The notes beneath the pieces are model-generated. The model made no database searches. It saw only the letters and a list, made by a program, of their open reading frames with translations, and was not told the DNA's origin. Of a stretch of DNA of 64,000 nt, positions 1-64,000 are shown one piece after another (the first letter of the stretch is position 1; each line of letters starts with the position of its first letter). This stretch comes from Deltaproteobacteria bacterium (GTDB lineage Bacteria > Desulfobacterota > Desulfuromonadia > Desulfuromonadales > Geopsychrobacteraceae): the NCBI GenBank assembly GCA_024280335.1, contig JAJRQI010000070.1, forward strand, positions 1 to 64,000, read 5' to 3'. A program made the position numbers and the translations under genes.

Positions 1-326
1 ACCTCAAGGTTCGCCAAGATGTGAGACAAACGCCGGAACAAACACGGGGGGAGACGTGCGCGAAAAAACAGCTGGTGTTTTCAACCTATTGATTTATAAA
101 AGATAAATATTTTTCTTGACGGGGGCAATATAGAATGTCCCACTTCTGCCCTATTATCATTTCAGAGATTAAAGCAATAACGCAGCTCCGTCCCTAATGA
201 TGATCCGTCCCTAATGATGATCAGAGAATGGGACAACGCCGTTATGCTGCCTCGGGATATTGTCGGAAATCATTACACGAACTCCACCAAAGAGACAAAG
301 AGCAATCAGAACAGACAGATAAGAAT
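1..326. other. Non-coding region upstream of the PEP-CTERM gene
   Basis: I see no convincing reading frame here. The stretch is AT-richer than the rest of the window around 75-125. It holds a 17-bp tandem duplication at 187-220 and a GTCCCA/TGGGAC pair (near 137 and 229) that could be half-sites for an activator of the sigma-54-type promoter just downstream. The regulatory role is inference. Confidence 0.5.
187..220. repeat. Two tandem copies of a 17-bp unit
   Basis: TCCGTCCCTAATGATGA is present twice, perfectly and head to tail, at 187-203 and 204-220. It lies in the upstream region of the PEP-CTERM gene. Perfect identity suggests a recent duplication. Function unknown. Confidence 0.9.
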
Positions 327-342
327 AGGCACGACTTCTGCA
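327..342 (+). promoter_or_regulatory. Sigma-54 (-24/-12) promoter for the PEP-CTERM gene
   Basis: The sequence AGGCACGACTTCTGCA matches the sigma-54 consensus TGGCACG-N4-TTGCA. The invariant GG (328-329) and GC (340-341) are separated by exactly 10 bases. The -12 element lies about 36 bases before the ATG at 378, leaving room for a short leader with the AAGGAGGA ribosome site. Many PEP-CTERM genes are known to sit behind sigma-54 promoters controlled by the PrsK/PrsR two-component pair. Those regulators are not in this window. Confidence 0.7.
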
Positions 343-377
343 GCTGACCAGTGGAACTAACAAGGAGGATTCAAATT

Positions 378-1016
378 ATGAAAAAAGTGCTGGTTTTGTT
401 TGCTTTATCTGTATTTGCCCTTTGCAGCAATGCAACCGCCAACATGATTCAAAATGGCAGCTTTGAAATACCTGACATCACCGACGACAACCTGAACGGC
501 ACTCACTGGTCACTCTACGACATCATAGATGGCTGGGAAAATCTCACCACTAATTCAGCGAAGCTTGAGCTCCAGGAGAACGGTCTTTATGGCGGCGGTT
601 TCGTAGCAGCTGATGGAGATCAGTGGATAGAGCTGGCAGCTAGCCAACCGACAGCTATTGGCCAGACCATAAGCACCACTATCGGCAAGACCTACACCCT
701 TGATTTCGCCTTTGCCGCTCGCCCTGGTGAAGCCCTTATGTATAATGTTCTGAATGTCTGGATAACTGATAATCTGCTTAACGAAACGATTGTTGCGTCC
801 ACCTCGGGCTGGAATTATTTCAGCTTCAGCTTCGTCGCCAATCTAGCAGAAACCTTCATCGGTTTTGCTGATGTCCACAATGGTGGTCGATCAACATACG
901 GTACCTTTGTTGATGATGTCTCTGTCGCCCCAGTGCCCGAGCCAGGCACCCTGCTGCTCCTCGGCTCCGGCCTTGCAGGCTTAGCATTTTATCGCCGAAA
1001 GAAAACCACTAAGTAA
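378..1016 (+). CDS. PEP-CTERM sorting-domain protein (exosortase substrate)
   Basis: This is a 212-residue exported protein. The ATG at 378 is preferred over the in-frame ATG at 351 because it follows AAGGAGGA and starts a clean signal peptide (MKKVLVLFALSVFALCSNATA). The mature region begins NMIQNGSFE and resembles the carbohydrate-binding-like fold of DUF642/choice-of-anchor proteins. The C-terminus has the tripartite sorting signal: VPEPGT, a hydrophobic span (LLLLGSGLAGLAFY) and a basic tail RRKKTTK. By family knowledge, exosortase cleaves at the PEP motif and the protein joins the exopolysaccharide or biofilm matrix. No exosortase is present here. A strong terminator follows, so it is probably monocistronic. 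Confidence 0.9.
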   Translation: MKKVLVLFALSVFALCSNATANMIQNGSFEIPDITDDNLNGTHWSLYDIIDGWENLTTNSAKLELQENGLYGGGFVAADGDQWIELAASQPTAIGQTISTTIGKTYTLDFAFAARPGEALMYNVLNVWITDNLLNETIVASTSGWNYFSFSFVANLAETFIGFADVHNGGRSTYGTFVDDVSVAPVPEPGTLLLLGSGLAGLAFYRRKKTTK

Positions 1017-1036
1017 TTTATTGTAAAGCTCGATTA

Positions 1037-1073
1037 GTCAAAAAGCCCGGCACAGCGTGTCGGGCTTTTTGAC
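1037..1073 (+). terminator. Rho-independent terminator after the PEP-CTERM gene
   Basis: GTCAAAAAGCCCG pairs with CGGGCTTTTTGAC around a short loop, giving a 13-bp stem with its own T-run on either strand. Confidence 0.85.
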
Positions 1074-1129
1074 TTCCGGGGGCATTGATTTCTTGATTTC
1101 CGGGGACATAATAGCTATTGCCACTTCCG

Positions 1130-1160
1130 AAAAACTAGGGAAAAACTAGGAAAAATTAGG
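1130..1160. repeat. Three near-tandem copies of AAAAACTAGG
   Basis: AAAAACTAGG occurs at 1130-1139 and 1141-1150, followed by AAAAATTAGG at 1151-1160. The array sits just upstream of the transposase gene, next to GGGACACTTCCC. Such short repeats are common beside REP-associated transposases, but I cannot show from this window that this one is a substrate. Confidence 0.7.
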
Positions 1161-1197
1161 GACACTTCCCGTAGTTCTTTGATCCTAAAAGCCAGAT

Positions 1198-1226
1198 GGG
1201 ACGTTCTTGCTTTAGTGCTTTAACTT
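1198..1226 (+). repeat. Left 29-bp inverted-repeat arm
   Basis: This arm runs from GGGACGTTCTTG to TTAACTT. It pairs with 2217-2245 with 27 of 29 positions matching. It lies 15 bases before the transposase start codon. Confidence 0.85.
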
Positions 1227-1241
1227 TGTTATTCTCTCAAT

Positions 1242-2231
1242 ATGCCAAGACAACCTCGTATCGACAGCCCCAATCTTCTTCATCACGTCATTGTCCGTGG
1301 CATTGAACGAAGCAAGATTTTCCGAGATGATGATGACCGGGATAGCTTTGTTGAACGGCTGCATAAATTGTTGCTGGAAACTAACACCGAATGTTACGCT
1401 TGGGCGCTGATTCCCAATCACTTCCATCTGCTGCTGCGCCCCCGCACCATCGAGCTGTCGCGCTTCATGCGCCGCCTGCTGACAGGTTACGCCGTTACTT
1501 TTAATCGTCGCCATAAACGCAGCGGCCACCTGTTTCAGAATCGATATAAATCAATCGTTTGTGAAGAAGAGAGCTACCTGCTGGAACTGATCCGCTATAT
1601 ACACCTGAATCCATTGCGCGCACGACAAGTTGCTGATTTCGAAGAACTCAGGTCCCACCCTTGGTGCGGTCACACTGAAATCCTCGGCAACAGTCAGGGT
1701 TGCGGGCTGGCAACAGACTGGGTGCTATCGCTCTTTTCCAGACAGAGACAAGCAGCACAACTACAATACCAGCAATTTGTCGCCGATGGCGTCACACAGG
1801 GGAAACGCCCGGAGCTGGTCGGTGGCGGATTGCAGCGCAGCCGAATTGGACAGCCCGATCAGGATATCCCGCAATATTATGATGAACGGGTTCTCGGCAG
1901 CAGCGATTTTGTTCAGCAACTGCAAGAAGAAGGTAAGCTGAATGGTTCGGTGCAGGCACAGATCGATCTGAGTGAGTTGCAGACTCTTGTTGCAGATAAA
2001 TACTCGTTATCGCGAGAGCAGATGCTGCGACGCTCCCGAACTGGAGCTGCTGCAGAAGCCCGACTCATTTTTTGCTACTGTGCGGTGCGACAGTATTCAC
2101 ATCCAGGGGTTTCCGTGGCAAAATATCTGGGGATCGGCTCCTCATCTGTCAGCCGGGCAGTACAAAAAGGGGAGTGTCTGGTGCGAGTTGATAAGGAACT
2201 CTCAGCCTGGCTAATGAAGTTAAAGCACTAA
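1242..2231 (+). CDS. REP-associated tyrosine (Y1/IS200-like) transposase
   Basis: This 329-residue protein has the HUH single-strand transposase fold. The metal-binding HxH is at H60/H62 (PNHFHLLL). A candidate nucleophile tyrosine is Y83, before the typical FNRRHKRSGHLFQNRYKS block. The N-terminal 180 residues are the Y1_Tnp domain. The C-terminal half ends in a helix-turn-helix-like segment (LGIGSSSVSRAV) resembling the DnaA domain fused to many deltaproteobacterial members. Frame and catalytic residues look intact. By family knowledge it nicks and joins palindromic REP or BIME DNA. Start ATG at 1242 gives the usual MPRQPRI beginning. The opposite-strand frame at 1212-1529 is only a shadow. 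Confidence 0.9.
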   Translation: MPRQPRIDSPNLLHHVIVRGIERSKIFRDDDDRDSFVERLHKLLLETNTECYAWALIPNHFHLLLRPRTIELSRFMRRLLTGYAVTFNRRHKRSGHLFQNRYKSIVCEEESYLLELIRYIHLNPLRARQVADFEELRSHPWCGHTEILGNSQGCGLATDWVLSLFSRQRQAAQLQYQQFVADGVTQGKRPELVGGGLQRSRIGQPDQDIPQYYDERVLGSSDFVQQLQEEGKLNGSVQAQIDLSELQTLVADKYSLSREQMLRRSRTGAAAEARLIFCYCAVRQYSHPGVSVAKYLGIGSSSVSRAVQKGECLVRVDKELSAWLMKLKH

Positions 2232-2245
2232 GGCAACAACGTCCC
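2217..2245 (-). repeat. Right 29-bp inverted-repeat arm
   Basis: This arm encodes the transposase C-terminal residues KLKH and its TAA stop, then continues 14 bases into non-coding DNA. It is the inverted partner of 1198-1226. Confidence 0.85.
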
Positions 2246-2256
2246 CCTTGCCCCTT

Positions 2257-2306
2257 AAAAAAAACCTGCTCGCACAACGAAACAGTCGCTGTGCAAACAG
2301 GCTTTT
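2257..2306 (-). terminator. Terminator downstream of the YjfB-like gene
   Basis: On the minus strand, AAGCCTG-TTT-GCACA pairs with TGTGC-GAG-CAGGTTT through two stem blocks and an internal loop. A run of eight T follows. It lies 26 bases past the minus-strand stop codon. Confidence 0.7.
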
Positions 2307-2331
2307 CAGATAAAAATAATCAGAACAGAGG

Positions 2332-2520
2332 TCAGGCTTTGATGTCGATATTCTGACCTTTGCCGGTCTGTTCAGCAATCTGGGCCCGTTGTAATGAATT
2401 ATCCGGTTGCTGCTGTTCTGTTTTAGTCATGGTTTTGGTTAAAACATCAAGCCCGGCCTGGGCTTTGTTCGTTGCAACCTCTTGGCCGACCGTGGTCGAA
2501 CTGGCAATCTCCATCGACAT
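2332..2520 (-). CDS. Small YjfB-like protein (putative motility family)
   Basis: The product is 62 residues and hydrophilic, with no membrane segment. It begins MSMEIASSTTVGQEVATNKA and ends in a polar Gln-rich tail. The N-terminal pattern (M-x-I-A-S, then an amphipathic helix containing LDVLTKTM) resembles the small YjfB family, sometimes described as putative motility proteins. No enzymatic motif is visible. The start at 2520 is chosen because AAAGGAG lies seven bases upstream. Longer in-frame extensions have no ribosome site. It is transcribed divergently from sucA. The family assignment is tentative; that it is a real gene is fairly secure because of the ribosome site and terminator. Confidence 0.65.
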   Translation of the reverse strand: MSMEIASSTTVGQEVATNKAQAGLDVLTKTMTKTEQQQPDNSLQRAQIAEQTGKGQNIDIKA

Positions 2521-2687
2521 AAGCTGCTCCTTTCCAACATATTCCATGCAAGCAAAGGCATGGAAAAGTACCATCAACTTTATTTGCTTCTCATAGATAC
2601 CACCAGCAAGCAAACAAAATCAAGATATTTTTGAATTCCCTAATAATATTCTTCTCATCAATCAGCACTTTATCCATTCTTGTGTTA

Positions 2688-2716
2688 TTGCGATAGCCCG
2701 TCGGCTACTCTATACT
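2688..2716 (+). promoter_or_regulatory. Sigma-70-type promoter for sucA-sucB
   Basis: TTGCGA (2688-2693) and TATACT (2711-2716) are separated by 17 bases. This would give a leader of about 60 bases before the sucA ATG at 2782. Sequence match only. Confidence 0.55.
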
Positions 2717-2781
2717 TTACAGGTTTCATGCCAGCGATTCCGACGCTTTTGTTATTTGCCGCACAGGATGGTGACCAATCT

Positions 2782-5472
2782 ATGAACCCTGCAGACAATA
2801 TCAGTCCCCAGTGGATCGAGTCCCAATATCAGCTCTACAAAGAAAACCCGGAACAGCTCCCATCGGAATGGCGCATTTTTTTTCAAGGTTTCGAACTCGG
2901 GCAGAAGAACGGTTCTGATTCAGCCCCCGATCATCAACCTGCGGCGGTACAATCCCTAATCCGTCGTTACCGGGAGATCGGCCATATCTACGCCTGCGTT
3001 GACCCGCTGACCCCTTGCGAACTGAACCATCCCCGGCTGCAACTATCCGAATTCCGGTTGGATGAAAATGACCTGCAGCGTGAATTTGCTGTTGATAATT
3101 TCATTTTGCCGCAAGCGCCGTTGGCTGAAATTGTTGCCATTCTGCAGCAGACCTACTGTCGTTCGCTCGGCAGCGAGTTCATGCATATCCCGATCCCCGA
3201 AGAGCGCAAGTGGTTGCAGGACCGGATGGAAGCGTCGCGCAATCAGCCGGCTCTGTCGCGCAGCAAAAAACTGCTGACCCTGAAAATGCTGCAGCAGGCC
3301 AGTAAATTCGAAACCTTTCTCCATCGAAAGTTTGTCGGTCAGAAACGCTTCTCCCTCGAAGGCGCCGAGTCGGTCATCCCGCTGCTCGATCATATTATCG
3401 AACAATCAGCAGGTCTGTCGCTGGAACATGTCATTATCGGCATGGCTCACCGTGGCCGCCTGAATATTCTGGCCAACATCTTCCAGAAACCGCTGGAAAA
3501 TATTTTTTCCGAATTTGCCGACAACGAAACCTTCAACATTGTCGGTGAAGGGGATGTCAAATATCACAAAGGCTTTTCCACCAACCGCTATTTTGAGAAA
3601 GGCTGCGTACACATCTCACTGGCCTCGAATCCCAGCCATCTGGAAGCTGTCGATCCGGTGGTCGAAGGCAAATGCCGCGCCCGTCAGGACCATCTGGAAG
3701 GTGATGGGGAACAGCAGGTTTTGCCACTGCTGATCCACGGTGATGCCGCTTTTGCCGGTCAGGGGATTGTCGCTGAGACCCTCAACCTGTCGCAGCTCGA
3801 CGGTTACAAAACCGGCGGCACCCTGCATATTGTCATCAACAACCAGATCGGCTTTACCACCTCGCCGGTCGATGCGCGCTCCACCTGCTATCCGACCGAT
3901 ATTGCCAAAATGCTGATGTCGCCGATTTTCCATGTGCACGGTGACGACCCGGAAGCCCTCTTGCAGGCAGCGGACCTGGCCCTGCAGTTTCGCCAGCAGT
4001 TCCGTAAAGATGTGGTCATTGAAGTGATCTGCTATCGTCGTCACGGGCACAATGAAGGGGACGAGCCGTTCTTCACCCAGCCGCTGATGTACGACAAAAT
4101 CCGCAACCAGACGCCGACCGCCGCCATCTACCGAAACCAGTTAGCCGGTGAAGGGTTCAGTGCTACGGAACTCGATGCAATTGCCAATCAGGTCGATCAT
4201 GCCCTAGAAACCGCCCTGGAGCTGCCGCCACAGACGCTGGAGGAAGGCTTTCTGAAAAAATGGGCGGAGATCTCGCGTGATTTCAACTTCACCTCGACTG
4301 AAACCGGCATCCCGCAACCGGTCCTGAAGCAGCTGATCGAAGCGGCAACCGAACTGCCTGCAGGATTTACTCCGCACCGCAAGATTGCGACCTTGCTGAA
4401 AAAACGCCGCGCGGCGGTCAGTACCGGCAAAAGGATCGATTGGGGAACCGGCGAAACGCTGGCGTTTGCCAGTCTGGTTCATGAAGGAACCTCGATCCGC
4501 ATTTCCGGGCAGGACTCACGACGTGGCACCTTCAACCACCGCCATGCGACCCTGACCGACAACCTCAGCGGAAATCCGCATACGCCACTGGCCGACCTGG
4601 CCCGTAAATCTGACTGTCGGTTCAGCGTTTACAACAGTATGCTCTCCGAGGCTGCAGTGCTCGGCTTTGAGTATGGCTATTCGGTGGAGACCCCAGACGA
4701 CCTGACCGTCTGGGAAGCCCAGTTCGGTGATTTTGCCAACGGTGCTCAGGTGATCATCGATCAATTCATTGCCAGCAGCATGGCCAAATGGGATCGCTCC
4801 AGCGGCATCACCATGTTCCTGCCGCACGGTTACGAGGGGCAGGGGCCGGAGCATTCCAGCGCCCGCATCGAACGCTACCTGCAACTTTGCGCCGACAATA
4901 ATCTGCTGGTCGCCAACCCCAGCAGTCCGGCGCAACTGTTTCACCTGCTGCGCCGTCAGCTGCGAACCGACTACCGCCGCCCGCTGATTGTCTTTACCCC
5001 GAAAGCGCTGCTGCGCCATCCGGCCTGCACCTCGCAACTCTCCGAGTTCAGCGACGGCAGTTTTCAGGAGATCATCCCCGATCGCCAGCCGCACAACGAC
5101 TGCAGAAGAGTGCTGCTCTGTTCCGGAAAGATCTATTACGACCTGCTCCAGCAACGGCAGGAGAGCGGACGGCAGGATATCGCCATCATCCGCATCGAAC
5201 AGCTGTTCCCGCTGCACATCGAACGCCTAAAAGCTACCCTCGCCCCCTACCCTGCAGAGGTTGAATACTTCTGGGTGCAGGAAGAGATCGGCAACGCCGG
5301 TGCCTGGGATCATCTGCGTCCGCAACTGACCGCGCTGCTCGGCTTCGAGCCCGGCTATATCGGCCGGGCTCGCTCCGCCAGCACCGCGGTCGGCTCACAC
5401 CGCATCCATAAACTGCAGCAACAGCGGATTCTCGATCAAGCATTCTCAGACAGCCAAGTGAGGTCATCATAA
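2782..5472 (+). CDS. sucA: 2-oxoglutarate dehydrogenase E1 component
   Basis: The product is 896 residues (E. coli SucA has 933). It decarboxylates 2-oxoglutarate with thiamine diphosphate and passes the succinyl group to the E2 lipoyl arm in the TCA cycle. Visible features are an N-terminal E2-binding-type segment (WIESQYQLYKENPEQLP), GMAHRGRLN, the ThDP/metal motif HGDAAFAGQG near residue 319 with INNQIGFTT after it, the transketolase-like C-terminal domain with LPHGYEGQGPEHSS, and a closing WVQEEIGNAGAW region. The ATG at 2782 is preferred over an in-frame codon at 2680 because it follows AGGATGGTG and starts at the conserved NPADNISPQ. Its stop codon directly abuts sucB. Confidence 0.97.
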   Translation: MNPADNISPQWIESQYQLYKENPEQLPSEWRIFFQGFELGQKNGSDSAPDHQPAAVQSLIRRYREIGHIYACVDPLTPCELNHPRLQLSEFRLDENDLQREFAVDNFILPQAPLAEIVAILQQTYCRSLGSEFMHIPIPEERKWLQDRMEASRNQPALSRSKKLLTLKMLQQASKFETFLHRKFVGQKRFSLEGAESVIPLLDHIIEQSAGLSLEHVIIGMAHRGRLNILANIFQKPLENIFSEFADNETFNIVGEGDVKYHKGFSTNRYFEKGCVHISLASNPSHLEAVDPVVEGKCRARQDHLEGDGEQQVLPLLIHGDAAFAGQGIVAETLNLSQLDGYKTGGTLHIVINNQIGFTTSPVDARSTCYPTDIAKMLMSPIFHVHGDDPEALLQAADLALQFRQQFRKDVVIEVICYRRHGHNEGDEPFFTQPLMYDKIRNQTPTAAIYRNQLAGEGFSATELDAIANQVDHALETALELPPQTLEEGFLKKWAEISRDFNFTSTETGIPQPVLKQLIEAATELPAGFTPHRKIATLLKKRRAAVSTGKRIDWGTGETLAFASLVHEGTSIRISGQDSRRGTFNHRHATLTDNLSGNPHTPLADLARKSDCRFSVYNSMLSEAAVLGFEYGYSVETPDDLTVWEAQFGDFANGAQVIIDQFIASSMAKWDRSSGITMFLPHGYEGQGPEHSSARIERYLQLCADNNLLVANPSSPAQLFHLLRRQLRTDYRRPLIVFTPKALLRHPACTSQLSEFSDGSFQEIIPDRQPHNDCRRVLLCSGKIYYDLLQQRQESGRQDIAIIRIEQLFPLHIERLKATLAPYPAEVEYFWVQEEIGNAGAWDHLRPQLTALLGFEPGYIGRARSASTAVGSHRIHKLQQQRILDQAFSDSQVRSS

Positions 5473-6687
5473 ATGGATATTATCATCCCCCAGGTCGGCG
5501 AATCGATCGTCGAAGCGGAAATCGGTGAGTGGTTCAAAAAAGATGGCGAGCAGGTGACAAAAGACGATCTGCTGCTGGAAATTGAAACAGAAAAGGTCAA
5601 CGTCGAACTCAACGCCGACGCCTCCGGCAAGCTGACGATTCTGGCCGCAGCTGGCGAAACAGTAAAGATCGGTGCGATCATCGGACAGATCGATGAAACC
5701 GCAGCCGTCACGACAGCACCGACAACCGAACAACCGGCGACCGCCGAAGTTGCGACAACCACCGAACCGGCGGCCGAACCACCAGCGGCAAACCCGGCCG
5801 TGGCCAAGCTGGCCGCCGAACGAAACATCGACCTGCGGACCGTCAAAGGGAGCGGCCGCAACGGCCGGATCCTGGTCGACGACCTGCCTGCGGCAACGAC
5901 AGCAGAAACCGAGCCACCGATCAAAAAGGCCGCTGCGCCTCCCACTCCGGCGCCGGTTGCCGCACCGCAGAAAAAACCGCTCGACGACCCGCGCAGCGAA
6001 CGGGTGCCGATGACCCAGATCCGCAAAAAAATTGCCGAGCGGCTGCTGATGGCGCGGCAGCAGACGGCGATGCTGACCACCTTCAACGAAATCGACATGA
6101 ACCGGGTGATCGCCCTGCGCAGCAGCCACAAGGAGGTTTTCGAGAAGAAACACGGCGTCCCCCTCGGCTTCATGTCCTTCTTCGTCAAAGCCTGCGCCGA
6201 AGCCCTGAAGGAATTTACCGCAGTCAACGCCCGGATCGACGGCAACGATATTGTCTATCAGCATTTTTACGACATCGGCATCGCCGTCGGCAGCAAGCGG
6301 GGACTGGTCGTGCCGATTATCCGCGATGCCGACCGCTTGCATTTTGATCAGATCGAAACCATCATCCGTGACTATGCCCTCCGGGCCGGCAACGGCAAAC
6401 TGACCCTCGACGAGTTGACCGGCGGCACCTTTACCATCAGCAACGGCGGCATCTACGGATCGGTACTCTCGACGCCGCTGCTCAACCCGCCGCAGAGCGC
6501 AATTTTGGGCATGCACGCCATTCAGGACCGCGCCGTTGTCAGGGATGGAGAGGTCGTCGTGCGACCGATCATGAACATTGCGCTCAGCTATGACCATCGG
6601 ATTATCGACGGCAAAGAAGCGGTCAACTTTCTCATGCGGGTCAAGAACTACATCGAAGACCCGGAAGAGATGCTGCTGGAAATGTGA
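5473..6687 (+). CDS. sucB: Dihydrolipoyl succinyltransferase E2 component
   Basis: The product is 404 residues, the usual length. The N-terminal lipoyl domain (1-75) carries the lipoylated lysine K41 in ETEKVNVE. An Ala/Pro/Thr-rich linker follows, then a peripheral subunit-binding domain at about 107-138 (PAVAKLAAERNIDLRTVKGS). The C-terminal acyltransferase domain ends with the catalytic H375xxxD379G (SYDHRIIDG). It transfers succinyl from E1 to CoA. The start codon immediately follows the sucA stop, so translation is probably coupled. Confidence 0.97.
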   Translation: MDIIIPQVGESIVEAEIGEWFKKDGEQVTKDDLLLEIETEKVNVELNADASGKLTILAAAGETVKIGAIIGQIDETAAVTTAPTTEQPATAEVATTTEPAAEPPAANPAVAKLAAERNIDLRTVKGSGRNGRILVDDLPAATTAETEPPIKKAAAPPTPAPVAAPQKKPLDDPRSERVPMTQIRKKIAERLLMARQQTAMLTTFNEIDMNRVIALRSSHKEVFEKKHGVPLGFMSFFVKACAEALKEFTAVNARIDGNDIVYQHFYDIGIAVGSKRGLVVPIIRDADRLHFDQIETIIRDYALRAGNGKLTLDELTGGTFTISNGGIYGSVLSTPLLNPPQSAILGMHAIQDRAVVRDGEVVVRPIMNIALSYDHRIIDGKEAVNFLMRVKNYIEDPEEMLLEM

Positions 6688-6733
6688 TCAACCAATAAAA
6701 TGACTGCAATAAACGCAGACAGATTAAACCTTA

Positions 6734-6794
6734 GCCACCAAGGTACCAAGAGGTCTAAAATCCTTAGGGTCAGATTTCTTGGTGACTTGGTGGC
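6734..6794. repeat. Imperfect inverted repeat between sucB and lpd
   Basis: GCCACCAAGGTACCAAG (6734-6750) and CTTGGTGACTTGGTGGC (6778-6794) pair at 15 of 17 positions around a 27-base loop. No T-run follows, so it is more likely a dispersed palindromic repeat or processing site than a terminator. Each arm is itself built of two CACCAAG-like words. Confidence 0.75.
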
Positions 6795-6839
6795 AACACA
6801 GCCTTTGCTATCCATGTGTAATCTAAAGGAGGAAACCAG

Positions 6840-8252
6840 ATGCCTGAACAGAGTTACGATCTGATTGTCATAGGCGCAGGTCCCGGCGGCTATGTCGCGG
6901 CGATCCGCGCATCACAGTTAGGACTCAAGGTCGCCGTGGTGGAAAAACGTGCCAGCCTCGGCGGCGTCTGCCTGAACGAGGGCTGCATCCCGAGCAAGGC
7001 GTTGCTGGAATCGAGCGAGCACTATTCGCGGGTCAACCACGAGCTGGTGGAGCACGGCATCGACATCAGCGGCGCAAGTCTCAATCTGGCGCAGATGATG
7101 ACCCGCAAACAGCAGATCATCGACAATCTGACCGGCGGCATCAGTGGGCTTTTCAAGAAGAACGGCATCGACGCGTTCACCGGACAGGCGAAACTGAGCG
7201 GTTCACAAACCGGGCGGCAAACCATCAGAATTGTCGACGATACAGAGAGCAGAGAGCTGTCAGCGAAAACTCTGCTGCTGGCGACCGGCAGCGAGGCGAT
7301 CGAACTGCCGCACCTGCCCTTCGATGGGGAAACCGTCATCAACGCCCGCGATGCATTGAGCCTGAATAAAGTGCCGGAGCGGCTGCTGGTGGTCGGCGGC
7401 GGCGTCATCGGTCTTGAATTGGGATCGGTCTGGAGTCGGCTCGGCGCGCAGGTGACGGTGGTCGAAATGTTGCCGCAGATCCTGCCGCAAAGCGACCCGC
7501 AACTGGCGCAGATGCTCCAACGCAGCCTGAAAAAGCAGGGGCTGCAGATCTTGACCAAAACCCGGCTGGATAAATTTGACCTCACCGACGCGGGACTGGT
7601 CGCGACTCTGACCACCGCCAAAGGAGAGCAGCAGCTCAGCTGCGACAAGATTCTTGTCGCCACCGGACGCCGGGCCCAGAGCGCCGGTCTGGGGCTGGAA
7701 GCAGTCGGCCTGCAGGTCAACAAAGCGGGACAGCTGGAGGTCGATGAAAATTACCAGACTAAGGTTCCCGGGATCTACGCCATCGGCGATCTGGCGCCGG
7801 GACCGATGCTGGCCCACAAAGCCAGTGAAGAAGGGGTGGTCTTTGCCGAACGGCTCTGCGGCCAGAAATCGACGCTGAACTATGGCGCGATTCCGGCGGT
7901 CACCTACACCTGGCCGGAGGTGGCTTCGGTCGGCCGCAGCGAAGCGGGGCTGAAGCGAGAGCAGATCGACTACAAAGCCGGCAAGTTTTTCTTCGCTGCC
8001 AGCGGTCGAGCGCTCTGCAACGGGACCAGTGACGGCTTTGTCAAGGTTCTGGCCGCAGCGGAAACCGGCCGGATCCTCGGTATTCACATTGTCGGCCCGC
8101 ATGCATCGGAACTGATTGCCGAAGCAACAACGCTGATCTCTTTCGGCGGCAGTGTCCAGGATGTGGCGGCAATCTGTCACGCCCATCCGACCCTGGCCGA
8201 GGCATTAAAAGAAGCAGCTCTGGCGGTCAATAAAGAGGCGATTCACAGCTGA
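6840..8252 (+). CDS. lpd: Dihydrolipoamide dehydrogenase (E3)
   Basis: The product is 470 residues, a flavoprotein disulfide reductase that reoxidises the E2 dihydrolipoyl group with NAD. The FAD-binding GAGPGG is at 12-17, the redox-active pair C44/C49 lies in GGVCLNEGCIPSKAL, the NAD-binding GGGVIGLELGS is near 185, and FAD contact TIYAIGD-like residues (PGIYAIGDLAPG) follow. The catalytic H449 and E454 lie in HPTLAEAL at the C-terminus. AAAGGAGG sits just before the ATG. The gene completes the 2-oxoglutarate dehydrogenase set but may serve other 2-oxoacid or glycine cleavage complexes. Confidence 0.97.
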   Translation: MPEQSYDLIVIGAGPGGYVAAIRASQLGLKVAVVEKRASLGGVCLNEGCIPSKALLESSEHYSRVNHELVEHGIDISGASLNLAQMMTRKQQIIDNLTGGISGLFKKNGIDAFTGQAKLSGSQTGRQTIRIVDDTESRELSAKTLLLATGSEAIELPHLPFDGETVINARDALSLNKVPERLLVVGGGVIGLELGSVWSRLGAQVTVVEMLPQILPQSDPQLAQMLQRSLKKQGLQILTKTRLDKFDLTDAGLVATLTTAKGEQQLSCDKILVATGRRAQSAGLGLEAVGLQVNKAGQLEVDENYQTKVPGIYAIGDLAPGPMLAHKASEEGVVFAERLCGQKSTLNYGAIPAVTYTWPEVASVGRSEAGLKREQIDYKAGKFFFAASGRALCNGTSDGFVKVLAAAETGRILGIHIVGPHASELIAEATTLISFGGSVQDVAAICHAHPTLAEALKEAALAVNKEAIHS

Positions 8253-8303
8253 TTTTCACGCCTGATTCCCTTGACAAATTTCGGCATGAAGCCGACAATC
8301 GCG

Positions 8304-8346
8304 ACCATCGTGACAAGTGCCAAACTGTCACGATGGTTTTTTTCTT
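8304..8346 (+). terminator. Terminator after lpd
   Basis: ACCATCGTGACA pairs perfectly with TGTCACGATGGT, followed by TTTTTTT. Confidence 0.9.
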
Positions 8347-8355
8347 CCACTTTTT

Positions 8356-8476
8356 GTAACTATTCAGCCGAATGGCCTCGGGCTGCCCACGTCAAGGGTG
8401 TCTGTCGCCTGGATGGCGACAGTCAAGCCCCAAGGATGGGTTCATGCGACCCTTGGAGTGGGCAGCGCGAGGCTAT
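8356..8476. repeat. Highly structured element upstream of the M23 peptidase
   Basis: The element opens with GTAACTATTCAGCC at 8356, a word shared with another element at 27879. An outer 28-bp stem follows: 8372-8399 pairs with 8449-8476 at 24 of 28 positions. Inside is a perfect 8-bp hairpin, CTGTCGCC (8402-8409) with GGCGACAG (8415-8422), and a GCCCCAAGGATGGGTT segment. It carries no ORF of its own that looks real. It is best read as a dispersed structured repeat. A role as a leader RNA for the downstream gene is possible but unproven. Confidence 0.7.
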
Positions 8477-8535
8477 CCATCGCGGTGCTGGATGGTTTCC
8501 GCATTTTAATTGACTAAAACCTGCGAGGTTACTCT

Positions 8536-9840
8536 TTGAAATCGATCAAAAAATTCTTCACCCTGCTCATCCTGGTCGGCTTGATCGCCTGTATTATCTT
8601 CTATTTTCGTGACACCGAAGGACCGCTGATCAGCCTGAGCCCGGCAACCGGTCCGGTTTCGTCCAAGACCCCGCTCTCCCTCACCTTTACCGATGAAGCG
8701 ACCGGTCTTAACGATGTCATGGTCACCATTATTCAGGGCACCACGCATATGCCGCTGGTCAACCAGACGATCCCGCGGCAGACCAAGGAGATCAGCCTCG
8801 CTCTGAACCTCGGCTCGCTCAAACTCAAGGATGGGCAGATCCAGATTGAGGTCGTGGCGACCGACCAGTCGATCTACCATCTGGGCAAGGGCAACTCAAG
8901 TCGACAACTATTTGAAATCACCTATGACACCCGACCACCGATCATCTCCATCCTGAGTAAAGCGCATAATCTGACCAAGGGCGGCAGTGGTTTGGTGACC
9001 TATCGCCTGAATGAAGAGGCAGAAAAAACCGGGGTGCAGGTCGGTGAACACTTTTTCCCCGGTTTTCTGCAGGAGTCCGGTAACTACGCCTGCCTGTTCG
9101 CCTACCCTTATGACATGCCGGAGAGCGATTTTGTTCCGCGGGTTTACGCCAGCGATCTGGCGGACAATGAGCGACAGACCGGCATCTACTACCGGGCGAA
9201 CAAGAAGAAATTCCGCAAACGTAAAATCAACCTGAGCAAAAGTTTCATCCAGCAAAAGGCTCCGGAGTTTGAGCCGATGGTACCTGAAGTCGGTGACCCA
9301 CTCGATACCTTCCTTTACGTCAATGGTGAAATCCGTCGCCAGAACCGGGAAAAGATGGCGGAGCTGGCGCAACAAACCTCCTCCGTTCCGCTCTGGCAGG
9401 ACCGTTTCATCCGCCTGCGGGGAGCGGCCGAACTGGCGCTGTTTGCCGACCATCGCGATTACTATTACCAGGGCAAGCCGGTCGATAAAGCGGTACATCT
9501 CGGCTATGACCTGGCCTCGGTGGCCCAGGCTGAAATCCCGGCGGCCAATGACGGCGAAGTGGTCTGGGCGGATTATCTCGGCATCTACGGCCTCTGTATC
9601 GTCATCGATCATGGCCTTGGACTGCAGACGCTCTATGCCCACATGAGCCAACTGGATGTACAACCCGGTGATATGGTGGTAAAAAATCAGGTTCTCGGCC
9701 GCAGCGGGGCCACCGGCATGGCTGGCGGTGACCACCTGCACTTCGGCGTGTTCGTCTCCGGCATCGCCGTACAGCCGCTGGAGTGGTGGGATAAAAACTG
9801 GCTGAAAAATAATATTGACGGTAAATTACAGGCCAATTGA
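8536..9840 (+). CDS. Membrane-anchored M23 (LytM-type) peptidase
   Basis: The product is 434 residues and starts at a TTG, with GCGAGG upstream. Residues 5-25 are a single membrane anchor (FFTLLILVGLIACIIFYF), so the rest lies in the periplasm. The middle (about 30-250) is beta-rich and Ig-like, without known catalytic motifs. The C-terminal M23 domain (about 310-425) has a complete zinc site: HLGYD, YAHMS and HLHFG. By family it cleaves, or activates cleavage of, peptidoglycan cross-bridges. It probably acts alone, because lpd ends in a terminator upstream and a new promoter follows. Confidence 0.9.
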   Translation: MKSIKKFFTLLILVGLIACIIFYFRDTEGPLISLSPATGPVSSKTPLSLTFTDEATGLNDVMVTIIQGTTHMPLVNQTIPRQTKEISLALNLGSLKLKDGQIQIEVVATDQSIYHLGKGNSSRQLFEITYDTRPPIISILSKAHNLTKGGSGLVTYRLNEEAEKTGVQVGEHFFPGFLQESGNYACLFAYPYDMPESDFVPRVYASDLADNERQTGIYYRANKKKFRKRKINLSKSFIQQKAPEFEPMVPEVGDPLDTFLYVNGEIRRQNREKMAELAQQTSSVPLWQDRFIRLRGAAELALFADHRDYYYQGKPVDKAVHLGYDLASVAQAEIPAANDGEVVWADYLGIYGLCIVIDHGLGLQTLYAHMSQLDVQPGDMVVKNQVLGRSGATGMAGGDHLHFGVFVSGIAVQPLEWWDKNWLKNNIDGKLQAN

Positions 9841-9871
9841 TCACATCGCGATAAATTCAGCATCAGGCCGC

Positions 9872-9900
9872 TTGACAGAAGTCCGGTGCTGATCTAAACA
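9872..9900 (+). promoter_or_regulatory. Sigma-70-type promoter for the BMP transporter operon
   Basis: TTGACA (9872-9877) and TAAACA (9895-9900) are 17 bases apart, about 45 bases before the start codon at 9946. Confidence 0.6.
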
Positions 9901-9945
9901 ATATTGTTTCGAATCAATACCCCTTCACACACCAAAGGTGATCCG

Positions 9946-11022
9946 ATGAAAAAAACATTCCTGTTGTTACTGCTTCTGCTTAGCGTCTGCCTGTGCAGCA
10001 GCGGTTTCGCTGCCCAGCCAGAAAAAGAAATCAAGGCGGGCTTCATCTATGTCGGCCCGGTCGGTGATGCCGGTTGGACCTACGCCCACGACCAAGGCCG
10101 TCAGGAGATGGAAAAGCTGCCGTTCGTCAAGCCGTCGACCTTTATCGAATCGGTCCCGGAAGGGGCTGAATCGGCCCGGGTCATCAACGGCCTGGTGCGC
10201 AAAGGCGCCAACCTGGTATTTACCACCAGCTTCGGTTACATGGATGCCACCATCGACATTGCCCGCCGCAACAAAGATGTGGTCTTCATGCACTGCTCCG
10301 GCTTCAAGACCGCTGTGAATGTCGGCACCTACTTCGGCCGCATGTACGAACCGCGCTACCTCTCCGGGATCGTCGCCGGCAAAATGACCGAAAAGAACAT
10401 CATCGGCTATGTCGCCGCCTTCCCGATCCCAGAAGTGATCCGCGGGATCAACGCCTTCACCCTCGGCGTCCGCAGTGTGAATCCTCAGGCTGAGGTCAAG
10501 GTGGTCTGGACCCAGACCTGGTTCGATCCGGGCATCGAGCGTGATGCCGCCGACAGTTTGCTCGATGTCGGCGCCGACGTGCTGACCATGCACCAGGATG
10601 CACCAGCCACCATGCAGGCGGCGGAAGCGCGGGGCGCCTATGTTATCGGCTACAACTCCGACATGCGTCATTTTGCTCCCAACGCCTTTTTGACCGCACC
10701 GATCTGGAACTGGGGCGCGCTCTACACCAAGGTTGCCGAAGAAGTCAAAACCGGCACCTGGAAATCTGAGCAGATCTGGTGGGGGATGAAGGAAAACCTG
10801 GTACAGCTGGCCGACTTCAGCAGCAAGGTTCCGGCCGAGGTTCAGGCGCTGGTCGGTGAAAAAGCGGCAGAGATCAAAGCGGGCAGCCTGCATCCCTTTG
10901 CCGGGCCGCTCAAAGACCAGAGCGGAAAAGTGGTCGTTGCTGCCGGTCAGATTCCGGCCGACGGCGACCTGCTCGGCATGAGCTATTTTGTTCAGGGGGT
11001 GCAGGGGACCATCCCCAAATAA
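9946..11022 (+). CDS. BMP-family substrate-binding protein of an ABC importer
   Basis: The product is 358 residues and exported through an N-terminal signal (MKKTFLLLLLLLSVCLCSSG). Cysteines near the signal end leave open a lipid anchor. The body matches the Bmp/PnrA-like periplasmic-binding fold: GFIYVGPVGDAGWTYAH at the start of the mature protein, then TTSFGYMDATIDIARRN. By family these proteins bind purine or other nucleosides. The ATG at 9946 follows AAAGGTGAT and is preferred over 9904. The gene is followed by a hairpin and then the ATPase and two permeases, the standard order for this importer class. Confidence 0.92.
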   Translation: MKKTFLLLLLLLSVCLCSSGFAAQPEKEIKAGFIYVGPVGDAGWTYAHDQGRQEMEKLPFVKPSTFIESVPEGAESARVINGLVRKGANLVFTTSFGYMDATIDIARRNKDVVFMHCSGFKTAVNVGTYFGRMYEPRYLSGIVAGKMTEKNIIGYVAAFPIPEVIRGINAFTLGVRSVNPQAEVKVVWTQTWFDPGIERDAADSLLDVGADVLTMHQDAPATMQAAEARGAYVIGYNSDMRHFAPNAFLTAPIWNWGALYTKVAEEVKTGTWKSEQIWWGMKENLVQLADFSSKVPAEVQALVGEKAAEIKAGSLHPFAGPLKDQSGKVVVAAGQIPADGDLLGMSYFVQGVQGTIPK

Positions 11023-11042
11023 CCACCAGAGTTCAAAATCAT

Positions 11043-11076
11043 GGCACGCTCTGATTTATCGGGGCGTGCCTTTTTA
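11043..11076 (+). terminator. Hairpin between the binding-protein gene and the ATPase gene
   Basis: GGCACGC pairs with GCGTGCC, followed by TTTTTA. The position after a binding-protein gene fits a partial terminator or mRNA-stabilising hairpin that makes the binding protein more abundant than the membrane subunits. Confidence 0.75.
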
Positions 11077-11138
11077 TCACGACACTCTCCAGGTATCACG
11101 GAACGCTTCCTGAGCCTGCGACTTAAAGCCTGCAGCAG

Positions 11139-12665
11139 ATGCCTGATTTCCTGAAAATCGAACATATCCGCAAAACCTTCCCCGGTGTCATTGCTCTGGA
11201 TGATGTCTCCTTTTCGGTGGCGCCCGGTGAGATACACACCCTGCTCGGCGAAAACGGTGCCGGCAAAAGTACCTTGATGAACGTTCTAACCGGTCTTTAT
11301 CATCCCGACAGCGGGGAAATCCGGATCGACGGGCGGCGGCTCAGTTTCACCAGCCCGCGTGATTCACTGGCCTGCGGCATCGGCATGGTTCATCAGCATT
11401 TCATGCTGGTCCCGGCGCACTCGGTCTTTGAGAACATCCTGCTCGCCCTCGACAATCTGCCCAACCTGTTCAGCCGAAAAAAATATAGGGCCCGAATCAA
11501 ACAGTTGATCGACGAATTTCAACTCGACCTCGATCTCGACAGCCCGGTCTGGAAGCTGTCGATCGGCGCTCAGCAATGGATTGAGCTGATCAAACTGCTA
11601 CTGCGCGACTGTCGACTGTTGATCCTTGACGAGCCGACCGCGGTGCTCACCCCGCAGGAGGCCGAGCGACTGTTCAAGGTGCTGCGACAGCTGAAAAAGC
11701 AGGGCAAAAGCATCATCTTCATCTCCCATAAAATGCGCGAGGTGATGGAGATTTCCGATCAGGTGACCATCCTGAAAAAAGGCCGCAGCATCGCCAGCCT
11801 GACGCGCGGCGAATACGACGAGAGAAAACTCGCGGCGTTGATGATCGGTGCCGACAAGATTCCCGAGTGGCAAAAGAACCTGCAGCTGTCCACGCAGATC
11901 AGCCTCGATATTCAACAGCTTTCGGTACGCAACGATCGCGGCCTGTCCGATCTGGAGGATTTCAGCCTGCAGCTGATAAAGGGCGAAATCCTCGGCATTG
12001 CCGGGGTTGCCGGTAACGGCCAAAAAGCACTGGCAGAGGTTTTGACCGGTCTGCGAAAGGCTAGCCACGGCCGGATCATGGCGAACGGCGAGGATCTGAA
12101 CAACAGCAGTGCCAGGCACTCCTACATTGCCGGGATCGCCCATATCCCGGAAGATCGCAAAACCATCGGCATCGCCCCGGATATGAGTATCGACGACAAC
12201 CTGATCATGAAAAGCTTTAAAAACTCCGCTTTTGCCCGTGGGATTTTTCAGGACAAAAAATCGATCCGCCGCAACGCGCAGGAAAAAATTGCCCAATTTG
12301 CCATTAAATCAGGGCCTGAAGGCACTCCGGTTCGTTATCTGTCGGGCGGCAATATCCAGAAGGTGATCATCGCTCGTGAACTGTCGGAAAAACCGGCGGT
12401 GCTGGTCGCCCTCTATCCGACCCGCGGCCTCGATATCGGCAGCGCTGAATATGTCCACAAGGTGATTGCCGATGGCGCCGCACAAGGGATGAGCACCATA
12501 TTGATTGCCGAAGATCTGGACGAACTGCTCAAACTCAGCGATCGGATTGCGGTCATGTTCCGCGGCCGACTGATCGGCTTCGTCGATCCGCAGAACAGCA
12601 GCCGCGAAGAGATCGGCCTGATGATGAGCGGCGAAACTGGTGAAAATGACGGAGGCGAGGCATGA
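11139..12665 (+). CDS. Nucleoside-type ABC importer, duplicated ATPase subunit
   Basis: The product is 508 residues with two ABC domains. The first has Walker A GENGAGKST near 38 and Walker B LLILDEPTA. The second has the degenerate Walker A GVAGNGQKALAEV, signature YLSGGNIQKV and LYPTRGLDIGS, typical of sugar/nucleoside importers of the RbsA/YufO type. The weakened second site is normal for the family. No strong ribosome site is seen before the ATG at 11139. The stop overlaps the next start (ATGA), indicating coupling with the permease genes. Confidence 0.93.
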   Translation: MPDFLKIEHIRKTFPGVIALDDVSFSVAPGEIHTLLGENGAGKSTLMNVLTGLYHPDSGEIRIDGRRLSFTSPRDSLACGIGMVHQHFMLVPAHSVFENILLALDNLPNLFSRKKYRARIKQLIDEFQLDLDLDSPVWKLSIGAQQWIELIKLLLRDCRLLILDEPTAVLTPQEAERLFKVLRQLKKQGKSIIFISHKMREVMEISDQVTILKKGRSIASLTRGEYDERKLAALMIGADKIPEWQKNLQLSTQISLDIQQLSVRNDRGLSDLEDFSLQLIKGEILGIAGVAGNGQKALAEVLTGLRKASHGRIMANGEDLNNSSARHSYIAGIAHIPEDRKTIGIAPDMSIDDNLIMKSFKNSAFARGIFQDKKSIRRNAQEKIAQFAIKSGPEGTPVRYLSGGNIQKVIIARELSEKPAVLVALYPTRGLDIGSAEYVHKVIADGAAQGMSTILIAEDLDELLKLSDRIAVMFRGRLIGFVDPQNSSREEIGLMMSGETGENDGGEA

Positions 12666-13732
12666 AGCTGGTCACCGAGCGCCGCGAAATTTCCTCACCG
12701 CTGCTCCGTTTTAGCGCCCCGCTGATTTCGATCGGCTTCGCCCTGTTTGTCGCCGGATTTCTGCTGCTGGCCAGCGGCGTCAACCCGCTGGAAGCTTACC
12801 GGGAGATCCTCATCGAATCGCTCGGCTCCCTCTACGGGCTGTCGGAAACCCTGGTAAAAACCACCCCGCTGATCTTTGCCGGGCTCGGCGTCTCGCTCGC
12901 CTTTCGCATGCAGATCTGGAATATCGGCGCCGAGGGACAGATCTACATCGGCGCCATGGCAGCTAGCGGTGTGGCGCTCTTTTCCGGCATCGAAAGCCAC
13001 GGGCTGATGCTGCTGACGATGTTTCTCGCCGCCTTTACCTGCGGCGGACTCTGGGCGGGAGTGGCCGGTTTTTTGCGCGCTCGCTGGCAGGTCAACGAAG
13101 TCATCGTCACCCTGCTGATGAACTACATCGCCATCCTGCTGGTCGATTATCTGATTTACGGCCCCTGGAAAGACCCGAAGGGGTTCAACTTTCCCCTTAC
13201 CGCCCAGTTCAGTGATACGGCGCGGCTGGCTGAGTATTTTGATACCCGCCTGCACAGCGGCTTTTTTCTCGCTGTTTTTGTCGCCCTGCTCCTCTACCTG
13301 TTCATGGAGCGCACCATCTGGGGTTACCAGATCAAGGTGATCGGCAGCAATCCGAAAGCCGCCCGCTACGCCGGAATGAAAACCGGCATGGCGATTTTCA
13401 TGGTGCTGTTTTTAAGCGGCGCTATCGCCGGGGTCGCCGGATTCAGTGAGGTCGCCGGATTACAGCACCGGTTGCAGCACGGCATCTCGCCCGGTTACGG
13501 CTATACTGCGATAATCATCGCCTGGCTGGCCAAACGCAGCGCTGGCGGCGTGGTTATCGTCGCCTTTTTGATGGGGGTTCTGCTGGTCGGCGGTGATAGC
13601 CTGCAACTGCTCTGGCAACTGCCGGTCGCCTTTGTTTACGCTTTTCAGGGACTGATCCTGTTCTTCCTACTGGCCTCCGACTTCTTTATCCTGTACCGGG
13701 TCAAGCTGATCAAGGGAGCCGCCGATGCTTGA
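12662..13732 (+). CDS. BMP-type ABC importer permease, first subunit
   Basis: The product is 356 residues and polytopic, with roughly nine to ten hydrophobic segments beginning at residue 20. The N-terminal region has KTTPLIFAGLGVSLAFR and WNIGAEGQIYIGA, hallmarks of the YufP/NupP (BPD_transp_2) family. ATG overlaps the ATPase stop by four bases. It forms the transmembrane channel with the next gene product. Confidence 0.93.
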   Translation: MKLVTERREISSPLLRFSAPLISIGFALFVAGFLLLASGVNPLEAYREILIESLGSLYGLSETLVKTTPLIFAGLGVSLAFRMQIWNIGAEGQIYIGAMAASGVALFSGIESHGLMLLTMFLAAFTCGGLWAGVAGFLRARWQVNEVIVTLLMNYIAILLVDYLIYGPWKDPKGFNFPLTAQFSDTARLAEYFDTRLHSGFFLAVFVALLLYLFMERTIWGYQIKVIGSNPKAARYAGMKTGMAIFMVLFLSGAIAGVAGFSEVAGLQHRLQHGISPGYGYTAIIIAWLAKRSAGGVVIVAFLMGVLLVGGDSLQLLWQLPVAFVYAFQGLILFFLLASDFFILYRVKLIKGAADA

Positions 13733-14645
13733 GATTCTGCTCGATGCCACGGTTCGCGCCGGCACACCGATTCTGTTTGCCACCTTGGGAGCGATCATCA
13801 ACGAGCGGGCCGGGATCATCAACCTCGGCATTGAAGGTTTGATGCTGATCGGCGCGCTGGCCGGATTCGCCGCGACCCACTCCAGCGGTTCACTACTGGT
13901 CGGCGTTTCGGCCGCCTTTGTCGCCGCCTTTGCCGCCGGCAGCATCCATGCCTTCATCACCGTGCAGCTGCGCGGTAATCAGATCGTCAGCGGACTGGCG
14001 TTGACCATGTTCGGCATCGGCATCACCGCCCTGTTCGGTAAACAGCTGGTCGGCTTGACGATCGATGGTTTCGAGCGGGTCGCCGTCCCCGGTCTGTCAC
14101 AACTGCCGGTAGTCGGCAAAGCGATCTTCAACCAGAACCTGTTGATCTATCTCAGTTTTTTTCTGGTAGCAGCCATTTGGCTGTTCTTCTATCGCACCCG
14201 CTGGGGACTGGCGGTGCGAACCCTGGGAGAGAATCCGGCGGCGGCAGATACCTGCGGGGTGCCGGTCAATCTCTATCGCTTTCTGGCGGTAACCAGCGGC
14301 TCCGGTCTGGTCGGCATCGGCGGCGCCTATTTGAGCCTGGCCTCAACGCCGATGTGGATTGAGAACATGTCGGCAGGACGTGGCTGGATCGCCGTGGCGC
14401 TGGTCATTTTTGCCGGTTGGTCGAGCCCCAAGGCGCTGCTCGGCGCCTACCTGTTCGGCGGCATCACTGCCATGCAGTTGCGCTTTCAGGCGCTCGGTAC
14501 CACAGTCAGTGCCCACATTCTGCAAATGCTCCCCTATTTTTTCACCATCATCGTGCTGGTGATCTCGACCCTGCGACTGCAAAAGGGCGCCAGCCAACAA
14601 CCGGAAAGCCTCGGGCTCCCCTATGATCGGGAGGATCGCAAATGA
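13725..14645 (+). CDS. BMP-type ABC importer permease, second subunit
   Basis: The product is 306 residues, polytopic, of the YufQ/NupQ type: PILFATLGAIINERAGIINL near the N-terminus and GLMLIGALAGF after it. It overlaps the first permease by eight bases and the following phosphoribosyltransferase by four. Importer and salvage enzyme are therefore translated as one unit. Confidence 0.93.
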   Translation: MLEILLDATVRAGTPILFATLGAIINERAGIINLGIEGLMLIGALAGFAATHSSGSLLVGVSAAFVAAFAAGSIHAFITVQLRGNQIVSGLALTMFGIGITALFGKQLVGLTIDGFERVAVPGLSQLPVVGKAIFNQNLLIYLSFFLVAAIWLFFYRTRWGLAVRTLGENPAAADTCGVPVNLYRFLAVTSGSGLVGIGGAYLSLASTPMWIENMSAGRGWIAVALVIFAGWSSPKALLGAYLFGGITAMQLRFQALGTTVSAHILQMLPYFFTIIVLVISTLRLQKGASQQPESLGLPYDREDRK

Positions 14646-15178
14646 ACTATGCCGCCCAAACCCTGCTGGAACGGATCAAACGTGACGGGAAAGTCGATGG
14701 CGAGATCATCAAGGTGGATCGCTTTCTCAACCACATGGTCGATCCGCAGTTGATCGATCTGCTCGCCGCCGACATCGCCACCCGCTTTGCCGACAAGGCG
14801 ATCGACAAGCTGCTGACCGCAGAAACCAGCGGCATCATGCTCGCACAAGCGGTCGCCGGGATGCTCGGCGTACCCTTTATCTACGCCAAAAAAAAGCGGC
14901 CGTTGACCATGGGCGAGCACTACGCCGCCGCCAGCTACTCCTTCACCAAACAGGAATCGACCACCCTCTATGTGGCGAAAGAGGTGCTCGGCGCACAAGA
15001 GCGGGTGTTGTTCATCGACGACTTCTTTGCTAAGGGTTCGACCCTCAAGGCGATTGAGGAGATCGTTTCCCAGGCCCACGCGATGCTGGTCGGTGCCGCG
15101 GTGATTATCAACAAGTCGACCCGCCGCGATATCGATGCGATACTGACGCTGGAAGAATTACAGCAGGCGACCCGTTAA
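14642..15178 (+). CDS. xpt: Xanthine phosphoribosyltransferase
   Basis: The product is 178 residues (B. subtilis Xpt has 194). It transfers the phosphoribosyl group of PRPP to xanthine to give XMP. Evidence: LKVDxFLNHxxDP-like start (IKVDRFLNHMVDPQLID), ETSGIMLAQAVA, YSFTKQESTT and the PRPP-binding loop RVLFIDDFFAKGST. The start overlaps the permease stop (ATGA). Together with the importer upstream this indicates purine uptake and salvage. Xanthine versus another purine base cannot be settled from sequence alone. Confidence 0.85.
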   Translation: MNYAAQTLLERIKRDGKVDGEIIKVDRFLNHMVDPQLIDLLAADIATRFADKAIDKLLTAETSGIMLAQAVAGMLGVPFIYAKKKRPLTMGEHYAAASYSFTKQESTTLYVAKEVLGAQERVLFIDDFFAKGSTLKAIEEIVSQAHAMLVGAAVIINKSTRRDIDAILTLEELQQATR

Positions 15179-15217
15179 CCCCTCATGCTGCCCTTGTGAG
15201 AAGGACAGGGAGAATAG

Positions 15218-15415
15218 ATGTCTGAAGAAAACTCCCGCTGGTTGTGCCACGTCTGCGGATACAGCTCCGACATCGGGACCGGACAAGCCTGCGCAGAATG
15301 TTATAAAATCTGTTGTCGGCAACATCTGACGGTCACCGGCGTTTATAATCCGGAGTCTGGACTCTATGAATTGCAGCAGATCTGCGTCGAGTGTCAGTTC
15401 AAAAAAACCCTTTAA
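15218..15415 (+). CDS. Small cysteine-rich zinc-binding protein
   Basis: The product is 65 residues with CHVCGYSS, CAECYKICC and CVEC, eight cysteines and one histidine that could hold two zinc ions. It has no signal peptide and no helix-turn-helix. It lies 39 bases after xpt and 37 before the SUI1 gene on the same strand, so it is probably in the same transcript. I do not recognise a named family. Confidence 0.65.
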   Translation: MSEENSRWLCHVCGYSSDIGTGQACAECYKICCRQHLTVTGVYNPESGLYELQQICVECQFKKTL

Positions 15416-15452
15416 ACCCTGCTTCCTGAAGCACTACAGAGACCAAACTGCC

Positions 15453-15821
15453 ATGCCCGCAAAAGACAACAACAGCCGCTTGGTTTATTCATCGGAGTTG
15501 GGAAGAGTCTGTCCAAAATGCCGCCAGGCCCGCAACAGCTGCCGCTGTAAGCAGCAAACAGCCCCCGATCCCGGCAATGGGGATGGGATTATCCGCATTC
15601 AGCGTCAAACCAAGGGCCGCAAGGGCAAGGGAGTCACTCTGATCTGCGGAATTCCGCTTGCGGGGGATGAGTTAAAAAAGCTGGCAAAAAGCCTCAAACA
15701 AAAATGCGGCACCGGCGGCACGATCAAAAACGGGGTGATCGAAATCCAGGGAGAACATCGCGATCTGCTGTTGACAGAACTGCAGAAACAGGGCTGGAAG
15801 GTAAAGATTGCCGGCGGCTGA
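15453..15821 (+). CDS. eIF1/SUI1-like translation factor (YciH family)
   Basis: The product is 122 residues. The N-terminal 35 residues include a Cys cluster (CPKCRQARNSCRCK) that may bind metal. The rest is the SUI1 domain: IRIQRQTKGRKGKGVTLI, then the typical LKKLAKSLKQKCGTGGTIK and IEIQGEHRDLL. Bacterial YciH can influence start-site selection in vitro; its role in the cell is unclear. The ATG at 15453 is chosen to begin the conserved protein; an in-frame codon at 15366 would overlap the preceding gene. Confidence 0.9.
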   Translation: MPAKDNNSRLVYSSELGRVCPKCRQARNSCRCKQQTAPDPGNGDGIIRIQRQTKGRKGKGVTLICGIPLAGDELKKLAKSLKQKCGTGGTIKNGVIEIQGEHRDLLLTELQKQGWKVKIAGG

Positions 15822-15825
15822 ATGC

Positions 15826-15856
15826 TTGACAGTCCGATCACCAATTGCTCTAATAT
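15826..15856 (+). promoter_or_regulatory. Sigma-70-type promoter for the SH3 protein gene
   Basis: TTGACA at 15826-15831 is followed by TCTAAT (17-base spacer) or TAATAT at 15851-15856 (19-base spacer). The start codon is about 42 bases further on. Confidence 0.6.
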
Positions 15857-15897
15857 GCCCGTTTAAATGTAATCAGTTACCAATTCAAGGAGGCAAC

Positions 15898-16329
15898 ATG
15901 AAAAGACTTCTCTTTCTATCCCTGCTCTTGCTGATGGCTGCACCGGTTGCGGCAGAGATGCTCAGCGTCATCCACCTGCCTGCTGAACTTCGTGACCAGC
16001 CGCTGGTGGCCCGAACCAAGGTTTTAAGTGAGCTGTCCCGCTACACGCCGCTTGAAATCCTGGGCAGCGAATCAGACTATTACAAGGTCAAGGACTACCG
16101 TGGACAAGTCGGCTATATCCATCGCTCGCTGGTCAGCAAAAAAGCCAGTTTGGTGGTTACCGCAAGCCGTTGCAATGTCCGCAGTGGGCCCGGCACTGAG
16201 TACCCGGTGGTCTTTAAAGCGACCCGCGGGCAGGGTTTCCGCGCTCTGAGCAAGCAGGGGGAATGGATCAAGATTACTGAAAATGGCTCAACCGGCTGGA
16301 TCTGGCAGAAGCTAACCTGGGGCTATTGA
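15898..16329 (+). CDS. Exported protein with two bacterial SH3 domains
   Basis: The product is 143 residues. A signal peptide (MKRLLFLSLLLLMAAPVAA) precedes one SH3-like repeat at about 30-75 (YYKVKDYRGQVGYIHRSLV) and a second at about 80-140 (SRCNVRSGPGTEYPVVFKA, then GEWIKITENGSTGWIWQ). Such domains bind peptidoglycan or cell-wall peptides in the periplasm. AAGGAGG lies before the ATG at 15898. It has its own promoter and a strong bidirectional terminator. Confidence 0.88.
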   Translation: MKRLLFLSLLLLMAAPVAAEMLSVIHLPAELRDQPLVARTKVLSELSRYTPLEILGSESDYYKVKDYRGQVGYIHRSLVSKKASLVVTASRCNVRSGPGTEYPVVFKATRGQGFRALSKQGEWIKITENGSTGWIWQKLTWGY

Positions 16330-16337
16330 TCGTAACG

Positions 16338-16388
16338 ACAAAAACACAGCAAGCCGCCTGATTTTGAGGCGGCTTGCTGTGTTTTTGT
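16338..16388. terminator. Bidirectional terminator between convergent genes
   Basis: ACAAAAACACAGCAAGCCGC pairs with its exact complement ending in TGTTTTTGT, giving a stem of more than 20 bp around ATTTTG. It serves both the plus-strand SH3 gene and the minus-strand ATP-grasp gene. Confidence 0.92.
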
Positions 16389-16452
16389 TCCGGCCCAACA
16401 AATCCTGCCCGGAGAGACCTCTGAGAATTTGCAAGGCATGTTGAACTTGCAC

Positions 16453-17568
16453 CTAAACCAAGCGGATCGGAGCAAAGCCGCCGCCTTCGGTGCGCAGGTT
16501 GGTGACCTGCCCCTGATAGAGACGGGCACCGACCCCGAGTAGTCGATCGCGGTAGATAAACAAGCGCAGATCAACCTTGAACCCCTGCCCGGCAGAATCT
16601 TTTTCAACTGAGGGCAGAACCAGATCCTGCACCAGCATGGTCTCCGCGTGCTGTTCGGCAAAACGCTTGCGGGTGATGCTTTTGCCCAACAGCACCCCGC
16701 GACTACCGAAACGGGTGACCGGTTTAAATACCAGTTTTTTCCGTTGTTGCCACAAAAGATCAGGATCGCAGTCGGCCATCAGGCGGCTACGCGGCACTAG
16801 GGTGACCAGCAATTGCCGCTCTTCCTCGTTCAGGCCAAGCGCCGCTAATGCGCTGTCGTCCGACCAGAGAATCATCCGCCGCTTGTCCGCCAGCAGACCG
16901 TAAGCAAAGGGATTCGGCGACAGGCAGACGGCTCCGGCCAGATAGGCAGTCCTGACCGCAGCCAGCGGTGGCTCTTCCAGAAAAAAATCACAGTGTCGAT
17001 TGTAGATCAGATCGACCGGCTTACCGGCCAGACAGACCGCGCTTGCGTCAGCCTGCAACTGCTCCGGGGCAACAATTTCAACCTCCAGCCCCTGTTCCCG
17101 CAACCAGTCACGACAGGCAACCGTTTCCGGGTAGAGGGGTTGTTCGGCGGGATTTTCGTCCAGAATGACGATCCGCCGCAGCGGACGCTGCCCCGCAGAG
17201 AAGCTGTGCCACTCCTGCTCGAAACTGCTGAACAGACGCTTCTTCAAGCGTTTCGACAGGTCGGTCGGGTAGTGCCGATGGGATTGAGCTTCACTCAGCC
17301 AAGCGATATACCCGCCACCGGCATTGGTGTTCACCTCGATCAATCGCGGTCCTGCTGCGGTCAGATGAAAATCGTAGCCCATCATCAAAGCATCATGACC
17401 GGGATCGAAACGGGCAATCTTCGGCAACTGCGGAAAAATCTGCTGCCGGTAACTCTCCTGCCGACTCAGGCGGAATAACAACCGGACCAGCCGCAGCATC
17501 TGCAGTAAATCTTTGCGCGGCAGCAACGCGGGGAGCGTACTGATTGGAAGTGGTTGTAACGGAGACAT
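16453..17568 (-). CDS. ATP-grasp-like protein of unknown substrate
   Basis: The product is 371 residues. Signs of an ATP-grasp ligase fold are RLIEVNTNAGGGYIAW (about 95-111), a central DLIYNRHCDFFLE, PNPFAYGLLADKRRM, then LVFKPVTRFGSRGVLLGK (nucleotide-binding loop) and KVDLRLFIYRDRLLGVGARL with NLRTEGGG near the C-terminus. No signal peptide or membrane segment. The substrate is unknown. It lies 12 bases downstream of a LOG-family gene on the same strand, so the two are probably one operon and may act on the same small molecule. Functional inference is weak; the fold call is moderate. Confidence 0.7.
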   Translation of the reverse strand: MSPLQPLPISTLPALLPRKDLLQMLRLVRLLFRLSRQESYRQQIFPQLPKIARFDPGHDALMMGYDFHLTAAGPRLIEVNTNAGGGYIAWLSEAQSHRHYPTDLSKRLKKRLFSSFEQEWHSFSAGQRPLRRIVILDENPAEQPLYPETVACRDWLREQGLEVEIVAPEQLQADASAVCLAGKPVDLIYNRHCDFFLEEPPLAAVRTAYLAGAVCLSPNPFAYGLLADKRRMILWSDDSALAALGLNEEERQLLVTLVPRSRLMADCDPDLLWQQRKKLVFKPVTRFGSRGVLLGKSITRKRFAEQHAETMLVQDLVLPSVEKDSAGQGFKVDLRLFIYRDRLLGVGARLYQGQVTNLRTEGGGFAPIRLV

Positions 17569-17580
17569 TTTCCGCCCGAT

Positions 17581-18615
17581 CTAGAAGGAGTTGATGCGCC
17601 GGATGAACGCCTTGAGTAGCCCGTAGCTGCGCCGGTTGAACTCCATGGTCAAGCGCGGCAATTGCAGCAGATTCGGCTGGTCGGCCTCTTCCGGCAGGGC
17701 GTTGGTCAGCCGCATGCTGCCACCGGGGGCGAGGATTGCGCCGAACTCACTGCTGAGGACTTGCAGGTGATCAGTGTCCAGCACCTTGTTGAGGCGAATC
17801 ACCAGCTTTCCTTTGACAAAGCGCAGAGAATGGTAGTTGCGGTAGAAATCATCGATATACTGCACCGCCTCCAGTGGATCTTTGGTGATGGTGAACAGGG
17901 CAAAATCCTCACCGCTGATCAGACCGCGTTTCAGCAGCGCATCACGGGTGAAATCAAAGAACATATCCCAGTAGCCGCCGTTGTCATCGTCGATCATGAT
18001 CAGCGGGATCGGCGGGGTTTTGCCGGTCTGAATCAGAGTCATGACCTCCATCCCCTCATCCAGGGTACCGAAGCCGCCGGGGAACAGCACCACCGCATCT
18101 GCTTCTTTCAGGAAGGCGACCTTGCGATTGAAGAAGTATTTGTAGTTGATAACCTTGTCGCTGTCCTTCATCACCGGGTTCATATCCTGCTCGAACGGCA
18201 GATCGATATTGACGGCAAAGGAATTGTCCGCCCCGGCCCCTTCGTTTCCGGCCAGCATGATCCCCGGACCGCCACCGGTGATCACCATATAGTTACGCTC
18301 CGCCAGCAACCGGGCAAACTTTACGCACTTCTGGTAGATCGGTTCGCTCGGTTCGGTGCGGGCGCTGCCGAAGATACTGACCTTTTTTCGATCCCGATAA
18401 GGAGCAAAGACCTTGTTGGTAAAACGCATCTCCTTCATCGTCGTGCGCATCAGTTTCTGATCGGCCAGGTAGTCGTTCTCCTGTCCCGATTTCAACGCAC
18501 CGAGAATCATCTGGCGGATCATCTCCGGGTGATGTACCTGGGTCCGCTGCAGCAGATCATCAATCAGGACGTCGATCTCACCGTTGCTCCGATCAAAACT
18601 CAATTTCATGCTCAT
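17581..18615 (-). CDS. LOG-family (TIGR00730-like) nucleotide hydrolase homologue
   Basis: The product is 344 residues, longer than the usual ~190-residue LOG proteins because of about 90 extra N-terminal and 80 C-terminal residues. The core has VSIFGSART, VITGGGPGIMLAGNEGA and the signature PGGFGTLDEGMEV. Standard LOG enzymes cut cytokinin or purine nucleoside 5-prime-monophosphates to base and ribose phosphate. The long form may use another substrate. Start ATG at 18615 follows AGGAG; the in-frame ATG at 18609 is an alternative. It is followed at 12 bases by the ATP-grasp gene. Confidence 0.85.
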   Translation of the reverse strand: MSMKLSFDRSNGEIDVLIDDLLQRTQVHHPEMIRQMILGALKSGQENDYLADQKLMRTTMKEMRFTNKVFAPYRDRKKVSIFGSARTEPSEPIYQKCVKFARLLAERNYMVITGGGPGIMLAGNEGAGADNSFAVNIDLPFEQDMNPVMKDSDKVINYKYFFNRKVAFLKEADAVVLFPGGFGTLDEGMEVMTLIQTGKTPPIPLIMIDDDNGGYWDMFFDFTRDALLKRGLISGEDFALFTITKDPLEAVQYIDDFYRNYHSLRFVKGKLVIRLNKVLDTDHLQVLSSEFGAILAPGGSMRLTNALPEEADQPNLLQLPRLTMEFNRRSYGLLKAFIRRINSF

Positions 18616-18659
18616 GATAAACTCCTGTCAACAAGCTGCATCAGGCGAAGTGTCGGATG

Positions 18660-18702
18660 AAAAATTCGGCAGCACAACCTGAAAGTCGTGCTGCCGAAAA
18701 AA
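18660..18702 (-). terminator. Terminator of RNase P RNA
   Basis: CGGCAGCAC (18667-18675) pairs with GTGCTGCCG (18688-18696), with a T-run on the minus strand. It lies just past the mature 3-prime end of rnpB. Confidence 0.85.
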
Positions 18703-18714
18703 GTGGCCAAAGAA

Positions 18715-19106
18715 GTCCGTAAGCCGAGTTTTGTTCCCCGCAGAAGTTACCCGCTGCGGGGCGATGATCATTCATCTAGGACCGCCGTTGCCGACGGCCT
18801 CAAGCAACCAGACCCGGGAACTTCGGACGGACCGCCCTCAAATGTTCCCCTATTCGGTCTTGCTCCGGATGGGGTTTACCGAGCTTCCGACGTCACCATC
18901 GGAACTGGTGAGCTCTTACCTCACCCTTTCACCCTTACCCGCCGGCACCCAAAGGCAGCGGCGGGCGGTCTTCTCTCTGTGGCACTTTCCCTGGGGTCAC
19001 CCCCGGTCCCCGTTAGGGACCATCCTGTCCTGCGGAGCCCGGACTTTCCTCCCGTCCACCTTGGCATAAAGCCGGTGAACCAGCGATCATCTGTCCTTCT
19101 TTGACC
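18715..19106 (-). ncRNA. rnpB: RNase P RNA
   Basis: On the minus strand the conserved core GGAGGAAAGTCCGGGC is visible near 19050, with AGGGTGAGGTAAGAGC-type and GACAGGATGG segments and a terminal ACAAAACTCGGCTTACGGAC. The ends are set by the P1 helix: GGTCAAAGAAG at the 5-prime end pairs fully with CTTCTTTGGCC at the 3-prime end. This gives 392 nt, a bacterial type A length. It processes tRNA 5-prime ends with protein C5. Open frames within it are not genes. It starts only nine bases after the zinc-ribbon gene. Confidence 0.95.
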
Positions 19107-19115
19107 AGCGACTTC

Positions 19116-19826
19116 TTAAGCCTCCCGCTCGACATACAACAAGCGGTTGCAATGCGGGCAACTCTGCAATTCGGTAACCCGCAGCAAACTGTTGTACTGC
19201 TGCGGCGGCAACTGCATGTTACAGCCGAGACAGGCGCCGTTACGGGCCTGCGCCAAGGCCAGACCGCCACGTCTTTTGAACAGAGTCTGGTATTTACGCA
19301 ACAAGGCACCCGGCACATCATTGGCGACCGAGTCACGGGTTCCCTTACGCTTGTTCAGCACCGCTTCACTCTCGCTCATCAATTCAGCCAACTCAGCGCC
19401 ACGCGCCTCTGCCTTTTCCTTGATAGCCGCCAGCTCCGTCTCTTTTTCCTGCTGGTCCTGCTGCAAGCTGCTGAGCTCCTGCTGCTTGGCCGACAGCTGG
19501 TCATCCAGGTCCTTGTTGGCTTTTTTTGCCACATCGATCTCTTTGAGGACCGCGACATACTCTTTCTGGGTCTGAATCTCCGGCAGGCGACTTTCGACTT
19601 TTATGACGTTGTCGCGCTCTTTCAGCATCTCCTGCTGCAGCTGGGCCTCCTCCTGCTGGAGTCTGGCCAGTTCTTCATTCAGCTCATCGAGCATCGCCTG
19701 AACCCGGGCTGAATCGGTATCAAACACTGCTAATTCATCCTGATAGGCCTGTCGGGTTGTCTCAATGGTGCTGATTTCCTGATCGATCTCCTGAAGTTCC
19801 TTCAGCAGGTTCATCTTGTCATGCAC
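19116..19826 (-). CDS. Coiled-coil zinc-ribbon protein (CT398-like)
   Basis: The product is 236 residues. About 170 N-terminal residues are one long Gln/Glu/Leu-rich coiled coil. The C-terminus is a zinc ribbon with ACLGC and SCPHC, four cysteines. This architecture matches the widespread CT398/C4-zinc-ribbon family, whose role is not settled. A GTG start at 19826 is chosen because GGAGG lies six bases upstream. rnpB follows directly and may be partly co-transcribed. Confidence 0.9.
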   Translation of the reverse strand: MHDKMNLLKELQEIDQEISTIETTRQAYQDELAVFDTDSARVQAMLDELNEELARLQQEEAQLQQEMLKERDNVIKVESRLPEIQTQKEYVAVLKEIDVAKKANKDLDDQLSAKQQELSSLQQDQQEKETELAAIKEKAEARGAELAELMSESEAVLNKRKGTRDSVANDVPGALLRKYQTLFKRRGGLALAQARNGACLGCNMQLPPQQYNSLLRVTELQSCPHCNRLLYVEREA

Positions 19827-19861
19827 GTTTTGCCTCCATCCTTTTGGGCTAGGTTTTTGCC

Positions 19862-20995
19862 TCAGCAGAGCGTGGTAAAGGGGTCCTGCTCGGCTGTCAT
19901 CTCGATAAATTCCACCGGCAACCGACGCTCATCTGCCGCTTGCTGCAAACGCCCGGCAAGCTCGGTCACCATAAACTGTTCTGTTCCAAAATGGCCGGCA
20001 TCGATCAGCGTCAGACCTTCGGCTCGGGCGCGCTGAGCATCGTGATATTTGATATCGCCGGTGACCAGACAATCAGCTCCCTGACGTAATGCATCGCCAA
20101 TTAAAGAGGCTCCGCTGCCGCCACAGACAGCGACCTTGCTGATCAGCCGTTGCTGATCGCCGACCAGCCGTAACGCCGGCAGCTGCAACTGCTGTCGCAC
20201 CTGGTCGGCAAACAGCTGCAGACTGAGCGGCTCAGCCAAGCGGCCGATCCGGCCCAGGCCGACATCGCTGCGGCGGTTGGCCAACGGAATCAGATCGTAA
20301 GCAACCTCTTCGTAAGGGTGCGCCTTGAGCATCCGGGCGACCACCTTGGGCAGCAGATCGCTCGGGACGATGGTTTCCAAGCGTAATTCGTCGGTCTCTT
20401 CGGTGCTGCCCGGTTGACCGATAAAGGGGGTCGTTGTCTCATTGCCGCGAAAGCTGCCGGTGCCGGAACTGCGGAACGAGCAACGATCATAAGCCCCGAC
20501 CTGTCCCCCGCCGGCGGCAAAAATGGCGTCCAGCACCTCGGCTTCATGCCCCTGCGGAACAAACACCACCAGTTTGTAGAAACTGCCCTTTTGCGGTGTT
20601 TCCAGCGGTTGCGAATCGTTCAGTCCCAGTCGCTCCGCCAGCCAGTCATTCAGGCCGTCGGCAACCCGATCGAGATTGGTATGGGCGCTCAATACCGCAA
20701 TCCCGCTGCGGATCGCGCGAAAGATCACCCGACCGGTTTCATCGCCGGGGGTCAGTCGCTTGAGAGGGCGGTGCAGCAGTGGATGGTGGGAGATGACCGC
20801 CTGGGCGCCAAGTCGTTCCGCCTCACTGATGGCAATCTCCTCCGCATCGAGACAGACCAGCACCCGAGCAATTTCGGCGTCCGGATCACCGAGCTGCAGG
20901 CCGACATTATCCCACTCCTCCGCCAGTCCCGGCGGACAGAGTCGGTTCAACAGGCCGACCAGGGCGGTCAACTTGAGGGTCTTCGCTTTAGCCAC
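19862..20995 (-). CDS. Nif3-like dinuclear metal protein (YqfO/GTP cyclohydrolase 1 type 2 family)
   Basis: The product is 377 residues, the long YqfO-like form with an inserted PII-like middle domain (YKLVVFVPQGHEAEVLDA through EEVAYDLIPL). Metal-binding motifs at the two ends are visible: EEWDNVGLQLGD, VISHHPLLHRPLK, TNLDRVADGLNDW and, at the C-terminus, DAGHFGTEQF. The GTG at 20995 follows GGGGGTGGC and begins the conserved region. A 90-base in-frame extension upstream has no ribosome site. The GTP cyclohydrolase name is historical and the true function is uncertain. Confidence 0.9.
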   Translation of the reverse strand: MAKAKTLKLTALVGLLNRLCPPGLAEEWDNVGLQLGDPDAEIARVLVCLDAEEIAISEAERLGAQAVISHHPLLHRPLKRLTPGDETGRVIFRAIRSGIAVLSAHTNLDRVADGLNDWLAERLGLNDSQPLETPQKGSFYKLVVFVPQGHEAEVLDAIFAAGGGQVGAYDRCSFRSSGTGSFRGNETTTPFIGQPGSTEETDELRLETIVPSDLLPKVVARMLKAHPYEEVAYDLIPLANRRSDVGLGRIGRLAEPLSLQLFADQVRQQLQLPALRLVGDQQRLISKVAVCGGSGASLIGDALRQGADCLVTGDIKYHDAQRARAEGLTLIDAGHFGTEQFMVTELAGRLQQAADERRLPVEFIEMTAEQDPFTTLC

Positions 20996-21007
20996 GCGCC
21001 ACCCCCG

Positions 21008-21045
21008 ACAAAAAGAAAGAGTGCACCGGTTCTCCGGTACACTCT
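21008..21045 (-). terminator. Hairpin with T-run upstream of the Nif3-like gene
   Basis: On the minus strand AGAGTGTACCGG pairs with CCGGTGCACTCT across a short loop, followed by TTCTTTTTG. It probably ends the transcript of the tRNA gene located 155 bases upstream. Confidence 0.7.
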
Positions 21046-21199
21046 TGTCGTATCTGGTTCTCTCCCCTGGCGTTTGCTGCCACAACCTGCCCGCATCCCA
21101 ACTCCTGTTCGAGCGGGTGCGATATCTCTGTAAAACGATTATCAGCCGTCAACGCATCTACCTGAGGTTCAGCGACTTCAGCGTCGCCAAGGGTTTATC

Positions 21200-21276
21200 T
21201 GGTGGGCCCACCAGGACTCGAACCTGGGACCAGCCGGTTATGAGCCGGCGGCTCTAACCAACTGAGCTATAGGCCC
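21200..21276 (-). tRNA. tRNA with anticodon CAT, probably Ile2 (lysidine type) rather than Met
   Basis: The 77-nt cloverleaf has acceptor stem GGGCCTA/TGGGCCC, a normal D-loop (TAGCTCAGTTGGTTAGAG), anticodon loop CTCATAA, T-loop GGTTCGAGTCC and an encoded CCA end. Anticodon CAT could be elongator Met, initiator Met or Ile2. It lacks the initiator-type start. The GG-CC acceptor and the CTCATAA loop resemble Ile2 tRNAs read after lysidine modification. Isotype stays provisional. Confidence 0.9.
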
Positions 21277-21291
21277 TTCACACAAGCGCAC

Positions 21292-21321
21292 ATAGTAAGG
21301 ACAGCGGGGTTTTGATGTCAA
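21292..21321 (-). promoter_or_regulatory. Promoter of the CAT tRNA gene
   Basis: On the minus strand TTGACA (21321-21316) and TACTAT (21297-21292) are 18 bases apart, placing transcription start about 8-10 bases before the mature tRNA. It lies in the gap after rpoD. Confidence 0.7.
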
Positions 21322-21351
21322 GTAATTTTGCCGTCAGCCCCGCTTTCCTGC

Positions 21352-23115
21352 TCAGCTTGTCGGCGTTTCGCCGGAGACAAAACCTTTGAGGCGCTTGGCA
21401 CGACTCGGATGCCGCAACTTGCGCAAGGCCTTGGCTTCAATCTGGCGAATCCGCTCCCGGGTCACGTTAAAGTCCTGGCCGACCTCCTCAAGGGTATGGT
21501 CTGATTTTTCACCGATTCCAAAACGCATCCGCAGCACCTTCTCTTCCCGCGGCGTCAAAGAAGCCAGCACCCGCGAGGTCTGATCGGTCAGGTTACTCTT
21601 GATAACCGCCTCCAGCGGCGAGATCACCCCTTTGTCCTCAATGAAATCGCCGAGGGAGGAATCCTCCTCCTCACCGATCGGGGTTTCCAGACTGATCGGC
21701 TCTTTGGCGATTTTCAGCACCCGGCGCACCTTGTCGAGCGGCAGATCCATCCGTTCGGCGATCTCTTCCGGAGTCGGCTCGCGACCTAGCTCCTGCACCA
21801 GCTGACGACTGGTCCGGATCAACTTGTTGATCGTCTCGATCATATGCACCGGAATCCGGATGGTCCGGGCTTGATCGGCAATCGCCCGGGTAATCGCCTG
21901 GCGAATCCACCAGGTGGCATAGGTGGAAAATTTGTAACCACGGCGATATTCAAACTTGTCGACCGCCTTCATCAGGCCGATATTCCCCTCTTGAATCAGA
22001 TCGAGGAACTGTAGGCCGCGGTTGGTATATTTTTTCGCGATCGACACCACCAGCCGCAGATTCGCCTCAACCAGCTCAGCCTTGGCCTTCTTGGCGCGCC
22101 ATTCCCCCTTATAAACCTCCTTGAGATATTCTAGCAGGTCACCCGGCTCAAACCCGGACTCGTCCTTAACCCGCTTGAATTTACGCTTGGCCGCCTTCAG
22201 GCGCTTCTCAACCGACAGCAGCACATCACCGGCAACTGCCAACTCGGCTGCGACCGCGTGCGCTTCGTCGTCATTCTTGCGCATCCGGCGCAGGTAGCTG
22301 CGGATCTCAGGATAGGGTTTGCCGATCTGACTTTCACAGTCAGCGATTTCAGCGTAGCCTTTTTTGACCTGCCCACCCATCTCTTTAAGCCGATCGACAA
22401 TCTTGGCAACCTGGAAATCTTTCAGGCGCACTTCACGCATCAACTCGGTCATCTTTTCACGAATTTCCACGTCCTGCGCTTCCAGTTTTTCCCGCTTTTT
22501 GGCAGTCGGGTCAGCCACCAGCGCCACTTGAATTTCTTTCAGCTGCTCATCAAACGGGCGTAGCTGCCCGTAGAGGCTGCTGAGCCGTTCACGCTGTTTC
22601 GCTTCCGCTTCGTCGCCTTCTTCCTCGTCATACTCACGAGTAATGTCGGAGACATTCATCTGCGCCTTAGTGAGTTTTTCGAGCAGGGCCATCACTTCGC
22701 GAGCAGCGATCGGGGTACGCATCACCACCTTGGCAACCAGTGCTTCCCCTTCTTCGATCCGCTTGGCAATCTCCACCTCGCCCTCGCGGGTCAGCAGGGC
22801 AACCTGGCCCATTTCGCGCAGATACATCCGAACCGGGTCGCTGGTTCGGCCGAGTGTGCCGGCCTCGAGCTCCACATCCCCCTCGTCCCGCTCACCGCCC
22901 GTACCTTCATTGTCCTTTGAAGAGGTCACCTTGCTGTCCGAATCAACGATTTCAATATCCATCTCGCCGAACATGTTCATCACATCCTCAAGCTGTTCGG
23001 TCGAGACCATGTTGGCAGGCAAAATATCGTTGATCTCATCGTAGGTCAGAAAACCTTTCTCCTTGCCCAGATCGATGAGTTGTTGAATCTCTTCCGGATT
23101 GGTCTTTTTCGCCAT
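21352..23115 (-). CDS. rpoD: Primary sigma factor sigma-70
   Basis: The product is 587 residues. Region 1.1 is at the start ([20 protein letters not shown]). Region 1.2 follows ([20 protein letters not shown]). The non-conserved spacer is acidic. Regions 2.1-2.4 contain [20 protein letters not shown]. Region 3 and region 4.2 ([20 protein letters not shown]) close the protein. It directs RNA polymerase to housekeeping promoters. GGAGAAGG precedes the ATG. It sits 16 bases downstream of dnaG, the classical macromolecular-synthesis arrangement, here without rpsU. Confidence 0.98.
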
Positions 23116-23131
23116 TTTTGCACCTTCTCCT

Positions 23132-24982
23132 CTAGGACTTGCTATTAAATAACTTTAGCTTCTTCTTCAGCTGAGTAAACTCTATCTGTAATTTTTGTAA
23201 ATTTTCGTCGCCACTGCGGATCGCGCCATCAAGCTGCTCACGCGCAACATTGTACTGTTTTTGTGTCGACTCTCTTTCCACCGCAGTGAGCAGAGAGTCA
23301 AAAGTTCCCTCGACCATCTCCTTGGGAGATTGCAGGTAGCGCCTGATCACTGCATGGCTGGAGACAGAAAAATCATCCAGCAGCGCCGCGTCATCCAGCT
23401 CCCTGGTCGAGGCAATAATCTCCAGCGCCAGGCTTCTGGCAGCCGATGATGGAAACAGCTCCTCGGCAATCCCGGCTAACCGCTGCCGCTCTTCCGGCAG
23501 CAGCAACGCTGCCTCAAGCAGTTTCCCCTCCGCCCTTCCCCAGTCGTCTTCCTTGGGAGGTTCCGGGGCAACGACCGGTGGCGCCGACCGATAGTATTCT
23601 TCGGTTACCGGCGGCGGTTCAGGATAATTGAACTCTGCCGATGGCTCTGGATGGTAACTTTTCTGCCGCCCTGAGCTTTTTCGTCCCGCCTCAACCTGTT
23701 TCTGCTTGAGCAGTTGCAGGTCGATACCGCTGCGTTCGGACAGATCCTTGAGATAAAGGTCCTGCTGCATGGCGCTGGTCAATCCGGCGATCCGCTCAAT
23801 AATGGTTTCAGCGGCGCGAACCTTCTCCTCGATCGCGGTGCCCGCCTCGCCGAGGACATCCTCCATAAACAGATCCATTGCCGGACGGGCCTGTTCAAGG
23901 CGCCGGCGAAACGCCTCCGCGCCCTGCTGCTGGACGAAAGAGTCGGGATCCTCGCCGCTCGGCAGTTCGATCACCGCAGCGGGAACGCCTTCCTCCTGCA
24001 GAACCGCCATCGACTTGAAGGTTGCCTGTTTGCCGGCGGCATCCTGATCAAACAGCAGCAGCACTCGCTGCACATAACGTTTCAACAGGCGAGCGTGGTC
24101 GACGGTCATGGCGGTACCGCAAGTGGCGACCACCTGCGGAAAGCCAGCCCGATAGAGCGCCAGCTGATCAAAATAGCCTTCGACCAGAATCACCTCGCCG
24201 CTCTGACGCATCGCCTGCCGGGCCTGGTAGAGCCCGTACAGAACCCGCCCCTTGTGATAGATCGGCGACTCCGGTGAATTGATATACTTCGGCTTGCCGT
24301 CATCCAGCAGCCGACCGCCGAAAGCGACCACCTGCCCCGCCAGATCATAAATCGGAAAGATCAAACGGCCGCGAAACAAGTCGTAATCGCCCCGTTCCTG
24401 CTTACCCGGCCGGATCAAACCAAGCGTGCGGGCATCCTCGGCATCAATGCCCTGCTGCTGCAGGTATCTGCTCAAACCTTCCCAGGCATCGATCGCGTAG
24501 CCGATCTGATACTCTGCGGCGGCCTTGCGTCCGTAACCGCGCCGGTTCAGGTATTGACGGCCCGGTTCACCCTGCGACTGATCCCCCATCAAGATCTGAT
24601 GAAAATAATCAGCAGCCAGCTCGTTCACCCGGAACAACCGCTCGCGCTGCTGCTGGCGGCGCTCCTCTTCCGGCGACAGTTGGCGCTCCTCGATCTCGAT
24701 TCCGGCCCGCTCAGCCAGGCGCTTCACCGCGTCGGGAAATGCCAGTCCTTCAATTTTCATCAAAAAGGAGAAAACATCGCCGCCGACGCCGCAACCGAAG
24801 CAGTGGTAAAACTGCCGGCCGGCATGAACACTGAATGAGGGCGATTTTTCCGAATGGAACGGGCAGAGCCCCAGATGGTTGGCACCGGCGCGCTTCAACG
24901 ACAGGTACTGGGAGACCAGTTCGATGATATCGGAGCGTTCCCGCACCTCGTTGATTTTCGCCTCGGTGATCTGCCCGGTCAT
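23132..24982 (-). CDS. dnaG: DNA primase
   Basis: The product is 616 residues. The N-terminal CHC2 zinc finger uses C40, H43, C61 and C64 (CPFHSEKS and CFGCG). The primase core has the Toprim motif [17 protein letters not shown] and [13 protein letters not shown]. The C-terminal part is a DnaB-interacting helical domain with a low-complexity linker near 440. It makes RNA primers for replication. The start overlaps the mutS2 stop (ATGA) and rpoD follows. Confidence 0.97.
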
Positions 24983-27348
24983 GGTTCACCCAGTTCGGCA
25001 ATGGTGACGTTTTCTCCCCCCTGCTCGATCGGTGCCGCATAAAAAGCGCTCACGATGCGCTGACCGGCAAGGAACTCACGCACCAATCGACGCAAGATCC
25101 CCTCTCCGGAGCCGTGGATAATTTCCACCTGCCTTAGATTCGCCAGCAGCGCATCATCGAAAAAGCGTTCCAATTGCGAAACAGCATCATCAACCCGCAG
25201 GCCGATCAACTTCAGCTGCGAGCTGGTCGCACGCTCAGAAGGTGTACGCGTCAACTGTCCCTCGACCCTCTGTTCGGTCACAAAGCGACGTGGCCGAAAC
25301 TGTTCCAATGCGGTCAGCGGCTGACGAAGCCGCTTGCCGCCGACCCGCAACTCTACCCGCTCTCCCTGCAGACGCTCAACCTGGGCAGTGATCCCCAGCG
25401 CAACGATCTTGACGACTTCACCGACCTGCAGTTGCCGGGGAACCGCCGCCGAGTGTTTTTTCTTCGGTTTATAGGGAGCCAACTGGTCACGCGCTGCAAG
25501 CAACTGTGCCTTTTCAGCAACTGACTCCTGCGGGCTTTGCGGCGACTGCTTGCGCTTACGCAATTCTTTCAGACGCGCCTCAGTTGCGGCGATCAACTCT
25601 TCGGCCTGACGTCCGGCACGAGTGAGAATCTCGCGCTTTTTAACTTTGAGTTCCAGCAGTTGTCGGCGACGCAACTGCTGGCTTTGCTCGGCTCTGCTGC
25701 GGGCCTGTTGCGCCTGCGCCAATTCCTGATCAAGTTGCTGCTGGCGACTGTTCAAGCGGGCCAACAGGGCCGTGCTGTCCTGCTCCTCCTGCCCCAGATA
25801 CTGTTCGGCCCGCGCCAGAACCTCTTCCGGCAAACCCAGTCTTCGGGCGGTCGCCAGCGCGCTGCTGGCGCCGGGGATCCCGTAGTTCAGCCGATAGCGG
25901 GGCGCCAGGGTCTGCGGGTCAAACTCGACCGCCGCATTCTCAATCCCCGGTTGTCCGTGAGCAAACAGCTTCAACTGACCCAAATGGGTGGTCAGCAGGG
26001 TTTTTGCCCCTTTTTGACCGAGCTGATCGAGGACCGCCTGCGCCAGTGCCGCGCCTTCGGCCGGGTCGGTGCCGGTGCCGGCCTCATCGAGCAGCACCAG
26101 GGTTTCACTATCGACTTCACTGAGTATTTCGCGAATCCGCAGAAGATGGCCGGAAAAGGTCGACAAGCTCTCAGAAATACTCTGTGCATCACCGATATCG
26201 ACATGCAAGCGCCGGTACAGATGCAGCCTGCTGTCGGCATGACAGGGCAGATGCAACCCGGAACGCACCATCAACAACAGCAGGCCGAGAGTTTTCAGCG
26301 CCACCGACTTGCCGCCGGTATTCGGCCCGCTGATCACCAGCGCCTGACAATCCTGCGGCAGCAACAAATCGATCGGTACCGCCCGGTCCGGTTCGATCCG
26401 GCCGTCAGTGATCATCAACAGCGGGTGGCGGGCCTGCCGCAGCTCGACAATCGGCGCAGCCACCAGCTCCGGCCGCTCTCCCCGATATTGTCGCGACAGC
26501 CGCCCGGCCGCCAGGCGCAGATCCAGCCGCGCCAACAGCCGTTGGTTCCCCTGTAAGGATTCGCTATCGCGTCGCACCAGCTCGGCCAATTGCAGCAGAA
26601 TGCGGCGTTCTTCCCGCTGCTCCGTACGCAACAACTGTTGCAGGCGGTTGTTGCCGTCCAGCACCTGGGCCGGTTCAACGTAAAGGGTCTGGCCGCTGGC
26701 CGACTCATCCTGGACAAAGCCTTTGAGCTGCCCGCGAAAATCGACCTTGACCGGCACCACGTAACGACCGTTACGGACCGTCACCAGCCGTTCCTGAAAA
26801 CAGTCGGCGTAGCGGTCATTGGCCAGCAGCTGTTCCAGCTGCTGCTTGACCCGGCTGCGGGTCTGGCGCAACTGATAGCGAATATCAGCTAATTCAAGGG
26901 ATGCGCCGTCGAGCAGTTCACCGCGCGAACCGATCGCATCGCGTAGACGACATTTGAGCTCGGCCAGGGGGACAAGCTGTTGCGCCAGACCGGTCAGCAG
27001 CGGCAAGCCTTGCGCCGCCTGGAACCAGCCTTTGCAATCAGCAAAGACCTGCAGGGTCAGGCCGACCTTCTGCAGATCCTCTGCGGCAATCAGGCTGCCC
27101 TCGGCCTGTCCCTGATCGATGATCCGGCTCAGGTCGATGCAACTGCCGAGGCCGGGTGGTTGCCCCTCAAGCAGCAGGCGAACCGCCTCATCCACTTCAT
27201 CCAGAGCGGTCCGAATCGCGGCCTCGTCCGCTAACGGCAGCAGCTTTTCCGCCAGCAAGCGTCCTGGTTCCGACTGGGTTTGACCGGCCAACAACTGCCG
27301 CAAACGCGGGTATTCAAGTCTCTCCAGTGCGAGCTCGCTGCAGATCAT
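24979..27348 (-). CDS. mutS2: MutS2 ATPase/nuclease
   Basis: The product is 789 residues. The MutS core ATPase has Walker A SGPNTGGKSVALKT and Walker B LVLLDEAGTGTDPAEG. A long coiled coil follows (about 500-600). The C-terminal Smr domain includes LIGLRVDDAVSQLERFFDDA and IIHGSGEGILR. There is no MutS mismatch-recognition domain. By family it acts on recombination intermediates or on collided ribosomes rather than in mismatch repair. The ATG lies three bases after the cvpA stop, and the end overlaps dnaG. Confidence 0.95.
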   Translation of the reverse strand: MICSELALERLEYPRLRQLLAGQTQSEPGRLLAEKLLPLADEAAIRTALDEVDEAVRLLLEGQPPGLGSCIDLSRIIDQGQAEGSLIAAEDLQKVGLTLQVFADCKGWFQAAQGLPLLTGLAQQLVPLAELKCRLRDAIGSRGELLDGASLELADIRYQLRQTRSRVKQQLEQLLANDRYADCFQERLVTVRNGRYVVPVKVDFRGQLKGFVQDESASGQTLYVEPAQVLDGNNRLQQLLRTEQREERRILLQLAELVRRDSESLQGNQRLLARLDLRLAAGRLSRQYRGERPELVAAPIVELRQARHPLLMITDGRIEPDRAVPIDLLLPQDCQALVISGPNTGGKSVALKTLGLLLLMVRSGLHLPCHADSRLHLYRRLHVDIGDAQSISESLSTFSGHLLRIREILSEVDSETLVLLDEAGTGTDPAEGAALAQAVLDQLGQKGAKTLLTTHLGQLKLFAHGQPGIENAAVEFDPQTLAPRYRLNYGIPGASSALATARRLGLPEEVLARAEQYLGQEEQDSTALLARLNSRQQQLDQELAQAQQARSRAEQSQQLRRRQLLELKVKKREILTRAGRQAEELIAATEARLKELRKRKQSPQSPQESVAEKAQLLAARDQLAPYKPKKKHSAAVPRQLQVGEVVKIVALGITAQVERLQGERVELRVGGKRLRQPLTALEQFRPRRFVTEQRVEGQLTRTPSERATSSQLKLIGLRVDDAVSQLERFFDDALLANLRQVEIIHGSGEGILRRLVREFLAGQRIVSAFYAAPIEQGGENVTIAELGEP

Positions 27349-27351
27349 CCG

Positions 27352-27837
27352 TCAGCGTCCGATCAGTGCCCGGCTGCCGTTGAAAATCGCCTGCCCAAGT
27401 TCGACAAACGGCGGTGCCAGTTCTGATTCACGCACCAACTTGTGGGCCGATTTCGGCACCACCGAGGAGTTGAGTGCCAGCACAATCATCGCCGTCAACA
27501 CCACCCCCTGAACCAACCCGAACAGGGCACCGCTCAGGCGGTTAAAACCACCCAGAAAAATCAGTTTGACGAAGCGGTGCAGCACAAAACCCAGGACCGC
27601 AAAAATGATCACAACCAGCAGAAAAATCGCCAGAAACGAACCCCAGACACTGAGCTGCGCCGGTACATTGAAAGCATCTTGCAGTCGCTGCGCCAGCGGC
27701 ATATGAAAACTGAACGCAAAGACGCCACCCAGCACCAGGCCGAGCAGCGAACAGACTTCCCTCAACAGGCCGCGGATTATTCCCTTGATCAGAAAGAAAC
27801 CGAGCAGCACCAGTATGGCAATATCAACCAGACTCAC
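27352..27837 (-). CDS. CvpA-family membrane protein
   Basis: The product is 161 residues with four predicted membrane helices, matching the E. coli CvpA length (162). Key pieces are the start SLVDIAILVLLGFFLIKGI, GLLREVCSLLGLVLGG, and the third helix FLAIFLLVVIIFAVLGFVL. A GTG start at 27837 is preferred because GGAG lies six bases upstream. A TTG at 27855 is the alternative. Family members affect colicin V export and purine-linked processes, with unclear mechanism. It precedes mutS2 by three bases, a conserved pairing. Confidence 0.9.
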   Translation of the reverse strand: MSLVDIAILVLLGFFLIKGIIRGLLREVCSLLGLVLGGVFAFSFHMPLAQRLQDAFNVPAQLSVWGSFLAIFLLVVIIFAVLGFVLHRFVKLIFLGGFNRLSGALFGLVQGVVLTAMIVLALNSSVVPKSAHKLVRESELAPPFVELGQAIFNGSRALIGR

Positions 27838-27878
27838 GAGTTGCTCCGCAAACAACCATCAACAATCATGAAAAAAGA

Positions 27879-28016
27879 GTAACTATTCAGCCCATCCCGC
27901 CTTCGGCACCCTGGCGGCGTTGCTGTGCTGCTCAAATGCTCACATAACCATGTATGCTCCGCTTCTGCGCTGCTCGCGCCTTGCCAGAGCACCAAATTCG
28001 GGCGTGCTGAAGTTAC
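27879..28016. repeat. 138-bp element with terminal inverted repeats
   Basis: It begins GTAACTATTCAGC and ends GCTGAAGTTAC, an inverted pair missing only an AT. Imperfect complementarity continues inward (CGCCTTCGGCACCCTGGC against the inverted right side). No coding capacity is evident. It lies immediately downstream of yqeY and upstream of cvpA, and its left end shares 14 bases with the element at 8356. It looks like a dispersed non-autonomous repeat. Confidence 0.7.
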
Positions 28017-28025
28017 AAAAAAGAT

Positions 28026-28472
28026 TTAAACGGCCAGCTGCTCACGCACCAGCCGGCTCACCAGCTTCCCGTCCGCCGCGCCCCTGGTTCTGGCGATCAC
28101 CTGCGGCATCACCTTGCCCAACTCTTTTACCGAACTTGCGCCGGTCTCAGCGATAACGGCAGCGACAATCACCCGCAGTTCAGTTTCGCTCAACTGTGCC
28201 GGCAAATAGTCCTGCAGCACAACCAGCTCCGCCTCTTCCTTATCGGCAAGTTCGGGGCGCTGGTTATCGCGGTACATCTGCGCAGCTTCCCGACGCTGCT
28301 TGACCTGTGTGCCGATGACACTGATAACGGCATCATCATCGAGCTCTTTGCCAAGATCGATCTCTTTATTCTTGATGGCGCTGCGCAGCTGACGGATGGT
28401 GCCAAGACGCACCGCCTGCCTGGCTTTCATCGCCTCTTTCATATCACTGGTGAGTTGATTTTTAAGACTCAT
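28026..28472 (-). CDS. YqeY/GatB-tail domain protein
   Basis: The product is 148 residues, helical. It has the standard YqeY pattern: MSLKNQLTSDMKEAMKARQ at the start, LRSAIKNKEIDLGKELDDD, VVLQDYLPAQLSETEL in the middle and KELGKVMPQVIARTRGAADG near the end. The domain resembles the tail of GatB that binds tRNA, but the protein stands alone and its function is unproven. It begins the minus-strand run yqeY-cvpA-mutS2-dnaG-rpoD and starts with ATG behind GGGGAAGG. Confidence 0.93.
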   Translation of the reverse strand: MSLKNQLTSDMKEAMKARQAVRLGTIRQLRSAIKNKEIDLGKELDDDAVISVIGTQVKQRREAAQMYRDNQRPELADKEEAELVVLQDYLPAQLSETELRVIVAAVIAETGASSVKELGKVMPQVIARTRGAADGKLVSRLVREQLAV

Positions 28473-28685
28473 AAACCTTCCCCAATCAGGCTGGCAACAA
28501 GCAAAGGGTGCGCAGAGGACTCCGGCACCCGTACAGAAACGAACGTGGCAGTGTATTGAAGTTTTTTGTAAATAGCAAACAAATTAGCATTTTTTCTCTG
28601 ACAGTAAATATTCTCCCGTAAATGTCTCGTTCACCCAACTCACGACCCGGATTGACAGCCCTGTTTCCCGCAGTAACCTTGAAGT

Positions 28686-30029
28686 ATGCGCGCCCTGCTG
28701 ATATTCCTCTGTATCTGCACGCTACTCCCCTGGTCACACCTGAGCGCTTCGGAGCAACCGACGGCGTCAGCAACAATTTTGCACCTGATCATTGATGCCT
28801 CGATCAACCCGGTGGTGGCCAGCTTTATCTCAGACCAGATCGAGCTTGCCAACAGCCGACAGCTGCGCGCAGTACTGATTCAACTGAGCACCCCGGGCGG
28901 CCTCGATTCTGCCATGCGGCAGATCATCCAGGCGGAATTGAATTCCCGGATTCCGATTATTGTTTACATCGCGCCAGCCGGAGCCCGGGCAGCCTCGGCC
29001 GGTGCGCTCATCACCCTGGCGGCAGATTTTGCGGCCATGGCTCCGGGAACCAACATCGGTGCGGCCCATCCGGTATCGATCAGCCCCGGCAGTCAGCCGA
29101 GTGACACCATGAACGAAAAAATTGTCAATGATGCCGCCGCTTATGCGCGCAGCCTGGCTCAGCAGCGCGGGCGCAACCAGGAGTGGGCCGAGGCTGCAGT
29201 TCGTGACAGTATCTCCGCTTCCGCTCAGGAGGCGCTTGACGAGCAGGTTGTCGATCTGATCGCCGAAAACGCCATCCAACTGCTGCAACAGTTGGATGGC
29301 TTGAATTACCGCCGCCTTGACCAGAGCCACAGCCTGCAGACATCCGACGCACAACTGCGGCCGGTCAGCATGACCTGGCGACAAGAGATTCTCAGCGCCC
29401 TGAGCAATCCAACCTTTGCCTATCTGCTGATGATGCTCGGCATTCTCGGTATCTTCTTTGAGATTTCCCAGCCCGGCGTGATCTTTCCCGGCGTGATCGG
29501 GACGATCTCCATCCTGTTGGCATTTTTTGCCTTCTCGATGCTGCCGATCAATTACATCGGGCTGTTGCTGATCCTGCTCGCCGCGGTCCTGTTCATCCTG
29601 GAAGTCAAGGTTCTCTCCTACGGGATGCTGACCGTCGGCGGCATTATTTCCATGGCGATCGGTTCGCTGATGTTAATCGACAGCAGCGAACCCTATCTGC
29701 AGATATCCCGCGCAGTGATTGCGGCAACCATTGCCGTCAGTGCCGGTTTTATGATCTTTGCCGCATGGATGGTGGTCCGCACCCAGAACCGTCCGCTCAA
29801 ATTCGGTCAGGAGGGGATGATCGGCGAACAGGGCGAGGTGATTGATGCGATCGATGGGATCCATGGTGATTGCCGGGTCTTCGTACATGGCGAGTACTGG
29901 CGCGCGACAGCCGCGCAACCCTTGCCGGTCGGCAGCCGGATCGAGGTTCTGCAAATTCGGGATGGGCTGATTCTTGAGGTCCAGCCGGTCGATTCGGTTC
30001 CTGGCAGCGAAACAGAAAAGGAGCACTGA
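28686..30029 (+). CDS. NfeD-family membrane protein with ClpP-like serine protease domain
   Basis: The product is 447 residues. An N-terminal signal segment ([20 protein letters not shown]) precedes a ClpP-class protease domain (about 30-215). The serine of [11 protein letters not shown] is the likely nucleophile, after [10 protein letters not shown]. Four to five membrane helices follow (about 240-365), then a C-terminal OB-fold NfeD domain ending ILEVQPVD. The next gene encodes a slipin, the classic NfeD/stomatin pair. A TTGACA-N16-TAACCT sequence right before the ATG would leave almost no leader, so the promoter is uncertain. Confidence 0.92.
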
Positions 30030-30030
30030 A

Positions 30031-30801
30031 ATGTTCGGTTTGGGAGCAGGTTTTTTCTGGCTGGTGGCGTTGGCGTTTCTGGTTGTGATTATCGCCTCGG
30101 CGATCCGCATCCTGCTGGAATACGAACGGGGCGTGGTCTTTCGCCTCGGCAGATTTTCCGGCGTCAAGGGACCGGGACTGAAATTCATCATCCCGGTGGT
30201 TGACCAGCTGATCAAGGTCAGCATGCGCACCGTGGCGATGGATGTTCCGCCCCAGGATGTCATCACCAAGGACAACGTCTCACTCAAGGTCAATGCGGTG
30301 CTCTACTTCCGGGTCGTGCATCCAGATAAAGCGCTGATCGAGGTGCAGGACTATCTCTACGCGACCAGCCAGTTGGCCCAGACCTCCCTGCGCAGCGTCC
30401 TGGGGCAGGTAGAACTGGACGACCTGCTGTCGAAACGGGATAAGATCAACCAGAACCTGCAGCAACTGCTCGACCGGCAGACCGATCCCTGGGGGGTAAA
30501 AATCTCCAATGTCGAGATCAAGCATGTCGACCTGCCGGCAGAGATGCAGCGGGCCATGGCCCGACAGGCCGAAGCAGAACGGGAACGGCGGGCAAAAGTC
30601 ATCCACGCCGAAGGGGAATATCAGGCCTCAGCAACCCTGGCCAAGGCCGCCAAACAGATTTCCGCCGAACCGGGCGCCCTGCAGCTGCGTTTTCTGCAAA
30701 CCATGACCGAAATCGCCGCGGAAAAGAATTCGACGATTCTCTTCCCGATGCCGATCGACCTGCTGAAACCGTTTTTGGACAGGAAGGAAGAAAACGACTG
30801 A
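30031..30801 (+). CDS. Slipin/stomatin-like SPFH membrane protein
   Basis: The product is 256 residues. One N-terminal membrane hairpin ([19 protein letters not shown]) is followed by the SPFH domain ([48 protein letters not shown]). A helical Ala/Glu-rich segment ([17 protein letters not shown]) mediates oligomerisation. The ATG at 30031 follows AAAAGGAG and is two bases after the NfeD stop. By family it forms membrane rings and is a partner or substrate of the NfeD protease. Confidence 0.94.
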
Positions 30802-30804
30802 GCA

Positions 30805-31497
30805 CTACTTGGTCCGGCTGGCCTTCTCGTCAATCCCCGACAAACCGAATCTGCGGCGCAGTTCGGCATAGATCCGTTCCGGCGGCAGATCGTAGTACCC
30901 GAGCAACACCAGCACGTGGAAGAACAGGTCGGCAACCTCGTAGATGACCTCCTGCTTATCCCCCCCCTTGCCGGCGATGGCGACTTCAGTGGCCTCTTCG
31001 CCGATCTTGCCGAGGATCTTGTCGAGGCCCTTGTCGAACAGTGATTTAACGTAGGATTTCTCACCGGCGCCCAACTGACGGCGCTCCTGGATGATATTGT
31101 AGAGTGCTGCGAGGATATCCTGCCGAGCGTAGAGCGACGCAGCATCAACCTGCTTTTCGCCGACCTGCTGCACTTCGCCGTCCCAAACCCGGTAGAAACA
31201 GGAACGTTGACCGGTGTGGCAGGCAGCTCCCTGCTGCTCGATCTTGATCAATAAACAGTCACTATCACAGTCAAAACGAATTTCTTTGACGATTTGCAGA
31301 TGGCCGGATGATTCCCCTTTCATCCACTGTTTCTGCCGCGAGCGGGAATAATAATGCACCTTTCCGGTTGCAATCGTTTGCTCGACCGCCTCGGCATTCA
31401 TCCAGGCCATCATCAAGACTTCACCGGTTTCAGCATCCTGGGTGATGGCGGGGATCAGGCCGTTCTCGTCAAATTTAAGCTGATCGATCAGCGACAT
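30805..31497 (-). CDS. hisIE: Bifunctional phosphoribosyl-AMP cyclohydrolase / phosphoribosyl-ATP pyrophosphatase
   Basis: The product is 230 residues. The N-terminal HisI domain (1-115) has [20 protein letters not shown] and metal ligands in [20 protein letters not shown]. The C-terminal HisE domain (125-215) has [18 protein letters not shown] and [17 protein letters not shown]. It performs the second and third steps of histidine synthesis. It is the last gene of the minus-strand his group, 85 bases beyond hisF, with a palindromic repeat in the gap. Confidence 0.97.
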
Positions 31498-31508
31498 AAC
31501 ATTTCTCC

Positions 31509-31575
31509 GTAGGGGCGAATCTGATATTCGCCCTTTTCGTAATCAGCAATGGGCGATCACAAGGATCGCCCCTAC
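31509..31575. repeat. GTAGGGGCGA palindromic repeat, copy 1 (hisF-hisIE gap)
   Basis: The 67-bp element is GTAG, hairpin GGGCGAATCTGATATTCGCCC, spacer, hairpin GGGCGATCACAAGGATCGCC, then CCTAC. The outer ends GTAGGGGCGA and TCGCCCCTAC are inverted copies. Three related copies occur at 34178, 35466 and 53334. Confidence 0.9.
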
Positions 31576-31582
31576 GTTTGGG

Positions 31583-32350
31583 TCAAATCCGCGCTGCAAC
31601 ACCATGCTGCTTGAGATACTGCTTACACTCGGCGATGGTGTATTCCTTGAAATGGAAGATTGATGCCGCCAAAGCCGCACTGGCACCGCCTTCGACCAAG
31701 CCCTCGCGGATATGCTCCAGGTTGCCGACCCCGCCGGAGGCGATCACCGGGATCTCGACCGCGTCGCTGACCGCACGGGTCAAGGCGATATCGTAACCAT
31801 CCTTGGTGCCGTCACAATCCATCGAGGTCAACAGGATTTCGCCGCAACCGTACTCGGCCATCCGCCGCGCCCATTCGATGACGTCGATACCGGTCGGATT
31901 GCGACCGCCGTGGGTGTAAACCTCCCAGCTCTGCGGATTCGAACCCGCTATCCGGCGGGCATCGATAGCAACAACGATACACTGGCTGCCGAAGCGCTGC
32001 GCCGACTCGCGCACGAACTCGGGGCGCTCGACCGCAGCGGTATTGATCGAAACCTTATCGGCCCCGGCATTCAGCAGGTTGCGGATATCGGCAACCTCGC
32101 GCACGCCGCCACCGACGGTCAGCGGCATAAACACCCGCTCGGCGGTCTGCCGGACCACGTCGAGAATGATGCCGCGTTTATCGCTACTGGCGGTAATATC
32201 GAGAAAGGTCAGCTCATCGGCGCCCTGCTCGCAATAGGCCTCGGCCGCTTCAACCGGGTCACCGGCATCGCGCAGGCCGACAAAATTGACCCCTTTGACA
32301 ACCCGGCCGTCTTTGACATCGAGGCAGGGGATGATTCGTTTGGTCAGCAT
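31583..32350 (-). CDS. hisF: Imidazole glycerol phosphate synthase, cyclase subunit
   Basis: The product is 255 residues, a TIM barrel. It starts [20 protein letters not shown], with catalytic D11 in LDVKDG and D131-type residue in VVAIDARR. Phosphate loops are visible: TVGGGVRE and [11 protein letters not shown]. With HisH it turns PRFAR and glutamine-derived ammonia into IGP and AICAR. It is separated from hisA by about 1.1 kb holding toxin-antitoxin debris. Confidence 0.97.
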
Positions 32351-32432
32351 GGATCTAAAACCTCTTCTTTAAACTGGCGAGAAGGAGCGCAGCGACTGAA
32401 GCAGTCAGGGTTGAGAACCTTGCTCAGCTCAT

Positions 32433-32723
32433 CTATTTTCGATGTTTCCAATAATCTGGATAACGATGAAGATTCATCACGGCTACAATGAATATTCCCT
32501 TTTGCTCCTCGGAATACAATATCCCGTGCGGGAATCTCCTCACCAAAGACCGCCTGATTTCTCCTTCGATGACTGGCTATGCCTTAGGATATTCGACTGA
32601 CCGCTGAATCGTTGAATGGACTTCCAACGCAAAATCATACCCGAGACCGGGTTCGATTTCTTCGTAGTATGTAATGGCCTTGTTGAACTCCTCCTCCGCC
32701 TCTGGATGGAAAGAGAAGCTCAT
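32433..32723 (-). pseudogene. RelE/ParE-type toxin gene interrupted by an in-frame amber codon
   Basis: Read on the minus strand from ATG 32723, the frame gives MSFSFHPEAEEEFNKAITYY then EEIEPGLGYDFALEV. After YPKA it meets TAG at 32579-32577 (codon 49). The same frame continues PVIEGEIRRSLVRRFPHGIL and ends NLHRYPDYWKHRK at TAG 32433, for 96 codons. The motif YPxAW with tryptophan, then RRxLxxRFPxGxLY and YWxxR, is the ParE/RelE-like toxin pattern, so TGG to TAG is the likely lesion. ATG overlaps the antitoxin stop by four bases as in intact operons. Nearby genes use TAG as a normal stop, so readthrough is unlikely. Confidence 0.85.
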
Positions 32724-32944
32724 TTCTCATACCTTTTCCTTATTTTCTCGAAAACAGCCTCTCCCGGCACAGCCTTGACCAACCCGGACCTAAGCTCTGC
32801 AAGCCGTCGTTGAGCTACGGCTATCCACTTCTTGTCGACCTCAGATTCTGGCTGATTGAGGCTTCGGAGCAATGAATCTACAACCAATGCACGCTCTTCC
32901 ACAGGCAGTAAAACAGCTTCATCGATGAGTTCTTTCGTATTCAT
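32720..32944 (-). CDS. Antitoxin of the addiction-module CHP02574-like family
   Basis: The product is 74 residues: MNTKELIDEAVLLPVEERAL, VVDSLLRSLN, then IAVAQRRLAELRSGLVKAVP and a basic C-terminus. This is the typical helical antitoxin with the LPxEERxxLVDxLLxSL pattern, whose C-terminal part wraps the toxin. Its stop overlaps the toxin ATG (ATGA). It appears intact although its toxin partner has an amber codon. It lies between hisA and hisF on the same strand as the his genes. Confidence 0.88.
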   Translation of the reverse strand: MNTKELIDEAVLLPVEERALVVDSLLRSLNQPESEVDKKWIAVAQRRLAELRSGLVKAVPGEAVFEKIRKRYEK

Positions 32945-33008
32945 TTGACCACCTCTAGCCCTTCATCAGGGGCATAGACAAAAGGGGACTGATCTATTTA
33001 CCTTACGG

Positions 33009-33062
33009 TCAACGTACGTTCACCACAGGCGGTAAAGCAGCTTGGTTGATGAGCTTTTTCAC
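33009..33062 (-). pseudogene. Remnant of a second antitoxin copy
   Basis: On the minus strand the frame VKKLINQAALPPVVNVR followed by TGA matches the start of the neighbouring antitoxin (TKELIDEAVLLPVEERA) codon by codon, at both protein and DNA level. It stops after 17 codons. It suggests a decayed tandem duplicate or an earlier insertion. Confidence 0.6.
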
Positions 33063-33424
33063 ACCCACCTTGCCAGGCCCTTCTTGCTCCCGTTGCCTAA
33101 CAGCCCAAGTTCATCGTCGCGTTTTTGCAACCTCTGGCACGCCTCGTTCGCCAGAATGTCATGCAAACCGCCTGAAACATATTTATGCAGAACGCTCGAT
33201 ACTAATGTTTGATACGGGATGCCTTCTTCAAGAGCACGCCTTTGAAGTGACCCTAAGTCACGGCTTGAAATCCTGATATTAATTCGTTTATCTTTTTTAA
33301 AGGATTCTTCTGCAGCTGCTTGCAGCATTTTTTTTCGCTTTGGCGTAAGGACTGATTTGAATTCTTCTGCCTCAAAATCATCAAGAATCTGTTGCTCTTC
33401 TTTACGAAGTCCAGGTTCGCTCAT
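33059..33424 (-). CDS. CopG/RHH-like antitoxin with C-terminal extension
   Basis: The product is 121 residues. The core (about 45-88) has RINIRISSRDLGSLQRRALE, EGIPYQTLVSSVLHKYVSGG, typical of antitoxins in this family that end shortly after YVSGRL. Here about 35 further residues (HDILANEACQRLQ onward) look unrelated, so the original stop was probably lost. GGGAGCA precedes the ATG, 14 bases after the hisA stop, so it could be translated from the his transcript. No matching toxin gene is visible beside it. Confidence 0.75.
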   Translation of the reverse strand: MSEPGLRKEEQQILDDFEAEEFKSVLTPKRKKMLQAAAEESFKKDKRINIRISSRDLGSLQRRALEEGIPYQTLVSSVLHKYVSGGLHDILANEACQRLQKRDDELGLLGNGSKKGLARWV

Positions 33425-33438
33425 TTCACTGCTCCCAA

Positions 33439-34164
33439 TTACTGTTTGGTCAACGCCACCGCTTCACGCAGATCGATGGCGCCGGAATAGATTGCCTTGC
33501 CGGTGATGACGCCGGTGACACCGGAGGCCTCGATCTCAATCAGTCGGCGGATATCATCCAGCGTCGACAGCCCGCCGGAGGCGATCACCGGAATATTGAT
33601 CGATTCGGCCAACGCTTTGGTCGCTTCAATATTCGGTCCCTCCATCATGCCGTCTCGGGCGATGTCGGTGTAGATGATCGCTTCGACGCCCAAACCTTCC
33701 ATCTCTTTGGCCATCTCGGTCGCCGGTTTCTCGGTCACGTCGGCCCAACCGCGCACCGCCACCAGACCGTTCATGGCATCGATGCCGACGACGATCTTCC
33801 CAGGGAATTTTTTGCAGGCTTCCGCGACCAGCGCCGGGTTTTCCTTGGCGACGGTGCCGAGGATCACTCGATCGATACCGAGTTCCAGATAGGCTTCGAT
33901 GGTTGCCATGTCGCGAATACCACCACCCAATTCGCTGGGGATATCGATGGCATCGACAATCGTCTTGATCGCTGCTTTGTTTTTCGGCACTCCGGCAAAA
34001 GCGCCGTCGAGATCGACAATATGCAGCAGTTCTCCGCCCTGTTCTTGCCAGATCCGCGCCTGAGCGCCGGGATCATCGTTATAGACGGTATCTTTATCCA
34101 TCAGACCCTGTTCCAGACGGACACAGCGGCCTTCTTTGAGGTCAATCGCGGGAAGAATAATCAT
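33439..34164 (-). CDS. hisA: Phosphoribosylformimino-AICAR ribotide isomerase
   Basis: The product is 241 residues, a TIM barrel paralogous to HisF. It begins [20 protein letters not shown] with catalytic D8. The second acid lies in VVGIDAMNG. Phosphate-binding GGGIRD and IPVIASGGL are visible. The ATG at 34164 is preferred over 34176 because GAGG lies six bases upstream. The enzyme opens the ribose ring of ProFAR. A toxin-antitoxin patch separates it from hisF. Confidence 0.96.
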
Positions 34165-34177
34165 TGGTTTCCTCATG

Positions 34178-34228
34178 GTAGGGGCGAATCTGGTATTCGC
34201 CCAGGGCGATCACAAGGATCGCCCCTAC
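34178..34228. repeat. GTAGGGGCGA palindromic repeat, copy 2 (hisH-hisA gap)
   Basis: The 51-bp element has two adjacent hairpins, GGGGCGAATCTGGTATTCGCC and GGGCGATCACAAGGATCGCC, bounded by GTAG and CTAC. The hisH stop codon TAG (34227-34225) lies inside its right end. Confidence 0.9.
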
Positions 34229-34848
34229 AGATTCCCGAAATTCCTGAAAATGTTCAGGCCGATATCCTGACTTTTCTCCGGGTGAAACTGAGTCGCCATG
34301 ATGTTATCACGCCAGATCGAAGCGCAGAATTCAACCTCGCCATAGCGGCAACTGGCGGCAACCTCTTCCGGATTCTCGGCGGCACAATAGTAGGAGTGGA
34401 CAAAGTAGACAAAGCTGCCTTCCTCAATCCCGACAAACAGCGGTGACGGCTTTTTCAGATGGATAGTATTCCAGCCCATGTGCGGCACCTTGAGCCGTTC
34501 GCCGTTCTCGACCATCCCGGAGGGGAAACGCAGCACCTTGCCGGGGATCAAACCCAGCCCCTGATGGCGACCGAACTCTTCACTTTCGTCAAACAGCATC
34601 TGCATACCGACGCAGATCCCCAGCAGCGGCTTACCGGCGGCAACATGGGTCAACAGCGGCTCGACAAAACCACCCTCGCGTAAATTCTTGATGCAGTCGC
34701 GAAACGCACCGACACCCGGCAGCACGACCTTATCGGCCGTAGCAATATCGTTCGGGGCACTGCTGACTCGCGCGGCAAAGCCGAGTGTTTCAAAGGCCTT
34801 TTCAACGCTGCGCAGGTTGCCCATTTCATAATCGATAATGTTGATCAT
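34225..34848 (-). CDS. hisH: Imidazole glycerol phosphate synthase, glutamine amidotransferase subunit
   Basis: The product is 207 residues. A class I glutamine amidotransferase with the nucleophile cysteine in LLGICVGMQMLF, then YFVHSYYC and the catalytic His/Glu in TQFHPEKSQ. It supplies ammonia to HisF. Ends at a TAG provided by a palindromic repeat. Six bases separate it from hisB upstream. Confidence 0.97.
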   Translation of the reverse strand: MINIIDYEMGNLRSVEKAFETLGFAARVSSAPNDIATADKVVLPGVGAFRDCIKNLREGGFVEPLLTHVAAGKPLLGICVGMQMLFDESEEFGRHQGLGLIPGKVLRFPSGMVENGERLKVPHMGWNTIHLKKPSPLFVGIEEGSFVYFVHSYYCAAENPEEVAASCRYGEVEFCASIWRDNIMATQFHPEKSQDIGLNIFRNFGNL

Positions 34849-34853
34849 AAAAT

Positions 34854-35444
34854 CTATTCCAGCTTCCCTTTGGTCGACATCACTCCGACAATCCGCGAAT
34901 CGATCCCGGTTGCTTCATCAAGCGCCCGGCCGAAGGCCTTGAAAATCCCCTCGATGATATGATGCAGGTTGTCGCCGTAAGCCAGATTGACATGGATATT
35001 GGCGCCGGAGTGATTACAGAAAGCGACGAAGAATTCCTCGACCAGTTCGGTATCGAATTCACCGACCTTGGCTTTGGGCAGATTGACGTTGAAAACCAGA
35101 AACGGCCGACCGGAAAAATCGATGATCACCGAAGCCAGCGCCTCATGCATCGGCATGGTTTCACGACCGAAACGCCGCACCCCGGCCTTGTCGCCGAGTG
35201 CCTGTTTGAAGGCTTCACCCAGCACGATTCCCAAGTCCTCGACCGTGTGATGGGCATCAATTTCGACATCCCCGCTCGCCTTGACGGTCAGATCAAAAAA
35301 ACCGTGCCGCGCCACCGCCGAAAGCATGTGGTTGAAAAAGGGCACCGGACTTTCAATATGATGCTCTCCGCAGCCGTCCAGGTTCAGTTCGATGCTGATA
35401 TTGGTCTCTTTGGTTTCGCGAACAATTTTTGCGGTACGGGCCAT
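34854..35444 (-). CDS. hisB: Imidazoleglycerol-phosphate dehydratase
   Basis: The product is 196 residues, monofunctional (no phosphatase domain). The metal-binding repeats [12 protein letters not shown] and [22 protein letters not shown] are present. The ATG at 35444 follows GGAGAG and starts [12 protein letters not shown] longer in-frame start at 35507 would begin inside a palindromic repeat. It forms imidazole-acetol phosphate. Confidence 0.96.
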
Positions 35445-35465
35445 CTGACTCTCCATCAAACGTAT

Positions 35466-35521
35466 GTAGGGGCGATCCGTTGGATCGCCTTGGGCGAGGC
35501 GACCCAACGGGTCGCCCCTAC
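35466..35521. repeat. GTAGGGGCGA palindromic repeat, copy 3 (hisD-hisB gap)
   Basis: The 56-bp element is GTAGGGGCGATCCGTTGGAT, spacer, then GCGACCCAACGGGTCGCCCC and TAC. It again forms two hairpins between inverted GTAG/CTAC ends. It lies four bases from the hisD stop. Confidence 0.9.
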
Positions 35522-35525
35522 GAAA

Positions 35526-36812
35526 TCATTTCAACCGGATCGACACCGACTTGGCGTGTGCTTCCAACCCTTCCAGTTCGGCGATATGGACGATCTCTTT
35601 GCCAAGCCGCTGCAGGCCGCTTTGCGAAAAGGAGACGATACTCGATTTCTTGACAAAATCGTCCAGCGACAGCGGCGAGAAGAAGCGGGCTGTGCCGCCG
35701 GTCGGCAGGGTGTGATTCGGTCCGGCCAGATAATCGCCGGCGGCTTCCGGGGTATGATGGCCCATGAAGATCGCTCCGGCGTGACGGATCTGCGGCAGAA
35801 TGGAGAAGGGGTTGTCGACCGCAAGTTCCAGGTGTTCGGGAGCGATCCGGTTGGAAAATGCGATCGCTTCATCCAGATCTTGCGCCAGGATGATCGCACC
35901 GTAATCGTCGATCGACTGACGGGCGATGGTTTCACGGCTGAGTTCTTTGAGCTGCCTTTCGACTTCGATCTGTACCGCAGTTGCCATTGCTGCACAGCTG
36001 GTCACCAGTACCGAGGAGGCCAGTTCATCATGCTCGGCCTGTGAAAGCAGATCAGCGGCGATATGCGCAGCATTGCCACTGCCGTCATTGATCACCAGAA
36101 TCTCGCTGGGACCGGCGATCATATCGATATCAACCTGACCGAAGACCAGCTGCTTGGCGGTGGCGACATAGATATTGCCCGGCCCGGTGATTTTGTCGAC
36201 CCGTGGCACCGATTCGGTCCCGTAAGCCAGCGCGGCAATCGCTTGGGCTCCGCCGAGCTTGAAGATCCGGTCGACCCCGGCAATTCTGGCGGCAGCCAGT
36301 ACGTGCGGGTTGATTTCACCACCCGGCATCGGCACCACCATGATCACCTCTTCGACCCCGGCAACCTTGGCCGGTACCGCGTTCATCAGTACCGAAGAGG
36401 GATAGCTGGCCTTGCCGCCCGGCACATAGATACCGACCCGGTCGAGCGGCCGGACCAGCTGCCCGAGCAGCACGTCATCTTCATCAGTGGAGAGCCAGGT
36501 TTCCTGCTTCTGCTTGGCATGAAAATCGGCGATCCGCTCGGCAGCCAACTGCAGGGCACTCATCGATTCGGCACTGACTTCGGCCAGCGCCGCATCGATC
36601 TCCGCTGCCGTCACCTCAATGGTTTCGGCGGTCAGCTCCAGGCGATCGAATTTGGCTGTCAATTCGAACAGTGCCGCATCACCCCGCTGCCGGACATCAG
36701 AAATAATCGATTTGACCGTTGTTTCGATCTGCACAGGAACTGCTTCGGCGCGTTGTTCGATCCGGCGGAACTCAGCGTTGAAATTATCATCGGAAAATTT
36801 CAGCATGCGCAT
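35526..36812 (-). CDS. hisD: Histidinol dehydrogenase
   Basis: The product is 428 residues. It oxidises histidinol to histidine in two NAD-dependent steps. Motifs: VGIYVPGGKASYPSSVLMN, KITGPGNIYVATAKQLV, MIAGPSEILVINDGSG, DLLSQAEHDELASS with the zinc/catalytic residues, and the terminal histidine-containing AELEGLEAHAKSV. ATG at 36812 with GGAGA ten bases upstream; a second ATG at 36806 is possible. Confidence 0.97.
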   Translation of the reverse strand: MRMLKFSDDNFNAEFRRIEQRAEAVPVQIETTVKSIISDVRQRGDAALFELTAKFDRLELTAETIEVTAAEIDAALAEVSAESMSALQLAAERIADFHAKQKQETWLSTDEDDVLLGQLVRPLDRVGIYVPGGKASYPSSVLMNAVPAKVAGVEEVIMVVPMPGGEINPHVLAAARIAGVDRIFKLGGAQAIAALAYGTESVPRVDKITGPGNIYVATAKQLVFGQVDIDMIAGPSEILVINDGSGNAAHIAADLLSQAEHDELASSVLVTSCAAMATAVQIEVERQLKELSRETIARQSIDDYGAIILAQDLDEAIAFSNRIAPEHLELAVDNPFSILPQIRHAGAIFMGHHTPEAAGDYLAGPNHTLPTGGTARFFSPLSLDDFVKKSSIVSFSQSGLQRLGKEIVHIAELEGLEAHAKSVSIRLK

Positions 36813-36836
36813 TGTATTGATTTCTCCGCTGTCAGT

Positions 36837-37502
36837 TTACTCAGAGATCCGGACGTCGTCACCGATCAACGGTTCCAGCTCCTCAATAATCTTTCTGATC
36901 CGCTGGTGCTTGGTTTTCAAACTGGCGCGGTTGACGATCAGTCGGCTGGTAATTTCGGCGATGGTTTCCACCTCGACCATGCCGTTGGCCTTCAACGTAC
37001 CACCGGTGGAGACCAGATCGACAATCCGTTCGGACAGGCCGACCAGCGGTGCCAGTTCGATCGAGCCGTAGAGCTTGATCAGTTCAACCTGCACCCCCTT
37101 GGCGGCAAAATAACGTTCGGTGACGTTCGGGTATTTGGTCGCCACGCGGATATTCGACCAGTTCTGCGGATTATCGTTCTGCTGCAGCTCTTTCGGTTCG
37201 GCAACCACCAGCCGGCAGTAGCCGAACTTGAGATCGAGCGGCTCATAGAGGTTTTTCCTCTGTTCCAGCAGGGTATCCTTACCAACCACGCCGATATCGG
37301 CGCAGCCGTATTCGACATAGGTCGGCACGTCGGTCGCCCGCACCGCCATGAAACGGTACTTTTGCTGCGCATTTTCGAAGACCAGCTTGCGGCTGCCTTT
37401 CTCATCCATCTCCGCGCAGGTGATACCGATCTTACCGAACAGTTCCATCGAATCCAGCATGATCCGCCCCTTGGGCAGGGCGAAGGTAATCCAGTCACTC
37501 AT
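36837..37502 (-). CDS. hisG: ATP phosphoribosyltransferase, short form
   Basis: The product is 221 residues, lacking the C-terminal regulatory domain of the ~299-residue long form. Motifs: LPKGRIMLDSMELFG, DVPTYVEYGCADIGVVGKD, and the PRPP loop DLVSTGGTLKANGM. Short HisG needs the HisZ subunit for activity and histidine feedback; no hisZ lies in this window. It catalyses the first step of histidine synthesis. It starts two bases after the murA stop region and leads the his genes on the minus strand. Confidence 0.96.
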   Translation of the reverse strand: MSDWITFALPKGRIMLDSMELFGKIGITCAEMDEKGSRKLVFENAQQKYRFMAVRATDVPTYVEYGCADIGVVGKDTLLEQRKNLYEPLDLKFGYCRLVVAEPKELQQNDNPQNWSNIRVATKYPNVTERYFAAKGVQVELIKLYGSIELAPLVGLSERIVDLVSTGGTLKANGMVEVETIAEITSRLIVNRASLKTKHQRIRKIIEELEPLIGDDVRISE

Positions 37503-37504
37503 CG

Positions 37505-38758
37505 CTACTCCTGTTCACGCCGCACGTCGGCGCCCAGTGCTGCAAGTTTTTTTTCGATTTTTTCGTAACCCCGATCGAGATGATAGATCCGTGAGACTTC
37601 CGTGGTGTTCTCGGCAGCCAACCCGGCCAGAATCAACGAGGCACTGGCGCGCAGGTCGGTCGCCATCACCGGAGCGCCGGTCAGATTGCTGTTGCCGCGG
37701 ATAATGGCACTGTGGCCGTCGATCTGGATATCGGCCCCCATCCGCTGTAATTCACAGACATGCATGAAGCGATTTTCGAAAACCGTCTCGGAGATCCGGC
37801 TGGTGCCCTCGGCCTTAGTCATCAGCGCCATGAACTGGGCCTGCATATCGGTCGGAAAACCGGGAAAAACACCGGTACGTACATCAACCGGCTTCAGCTG
37901 CTGCGGGCCGATTACCCGCAAACCGTCCGCTTCCGGGTAAATCTTTACCCCGGCTTCCAGCATTTTACTGATCAGCGCTTCCTGATCCGCCTGTACCGCA
38001 CCGCGCACCAGCACGTTACCGCCGGTGATCGCCGCCGCAATCATGAAAGTACCCGCCTCGATCCGGTCGGGGATAACGCTGCATTTCAGCGGCTGTAATT
38101 TCTCCACCCCCTGAACATGGATGATCGCCGTGCCCGCCCCTTCAATTTTGGCCCCCATGCTGTTCAGCGCCTCGGCCAATTGGACGATTTCCGGTTCACG
38201 GGCGGCATTTTCCAACACCGTCTCCCCATCGGCCAGACTGGCTGCCATCAGCAGATTTTCGGTACCGCCGACAGTCGGCATATCGAGGGAGATTTTCGCG
38301 CCGCGCAGCTGCTTTGCGGTCGCCTCGACATAACCGTGGTCCAGCTTGATTGTTGCGCCGAGCGCCTCAAGCCCCTTCAGGTGCAGATTGATCGGCCGAG
38401 CACCGATCGCGCAGCCGCCGGGCAGGCTGACCCGGGCATGGCCGCACCGGGCCAGCAAGGGACCGAGCACCAGCACCGAGGCGCGCATGGTTTTGACCAG
38501 ATCGTAGGAGGCCTCGATACTGCGAATTTTGGTCGCATCGACCTGAATACAATCTGCGGTAAAAGAAACTTCGGCGCCCAACTCGCGCAGCAGCTTGACC
38601 GCGGTGTTGATGTCACGCAGATGGGGAATATTACAGATTTCACTCCGTCCATCGGCCAGCAGGGTAGCAAATAGCAGCGGCAACGCCGAATTCTTGGCAC
38701 CACTGACCTGAACTTCACCAGCGAGCGAAATGCCGCCTTTTATGACTATCTTTTCCAA
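37505..38758 (-). CDS. murA: UDP-N-acetylglucosamine 1-carboxyvinyltransferase
   Basis: The product is 417 residues, the usual length. It starts [20 protein letters not shown] with the PEP-site lysine in [10 protein letters not shown]. The fosfomycin-reactive cysteine C116 lies in [15 protein letters not shown]. It commits UDP-GlcNAc to peptidoglycan. The start codon is TTG with no strong ribosome site. It sits between prmC and hisG on the same strand. Confidence 0.97.
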
Positions 38759-38776
38759 AGGTTTCTACTTTCTGGT

Positions 38777-39634
38777 TCAAAACGCCAAACGACCGCCGAC
38801 CACCCGCGGCTGCCCGGCGTAATCATCACGGACAAAGATATCCTGCAAGCCAGCCTGGGCAAAAAGTTGCTGGACCGCCTGCGCTTGTTGATAACCGATT
38901 TCCACCAGCAGCCAACCGCCGGGGATGAGGCGGGTTGACGCCTGTGCGGTCAGTTTCTGATAATTTTCGAGACCGTCATTCCCGGCCAGCAGTGCCGTCT
39001 GCGGTTCAAAGCTGCGCACTTCCGGCATCAGTGAATCCCACTCCGCTTGCGCAATATAGGGGGGGTTGGAAACGATCAAATCATACTGCTGCCGGGGCAG
39101 TTCGACAAGGTCTGCGTGGATAAATTGCAGCCGCTCGGCAACGGCGTTTTTTTCTGCATTCCGCCGGGCAACCGTGAGCGCCTCAGCAGAGATATCGAGC
39201 GCGCTCACTTGCCAGTTCGGCAGTTCGCTGGCCAGACTGATGGCGATAGCGCCGCTGCCGGTGCCGACATCGAGCAGCTGTCCGGCTTCGCCGGCACGAT
39301 TCAATGCTTCTTCCACCAGTGTTTCGGTATCGGCCCGCGGAATCAGCACCGCCGGAGTGACTTCAAACTCCAGTGACCAGAATTCTGTGCTGCCGAGCAG
39401 ATATTGCAACGGCTCACGCTGTCCGCGCCGCTTGACTAACGGCCGGATCAGATCCAGTTCAGCAGCGATCAAGGGCCGCTCGAAATTGAGATAGAGGCCG
39501 ATCCGGTCCAGATTCAGCACATGCGCCAGCAGCAGCTCGGCATCCAGCCGTGGGTTGTCGATCTGTTTAGCGGCGAAAAACTCGGTGGTCCAGCGCAGCA
39601 GCTTCAGCAGCGTCCAGGTGTCGCTCAATTTCAA
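38777..39634 (-). CDS. prmC: Release factor glutamine methyltransferase
   Basis: The product is 285 residues. SAM-binding [16 protein letters not shown] and the catalytic NPPY motif in [15 protein letters not shown] are present, with a [10 protein letters not shown] segment. It methylates the GGQ glutamine of release factors. The TTG start at 39634 overlaps the prfA stop and follows CAGGAG, so it is coupled to its substrate gene. Confidence 0.96.
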
Positions 39635-40698
39635 GACTCCTGTTTGCTCATCTGCGCGGCCTGCTGATCGGTGATCAACGCCTCAATCACCTCGTCGACA
39701 TCCCCCTGCATGATCGCATCAAGCTTGTAGAGGGTCAGTCCGATCCGGTGGTCGGTGCAACGGCCCTGGGGAAAATTGTAGGTGCGAATCCGTTCGCTGC
39801 GGTCACCGCTGCCGACCTGATTTTTGCGATCGGCAGCCATCTCGGCCTGTTGTGCAGCCTGCATCTGATCGTAGATCCGCGATTTGAGAACCTTCAGTGC
39901 CCTGGCCTTGTTCTTATGCTGCGACGATTCGTCCTGACAGGCAACCACCACCCCGGTCGGGATGTGGGTCAGGCGCACCGCCGATTCGGTCTTGTTGACA
40001 TGCTGACCACCGGCACCGGAAGCACGATAGAGATCGATCCGCAGATCGGCGTTGTTGATTTCGATATCAACATCCTCAGCTTCCGGCAGGACCGCCACGG
40101 TACAGGCCGAGGTGTGAATCCGGCCCTGGGTTTCGGTATCGGGGACCCGCTGCACGCGATGGGTACCGCTCTCAAATTTAAGCCGTGAATAGACCCGCTC
40201 ACCGCTGATCAGCGCAATCACTTCTTTGAAACCACCGCCGTCGGTTGCCGAGACACTCATCATCTCAACCTTCCAGCGGTTGCGATCGGCATAGCGGGAA
40301 TACATTCGAAACAGGTCGGCAGAAAACAGCGCCGCTTCATCACCGCCGGTCCCGGCACGGATTTCGAGGATGATATTCTTGTCGTCGTTGGGGTCTTTCG
40401 GCAGTAATAAAAGCCGCAACTGCTCTTCCAGCTGCCCTTTTTCCTCTTCCAGTTCGGGGAGTTCCGCCTTGGCCAGCTCCTTCATCTCCGGGTCGCTGTC
40501 CTGCAGCAGTTCGCGATTGCCTTCAATGTCAGCGGTGACCTGCTTGTACTTGCCGTACACCTGCACCACTTCGCTCAGATCAGCATGTTCCTTGGTCAGG
40601 CCACGGTAACGATTCCGGTCGGAGAGCACCGTAGGATCGGAGAGCAACCCCTCGACTTCACGGAAACGGTCAACGACATTTTCCAGGTTTGCAAACAT
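39631..40698 (-). CDS. prfA: Peptide chain release factor 1
   Basis: The product is 355 residues. The stop-codon reading tripeptide P186-D-T188 (PxT) and the catalytic GGQ at 230-232 ([14 protein letters not shown]) are visible. It terminates at UAA and UAG. It is followed by prmC with a four-base overlap and preceded by thyX with a nine-base gap. Confidence 0.97.
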
Positions 40699-40707
40699 AG
40701 GGATCCT

Positions 40708-41397
40708 TCAACCGAACTCGGTAAATTCTGCGCGGACCGCAACCATCTCGCCGCAGGTCATCTTCCCTTCCGGGCAGGGACCGGAGAGGCAGCCGGGACC
40801 GGCCTTGGCGAACAGAATCGGGGCAACCGGCGTGATCAGTTTGAGCATCCGTTTGGCCATTTCCTGAATTTCCCACTGGGCGCGACGGCAGCAGCGCAGG
40901 GCAAAGAAATGGCGTAGTTCACGACCGTTCATGGTCACGACAATCTTGGTCGTCGCGGCATTCGGCAATAAAAAACGAGCATCTTCAGCGGGGATACCGG
41001 CGTCGAGCATCTCAGCATAAAACTGATGAATTTCCTCGAGCAACTGCTGATAACGCTGATTCAGTTCCGGCTTGGCAGCAATCGTTGCCGGAGTCACGGC
41101 AGAAAAGCGCTTTTTGTGCGAAACATAACGCTGGCTCTGTTGTGAATAGGACGCCAACCGATGGCGCACCAGCTGGTGCGAGCAGGCACGACTGATCCCT
41201 TCGATGCCGAAGGAGAAGCTGACATGTTCCAGAACCGAGTGATGACCGAGCGAGAGGACCTTCTCCAGGAACTCCTGTCGATCAACCTTGCTCTTCTCCA
41301 GCAACTCATCGATCGAGGCATTGGAGTAACAGAGCCGGGCCGCGGCAGCGACCACCTGTTCCGGGTCGGGGGTATGGGTTAATAATTCAACCTGCAT
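40708..41397 (-). CDS. thyX: Flavin-dependent thymidylate synthase
   Basis: The product is 229 residues. The ThyX motif RHRLASYSQQSQR is at 78-90, with GHHSVLEHVSFSF before it. It makes dTMP using FAD and methylene-tetrahydrofolate, replacing ThyA. The ATG at 41397 is chosen over a TTG one codon earlier. It lies downstream of the rpmE terminator on the same strand. Confidence 0.96.
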   Translation of the reverse strand: MQVELLTHTPDPEQVVAAAARLCYSNASIDELLEKSKVDRQEFLEKVLSLGHHSVLEHVSFSFGIEGISRACSHQLVRHRLASYSQQSQRYVSHKKRFSAVTPATIAAKPELNQRYQQLLEEIHQFYAEMLDAGIPAEDARFLLPNAATTKIVVTMNGRELRHFFALRCCRRAQWEIQEMAKRMLKLITPVAPILFAKAGPGCLSGPCPEGKMTCGEMVAVRAEFTEFG

Positions 41398-41414
41398 CAA
41401 TTTTCGGCCTTAAA

Positions 41415-41442
41415 ACGAAAAAAGGCGGCCCGTCGGGCCGCC
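41415..41442 (-). terminator. Terminator after rpmE
   Basis: On the minus strand GGCGGCCC pairs with GGGCCGCC around GAC, followed by TTTTTT. It lies about 16 bases past the rpmE stop. Confidence 0.9.
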
Positions 41443-41457
41443 AGATTCTTACCCGAA

Positions 41458-41661
41458 TTACTTCTGGGCGTACTTTTTGCGGAAGCGCTCGATCCGGCCG
41501 GCAGTATCGATCAGCTTCTGCTTGCCGGTGTAGAAAGGGTGGCAAGCGGAGCAGATCTCAGTGTGGATCTCCCCTTCGAGAGTAGAGCTGGTCTCGAAAG
41601 TGTTGCCGCAATCGCAACGCACGGTGCTGGCATCGTACTTGGGGTGGATTCCTTCTTTCAT
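41458..41661 (-). CDS. rpmE: Ribosomal protein L31 (zinc-binding form)
   Basis: The product is 67 residues. C16, C18, C37 and C40 form the zinc site of the C+ type (VRCDCGNTF and [12 protein letters not shown]). It starts [12 protein letters not shown] behind AAGGAGAAA. It is part of the 50S subunit bridging to 30S. It ends in a strong terminator, so thyX probably has extra promoter input. Confidence 0.97.
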
Positions 41662-41808
41662 CGTTTTTCTCCTTGGCGACCTGGCGTTTGTACAGGCCTA
41701 TAGATATTAGCGTTAAACAAACCGACTAAATAGCATTTTTGCCATTTTCAGGCAAGCGCTTTGTTACTGATTAATGCTCTCGCAAACAAGAATTAGATGG
41801 CTACGCCA

Positions 41809-43056
41809 TTATTGGTTCATGGAATCCAAAAAGCCTTGATTGGTCTTGGTTTCGGCCAGTTTTTCCAGGATGAATTCCATGCTGTCAACGGTATTCATGC
41901 TGGAAAGAACCCGGCGCAGCAGCCAGATCCGCTGCAACTGGGTCGGATCGACGAGCAGATCCTCTTTGCGGGTGCCGGAGCGGTTGATATCCATCGCCGG
42001 GAAGGTCCGTTTGTCGGCCAGACGACGGTCGAGATGCAGCTCCATGTTCCCGGTGCCCTTGAACTCCTCAAAGATGACTTCGTCCATCTTGCTGCCGGTG
42101 TCGACCAGCGCCGTGGCGATGATGGTCAGGCTGCCGCCCTCCTCGATATTGCGCGCGGCGCCGAAGAACCGCTTCGGCTTGTGCAGAGCGTGGGCGTCAA
42201 CCCCGCCGGAGAGGATCTTGCCGCTTGACGGGATGATGGTGTTGTAGGCGCGCGCCAGGCGGGTGATCGAGTCAAGCAGAATGACCACATCACGCTTATG
42301 TTCGACCAGACGGCGAGCCTTTTCAATAACCATTTCCGCCACCTGGACGTGACGGCTGGCCGGTTCGTCGAAGGTCGAGGAGATCACCTCGCCGTTGACG
42401 CTGCGCTGCATGTCGGTCACCTCTTCCGGACGCTCATCGATCAACAGGACGATCAGGTAGGCTTCCGGATGGTTGGTCGAAACCGAATTGGCGATGTTCT
42501 GCAGCAGTACGGTCTTACCGGTGCGCGGCGGTGCGACAATCAATCCCCGTTGCCCCTTGCCGATCGGCGAGACCAGATCGATAATCCGCGTTGCGTAATT
42601 ATCGGCACCATTCTCCATCGACAGTTGCTGGTCGGGGTAGAGCGGCGTCAGGTTATCGAAGAAGGTCTTCTCCTTCATCTTCGCCGGATCTTCAAAGTTA
42701 ACTTCGGCAACCTTCAGCAGCGCGAAATAACGCTCGCCTTCCTTCGGCGGCCGAATCTGCCCGGCGACCGTGTCACCGGTGCGCAGACTGAAGCGCCGGA
42801 TCTGCGACGGCGAGATATAGATATCATCCGGGCCCGGCAGATAGTTGGCGTCCGGAGCACGTAAAAAACCGAAGCCGTCCGGTAGAATCTCCAGAACCCC
42901 CTCACCGAAAATCGCCTTTTTCTGCTTGGCGGTCGCCTTGAGAATGGCAAAGATAAGATCCTGTCGCCGCATGCCGCCGATCTCTTCAATGCCGAGGTCC
43001 TTGCCAAGTCCCAGCAATTCGGAAATTTTTTGCTGTTTCAGGTCTTTTAAGTTCAT
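41809..43056 (-). CDS. rho: Transcription termination factor Rho
   Basis: The product is 415 residues. The N-terminal Rho domain ([20 protein letters not shown]) and RNA-binding cold-shock-like domain ([14 protein letters not shown]) precede the RecA-like ATPase: Walker [14 protein letters not shown]-loop QRGLIVA, Walker [16 protein letters not shown] and SGGVDAHAL. The hexamer terminates transcripts. A leader of about 250 bases precedes it. Confidence 0.97.
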
Positions 43057-43383
43057 AAAGGTTCTCCAGATTGTACCGGTGAGGTTGCCGCAGGGACCGC
43101 GTCAGGTTTGCAGAAAAGGAATGTGAGAGAAACAGGTATCGATATCGAACTGTTCGAAAAAAACAGGTCGGATCAACATGGCTGTTTCTATGCAATTTAT
43201 TTTTAGATAATTCGAAATGGGATCTCTGAATCTATTGATAGATGAAGACTGTATTTAAACCATGCGTCGGCAGGATTTCAGGAAGGTGCGTTATATTCCG
43301 CTTAAGTTGCTTTTACCCGCTTTCTCTCGCTGTGTCAACTCGGACAGAAAAAAATCTTGGGAATTCCCCGGTTATCGCCATAT
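43057..43383. other. Gap between the hybrid kinase gene and rho; rho leader
   Basis: I see no gene. On the minus strand it holds, in order, a weak GGGAATTCCC hairpin followed by a T-run after the kinase stop, the promoter candidate at 43310-43338, and an AT-rich leader of about 250 bases. The leader includes a palindrome ATCTATTGATAGAT (43230-43243). Long leaders before rho can allow autoregulation, but nothing here proves it. Confidence 0.4.
43310..43338 (-). promoter_or_regulatory. Possible promoter for rho
   Basis: On the minus strand TTGACA (43338-43333) and TAAAAG (43315-43310) are 17 bases apart. The -35 match is perfect and the -10 only partial. Confidence 0.45.
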
Positions 43384-45198
43384 TCAGTCCTGATTCTTCT
43401 CCAGGAGCAGATCGATCCGCTGAATCAACTCGCGCGGGAAAAAAGGCTTGGTAATGTAATCGACTGCACCGGCAGCCATCCCCCTCTCCTTTTCATGCTG
43501 ACTCGAAAGGGCGGTAAAGATGGCGACGGGGATATCGCGGGTCAGAGGATCAGCCTTCAGTCTTTCGCAAACGCTGAAACCGTCCATCCCCTGCATATAG
43601 AGATCAAGCAGGATCAGGTCGGGGTTTGAGGAAACCGCCTTCTCCAACCCCTCCGGCCCGCTTGCCGCCAGCTCCAGCTCATAGCTGTCCCGCAACACGA
43701 CCTCAACAAAGCGCCTGATCGCCACATCATCATCAATCAACAAAACACGCGGCAGACCGGCAGCATCGGTCGAAATCGACGCAGCGGCAGAGGGATTTGT
43801 TTCAAAGGGAAAAAGTAAGTGAAAACAGCTGCCCGGTTTTTTCAGGCCGGTTTCTGCTTGTGATCCTGGGCTTTGTGCCCAGACCAAGCCGCCATGTCCA
43901 CGGACGATCCGTTTCACCAGAGCCAATCCGAGCCCCGCTCCGCGTCCCTGAAACTGACTGCCCGAACAGTGTTCATCCAGATTGCCGACGGTATAAAAGC
44001 GTTCAAACACATGTGCCAGCTCCTGGCGAGGGATACCAATTCCGTTGTCGCGGATCTCAACCTCGAAAAAATCTCCCTGCCAACCTAAGCCCTGCGGAAA
44101 TTCCGGCCAGAACAGCTGGATCTGCTCCTGCTGTTTCAGCAGCCTGTCCCTGCTGCACAGCCGCCCACTGACTTGAATCTGCCCACCGCTTTCGGTGTAC
44201 TTGGTCGCATTTTCAATCACGTCCTCCAGCGCCCGACGAACCATCATCGGATCGAATAAAAATTCGGGCCACTGTTCTGCAGGACTCAAATTGAGGGTCA
44301 GCCGACGCTCTTGAAAACTCCAGGCGAGATCTTTGTGGACATGCTGCACCAGGGGGTGGAGCGAGATCGTATGTTTTTGCGGTTGAAAACTTTCGGCTTC
44401 AAAGCGAACAATATCGAGCATGTTCTCGACAATATCCGACAGTCGCTGTGAACCCTGCATGGCGTAACCGAGCAGGTCCCTTTCATCCTGATTGATCTTC
44501 TCCGGCAGGCTTTCCTCCAGGTATTCCAGGGAACCGAGCAGAAACGTCAGCGGCGTTCGCAGTTCGTGGGAAGCAATGCCGATAAAATCACTCTTGAGCC
44601 GTCCCAGCTCACGCAGTTCAGCATTGGCCTTTCCCTGTTCAGCCATCGCCTGCTGCAACTGCTGCTGCGACAACTCAAGCGCCTGCGCCTTCTCCTGCAT
44701 GGCTTTGTGACCGGCCTGCAATTCCTCATAAAGCCGGCGGCGCTCAATCTCACGCAATTTCCCATCGGTCAGATCGCGTGCCACCAGCAGCACCCCGGAA
44801 ACCTCATCGCCGGCGTGAATCGGTTCCAGCTGCAGAGACAAGGTCACCTGACGATCGCTCGGCCAGGTGAAAAGCTGCTCAAAGCTTTTCCCTTGCCCCT
44901 TCAGCGCTTGACGAAACGCAGTTCTAACCAGCGGCTGCTCAGCAAACAGATCGCCTAAGGAGAGTGCCCGCAGAGACTGTGGTTGCCAGCCGAGCACCTG
45001 CACACAGGCTCGATTGGCCCGTGTGATCCGCCCGGTACAATCGAAACAGATGATCGCATCCTTGACCGCTTCAAAAAGATCCCGATAACGCACCTCCGAG
45101 ACTTCCAGGTCATGAATCCGCTGCTGCTCCTGAAAACAGTCCGTTCGTCCCGAAACGCAGTATAGTTCCTTGTCTTTTTGCCCGTTTGAAGAATTCAC
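43384..45198 (-). CDS. Hybrid sensor histidine kinase with C-terminal receiver
   Basis: The product is 604 residues with no membrane segment, so it senses in the cytoplasm. A PAS domain lies at about 35-145 (FEAVKDAIICFDCTGRITRA), then a coiled coil to about 195. HisKA has H211 in IASHELRTPLTFLLG. The HATPase domain (about 310-465) has ENATKY, DNGIGIP and GAGLGLALVK. The receiver domain (484-600) has DDD, phospho-acceptor D532 (LILLDLYM) and K584 (YITKPF). A GTG start at 45198 follows AGGGGTGA. The signal and output partner are unknown. It lies between rho and a lipoprotein gene. Confidence 0.93.
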   Translation of the reverse strand: MNSSNGQKDKELYCVSGRTDCFQEQQRIHDLEVSEVRYRDLFEAVKDAIICFDCTGRITRANRACVQVLGWQPQSLRALSLGDLFAEQPLVRTAFRQALKGQGKSFEQLFTWPSDRQVTLSLQLEPIHAGDEVSGVLLVARDLTDGKLREIERRRLYEELQAGHKAMQEKAQALELSQQQLQQAMAEQGKANAELRELGRLKSDFIGIASHELRTPLTFLLGSLEYLEESLPEKINQDERDLLGYAMQGSQRLSDIVENMLDIVRFEAESFQPQKHTISLHPLVQHVHKDLAWSFQERRLTLNLSPAEQWPEFLFDPMMVRRALEDVIENATKYTESGGQIQVSGRLCSRDRLLKQQEQIQLFWPEFPQGLGWQGDFFEVEIRDNGIGIPRQELAHVFERFYTVGNLDEHCSGSQFQGRGAGLGLALVKRIVRGHGGLVWAQSPGSQAETGLKKPGSCFHLLFPFETNPSAAASISTDAAGLPRVLLIDDDVAIRRFVEVVLRDSYELELAASGPEGLEKAVSSNPDLILLDLYMQGMDGFSVCERLKADPLTRDIPVAIFTALSSQHEKERGMAAGAVDYITKPFFPRELIQRIDLLLEKNQD

Positions 45199-45275
45199 CG
45201 GTCACCCCTGAAGACAATTAGCCGTAATTAATCAACCAAGGATACCACAGGATCAACCAGCTGCAAGCATTTCAT

Positions 45276-46052
45276 CTATTGCAAGCTATCCAGCAATCCG
45301 GGGCTGATTCCGGAACTGATCCGCTCAAACAGTTCGAGGTACATTTTCGGCATGCGCAGCTTGCCTTTTTTGTCCGGCCCCTCGACAAGTACGCGTTCAA
45401 TGCCGGCCAGACCGATATTTTTCACCCGAACATGGTCGGTACGATTGTAATAGGCTTCATCAAAATCAGGATACTGCAACTGCAGCGCCTGATAACTGTC
45501 GGTACCGTTTAACTGCCAAAGAATTTGCCCGTCACGGCCGACAACGGCCGCAGTCGCCAGCACATCGCTGTAGTCTGTTTTCAGTGACTCAAGCAAGTTT
45601 CGTGAACGGCGGGTTTCCTCAACCTGAGCCCCGCTGAAGACCACTACCAACAGGGCATCGACTACATTCCTCCGGGCCAGCTCGGCAATCGTTTCCTGAT
45701 TGAAGGCAAACCCCTTCGGTCGACCGTGCGAATCGACCGGCAGTGCTCCTTCCAGCAACGACATACCGAGCAGCTCTGCCCCCCCCGGCAGACTGCGGAC
45801 ATCAAAGTAACCCTTCTTGTTCTTCAGGCGTGCCACCAACTCATCATGCTTGCCGACATTTGTCCGCAACAGCAGGTCGTAGACCCCCTCGCTGTGCGGA
45901 TAAGCCAGCGGCGTGGCACGATCAATCAGCAGCGGCAGGACACCAAGTACCTGCACCTTGGCCCGATATTCCTGCTTTGGAACCTGGAAACGTCCCCAGC
46001 CGCAGCCACCCAACATCAGCAACAACAAGGCAAAACCAACAATCCGTCGCAT
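45276..46052 (-). CDS. Lipoprotein of unknown function
   Basis: The product is 258 residues. The lipobox LLLMLGGCGW marks a lipid-anchored exported protein. The body has LGVLPLLIDRATPLAYPHSE at its start and DALLVVVFSGAQV, VVGRDGQILWQLNG later. The layout resembles proteins of the CsgG/GNA1162 type that start with a conserved strand and build an alpha/beta domain, but I cannot name the family. GGAGG precedes the ATG. It is on the same strand as, and upstream of, the hybrid kinase gene (77-base gap), so co-transcription is possible. Confidence 0.75.
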   Translation of the reverse strand: MRRIVGFALLLLMLGGCGWGRFQVPKQEYRAKVQVLGVLPLLIDRATPLAYPHSEGVYDLLLRTNVGKHDELVARLKNKKGYFDVRSLPGGAELLGMSLLEGALPVDSHGRPKGFAFNQETIAELARRNVVDALLVVVFSGAQVEETRRSRNLLESLKTDYSDVLATAAVVGRDGQILWQLNGTDSYQALQLQYPDFDEAYYNRTDHVRVKNIGLAGIERVLVEGPDKKGKLRMPKMYLELFERISSGISPGLLDSLQ

Positions 46053-46171
46053 AGTAGTCCTCCAATCAAGCCATGTTTGAATACCGACAATCTGCCATTG
46101 AGCTTAGCAGAAACAAACCAGAATCCAGTCGCCTGACAGACAAAACAACCGCCTGCAAGGCCAGTTTCAGC

Positions 46172-47098
46172 TCACAATAACGGGGCGGGCTGGGGGCAGG
46201 TGGAAATCTTCTCTACAGAGAAATGCAGCAACGCCCAGGCCAACAACTCTTTTGCCGAAGCCTTGGACAACGGCTCCGGGACCGGCTGGCCGAGAAAGCG
46301 CAACGCATGCCAGAGCGCCAGCGAACCATTCTCAGCCGTCACCACAGCAGAAGCACCATGGCGTTTACTCAGTTTTTCCTGATCGGCACCCAGCGCCAGC
46401 GGCAGGTGGTAATACTCGGGCAACGGCTGCTGCAAACACTGATACAGATAGACTTGTCTCGCCGTCGAAGGCAGCAGATCGGCACCGCGCACCACCTGGG
46501 TTACGCCGCTGTCAATGTCGTCCACAACCACCGCCAGCTGATAGGCAAACAGGCCATCGGCCCGGCGCAGCACGAAATCTCCGATCTCCCGTTGCAGATT
46601 TTGCTGCTGCAGCCCAAAAACCTTATCCCGGCAACAAATCATTCGATCTTCAACCCGCAAGCGGATCGCCAGCTCCTCTCGGCTGCCGACCGGCCCCTGC
46701 CGACAGCGGCCGGGGTAAACTGGCCCTTCCTCGCCCGGATGCGGGGCGCTGAGCAGAATTTCCCGGCGTGAACAGTTGCAATCAAACAGCTGCTGCTGCT
46801 CACAGAGTTGTTGTAAAATCTGCTGATAGCGCTTGCTGCGGCTGCTCTGATAGAGGATTTCGCCATCCCACTCGAAACCGAGTTGCTCAAGCAGGCGGAT
46901 CATCGCCTCTGCCGCGCCGGGAACTACGCGTGGCGGATCCAGGTCCTCGATCCGCAGCAACCAACTGCCACGCCTGAGCCGCGCCAGCAGGTAACTGCCA
47001 AGCGCCGCCACCAGTGAGCCGAAATGCAGCGGGCCGGTCGGACTGGGGGCAAAACGACCGATCACCGCGCCCTGCTGTTGTCTGTTTTCTGGCATCAT
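46172..47098 (-). CDS. gluQ: Glutamyl-Q tRNA(Asp) synthetase
   Basis: The product is 308 residues, a truncated glutamyl-tRNA synthetase without the anticodon-binding domain. The HIGH-type motif is in APSPTGPLHFGSL, and the KMSKS-type motif is KLSKRHGASA. A zinc site CNCSRREI with a later CR is visible. It attaches glutamate to queuosine in tRNA(Asp). The ATG at 47098 or the following ATG at 47095 could start it; neither has a strong ribosome site. Confidence 0.93.
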   Translation of the reverse strand: MMPENRQQQGAVIGRFAPSPTGPLHFGSLVAALGSYLLARLRRGSWLLRIEDLDPPRVVPGAAEAMIRLLEQLGFEWDGEILYQSSRSKRYQQILQQLCEQQQLFDCNCSRREILLSAPHPGEEGPVYPGRCRQGPVGSREELAIRLRVEDRMICCRDKVFGLQQQNLQREIGDFVLRRADGLFAYQLAVVVDDIDSGVTQVVRGADLLPSTARQVYLYQCLQQPLPEYYHLPLALGADQEKLSKRHGASAVVTAENGSLALWHALRFLGQPVPEPLSKASAKELLAWALLHFSVEKISTCPQPAPLL

Positions 47099-47191
47099 TT
47101 CTGTTTCTGCATTGAAGTTCGATCCAAATGATGCGATCTGGCAGCGGTGCTGTCAAGCCTTGAAGAAATGTTGATACCGCTAAACCGAGCA

Positions 47192-47220
47192 TTGACATCG
47201 ATCCCGGTTCCGTGTATTGC
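47192..47220 (+). promoter_or_regulatory. Promoter and possible operator for the Rrf2 regulator gene
   Basis: TTGACA (47192-47197) and TATTGC (47215-47220) are 17 bases apart. TTACTGGTAA, a short palindrome, follows at once and could be an autoregulatory site. Confidence 0.55.
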
Positions 47221-47253
47221 TTACTGGTAAAGTTAGCAATGTGGAGGTTTTAA

Positions 47254-47688
47254 GTGGTCATTACCCGCGCAACCGAGTACGCAATCAGAACCGTCATCTT
47301 TCTGGCTCAACAGCCACCGGATGAAATCGTCCTGAAAAAAGATATCTGCCGGACCCAGGATGTCACCCCGGCATTTCTGACCAAAATCCTCCAGCCCTTG
47401 ATCAAGGTGGGAATCGTCAACTCGCAGCGGGGAGTCGGCGGTGGTTTCCTGCTGGCAAAAGACCCGGCCGAGATCACCCTGCTCGATATTTTGCAGGCCG
47501 AAGAAGGCCCGCTGAAACTGAATCACTGCCTGGTGGAAGAGGATGTCTGCCAACGCGAGAGTCACTGTTCGGCTCATGAGATCTGGGCCGAAGCCCAGGG
47601 AAAAATGATTGAAGTTCTGCAAGGCTACAGTGTTGAAGAGTTGGTTCGTCGTGAAAAAGAGAAGCTGGCCCTGCTGGTCAACGAATAA
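47254..47688 (+). CDS. Rrf2-family transcription regulator with Fe-S-type cysteines
   Basis: The product is 144 residues. The N-terminal winged helix (VITRATEYAIRTVIFLAQQP, LTKILQPLIKVGIVNSQRG with VGGGF wing) is standard Rrf2. Three cysteines in CLVEEDVCQRESHC match the cluster-binding loop of IscR/NsrR/RirA-like members. It therefore likely senses Fe-S status, NO or oxygen. GTG start behind GGAGGT. It is divergent from gluQ and has its own terminator. No isc or suf genes are nearby, so the regulon lies elsewhere. Confidence 0.92.
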   Translation: MVITRATEYAIRTVIFLAQQPPDEIVLKKDICRTQDVTPAFLTKILQPLIKVGIVNSQRGVGGGFLLAKDPAEITLLDILQAEEGPLKLNHCLVEEDVCQRESHCSAHEIWAEAQGKMIEVLQGYSVEELVRREKEKLALLVNE

Positions 47689-47720
47689 TCCGCTACTTTC
47701 ATATAATACAGCTGCAAAAA

Positions 47721-47756
47721 GGACCGTCGATGATAAATTTCGACGGTCCTTTTTTC
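47721..47756 (+). terminator. Terminator after the Rrf2 regulator gene
   Basis: GGACCGTCGA pairs with TCGACGGTCC around a short loop, followed by TTTTTT. Confidence 0.9.
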
Positions 47757-47803
47757 GGACAAAAACACGATAAAGCCGGAGAGTTAACTTTTTGCGACGC
47801 CAT

Positions 47804-47848
47804 CAAAAAATACCCTGGAGACCAGGAGGGATAAGGTCATCCAGGGTA
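47804..47848 (-). terminator. Terminator after the ammonium transporter gene
   Basis: On the minus strand TACCCTGG and GACC pair with GGTC and CCAGGGTA with a one-base bulge on each side, followed by TTTTTTG. A second small hairpin (GGAGGC/GCCTCC) lies between it and the stop codon. Confidence 0.75.
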
Positions 47849-47943
47849 AAGCAGGAGGCTGCCACGGCCTCCTGTAAGCGTTCGCTCTTTACGCACAGTC
47901 TATCCCCCGTGCCGGAAAGGTCAAACGCTGCATCCAATTAATT

Positions 47944-49158
47944 CTACCTAACCGTATCTTCCGGGTAAGCATTGATGTGATGTACGCTCAGGTCGGCTCC
48001 GGCAAACTCCTGTTCCTCGCTCAAACGGAAGCCGCTGACCTTATCAATCACTTTATAAACCAGAAATCCGGTGGCTAGCGCATAGACCACCGCGAGCAGG
48101 CTGCCAGCCAATTGCGACAGGAACGAAACGCCCCCCAAACCGCCAAGGGCCGTCGAACCGAAAATTCCTGCAGAGATCCCGCCCCAGGTACCAACCACCC
48201 CGTGCAAAGGCCAAACACCGAGGACATCGTCAATCTTCAACTTTTCCTGCTCAATCTGAAAACCGTAAACAAAGATCAACGAACCGAGACCGCCGATAAA
48301 AAATGCCCCGATCGGATGCACCAGATCGGAACCGGCACAGATGGCGATCAAACCAGCTAAAGCTCCGTTGTGCACGAAGCCGGGATCATTCTTGCTGGCA
48401 ACCAGTGCGAACAGCACGCCGCCAACCATTGCCAGCAGTGAGTTGACTGCCACCAGACCGGAGATCCCCGCCAGAGATTGTGCGCTCATAACGTTGAAAC
48501 CGAACCAGCCGACCGCCAGAATCCAACTGCCGAGCGCCAAAAAGGGGATATTGCTGACCGGGATCGCCTGACTGCGGCCACGAACATAACGGCCCATCCG
48601 CGGACCAAGCACCAAGACTGCGGGTAATGCTAACCAGCCGCCGATCGAGTGAACCACGACGCTGCCAGCGAAGTCATGGAAAGGAGCACCGAAGGTTGCT
48701 TCGAAAAAGCCCTGCAGTCCGGCACTGTTTCGCCCCCAGATAATCGATTCGAAGAGCGGGTAAGAGATCCCGGCAAAGATCGCCCCAGCAACTACCTGCG
48801 GCCAGAACTTGGCCCGCTCGGCAATCCCGCCGGAAATGATCGCCGGAATACAGGCGGCAAAGCAGAGCAGAAAAAAGAACCGGACCAGCTCGTACCCTTG
48901 GTTGCTGCCCAGCAGATCTGCTGCCGGCAGCAGAAAATTAACCCCGTAGGCGATCGGATATCCGATCAGAAAGTAAACAACCGTCGAAACAGACCAGTCA
49001 GAAAGGATTTTGACAAAAGCATTGACCTGGTTCTTTTTGCGAACCGTCCCCACTTCCAGAAAAGCAAATCCGGCATGCATGGCAAAGACCATGACTGCCC
49101 CGAGCAATAAAAACAGAACATCCCCACCCCGCTGCAGGGCCGCAAGCGATTCACCCAT
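47944..49158 (-). CDS. amtB: Ammonium transporter
   Basis: The product is 404 residues with about eleven membrane helices. Features: GGDVLFLLLGAVMVFAMHAG, FLEVGTVRKKN, pore residues in GSVVVHSIGGWLALPAVLVL and the second pore His in GVWPLHGVVGTWGG. The ATG at 49158 follows GAGGAGG and is preferred over 49200. No glnK-type PII gene adjoins it, which is unusual because amtB and glnK are usually paired. It conducts ammonia across the inner membrane. Confidence 0.95.
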   Translation of the reverse strand: MGESLAALQRGGDVLFLLLGAVMVFAMHAGFAFLEVGTVRKKNQVNAFVKILSDWSVSTVVYFLIGYPIAYGVNFLLPAADLLGSNQGYELVRFFFLLCFAACIPAIISGGIAERAKFWPQVVAGAIFAGISYPLFESIIWGRNSAGLQGFFEATFGAPFHDFAGSVVVHSIGGWLALPAVLVLGPRMGRYVRGRSQAIPVSNIPFLALGSWILAVGWFGFNVMSAQSLAGISGLVAVNSLLAMVGGVLFALVASKNDPGFVHNGALAGLIAICAGSDLVHPIGAFFIGGLGSLIFVYGFQIEQEKLKIDDVLGVWPLHGVVGTWGGISAGIFGSTALGGLGGVSFLSQLAGSLLAVVYALATGFLVYKVIDKVSGFRLSEEQEFAGADLSVHHINAYPEDTVR

Positions 49159-49483
49159 GAGAAAAACCTCCTCGTTCTTTGTATGTTTCGCCAACGTCAT
49201 CGTCAGGCTGGAGGGACATCCTTCAATAGCCGTGCCGAGTCAAAAAGAGCATGAAACCTGTGGAATTGGCTCCGGGCAAACCAGGCTCTGCCTGTTTTTT
49301 AACCAGTGCTGCCTGTTTTTTTGTCAGTTCGCCGGAAAGCCTTCCCCAAAAGACGAAAAAAGCTGACGAGGCTCCTGAAGCCCTGCTTGCATGTTTCCGA
49401 CGAACATTATACAATTCAAAGATTCCAGATTTTCAACATACCAACTTCCGAACAGTTCTCTCTGTTGCGTTTAAGGGTACCTA
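49159..49483. other. Divergent regulatory region between amtB and the chemoreceptor gene
   Basis: No gene is seen. A minus-strand sigma-70-like pair lies at 49406-49436. A direct repeat of CTGCCTGTTTTTT occurs twice 21 bases apart (near 49288 and 49309). I did not find a clear sigma-54 (-24/-12) site before amtB, although such promoters are common for nitrogen genes. Confidence 0.4.
49406..49436 (-). promoter_or_regulatory. Possible promoter for amtB
   Basis: On the minus strand TTGAAA (49436-49431) and a perfect TATAAT (49411-49406) are separated by 19 bases, two more than ideal. Confidence 0.35.
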
Positions 49484-51895
49484 ATGTCAAATGCACTCAG
49501 CATTCGCTGGAAGATTCTGGTCAGCCTTCTGGCGCTGGCCATTGTTCCGATGCTTTTGCTCACCTATCTGTTTACCGACATGATCAGCGAGCAGATTGAC
49601 GGTCAGATGGAGTTGCTGGCCGATCAGTCCGGCCGCTTCATTATGCAATCAGCGTCAGACAGTGAAGATCTGCTCCTCGAAGCGATCAATCTGATGAGCA
49701 AAGACGAGGAGTTACTCAACGCGGTTTACTTCACGCAGCTGACCGAAGATTCGGGACAGCTTTACGAAATTCTGCAGAGATACCGAATTCAATTCGACTT
49801 TGACAGCATCGAGCTGCTTCACAACAGTGGTCACATCCATCGCATAACCACAACAGCGGACAAAGGCGGAGCTCAGGAAGACATCAAAAACGACCCGCCC
49901 TCCCTGCAGACGTTGGGTATTGAAACAACAGAGGTGACCATCAAAGACGGACAATTAACTATCCGCAGCGTCACACCGATCAAACTGCAAGGCAGTATCG
50001 TTGCCAGCTTGAGAGCTTTCCGCACGATAGATGACAAGCTGACCAGCCAGCTTCAGGCCATGATTGACGCCGATATCGGTTTCCACGACGGGAAAAAGGT
50101 CCTGACCTGCAGCAATGCTGAACTGAAAAATCTTCCGCTGGCAGCGATGCTTGACGAGGACTTCGTTACCACCTCCTTGAATAATCGCACCCATGTCCTC
50201 TACAACTACCCGCTGAACCACGAAACTGCGGGCTTCATCATCGCTCTTGATCGTTCCTATCTTGAGGCGGCGACAAAGTCGCTGCGGCAAACCCTGCTGA
50301 TGGTCGTTCTGGGCGTTATGTTCGTGGCGATTATTTTCGGCCTGGTTATTTCCCGCGGAATTGTCAAACCACTCAATTCAGTCGTGCAAAATCTGCGGGA
50401 GATTGCGGAAGGGGAAGCAGACTTGACGCAGACGCTTAAGGTCACCAGCCACGACGAAGTCGGTTTGCTGGCGACAAGTTTTAACAGTTTCATCGCCCGG
50501 CTGCGCGAGATAGTGCTGCGTACCCGTGAAACGGCCGGCAGCCTTTCAGACGCATCCAGCTCGATCCGCAGCAAATTTTCTGAAGTCAGCGGCAGTGCCA
50601 TCGAGCAGACTGTCGCACTGGAAAAATCACATGCCGGAATCACCGAGATCGGCAAAAGCGCCGGTGAAATTGCCGACAATGTTTCCAATCTGGTCGCCTC
50701 GGTGCAGCAGAGCGCCGCAGCAACCCACGAACTGGAATCAACCACGATCAGCATCTCCGAACAGATGGAAAACCTGTTCGGCATCATCAGCGACATTTCC
50801 AGCTCGATCCACCAGCTCTCCTCCTCCAACGAACAGATCGACGGGAACGTGGTTGAACTTTCCACCAGTGCCCGAGAAACCTCTGCCTCTGCCGAGCAGA
50901 TGGAGCAGGCCACCAAAGCCATCGAAAAAAGCGCACAGCAAACCAGTCAGTTAGCCCAGCAAGCTGCCGGTCAAGCATTGGAAGGAAAGGCTGCCGTCCA
51001 GGATACGATCCGCGGCATCAGCGGCCTGCAGCAGCTGATTGAGCAGGCCCACATGGCGATTCAAGAACTGGGTGAGCGATCGGATGCCATCGGCAATATC
51101 ATCAACGTCATCGCCGATGTCGCGGATCAGACCAATCTGCTGGCCCTGAACGCAGCAATTATCGCTGCCCAGGCGGGCGAGCACGGCCAAGGTTTTGCTG
51201 TGGTTGCCGAAGAGATCCGCGATCTCGCTGAGCGCACCTCCATTTCAACCAAGGAGATCGCGGAAATCATCGAAAACCTGCAACAGGGAACCCAGGCAGC
51301 AGTCATCACCATCGAGGCCGGCAGCGTTCGCGCCCAACAGGAGGTTGCGCGTTCTCATGCCGCCGGCGAGGCCTTGGAAAAGTTGCACGAAAGTTCCATT
51401 ACCTCGACCGAACAAATCACCGGCATCGCCAGGCAAACTCAAATGCAGTCGGCAGAAAATCGAAAAATCACCAAGGCAGTACTCGGCATCACCACGATGT
51501 TGGAACAGATCGCCCTTTCGATCGGTCAGCAGACCGCCAGCACCCGCAACCTGTCCGGCGCCGCGGAATCGATGAAAAACATCGCCGGCCGGGTCAACAC
51601 CAGTACCGCAGAACAGAGCCGCGGCAGCCAACAGATCGCCCAGAGTATGGAGCACATCCAGCAGATGATCGAGCTGATCGACAGCGCCACCCGGGAACAG
51701 AATCAGCGCAGCAATGAGGTGATTCAATCGGTCGCCATGGTCCGGCAGATTGCCGAGGACAATGCTGATCGTGCTGCCGACATGGACGCGGTGGTCGCGG
51801 ATCTCTCCGAACAGGCGCAAGATCTGCGTAAAGAGATGGGCGCTTTCAAGGTCGATCTTCAAGCAGAATCAGCTGACGAGGAATTTGACAACTGA
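49484..51895 (+). CDS. Methyl-accepting chemotaxis protein with altered signalling tip
   Basis: The product is 803 residues. The first membrane helix is at about 10-30 ([20 protein letters not shown]). A periplasmic sensor region of about 235 residues follows, which may be Cache-like. The second helix is at about 268-292 ([20 protein letters not shown]), then HAMP and a long cytoplasmic coiled coil. The signalling tip reads [21 protein letters not shown]560 and Q563 replace the Glu and Arg found in nearly all receptors. The tail ends [15 protein letters not shown] with no CheR-docking pentapeptide. It is monocistronic and its ligand is unknown. Confidence 0.93.
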
Positions 51896-51936
51896 AGAGT
51901 GGTTAAGCTAAAGTCAGCCGTACGTTAATCATTAAA

Positions 51937-52074
51937 CGTCTTTATCCAGAGTGGTGGAGGGAAAAGGCCCTGCGAAGCCACGGCAACCGGTCAGCTGACA
52001 CAGATTATCAGTGGGCGCCTGGTGCCAATTCCTGCCCTGCCGTGCCTTTGGGTTGCGGGGGACAGATGAGGACG
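51937..52074 (+). ncRNA. SAM-I (S-box) riboswitch
   Basis: The conserved S-box core is present: TTATCCAGAGTGGTGGAGGG, AAAGGCCCTGCGAAGCC with ACGGCAACC, GGTGCCAATTCCTGCC and GACAGATGAGG. P1 closes by CGTC (51937) with GACG (52074). It lies upstream of metX with a terminator hairpin between. By family knowledge, SAM binding favours termination and reduces methionine synthesis. Confidence 0.95.
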
Positions 52075-52111
52075 GAGCCCTGCGATACCCTTTTCGAGTC
52101 GTATCCCCATG

Positions 52112-52147
52112 GCCCCTTCCCATCTTTTCGGGAAGGGGCTTTTCTAT
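52112..52147 (+). terminator. Riboswitch expression-platform terminator
   Basis: CCCCTTCCC pairs with GGGAAGGGG around a short loop, followed by CTTTTCT. It lies between the SAM-I aptamer and metX. A GATAC/GTATC pairing just upstream could take part in the switch. Confidence 0.85.
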
Positions 52148-52180
52148 TATTTGATGGTCTCGCAAAAAAGGGGAACTCAC

Positions 52181-53296
52181 TTGAACGATTCCGTCGGCCT
52201 GGTCACTACAGAATACGCCGATTTCGCTGAAGATCTGCGACTGGAGAGCGGCCGCCTGCTCGGCCCGCTGACGATCGCCTATGAGCGCTACGGCACCCTG
52301 AACAGCGACGGCTCCAACGCGATTCTGGTTACTCATGCCTGGACCGGTGATGCGCACGCCGCCGGATTCCACAGTGAAGAGGATCGCAAGCCGGGCTGGT
52401 GGGATAACATGATCGGCCCGGGCAAGGTGCTCGACACCGACCGCTTCTTTGTCCTCTGCAGCAACACCATCGGCTCCTGTAAAGGCTCCACCGGTCCAAC
52501 CAGCATCAATCCGAAAACCAAACGGCCGTACCGCCTGAGCTTTCCGGCCTTGATGGTTCGCGACATGGTCCGCGCGCAGAAAAGACTGATCGACCAGTTG
52601 GGAATCAACTCGCTGTTAGCCGTAGTCGGCGGTTCGATGGGCGCGATGCAGGCGCTGGAATGGGGGATCCACTACCCGGAGAGGGTCCGCTCCATCATCC
52701 CGATTGCCGGAACCGGCCGCACCTCGCCGATGTCGATCGCGCTCAACAGTCTGGCGCGACAGGCGATCTACAATGATCCGCTGTGGAAAAAAGGTAACTA
52801 TCGACTGGAACATCCACCGGCAGATGGATTGGCCCTGGCGCGGGCGGTCGGTCATATTTCGTTTCTGTCAGATGCCTCGATGCAGCTCAAGTTCAGCCGG
52901 CGTTTTTCGGTCCGTGACGGCATGTTCGACTTCTTCGGCAAGTTTGAGATTGAACGCTACCTCGATTACAACGGCAGTAACTTTGTCGGTCGCTTCGACA
53001 CCAATTCATTCCTCTATCTGGCCAAGGCACTCGACCTGTACGATGTCGCCTGGAACTTCGACTCCTTAAGTGAAGCCCTTGATCGGCTCGACTGCCCATC
53101 CCTCTGGTTCGCCTTCAGCTCCGACTGGCTCTACCCTCCGCAGCAGCCCGAGGAGGTCGTCAACGAACTGCAACGGCTGAACAAACCGGTCGACTATCAC
53201 CTGATCCAGTCCGACTACGGACACGATTCATTTCTGGTTGAACCGGAGAAGTTTGTTCCTATTTTGAAGGATTTTCTTGACGAGCAGGCGGGATAG
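52181..53296 (+). CDS. metX: Homoserine O-acetyltransferase
   Basis: The product is 371 residues, an alpha/beta hydrolase. It transfers acetyl from acetyl-CoA to homoserine in methionine synthesis. Motifs: [15 protein letters not shown], the nucleophile serine in [15 protein letters not shown], the acid in SDWLYPP and the catalytic histidine in [13 protein letters not shown] at 52181 with GGGGA upstream is the best start. ATG 52154 lies earlier but has no ribosome site separate from the terminator. Succinyl specificity cannot be excluded from sequence alone. It is controlled by the SAM-I riboswitch. Confidence 0.92.
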
Positions 53297-53333
53297 GACC
53301 GTGACACCCCGACAACCGGCGGGCGTCTATTGC

Positions 53334-53411
53334 GTAGGGGCGATCCTTGTGATCATCCGGCTTGAGATCAGGCGTATAAAGAACAAGGGCGAATACAAGA
53401 TTCGCCCCTAC
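53334..53411. repeat. GTAGGGGCGA palindromic repeat, copy 4 (after metX)
   Basis: The 78-bp element has ends GTAGGGGCGATCCTTGTGAT and GGGCGAATACAAGATTCGCC followed by CCTAC. The left hairpin is degraded compared with copies in the his genes. It lies between metX and a small minus-strand gene. Confidence 0.85.
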
Positions 53412-53430
53412 GCCACCTGTTGACCCGATT

Positions 53431-53592
53431 TTAATCGCCGAACAGATCCAATTGCTGAAACTTGAACGCCTCCGATTTGAAAGGTCGCTGCTGAAAGCGC
53501 GGACAGGCCAGCATCAGCATCACTGCTGGCTGCTTGCACTGCCGTACGCAGCGAGCACAAATCTTATTAATTTCTTCCGCTTTATTATCCAC
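53431..53592 (-). CDS. Small cysteine-rich protein, 53 residues
   Basis: On the minus strand a GTG at 53592 behind GGAAGGTGG opens a 53-residue frame to TAA: VDNKAEEINKICARCVRQCK, then QPAVMLMLACPRFQQRP and FKSEAFKFQQLDLFGD. Four cysteines (ICARCVRQC and LACPRF) could bind zinc or a cluster. It has no signal peptide or membrane helix. The ribosome site, codon usage like its neighbours and the ordered cysteine spacing argue that it is real. I do not recognise a function. It is convergent with metX, with a palindromic repeat between. Confidence 0.65.
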   Translation of the reverse strand: MDNKAEEINKICARCVRQCKQPAVMLMLACPRFQQRPFKSEAFKFQQLDLFGD

Positions 53593-53738
53593 CTGCCACC
53601 TTCCCTTTAAGAGGCATCAGTCTACTCCAGGACGGTCGCTGCTGCAAGCGCGCCAGGCAGAAACTAATTGTCTCTCCGGGGGGCAAGATGCTAAATTATT
53701 AAGCTACTCTTGCAATTGTCGCCAGCGATGGAAGTCCT

Positions 53739-54557
53739 ATGCATTCAATCCCTCTGGATATCACCATACTCGGCTCCGGCACCAGCACCGGGATCCCGGT
53801 GATCGGTTGCGACTGTCCGGTCTGCCGCTCCACAGACCCACGCAATCGGCGCACCCGTTGCAGCGCCCTGCTCAGCTATGCCGGGCACAATATTTTGATC
53901 GACACCTCAACCGATCTGCGCTGGCAGGCGTTGCGCGAGGACATCCGCCAGGTTGACGCGGTCCTCTACACCCACAGCCACGCTGACCATCTGCACGGCA
54001 TCGATGATCTGCGCGGCTTCAACCGACGCTCTAAAACACCGATCCCCCTCTACGGCTCGACCCGCACCCTGGAGCGGGTCCGTGACAATTTCAACTACAT
54101 TTTTGACGATATAGAAAATCCGGGCTACGTACCGCAACTGGAGCTGTTTCCGGTTGAGGAGAGTTTTACCCTGTTCGGTCAGAGAATCACACCGATCCCC
54201 CTGTTTCACGGGCGGATGCAAGCCTTCGGCTACCGTTGCGGTCCTTTGGCCTACCTGACCGACTGTAATGAAATCCCCGCAGCCTCCCTGGAGCTGCTCG
54301 ACGGACTTGAGTTGCTGGTCCTGGACGGCCTGCGTTTCAAACCGCACACCACCCATTTCAATATCTCCCAGGCGGTCCAGATCGCCAACCGGATCGGTGC
54401 CCGGCAAACCCTGCTGACCCATCTGAGTCACGAAGTCGATCATCCCCGGCATAACCCGCAACTGCCGGACGGCATCGAATTTGCCTACGATGGCCAGCGA
54501 CTGACGTTCACTCTGCAGCAACAGATCGCCGAACCACTGCGGAGCCGGGTGCCATGA
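53739..54557 (+). CDS. Metallo-beta-lactamase-fold phosphodiesterase (PhnP-like)
   Basis: The product is 272 residues. Metal ligands H79, H81, D83 and H84 are in THSHADHLHG, with later acid/His pairs in GPLAYLTDCNE and LLTHLSHEVDH. The N-terminal LGSGTSTGIPVIGCDCPVC has the CxCxxC zinc knuckle typical of PhnP-like enzymes. PhnP hydrolyses cyclic ribose phosphates or other phosphodiesters; substrate here is unknown. GGAAG precedes the ATG. The stop overlaps the next gene (ATGA), so it is tied to the unknown 608-residue protein and the EF-G. Confidence 0.9.
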   Translation: MHSIPLDITILGSGTSTGIPVIGCDCPVCRSTDPRNRRTRCSALLSYAGHNILIDTSTDLRWQALREDIRQVDAVLYTHSHADHLHGIDDLRGFNRRSKTPIPLYGSTRTLERVRDNFNYIFDDIENPGYVPQLELFPVEESFTLFGQRITPIPLFHGRMQAFGYRCGPLAYLTDCNEIPAASLELLDGLELLVLDGLRFKPHTTHFNISQAVQIANRIGARQTLLTHLSHEVDHPRHNPQLPDGIEFAYDGQRLTFTLQQQIAEPLRSRVP

Positions 54558-56380
54558 ATACCGAACTGCGCCTGCACGGCTCTCTCGGCAACGACATCGA
54601 GTACTTTGCCACCGCCGCCGGATGTCGTACGGCCCATCATCATTTTTATCAGCTGGATGCCGACCAACTGCGCCTTTTTTCGCCCGGCAATGAGCTGGTC
54701 ATCAGTGAATCCGGAATCTGCCAGATCGGTAACGGCGGTGCCTTTTGTGAGTACATGTTCGGGGTAGAGCAACCATTTGCCGATCTGACCAAAGCGGGGA
54801 TTCTCAATCGATTGATCCTGCTCGGGATCAGCTACGACCCGTCGGGCCGGCTGCGGCTCTCCGGCAACCAGCGGATCAAGATGAGCTACGAACAGATTTT
54901 TTTTGCCGGACATGCGGTCTACAACCACTTCTTTTTCATCGCCGGCCTGCCGTCGAGCGAAAAGCGTCAGCAGCAACAACAGATCCTCTATATACTGGGC
55001 AAAACCCTAAAGCGGATGCAGCAGCTGAATCAGCGCGATGATTCCAAGCTGACCGCCGAACTGCTGGCCGAACTACCGAAGGGATGCACCCTCTTCCTGT
55101 TGCGGCTGATCAACACCCGTAACCGCCGTTACCAGGAAGAGTTTCAACGGCTCTATTACCGGCACAGGTCGATCCCGGAGCCCGACTATTTGGCGCTGCA
55201 GGCAAATGCTGAAAAACTGAATATCGATCGCTATCAGCAGGAGCGGATCCGCATCGACGTCATGTACCGCCACCGTGACAACTATCGGATTATCGATGAG
55301 TACAAAAAGGTCCTGATCGACTGCCACCAGACGGGTAGAATCGATCGTCAGCAGCACGCCCGCCTGACCCGACTAAAAACCCTATCGGTGCGCAATAAAA
55401 TTCCGCCGGCACTGTTTCAAACCCTGGACGAACGGTTAAAAACAACAGCGGACAACTCGGCCGCCGAACCGAAATATATTTCGACCACCCGGCAGATCCT
55501 GCAGGGGCTCTTCATCGGTGACGGGGATCCGGACTCCGGGACCGACAAGCAAGACATGATCCAACTGCTGCTGGCCAAGCAACAGGCGCACAGCAACCGT
55601 GATCATTCTTTCGAACAGTTACTGCTGGAAACCGGCAAACTCTGCGACGAACAGGTCCGCGATGGCGCTCCGCTTGCGCAACTGGAAAACTTTTCGGCCA
55701 TCATCACCTTTTTTGATCGCTACGACAGTACCTCGACCCATATCAGTCAACTGGCCTTCATGGAAAACTTTCGCCTGAGCGAGGATCTGCTGCGCAGCCT
55801 GCTCGGCAACCAGCTGATCTTCAACGAACTGGAGTCAGGTCTGTTCAATCGCCTCTTCTTTGTGCCGATATTAAACAACAAATATCTCGGCCGCTACGGT
55901 CGGCGCAAGCTGTTCAGCCTGCAGAACGGCTTGCAGGAAATCAGCGCCGATCGAGCCACGCTGCAGGCGTTGAACTACCGGATCAAAGCACTGGATGCCG
56001 AGGAGCGGCTATTCAATATGGTGCTGAAAAGCGCCAAGGAAAGGATCCGCAACCGTTATTCACGCTACAATACCCCGGCCGAGCAGCAGGAACTGTTCGA
56101 CGAACTGAATGAAGAGCTGCTGGTCCGCGGCATACTCAGCGATCGACTGGAAACCAAACTTTTTCAATCGGTGGTTCACGATATCAAAAAAGAGGCGATG
56201 TACCTGCACAGCCTGCTGCCGGAGATCATCTCCGCTAACAATCGCGAACTGCGCGATGATTTTTTCAACAACAGCGGTCTCGACCGTTTTCACATCGAAG
56301 AACTGGAACGGGAATATTTCACCCGCAATCACATTGACCTGGATCGGTTACAACTGCTCAGAACCGGCAGCGACGACTGA
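54554..56380 (+). CDS. Conserved protein of unknown function, 608 residues
   Basis: No signal peptide, membrane helix or catalytic motif is evident. The N-terminal 130 residues are mixed alpha/beta ([39 protein letters not shown]). The rest is strongly helical and rich in Arg, Gln, Leu and Glu, including [20 protein letters not shown] and [20 protein letters not shown]. It resembles a deltaproteobacterial family I recall as TIGR04442, not verified here. ATG overlaps the phosphodiesterase stop and the EF-G gene starts 20 bases after it. Partnership with the EF-G is inference from gene order only. Confidence 0.8.
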
Positions 56381-56400
56381 TCAACTCCGGGGTAATCTGC

Positions 56401-58464
56401 ATGGCTGATGTTCATCGTAAACAGATCCGCAACTTCGGCATTATCTCGCATATCGATGCCGGCAAAACCACGGTTCCCGAACGGATTCTCTTCTACACCG
56501 GCGAAATCCACAAAATGGGTGAAGTACACGACGGCATGGCGTCGATGGACTGGATGGAGCAAGAGCAGCAACGCGGCATCACCATCACCGCTACCGCCAC
56601 TCATTGCCGCTGGAACGACTACAGTTTCAACCTGATTGATACCCCCGGCCACATCGATTTTACCATCGAAGTAGAACGCTCGCTGCGGGCGCTCGATGGG
56701 GCGGTTGCGATCTTCAGTGCCGTCGAAGGGGTCCAGCCGCAGAGCGAATCGGTCTGGCGGCAGGCCGACCGCTACCAGGTGCCGCGCATCTGCCTGATCA
56801 ACAAGATGGACCGGATCGGTGCCGACCATCGAGCTGTGCTGATCGCCATGATCGAAAAACTGCACGTCAAACCGGTACTGCTGCAACTGCCGCTCGGCAA
56901 CGAAGATGGCTTCTGCGGGGTGATCGACCTGATTGAAGAGAAAGCCCTGCTGTTCCGCGAGGAGGATCAGGGGCAAACATTGATCGACGGCGAGGTCCCT
57001 GATGAGCTGTCGGCCGAGGTACAGCAGGCACGCGAACGGATTATTGAAGCTGCGGCCGATTATGATGACAGCATCCTCAACGACTTTCTCGAAGGCAAAC
57101 CGATTGCTGCCGAGAGAATCCTGCCGGCACTGCGACAAGGGGTGCTTGCCTGCCAGATCTTCCCGGTCCTGCTCGGCTCGGCGCTGCGCAATAAAGGCAT
57201 TCAGCCACTGCTCAATGTCGTCTGCAGCCTGTTGCCGTCGCCCCTCGACATCCCACTGATAGACGCAAACCGGATCGACACAGAGAATAAAATACCGATT
57301 GAACCGGACAGCAACGGGCCGCTTTGCGCACTGGCCTTTAAAGTGTTGGCCGATGACGGGCGCAAGCTGACCTACCTGCGACTCTACTCCGGAAGTTTGC
57401 AACCGGGCGACAGCGTTTACAACAGTCGGACCCGCGGCGAAGAAAAAGTTGCCCGGCTGTTCCGCATGCACTCGCACAAACGGGAACGGCTTGACCATGC
57501 TGTCGCCGGGGATATCGTCACCGCAACCGGGCTGAAAAATGTCCTCACCGGTGACACCATCAGCCTGGCGGAAAACCCGCTGCAACTGGCCGGACTGGAC
57601 TATCCCGAACCGGTGGTCTCGTTGGCGGTCGAACCGAAAACCATCGATGATCGCGACAAGTTGACCCCGGCGCTGGAAAAATTGCAGTGGGAAGATCCGA
57701 CCTTTCTGGTCAAGGATGATCCGGAAACCGGGCAGACCTTGCTGACCGGGATGGGCGAGCTGCACCTGGAAGTCATCCTCCAACGCCTGCAAAGTGACTT
57801 CGGGGTCCGCACACAAACCGGTCGACCGCAGGTGGTCTACCGGGAAACCATCGGCAAAATGGCCGAGCAGCAGGAACGGTTCGAACGCGAGATCGACAAT
57901 AAGCTGCAGCTGGGTGAAGTAACCCTGAAAATCTCTCCGGCAACACGGCGCAGCGGACTGAGTATCGAGATTCCTGAAGAGGTTCTGCAGCAATGGCCGG
58001 AAGAACTGGCCGAGCAACTGCGGGAAAAACTTGCCGCGGCCAGTCAGTCCGGGCCGATTGCCGGTTATCCGCTGACCGATCTGCAGCTGATCCTGCTTGA
58101 TGCTCCGTACGAAAGTAACAAAACCACCGACCTGGGAGTATCCGCGGCGATCAGTCGGGCAATTTCCCAGGCGCTGCGCAATGCGCAGCCGACCCTGCTC
58201 GAACCGGTCATGGCCCTGGAATTGACCGCACCGGCCGAGTACACCGGACGGGTGATGGGCAGCTTGCAGCAGAAACGCGGCCAAGTGGAGGGGGTAACCT
58301 CGCGACCGGGGCATGATGTCATCCGCGCTGCGGTGCCGCTGCTGGAAATGTTCGGCTACATGACCGAACTACGCAGCGCCACCAAGGGGCAGGGCAGCTT
58401 CAGCATGGAATTCTCTCACTTCGATCAGGCCCCGGCGGAAACCCTGCAGAAATTCGGATTCTAG
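56401..58464 (+). CDS. Divergent elongation factor G homologue (EF-G2 type)
   Basis: The product is 687 residues, near the EF-G norm. The GTPase domain is complete: G1 [10 protein letters not shown]2 [10 protein letters not shown]3 DTPGHIDF, G4 NKMDRIG. Domain II, III, IV and V follow ([20 protein letters not shown] at the end). Domain IV differs sharply: the usual SYHDVDSSELAF tip is [12 protein letters not shown] at 567-578, and the GGRGQYGHV strand is absent. The translocation tip that enters the decoding site is therefore changed. It is not in a ribosomal-protein operon, so the main fusA presumably lies elsewhere. ATG lies 20 bases after the unknown gene. Confidence 0.9.
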
Positions 58465-58577
58465 TAAAAAAGGCGCGGAAAGCGATTTCTTACTAATTCG
58501 ATGTTCATTTTTAATCCATGTTCTCAATCAACAAACACTTAAAATATCGAACAGAAGGCTATTTTGTCGACCCAGGA

Positions 58578-58937
58578 TCAGTACTCTTTATATTCAGCAT
58601 GCCCCTGCGCAACCAACATATCGTTGACGTTACGCCACTGTTGATTCAAGGCATCAAACAGCCAGATCTCTGCCAGATAACGGCCGTACTTGCCCCTTGC
58701 ATCAAGCAGCGTCTGGACCACAATCTGCTTCTCGAGAATCAACCCGCGAAGATAATCGCGCGAGGCGCGCCCTGCCTCTAATTCGGCACCGCGCATCTCG
58801 GGAGCATTGATCCGGCTCAACCGCAGGACCTCCTTCTTTTTCCAGATACCGAAACCAAGATCCAGATCGACCCGGCAGGTATCGCCGTCGTAAACCGATG
58901 CCACCTCGCCCCGGTAGTAATAGCATTTCTCTTCCAT
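58578..58937 (-). CDS. Thermonuclease (SNase)-like protein
   Basis: The product is 119 residues. The SNase fold is indicated by VYDGDTCRVDLDLGFGIWKK, LRLSRINAPEMRGAE (the Arg/Glu active-site stretch) and LLDARGKYGRYLAEIWL. The ATG at 58937 is chosen because AAAGGAG lies just upstream. A longer in-frame start at 59156 adds about 70 residues with no family match. No signal peptide is present in the chosen form, so it is probably cytoplasmic. It ends with LVAQGHAEYKEY, a normal C-terminus. Confidence 0.87.
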   Translation of the reverse strand: MEEKCYYYRGEVASVYDGDTCRVDLDLGFGIWKKKEVLRLSRINAPEMRGAELEAGRASRDYLRGLILEKQIVVQTLLDARGKYGRYLAEIWLFDALNQQWRNVNDMLVAQGHAEYKEY

Positions 58938-59308
58938 CACAGCTCCTTTCTTCAACCTGGATCGACGGTTTCCAGCGCCAACAGAAGACCCCGCAGACCG
59001 ATAATAGCCGCCACCCCGCCATCGATCAAATGTAACTATGGGCGCACTTTCTGCAGTTAAGTCATCCGACTTTTCTGCCCTCGATATAAACAAAAACGCT
59101 GCTGCTCTTTCGGAGACTTGATGATGACATATTCCATTAATTTCCTCCTTTGACATCCATGACTGTTTTTTACTGACTGATTCCGGTCAAAATATGACAT
59201 TCGCCATGATTCACGCTAACATATTTAACAAGTCAGCTGTTTCAGAGACAAAAAACAAAAATCGAATATGGCCCTGTCGAACTCCTTACGAACCCAGGAG
59301 GTGCTCCG

Positions 59309-60157
59309 ATGAACCCAGAAAGCAATATGTTAATCGGCGAAGAGATCCAGATGCTGCAGAAGGTCATCGACGTGGTGGTCGAGTTCTGCATCCAGTATAG
59401 CTTCCAGATCGTCGGTGCGCTGATTATCCTGATTCTCGGCCTCAAGCTTTCCGGCTGGCTATCGCGGTTGGTACTGCGGGTCTGCGAAAAGCGCAATATC
59501 GACATCACGCTGGCGAAATTCCTCGCCAGCAGCGTCAAACTGCTGGTGATGATGTTTGTCACCATCATCGCCATCGGCAAGTTCGGCATTTCCATCGCTC
59601 CCTTTATCGCCGCTCTCGGTGCCTTGGCCTTCGGCAGTAGCTTTGCCATCGCTGGTCCTTTATCCAACTACGGCTCCGGTCTGACTCTGATCCTGACCCG
59701 CCCCTTTGTCGTCGGCAACACCATCACGGTGCAGGGAGTCAGCGGCGTAGTGGATGAGATCCGCCTGGCAGCGACCCTGCTCGATACCGAAGATGGCGAG
59801 CAGATTACCATTCCCAACAAGCACATCGTCGGTGAAATTCTGATTAACTCTTTCGAAAATAAGGTAATCGAGACCAGCGTGGGGATTTCTTACGGGGATG
59901 ACCCGGAAAAAGCGATCGAGGTTTTACGGCAGGTCTTGGCCGATTTTGAGGAGATCACCCAGGAACCGGCCCCGCTGATCGGTATCGAAGCGTTCGCCGA
60001 TTCGTCGATCAATATCGGCCTGCGTTACTGGGTGCCAACCAAAAAGTATTTTTGTCTGCTCTACCAAGTGAACCTGGCGATCCACAAAGCGCTGGCCGAA
60101 GCGCAGATCAGCATCCCCTTCCCGCAGCGGGATGTGCACCTGGTCAAAGCCGACTAA
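59309..60157 (+). CDS. MscS-family mechanosensitive channel
   Basis: The product is 282 residues, close to E. coli MscS (286). Three membrane helices are seen: about 27-50 (YSFQIVGALIILILGLKLSG), 68-92 (FLASSVKLLVMMFVTIIAIG) and the Gly/Ala-rich pore helix 95-122 (FIAALGALAFGSSFAIAGPL). The beta domain (LTLILTRPFVVGNTITVQG) and the cytoplasmic cage follow. It releases solutes on membrane tension. AGGAGGTG precedes the ATG. Confidence 0.95.
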   Translation: MNPESNMLIGEEIQMLQKVIDVVVEFCIQYSFQIVGALIILILGLKLSGWLSRLVLRVCEKRNIDITLAKFLASSVKLLVMMFVTIIAIGKFGISIAPFIAALGALAFGSSFAIAGPLSNYGSGLTLILTRPFVVGNTITVQGVSGVVDEIRLAATLLDTEDGEQITIPNKHIVGEILINSFENKVIETSVGISYGDDPEKAIEVLRQVLADFEEITQEPAPLIGIEAFADSSINIGLRYWVPTKKYFCLLYQVNLAIHKALAEAQISIPFPQRDVHLVKAD

Positions 60158-60257
60158 GAAGCTCAAATTTGATCAGACAGGGATTGTCAGAAGTGCTTGC
60201 GCTCAATCCTCCACCTTTCTGCTCAAAAGTTATTTACGAGATGAAATCGGTTCTCCT

Positions 60258-60350
60258 TCAGTGAGGATCCAAGGAGTCGACGTTGTAAACATCCGGGCCA
60301 TCAAATCGAAAAATGATTCGCCAGTTGCCGCCGGCAGCTATTTCACTCAC
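60258..60350 (-). pseudogene. HigB-like toxin C-terminal remnant
   Basis: On the minus strand the frame VSEIAAGGNWRIIFRFDGPD, then VYNVDSLDPH and TGA, matches the end of HigB/RelE-type killer toxins (SGNWRITFRF...GDAYDVDYEDYH pattern). Only about 30 residues remain. The upstream part is gone, replaced by the ABC-F gene, whose stop overlaps this frame's GTG. No intact HigA follows; a GAAGGAG site is followed by a short broken frame. Confidence 0.7.
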
Positions 60351-61972
60351 TGCCCCCGGCCGGTTTTCCGCAGATAATACTCGTAATCACCTTCGTAAGC
60401 GCGCATCGCGCCATGATCGATCTCGAACACTCGGCCGACCAGTGAACGCAGGAAATGCCGGTCGTGGCTGACCAGCAGCAGGGTACCGGTAAAGTTCTGT
60501 AAAGCCGCCAGCAGAACTTCGCGCGACTGGATATCCAGATGGTTGGTCGGCTCATCCAGAATCAGCAGGTTGAGCGGTCGACCGAGCAGGGTTGCCAGCA
60601 CCAGGCGGGATTTTTCCCCACCGGAGAGCTTGTCGGTCCGCTTATCGACATCATCCCCCTGAAACAGAAATGCCGCACAGAGATTCCGCAGCACGCCGAT
60701 GGTCTGCAGCGGCAAAGCATCCTGCACCGTTCCGAAAACCGTTTTCTTCGGGTCGAGCAGCTCCATCGAATGCTGGCTGAAATATCCAGAATGGACGTTG
60801 GCACCGATCCTGACCTGGCCGCAGGTCGCTTCGGTCTGCCCGGCCAGTACTTTCAAGAACGTCGACTTGCCGGCACCGTTGACGCCGACCACGGCAATCT
60901 TGTCACCACGCTGCACCAACCCGGAAACCCCGGAGAAAACCGGCCGTTGCCGGCCATTTTCGAGCGGCCAGCTTTTCGCCAGATTGTCGATGGCAACCAC
61001 GTCATCACCGCTGCGCGGCGGCTCGCTGAAAGCGAACTTGACGAGCTTCTGCTCCGGCGGCAGCTCGATCCGTTCTATCTTCTCCAACTTCTTCACCCGT
61101 GACTGCACCTGCGCAGCGTGCGAGGCGCGCGCCGCAAAACGGGCGATAAAATCTTCTTCCTTGGCGAGCATCTCTTTCTGCCGCCGGTAACTGGCCAGCA
61201 GTTGCTCACGGCGAACTTCACGCTCGCGCAGATAGAAATCGTAATTACCGCCGTAGCTGGTGATGGTTCCCCCGGCCACCTCGACAATTCGGCCGACCAG
61301 CCGGTTCATAAAATCACGGTCGTGGCTGGTCATCACCAGCGCACCCCTATATTCGTCAGCCAGCCAGCTTTCCAGCCAGACAATCGACTCAACATCCAGA
61401 TGGTTGGTCGGCTCATCGAGCAGCAGCACATCGGGGTTCAGCGTCAGAATCCGCGCCAGGGCGATGCGCATCTTCCAGCCGCCGCTGAACGACTCTACCG
61501 GCTGTAAATAATCATCCGGTCCGATGCCGAGGCCGGTCAATACCGCCTGCGCGCGACTTTCCAGATCGTAGCCGCCGCGATGCTCAAACTCCTGCTGGAC
61601 ATCGCCGTAGCGTTCCAGCAGGGCCGCCATTGCATCATCCTCCAGCGGCTGACACATCTGCGTTTCCATTTGCCGGATCTGTTCACCCAGGTTGGCGGTT
61701 GCTTTGGACGCGGCAACCACCTCCGCCAAGGCGCTGCGCCCGGACATCTCACCGACATCCTGTGAAAAATAACCGATCACGGTCTTCTTGCCGCAGCTGA
61801 TCTCCCCTGAATCGGGACTCTCTTCGCCGGTAATCAACCGGAAGATGGTCGACTTGCCGGCACCGTTGGGACCGACCAGGCCGCTGCGACTGCCGGGAAG
61901 AATCTGGAAACTGGCATATTTGAACAGCACCCGGTTGCCGTGCTGCTTACTGATATCGGTCAGATGGATCAT
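60347..61972 (-). CDS. ABC-F family ATPase
   Basis: The product is 541 residues with two ABC domains and no membrane part. First: Walker A GPNGAGKST, signature SFSGGWKMRIALAR, Walker B LLLDEPTNHLD. Second: GVNGAGKST, LSGGEKSRLVLAT, LILDEPTNHLD. A linker of about 80 residues (about 240-320) fits the P-site tRNA interaction motif of ABC-F translation factors (YbiT/YkpA-like). ATG at 61972 follows GAGG and is preferred over 61999. It probably acts on stalled ribosomes; exact subtype not assigned. Confidence 0.93.
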   Translation of the reverse strand: MIHLTDISKQHGNRVLFKYASFQILPGSRSGLVGPNGAGKSTIFRLITGEESPDSGEISCGKKTVIGYFSQDVGEMSGRSALAEVVAASKATANLGEQIRQMETQMCQPLEDDAMAALLERYGDVQQEFEHRGGYDLESRAQAVLTGLGIGPDDYLQPVESFSGGWKMRIALARILTLNPDVLLLDEPTNHLDVESIVWLESWLADEYRGALVMTSHDRDFMNRLVGRIVEVAGGTITSYGGNYDFYLREREVRREQLLASYRRQKEMLAKEEDFIARFAARASHAAQVQSRVKKLEKIERIELPPEQKLVKFAFSEPPRSGDDVVAIDNLAKSWPLENGRQRPVFSGVSGLVQRGDKIAVVGVNGAGKSTFLKVLAGQTEATCGQVRIGANVHSGYFSQHSMELLDPKKTVFGTVQDALPLQTIGVLRNLCAAFLFQGDDVDKRTDKLSGGEKSRLVLATLLGRPLNLLILDEPTNHLDIQSREVLLAALQNFTGTLLLVSHDRHFLRSLVGRVFEIDHGAMRAYEGDYEYYLRKTGRGQ

Positions 61973-62081
61973 CTGCGCTACCTCGCATGAAAAAGTCACG
62001 CACTGTTAGCATCTTGAAAAAACGCGGGCAAGCAAAAAGGAGGAGATGGCGAGGAAGGGACGTGGAAAGTGCTTCGAAGAA

Positions 62082-62678
62082 TCAGTTTTTGCGCGGCAGT
62101 AAAAACCGATAACCCTGATAATTGAATACGGCTCCGTCAGCGGTAATTTCAGCCAGTAAAAAGCCGCCGGTCAGTTCTGCACCTTCACGCAGCATCTGAT
62201 TATTGACCCGGACCAAGCTAGCCGCCGCCCGCTCTTTACTGTAGGCGTGCAACGACATGTGCAGGACGGGGATGCGGGCCTGAATCGAGCTTGGCAATTC
62301 CTCAATCGCGGATACTTTCCCCTTTCCTACTGCGGGGAAAGACTCTTCAGCCGCAGTGATAATCGGCAAAGGCGGTTGTTTTTGTGCCGTTCTCACCGCA
62401 GATTTCAGCGTCGCCGACGAATCGAACGACACTGCTGATGCCGGAGGGTCTAGCGCTGCAATCGATCCATCGACTACTGCAGGGGGGTCTTGACCGGGGC
62501 CGAAAACCCAGAGCAGCACAGCGACATTCAGCACCAGGAACAGTGCCAGGATCGGCAACCAGAGCCTCCTGCGGCGGCCTGTCTCTGCAGGTTTCGCGTG
62601 CTCGGTCTGCAGCTTGGGAACCGTCTCGGACTGACGCTTCTTCTCCGATTTTTTTAAGGCATCCAGGATAAACGACAT
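62082..62678 (-). CDS. gspB: General secretion pathway protein B
   Basis: The product is 198 residues. It starts MSFILDALKKSEKKRQ, the GspB hallmark. A single membrane helix at about 38-60 (LWLPILALFLVLNVAVLLWV) is followed by a Pro/Ala-rich periplasmic linker and the compact C-terminal domain (about 135-195, PVLHMSLHAYSKERAAASLV). With GspA it helps insert or assemble the type II secretion secretin in peptidoglycan. It follows gspA by three bases on the minus strand. Confidence 0.93.
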   Translation of the reverse strand: MSFILDALKKSEKKRQSETVPKLQTEHAKPAETGRRRRLWLPILALFLVLNVAVLLWVFGPGQDPPAVVDGSIAALDPPASAVSFDSSATLKSAVRTAQKQPPLPIITAAEESFPAVGKGKVSAIEELPSSIQARIPVLHMSLHAYSKERAAASLVRVNNQMLREGAELTGGFLLAEITADGAVFNYQGYRFLLPRKN

Positions 62679-62681
62679 CCG

Positions 62682-64000
62682 CTAGCCTTTCTGCCGCTGA
62701 ATCAGGGTCGGCTGCTGATCACTGATCCGGCTGTTGATCAGGATCAGCGTATAGGTGCCGACAATCCCGTCCGGCTCAAGCCCTTGGGCCGACTGGAATT
62801 GCTGTAACTCTTTAAGTAACATGCCATCCAGAATCGGCTCCCCGCCGGTTCGTACCTTCCGGCCGTTCAACTTGGCCAGCTGTTCCTCCAGCCAGGCAAC
62901 AACCGCGCCCTGAGCACCCGGCTTCACCCCCCCCTGATATTGCGCCGGCGGCTGCCACAACAAAAGATATTCACCGAACCACTGCTGATTAAGGACAGTG
63001 ATCGACACGCGGCGAACCTGGCTGCCGATCACCAGGGTGGCAACTTCGTGATTCAGGGCAATCAGGGCGGCAAAAAATTCCTGCCCCCGGGCGTCGGTCA
63101 GGGTCAGAACTGCCGGACGATTCAGTTGCCGCAACCGGCCAAGACTGCCGCGGTTGCTGAGCAGCTCCAACCGCCGCTGTTTAGCCTGCGCACGGATGGT
63201 CCCCTGTGCAGGATCGAACGACACTCCCCAGGTTTTAAACAGCGCCTGATAGGCCAGTGGCGCACTCTGCGTGAGCGGTTCAGGGCCATTCCACGCCAGG
63301 CTCTCTACCGGTGCAATCCGCTGAATCGGAAATCTCGCCACGGCGGCGGCGGGCGGCGGGTGCAGCTTTTCCAGATAGGTATCGAACAGAAACAGACTGC
63401 CGATGATGACCACCAGCAACAGCAACGCCCATTGCCAGAGCGGGCTGGCACTGCGTTGCTCTTTAGTCGGCGGGCCGAACACCTCGGCGGCCGCCGCATT
63501 CAGCAACGCCGGGCTGACTGTGTGCTGTTCTTTGACGTAAGCACCGAGCAGCGCACGGTCGCAGAGAAGATTGATCAAACGTGGCACGCCGCCGCTGAGC
63601 TGGTAGAGTTTGCCGATAATCGCTGCGGGGAACAGCGGCCGTTCCACCCCGGCGACCGCCAGTCGGTGGCTGACGTAGGCCTGGATTTCATTTTTCGACA
63701 ACGGCTCAAGATGGTAGCGGGCGGTAATCCGCTGGGCCAGCTGGCGCAATTCCGGCCGCTCCAGGGCAACCTTCAACTCCGGTTGACCGAGCATGATCAC
63801 CTGCAGCAACTTCTGCTTGTGGGTCTCCAGATTGGTCAACAGACGGATCTGTTCCAGTACATCGACGCGCAGATTCTGTGCTTCGTCGATAATCAGCACC
63901 GTTTTGCGCCCTTTGCCATGGGCGCTGAGAAGAAAGCTGTTGATTGTGTCGATGAACAGCTTGATGCTGCGATTCTGCGGCGGGTAGCTGATCCGTAATT
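62682..64000 (-). CDS. gspA: GspA/ExeA-type secretion ATPase, N-terminus beyond the window
   Basis: The visible part is about 439 residues; the frame stays open to base 64000, so the start and Walker A lie outside. An AAA ATPase part is seen with Walker B TVLIIDEAQNL and RLINLLCDRALLGAYV. A membrane helix (WQWALLLLVVIIGSLFLFDT) follows. The periplasmic part ends in a peptidoglycan-binding domain (LKELQQFQSAQGLEPDGIVG). Together with GspB it couples ATP use to secretin assembly. The GTG at 63899 is internal, not the start. Confidence 0.93.
   Translation of the reverse strand, partial: LRISYPPQNRSIKLFIDTINSFLLSAHGKGRKTVLIIDEAQNLRVDVLEQIRLLTNLETHKQKLLQVIMLGQPELKVALERPELRQLAQRITARYHLEPLSKNEIQAYVSHRLAVAGVERPLFPAAIIGKLYQLSGGVPRLINLLCDRALLGAYVKEQHTVSPALLNAAAAEVFGPPTKEQRSASPLWQWALLLLVVIIGSLFLFDTYLEKLHPPPAAAVARFPIQRIAPVESLAWNGPEPLTQSAPLAYQALFKTWGVSFDPAQGTIRAQAKQRRLELLSNRGSLGRLRQLNRPAVLTLTDARGQEFFAALIALNHEVATLVIGSQVRRVSITVLNQQWFGEYLLLWQPPAQYQGGVKPGAQGAVVAWLEEQLAKLNGRKVRTGGEPILDGMLLKELQQFQSAQGLEPDGIVGTYTLILINSRISDQQPTLIQRQKG

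Follow-up and report, generated by a model that had tools for sequence, protein, structure and literature searches.

A candidate glutathione synthetase of the ATP-grasp fold, not orthologous to GshB, encoded beside a LOG-family gene in Geopsychrobacteraceae

Our analysis of a two-gene locus from Geopsychrobacteraceae points to an ATP-grasp ligase as a candidate glutathione synthetase that is not orthologous to bacterial GshB, an assignment to which we give a probability of roughly 0.55. The broader proposition, that this ligase uses gamma-glutamylcysteine or glutathione at all, appears quite probable. The window, by which we mean the whole 64,000-nucleotide (nt) stretch analyzed (GenBank assembly GCA_024280335.1, contig JAJRQI010000070.1), carries the ligase gene at positions 16453 to 17568 of the minus strand (371 amino acids [aa]), downstream of a minus-strand gene at 17581 to 18615 encoding a LOG-family phosphoribohydrolase-like protein (344 aa). 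Both open reading frames are real, and the gap of 12 nt between 17568 and 17581 agrees with an earlier sequence-only reading of this DNA. That reading had also joined the two proteins in one small-molecule pathway, for example one that builds or trims a nucleotide or peptide conjugate. Such a two-enzyme pathway is unsupported, and it is the ligase that is worth pursuing. The established part of the case consists of the open reading frames, the predicted fold, the invariant catalytic residues, and the co-occurrence of the ligase with GCS2 (glutamate-cysteine ligase, PF04107), the first glutathione enzyme. The ligase is a candidate for the missing second step because its fold is like that of the eukaryotic synthetases and because its occurrence follows that of GCS2.

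Predicted fold and active site of the ligase

The ATP-grasp protein falls below every Pfam and NCBIfam cutoff. Its score against PF04174 (CP_ATPgrasp_1) is 10.7 bits, where the cutoff is 23.1, and the search with PF14403 (CP_ATPgrasp_2) returned no row for the window protein, which thus belongs to neither family on these scores. We aligned it with the proteins of 66 of 80 related loci (alignment A1, 67 rows), leaving out near-copies, truncated sequences, and sequences with a stop (L069, L073, L074, L078, L079, L082, L084, L088, L089, L093, L118, L122, L141, and L142). PF14403 was matched by 31 of the 67 rows at an E value of ≤0.1, and CP_ATPgrasp_2 is the closest known group by sequence when the ligase family is compared with it as a profile (hhalign probability, 96.6; E value, 6.2e-10). 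The IEVN motif of the ligase lies before the ATP-binding lysines, which is the circularly permuted order. Members of CP_ATPgrasp_1/2 (PF04174/PF14403; solved structure 3n6x, 19% identity, Z score of 24.4) are nonetheless about 480 to 510 aa long, against 371 aa for the ligase. By these comparisons, the ligase is related to CP_ATPgrasp_1/2 but belongs to a separate family.

An AlphaFold2 model built from the 67-row alignment had a mean pLDDT of 92.7 and a pTM of 0.92. In a Foldseek search with this model, yeast glutathione synthetase was the top row (E value, 9.1e-16), followed by the human enzyme (E value below 1e-14). The top five VIA-align rows were all glutathione or homoglutathione synthetases, with 342 to 355 residues aligned: soybean homoglutathione synthetase (3kal; Z score, 28.5), the potato enzyme (28.1), the human enzyme (27.7 and 26.8), and the yeast enzyme (26.2). 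A nematode synthetase-like protein (25.8), YjfC (25.6), and glutathionylspermidine synthetase (25.0) came next. The predicted fold is thus that of the eukaryotic glutathione synthetases (2hgs, 1m0w, and 5oes, with 3kal), and the likeness extends over its whole length (Z scores of 26.2 to 28.5) and, by eye, to the E-x-N metal motif. In sequence, however, the ligase is about 100 residues shorter and only 12 to 15% identical, and the Pfam models of the eukaryotic enzyme (GSH_synth_ATP and GSH_synthase) are absent from the eight families listed for the 67 rows at an E value of ≤0.1. Against a profile of the middle region of the glutathione synthetases, the match was weak (probability, 5.6%; E value, 0.0068); it paired Y-x-R191 of the ligase with YFR267 of human 2hgs and K229 with K305. 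Bacterial GshB (PF02955, TIGR01380) resembles the ligase in its proposed reaction, and the occurrence of the two is partly complementary, but its chain order differs and it has no sequence match; Escherichia coli GshB (1gsa) aligns over 210 residues at a Z score of 9.2, covering ligase residues 130 to 371 only.

The substrate of the ligase does not follow from its fold, since YgiC, YjfC, and Cp1B have the same one. Glutathionylspermidine and trypanothione synthetases (Z scores of 21 to 25) share it as well, together with YgiC/YjfC (up to 25.6), although the ligase has no amidase domain and PF03738 is not among the families listed for its 67 rows. Cp1B (9cjn; Z score, 21.8), from the E-64 pathway, is in turn a fungal protein with a natural-product substrate.

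Within the active site, E78, N80, D66, D137, Q143, R191, K229, K282, Q314, D333, R335, R349, Q354, and T356 are invariant across the 67 rows and within each group taken separately. As assigned by motif, K229, K282, E78, N80, D333, and R335 would supply the ATP lysines and the metal-binding residues. The sequence-only reading had placed the protein in small-molecule metabolism as an enzyme resembling an ATP-grasp ligase, a description that the predicted ATP-grasp fold and the invariance of the ATP and metal residues support; a complete lack of nucleotide-binding residues, which by that reading would have refuted it, was not observed.

We take the gamma-Glu-Cys pocket of human glutathione synthetase to consist of R125, E214, N216, Q220, R267, and Y270. 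R191 of the ligase pairs with human R267 in the weak profile alignment, and D137 and Q143, both invariant, are spaced like E214 and Q220 by eye. At the place of human R125, again by eye, the ligase has an invariant glycine, G64, and a motif alignment by eye puts this glycine at the position of an arginine conserved in known synthetases. According to one report (PMC12568646), Cp1B needs R139, D141, E163, and N165 for activity and has these residues in common with homoglutathione synthetase. The last three are matched, by eye, by D66, E78, and N80 of the ligase, and G64 stands where Cp1B has R139. For the potato synthetase, a second report (PMC5919673) describes an arginine that holds the substrate cysteine and charged side chains that hold the glutamate. 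The missing arginine at G64 appears to be a real weakness of the glutathione synthetase proposal.

Occurrence with glutamate-cysteine ligase and GshB

Across 146 genomes of the class (Desulfuromonadia), we found GCS2 in 61 and the ligase in 58. All 58 ligase carriers have GCS2, and 85 genomes have neither gene. The GCS2 protein of the window genome aligns along its entire length with the plant-type glutamate-cysteine ligase model TIGR01436, scoring 406 bits, below the cutoff of 463. Only three GCS2-positive genomes lack the ligase: G071 and G112 carry an ordinary GshB, and G129, which belongs to another family, has a 386-aa open frame. Within the order (75 genomes), 58 genomes have both genes, 2 have GCS2 alone, none has the ligase alone, and 15 have neither. 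Fisher tests of the association gave P values of 6e-14 for the order and 1e-37 for the class, both uncorrected for relatedness. Mapped onto a LOG tree covering 88 genomes, the ligase shows 6 changes and GCS2 shows 4, and a tree-aware test found three independent pairs on supported branches (mean of 2.5 concordant, 0 contrary; P = 0.25), which are too few contrasts for significance. In G103 and G130, the ligase is truly absent from its place behind LOG, where other genes are found and no contig end occurs; GCS2 is absent from both genomes as well. The carrier counts include ligase genes that are truncated, split, or broken in assembly (G051, G063, G087, G136, G143, and G145). In draft genomes, some copies are interrupted by a stop codon or have their reading frame split (L088, L093, G145, and G087), which may reflect either sequencing error or decay.

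We also examined GshB in these genomes. A PF02955 match of more than 150 bits is present in 15 of the 146 genomes, all of them GCS2 positive, and 13 of the 15, including the window genome, are ligase carriers. The other 45 of the 58 carriers have no such match; we count among them G087, in which GshB is uncertain given a 42-residue match (62 bits) at a contig end. The carriers without GshB include G083, a genome from the same genus as the window. Weaker matches were considered as hidden GshB and rejected, as the five examined were all RimK (four above the cutoff of 331 and one at 329.9). Genome G043, presumably Pelobacter carbinolicus, encodes the ligase (57% identity) and GCS2, and its PF02955 matches are weak, at 66.3 bits (RimK) and 21.4 bits.

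Judged by sequence identity, the strong PF02955 proteins of the class are of two kinds. The GshB-like protein of the window genome (L206:6941-8023, minus strand, on G000:C5; 360 aa) falls below all three glutathione synthase cutoffs and is 84% identical to the copy in G008 and 67% identical to that in G039. Its gene adjoins an N-formylglutamate amidohydrolase-like gene in the window genome and in G039, and the two genes are possibly a separate ATP-grasp cassette. Eight other strong PF02955 proteins are 31 to 34% identical to the window copy, and the three that were scanned all pass PRK05246; this comparison left out G006, G012, and G095.

The ligase is also found outside this class. In Magnetococcia, the class of G148, it is present in 42 of 48 genomes; strong PF02955 matches occur in 6 of the 48, 5 of them carriers, so that 37 of the 42 carriers have no match above 150 bits. 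GCS2 accompanies the ligase in 15 of 19 carriers of the Magnetococcales and is missing from 4. In Methylococcales, all 10 ligase carriers have GshB (255 to 267 bits) and none has GCS2, while the active-site columns of their ligases look the same as elsewhere. These bacteria may use the other glutamate-cysteine ligase family (PF04262), and their ATP-grasp ligase is either redundant or has some different role. In the class of G146, at least 28 of 369 genomes match the ligase profile and at least 13, including G146, do so at over 300 bits, both counts being lower bounds from a search that scored the best five candidates per genome. Twelve of these 13 (302 to 359 bits) hold a more distant sister subfamily, whose open frames are longer; roughly half of the profile matches in this class are weak. 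Weak matches sampled from the classes of G146 and G148 comprised four CP_ATPgrasp_2 proteins and one GSP_synth protein. Several members of the sister subfamily (L168, L171, L172, L174, L176, and L177) have an N-terminal stretch with an LNxxCxC-like motif.

Proposed reaction and its alternatives

As an ATP- and Mg-dependent peptide ligase, the enzyme would take gamma-glutamylcysteine from glutamate-cysteine ligase, presumably activate it by converting the carboxylate to an acyl phosphate, and join the activated carboxylate to an amine, most likely that of glycine, yielding glutathione. We see about even odds that bacteria have, in addition to GshB and the fused GshF, a third structural answer to the final step of glutathione synthesis, namely, a compact, circularly permuted ATP-grasp family with the eukaryotic synthetase fold that finishes glutathione in many members of Desulfuromonadales and Magnetococcia with glutamate-cysteine ligase but no recognizable GshB. 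Several observations weigh against a glutathione synthetase: the strong PF02955 match in 13 of 58 carriers, including the window genome itself; the Methylococcales carriers, all 10 with GshB, none with GCS2, and all with the same active-site columns; the 4 of 19 Magnetococcales carriers without GCS2; the invariant G64 in place of a conserved arginine (by eye); the weak middle-region profile match alongside the unmatched Pfam eukaryotic models; and the tree-aware P value of 0.25 from three independent pairs.

One alternative is that the ligase acts on gamma-glutamylcysteine or glutathione to make some other thiol, such as an amide or a conjugate with a polyamine, beta-alanine, or another compound. 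Such a product would explain why GshB is retained in some carriers, namely, the 13 in the class and the 10 in Methylococcales, and it is in keeping with the fold that the ligase has in common with glutathionylspermidine and trypanothione synthetases and YgiC/YjfC and with a homoglutathione synthetase (3kal) as the single best structural row. Against it, 45 of the 58 carriers would be left without a recognizable means of finishing glutathione, and within the order, the ligase has been lost with GCS2 kept only where an ordinary GshB exists (G071 and G112). On balance, we regard this alternative as unlikely.

Slightly less probable still is an unrelated function for this circularly permuted ATP-grasp ligase, as a peptide or natural-product ligase, with its tie to GCS2 reflecting shared descent. 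The best profile relation of the ligase, to CP_ATPgrasp_2, would fit such a role, as would the small number of independent gain and loss events and the sister subfamily in at least 12 of 369 genomes of the class of G146, which has no shared neighbor in the ten loci read. The neighbors of the ligase elsewhere also differ (an MFS transporter in one lineage, an aldolase and an aminotransferase in another). Shared descent, however, sits poorly with co-occurrence in 58 of 58 carriers through several parallel losses and with the reappearance of GCS2 in 15 of 19 Magnetococcales carriers.

The LOG-family neighbor and the meaning of the ligase

The upstream protein is a genuine LOG-family member, scoring 87.8 bits against PF03641 (cutoff, 27) and 96.7 bits against TIGR00730 (cutoff, 96.35), and its nearest solved structures are bacterial cytokinin-riboside phosphoribohydrolases (5wq3; E value, 3e-38; residues 71 to 259). 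PGGxGTxxE is the motif of the family, in which an RK pair is likewise expected; the corresponding P179, G180, G181, G183, T184, and E187, along with R164 and K165, are invariant in 37 aligned rows. The long extensions remarked on in the sequence-only reading do exist, adding about 75 N-terminal and 88 C-terminal residues to a core at about residues 77 to 255. They are nevertheless the normal class-wide form rather than special to the pair, because LOG proteins of 145 of 146 class genomes align end to end, the best matches being 56 to 100% identical across nearly all 344 residues. LOG is a class-wide housekeeping gene and probably a passenger at this locus. A defense role for the pair was rejected, as neither protein had a match in PADLOC.

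Directly upstream of the LOG gene lies the RNase P RNA gene rnpB (positions 18705 to 19102, minus strand; RF00010, 308 bits), and a pattern scan places a terminator-like hairpin between the two (18665 to 18698, minus strand). Beyond the 3' end of the ATP-grasp gene, a 22-bp hairpin followed by a T run (16338 to 16388, minus strand) is a likely terminator; it was not picked up by the pattern scan and has a folding energy of -41.6 kcal/mol (z score, -8.1). Because terminator-like hairpins flank the pair, LOG and the ligase may share a single transcript. A promoter scan gave nothing convincing (2 sites, against 1.0 expected). Elsewhere in the window, positions 9904 to 15178 of the plus strand encode a BMP-family-like lipoprotein, an ABC ATPase, two permeases, and then a phosphoribosyltransferase-like protein, a set that, from its translations, resembles a nucleoside/purine uptake operon.

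Conservation of the pair holds within the family and fails beyond it. Taking the best LOG match per genome, LOG adjoins the ligase in 17 of the 58 class carriers, precisely those belonging to Geopsychrobacteraceae (17 of 17; gaps of -1 to 39 nt), and in none of the remaining 41, a count that is the same for the order. Among the 80 related loci from named genomes, 28 show the adjacency, and it changes only once on a tree of 67 ligases (support, 86). The pairing is therefore lineage specific and a single placement event, not a sign of a common reaction, because it has one origin on the ligase tree and LOG occurs whether or not a genome has the ligase (87 of 88 class genomes that lack the ligase have LOG). 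A joint pathway for trimming a nucleotide or peptide and conjugating it is consequently very improbable, despite the perfect adjacency within the family and the hairpins on both sides of the pair, and was rejected as the main reading; it is glutamate-cysteine ligase, not LOG, that the ligase tracks. In Geopsychrobacteraceae, the ligase gene would thus have been placed behind LOG, perhaps within one transcript, with LOG itself standing outside the ligase reaction.

Elsewhere, the neighbors of the ligase are heterogeneous, including an MFS transporter in Magnetococcales and, in some Desulfuromonadales, a YiiD thioesterase, a class II aldolase, and a PatB-like aminotransferase. Conserved neighbors were dropped as a functional clue, since they differ between lineages. 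In some of these genomes (as at L118:3503-6918, plus strand), genes for the YiiD-type thioesterase, class II aldolase, and PatB-like aminotransferase are closely spaced and followed by the ligase, perhaps as an operon with a link to the metabolism of cysteine or sulfur. Apparent ligase gene fusions (L124, L274, L275, L123, L083, and L273) were rejected, the upstream part of each long frame reading as out-of-frame sequence.

Among the papers listed in literature searches of an open-license library, none, judged by its title and the opening of its abstract, describes this ligase family. In the accessible part of a 2012 report (PMC3543383), glutathione enzymes are given as previously unidentified in Geobacteraceae, and Pelobacter carbinolicus is credited with at least the first of them, with no second named there; glutathione synthesis in Desulfuromonadales is to that extent on record as incomplete. 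If the ligase is indeed a glutathione synthetase, genome sequences would allow one to predict which thiol is used by metal- and sulfur-reducing bacteria and by magnetotactic cocci, and bacteria would offer a relative, by fold, of the eukaryotic synthetase with which to ask about the origin of that enzyme.
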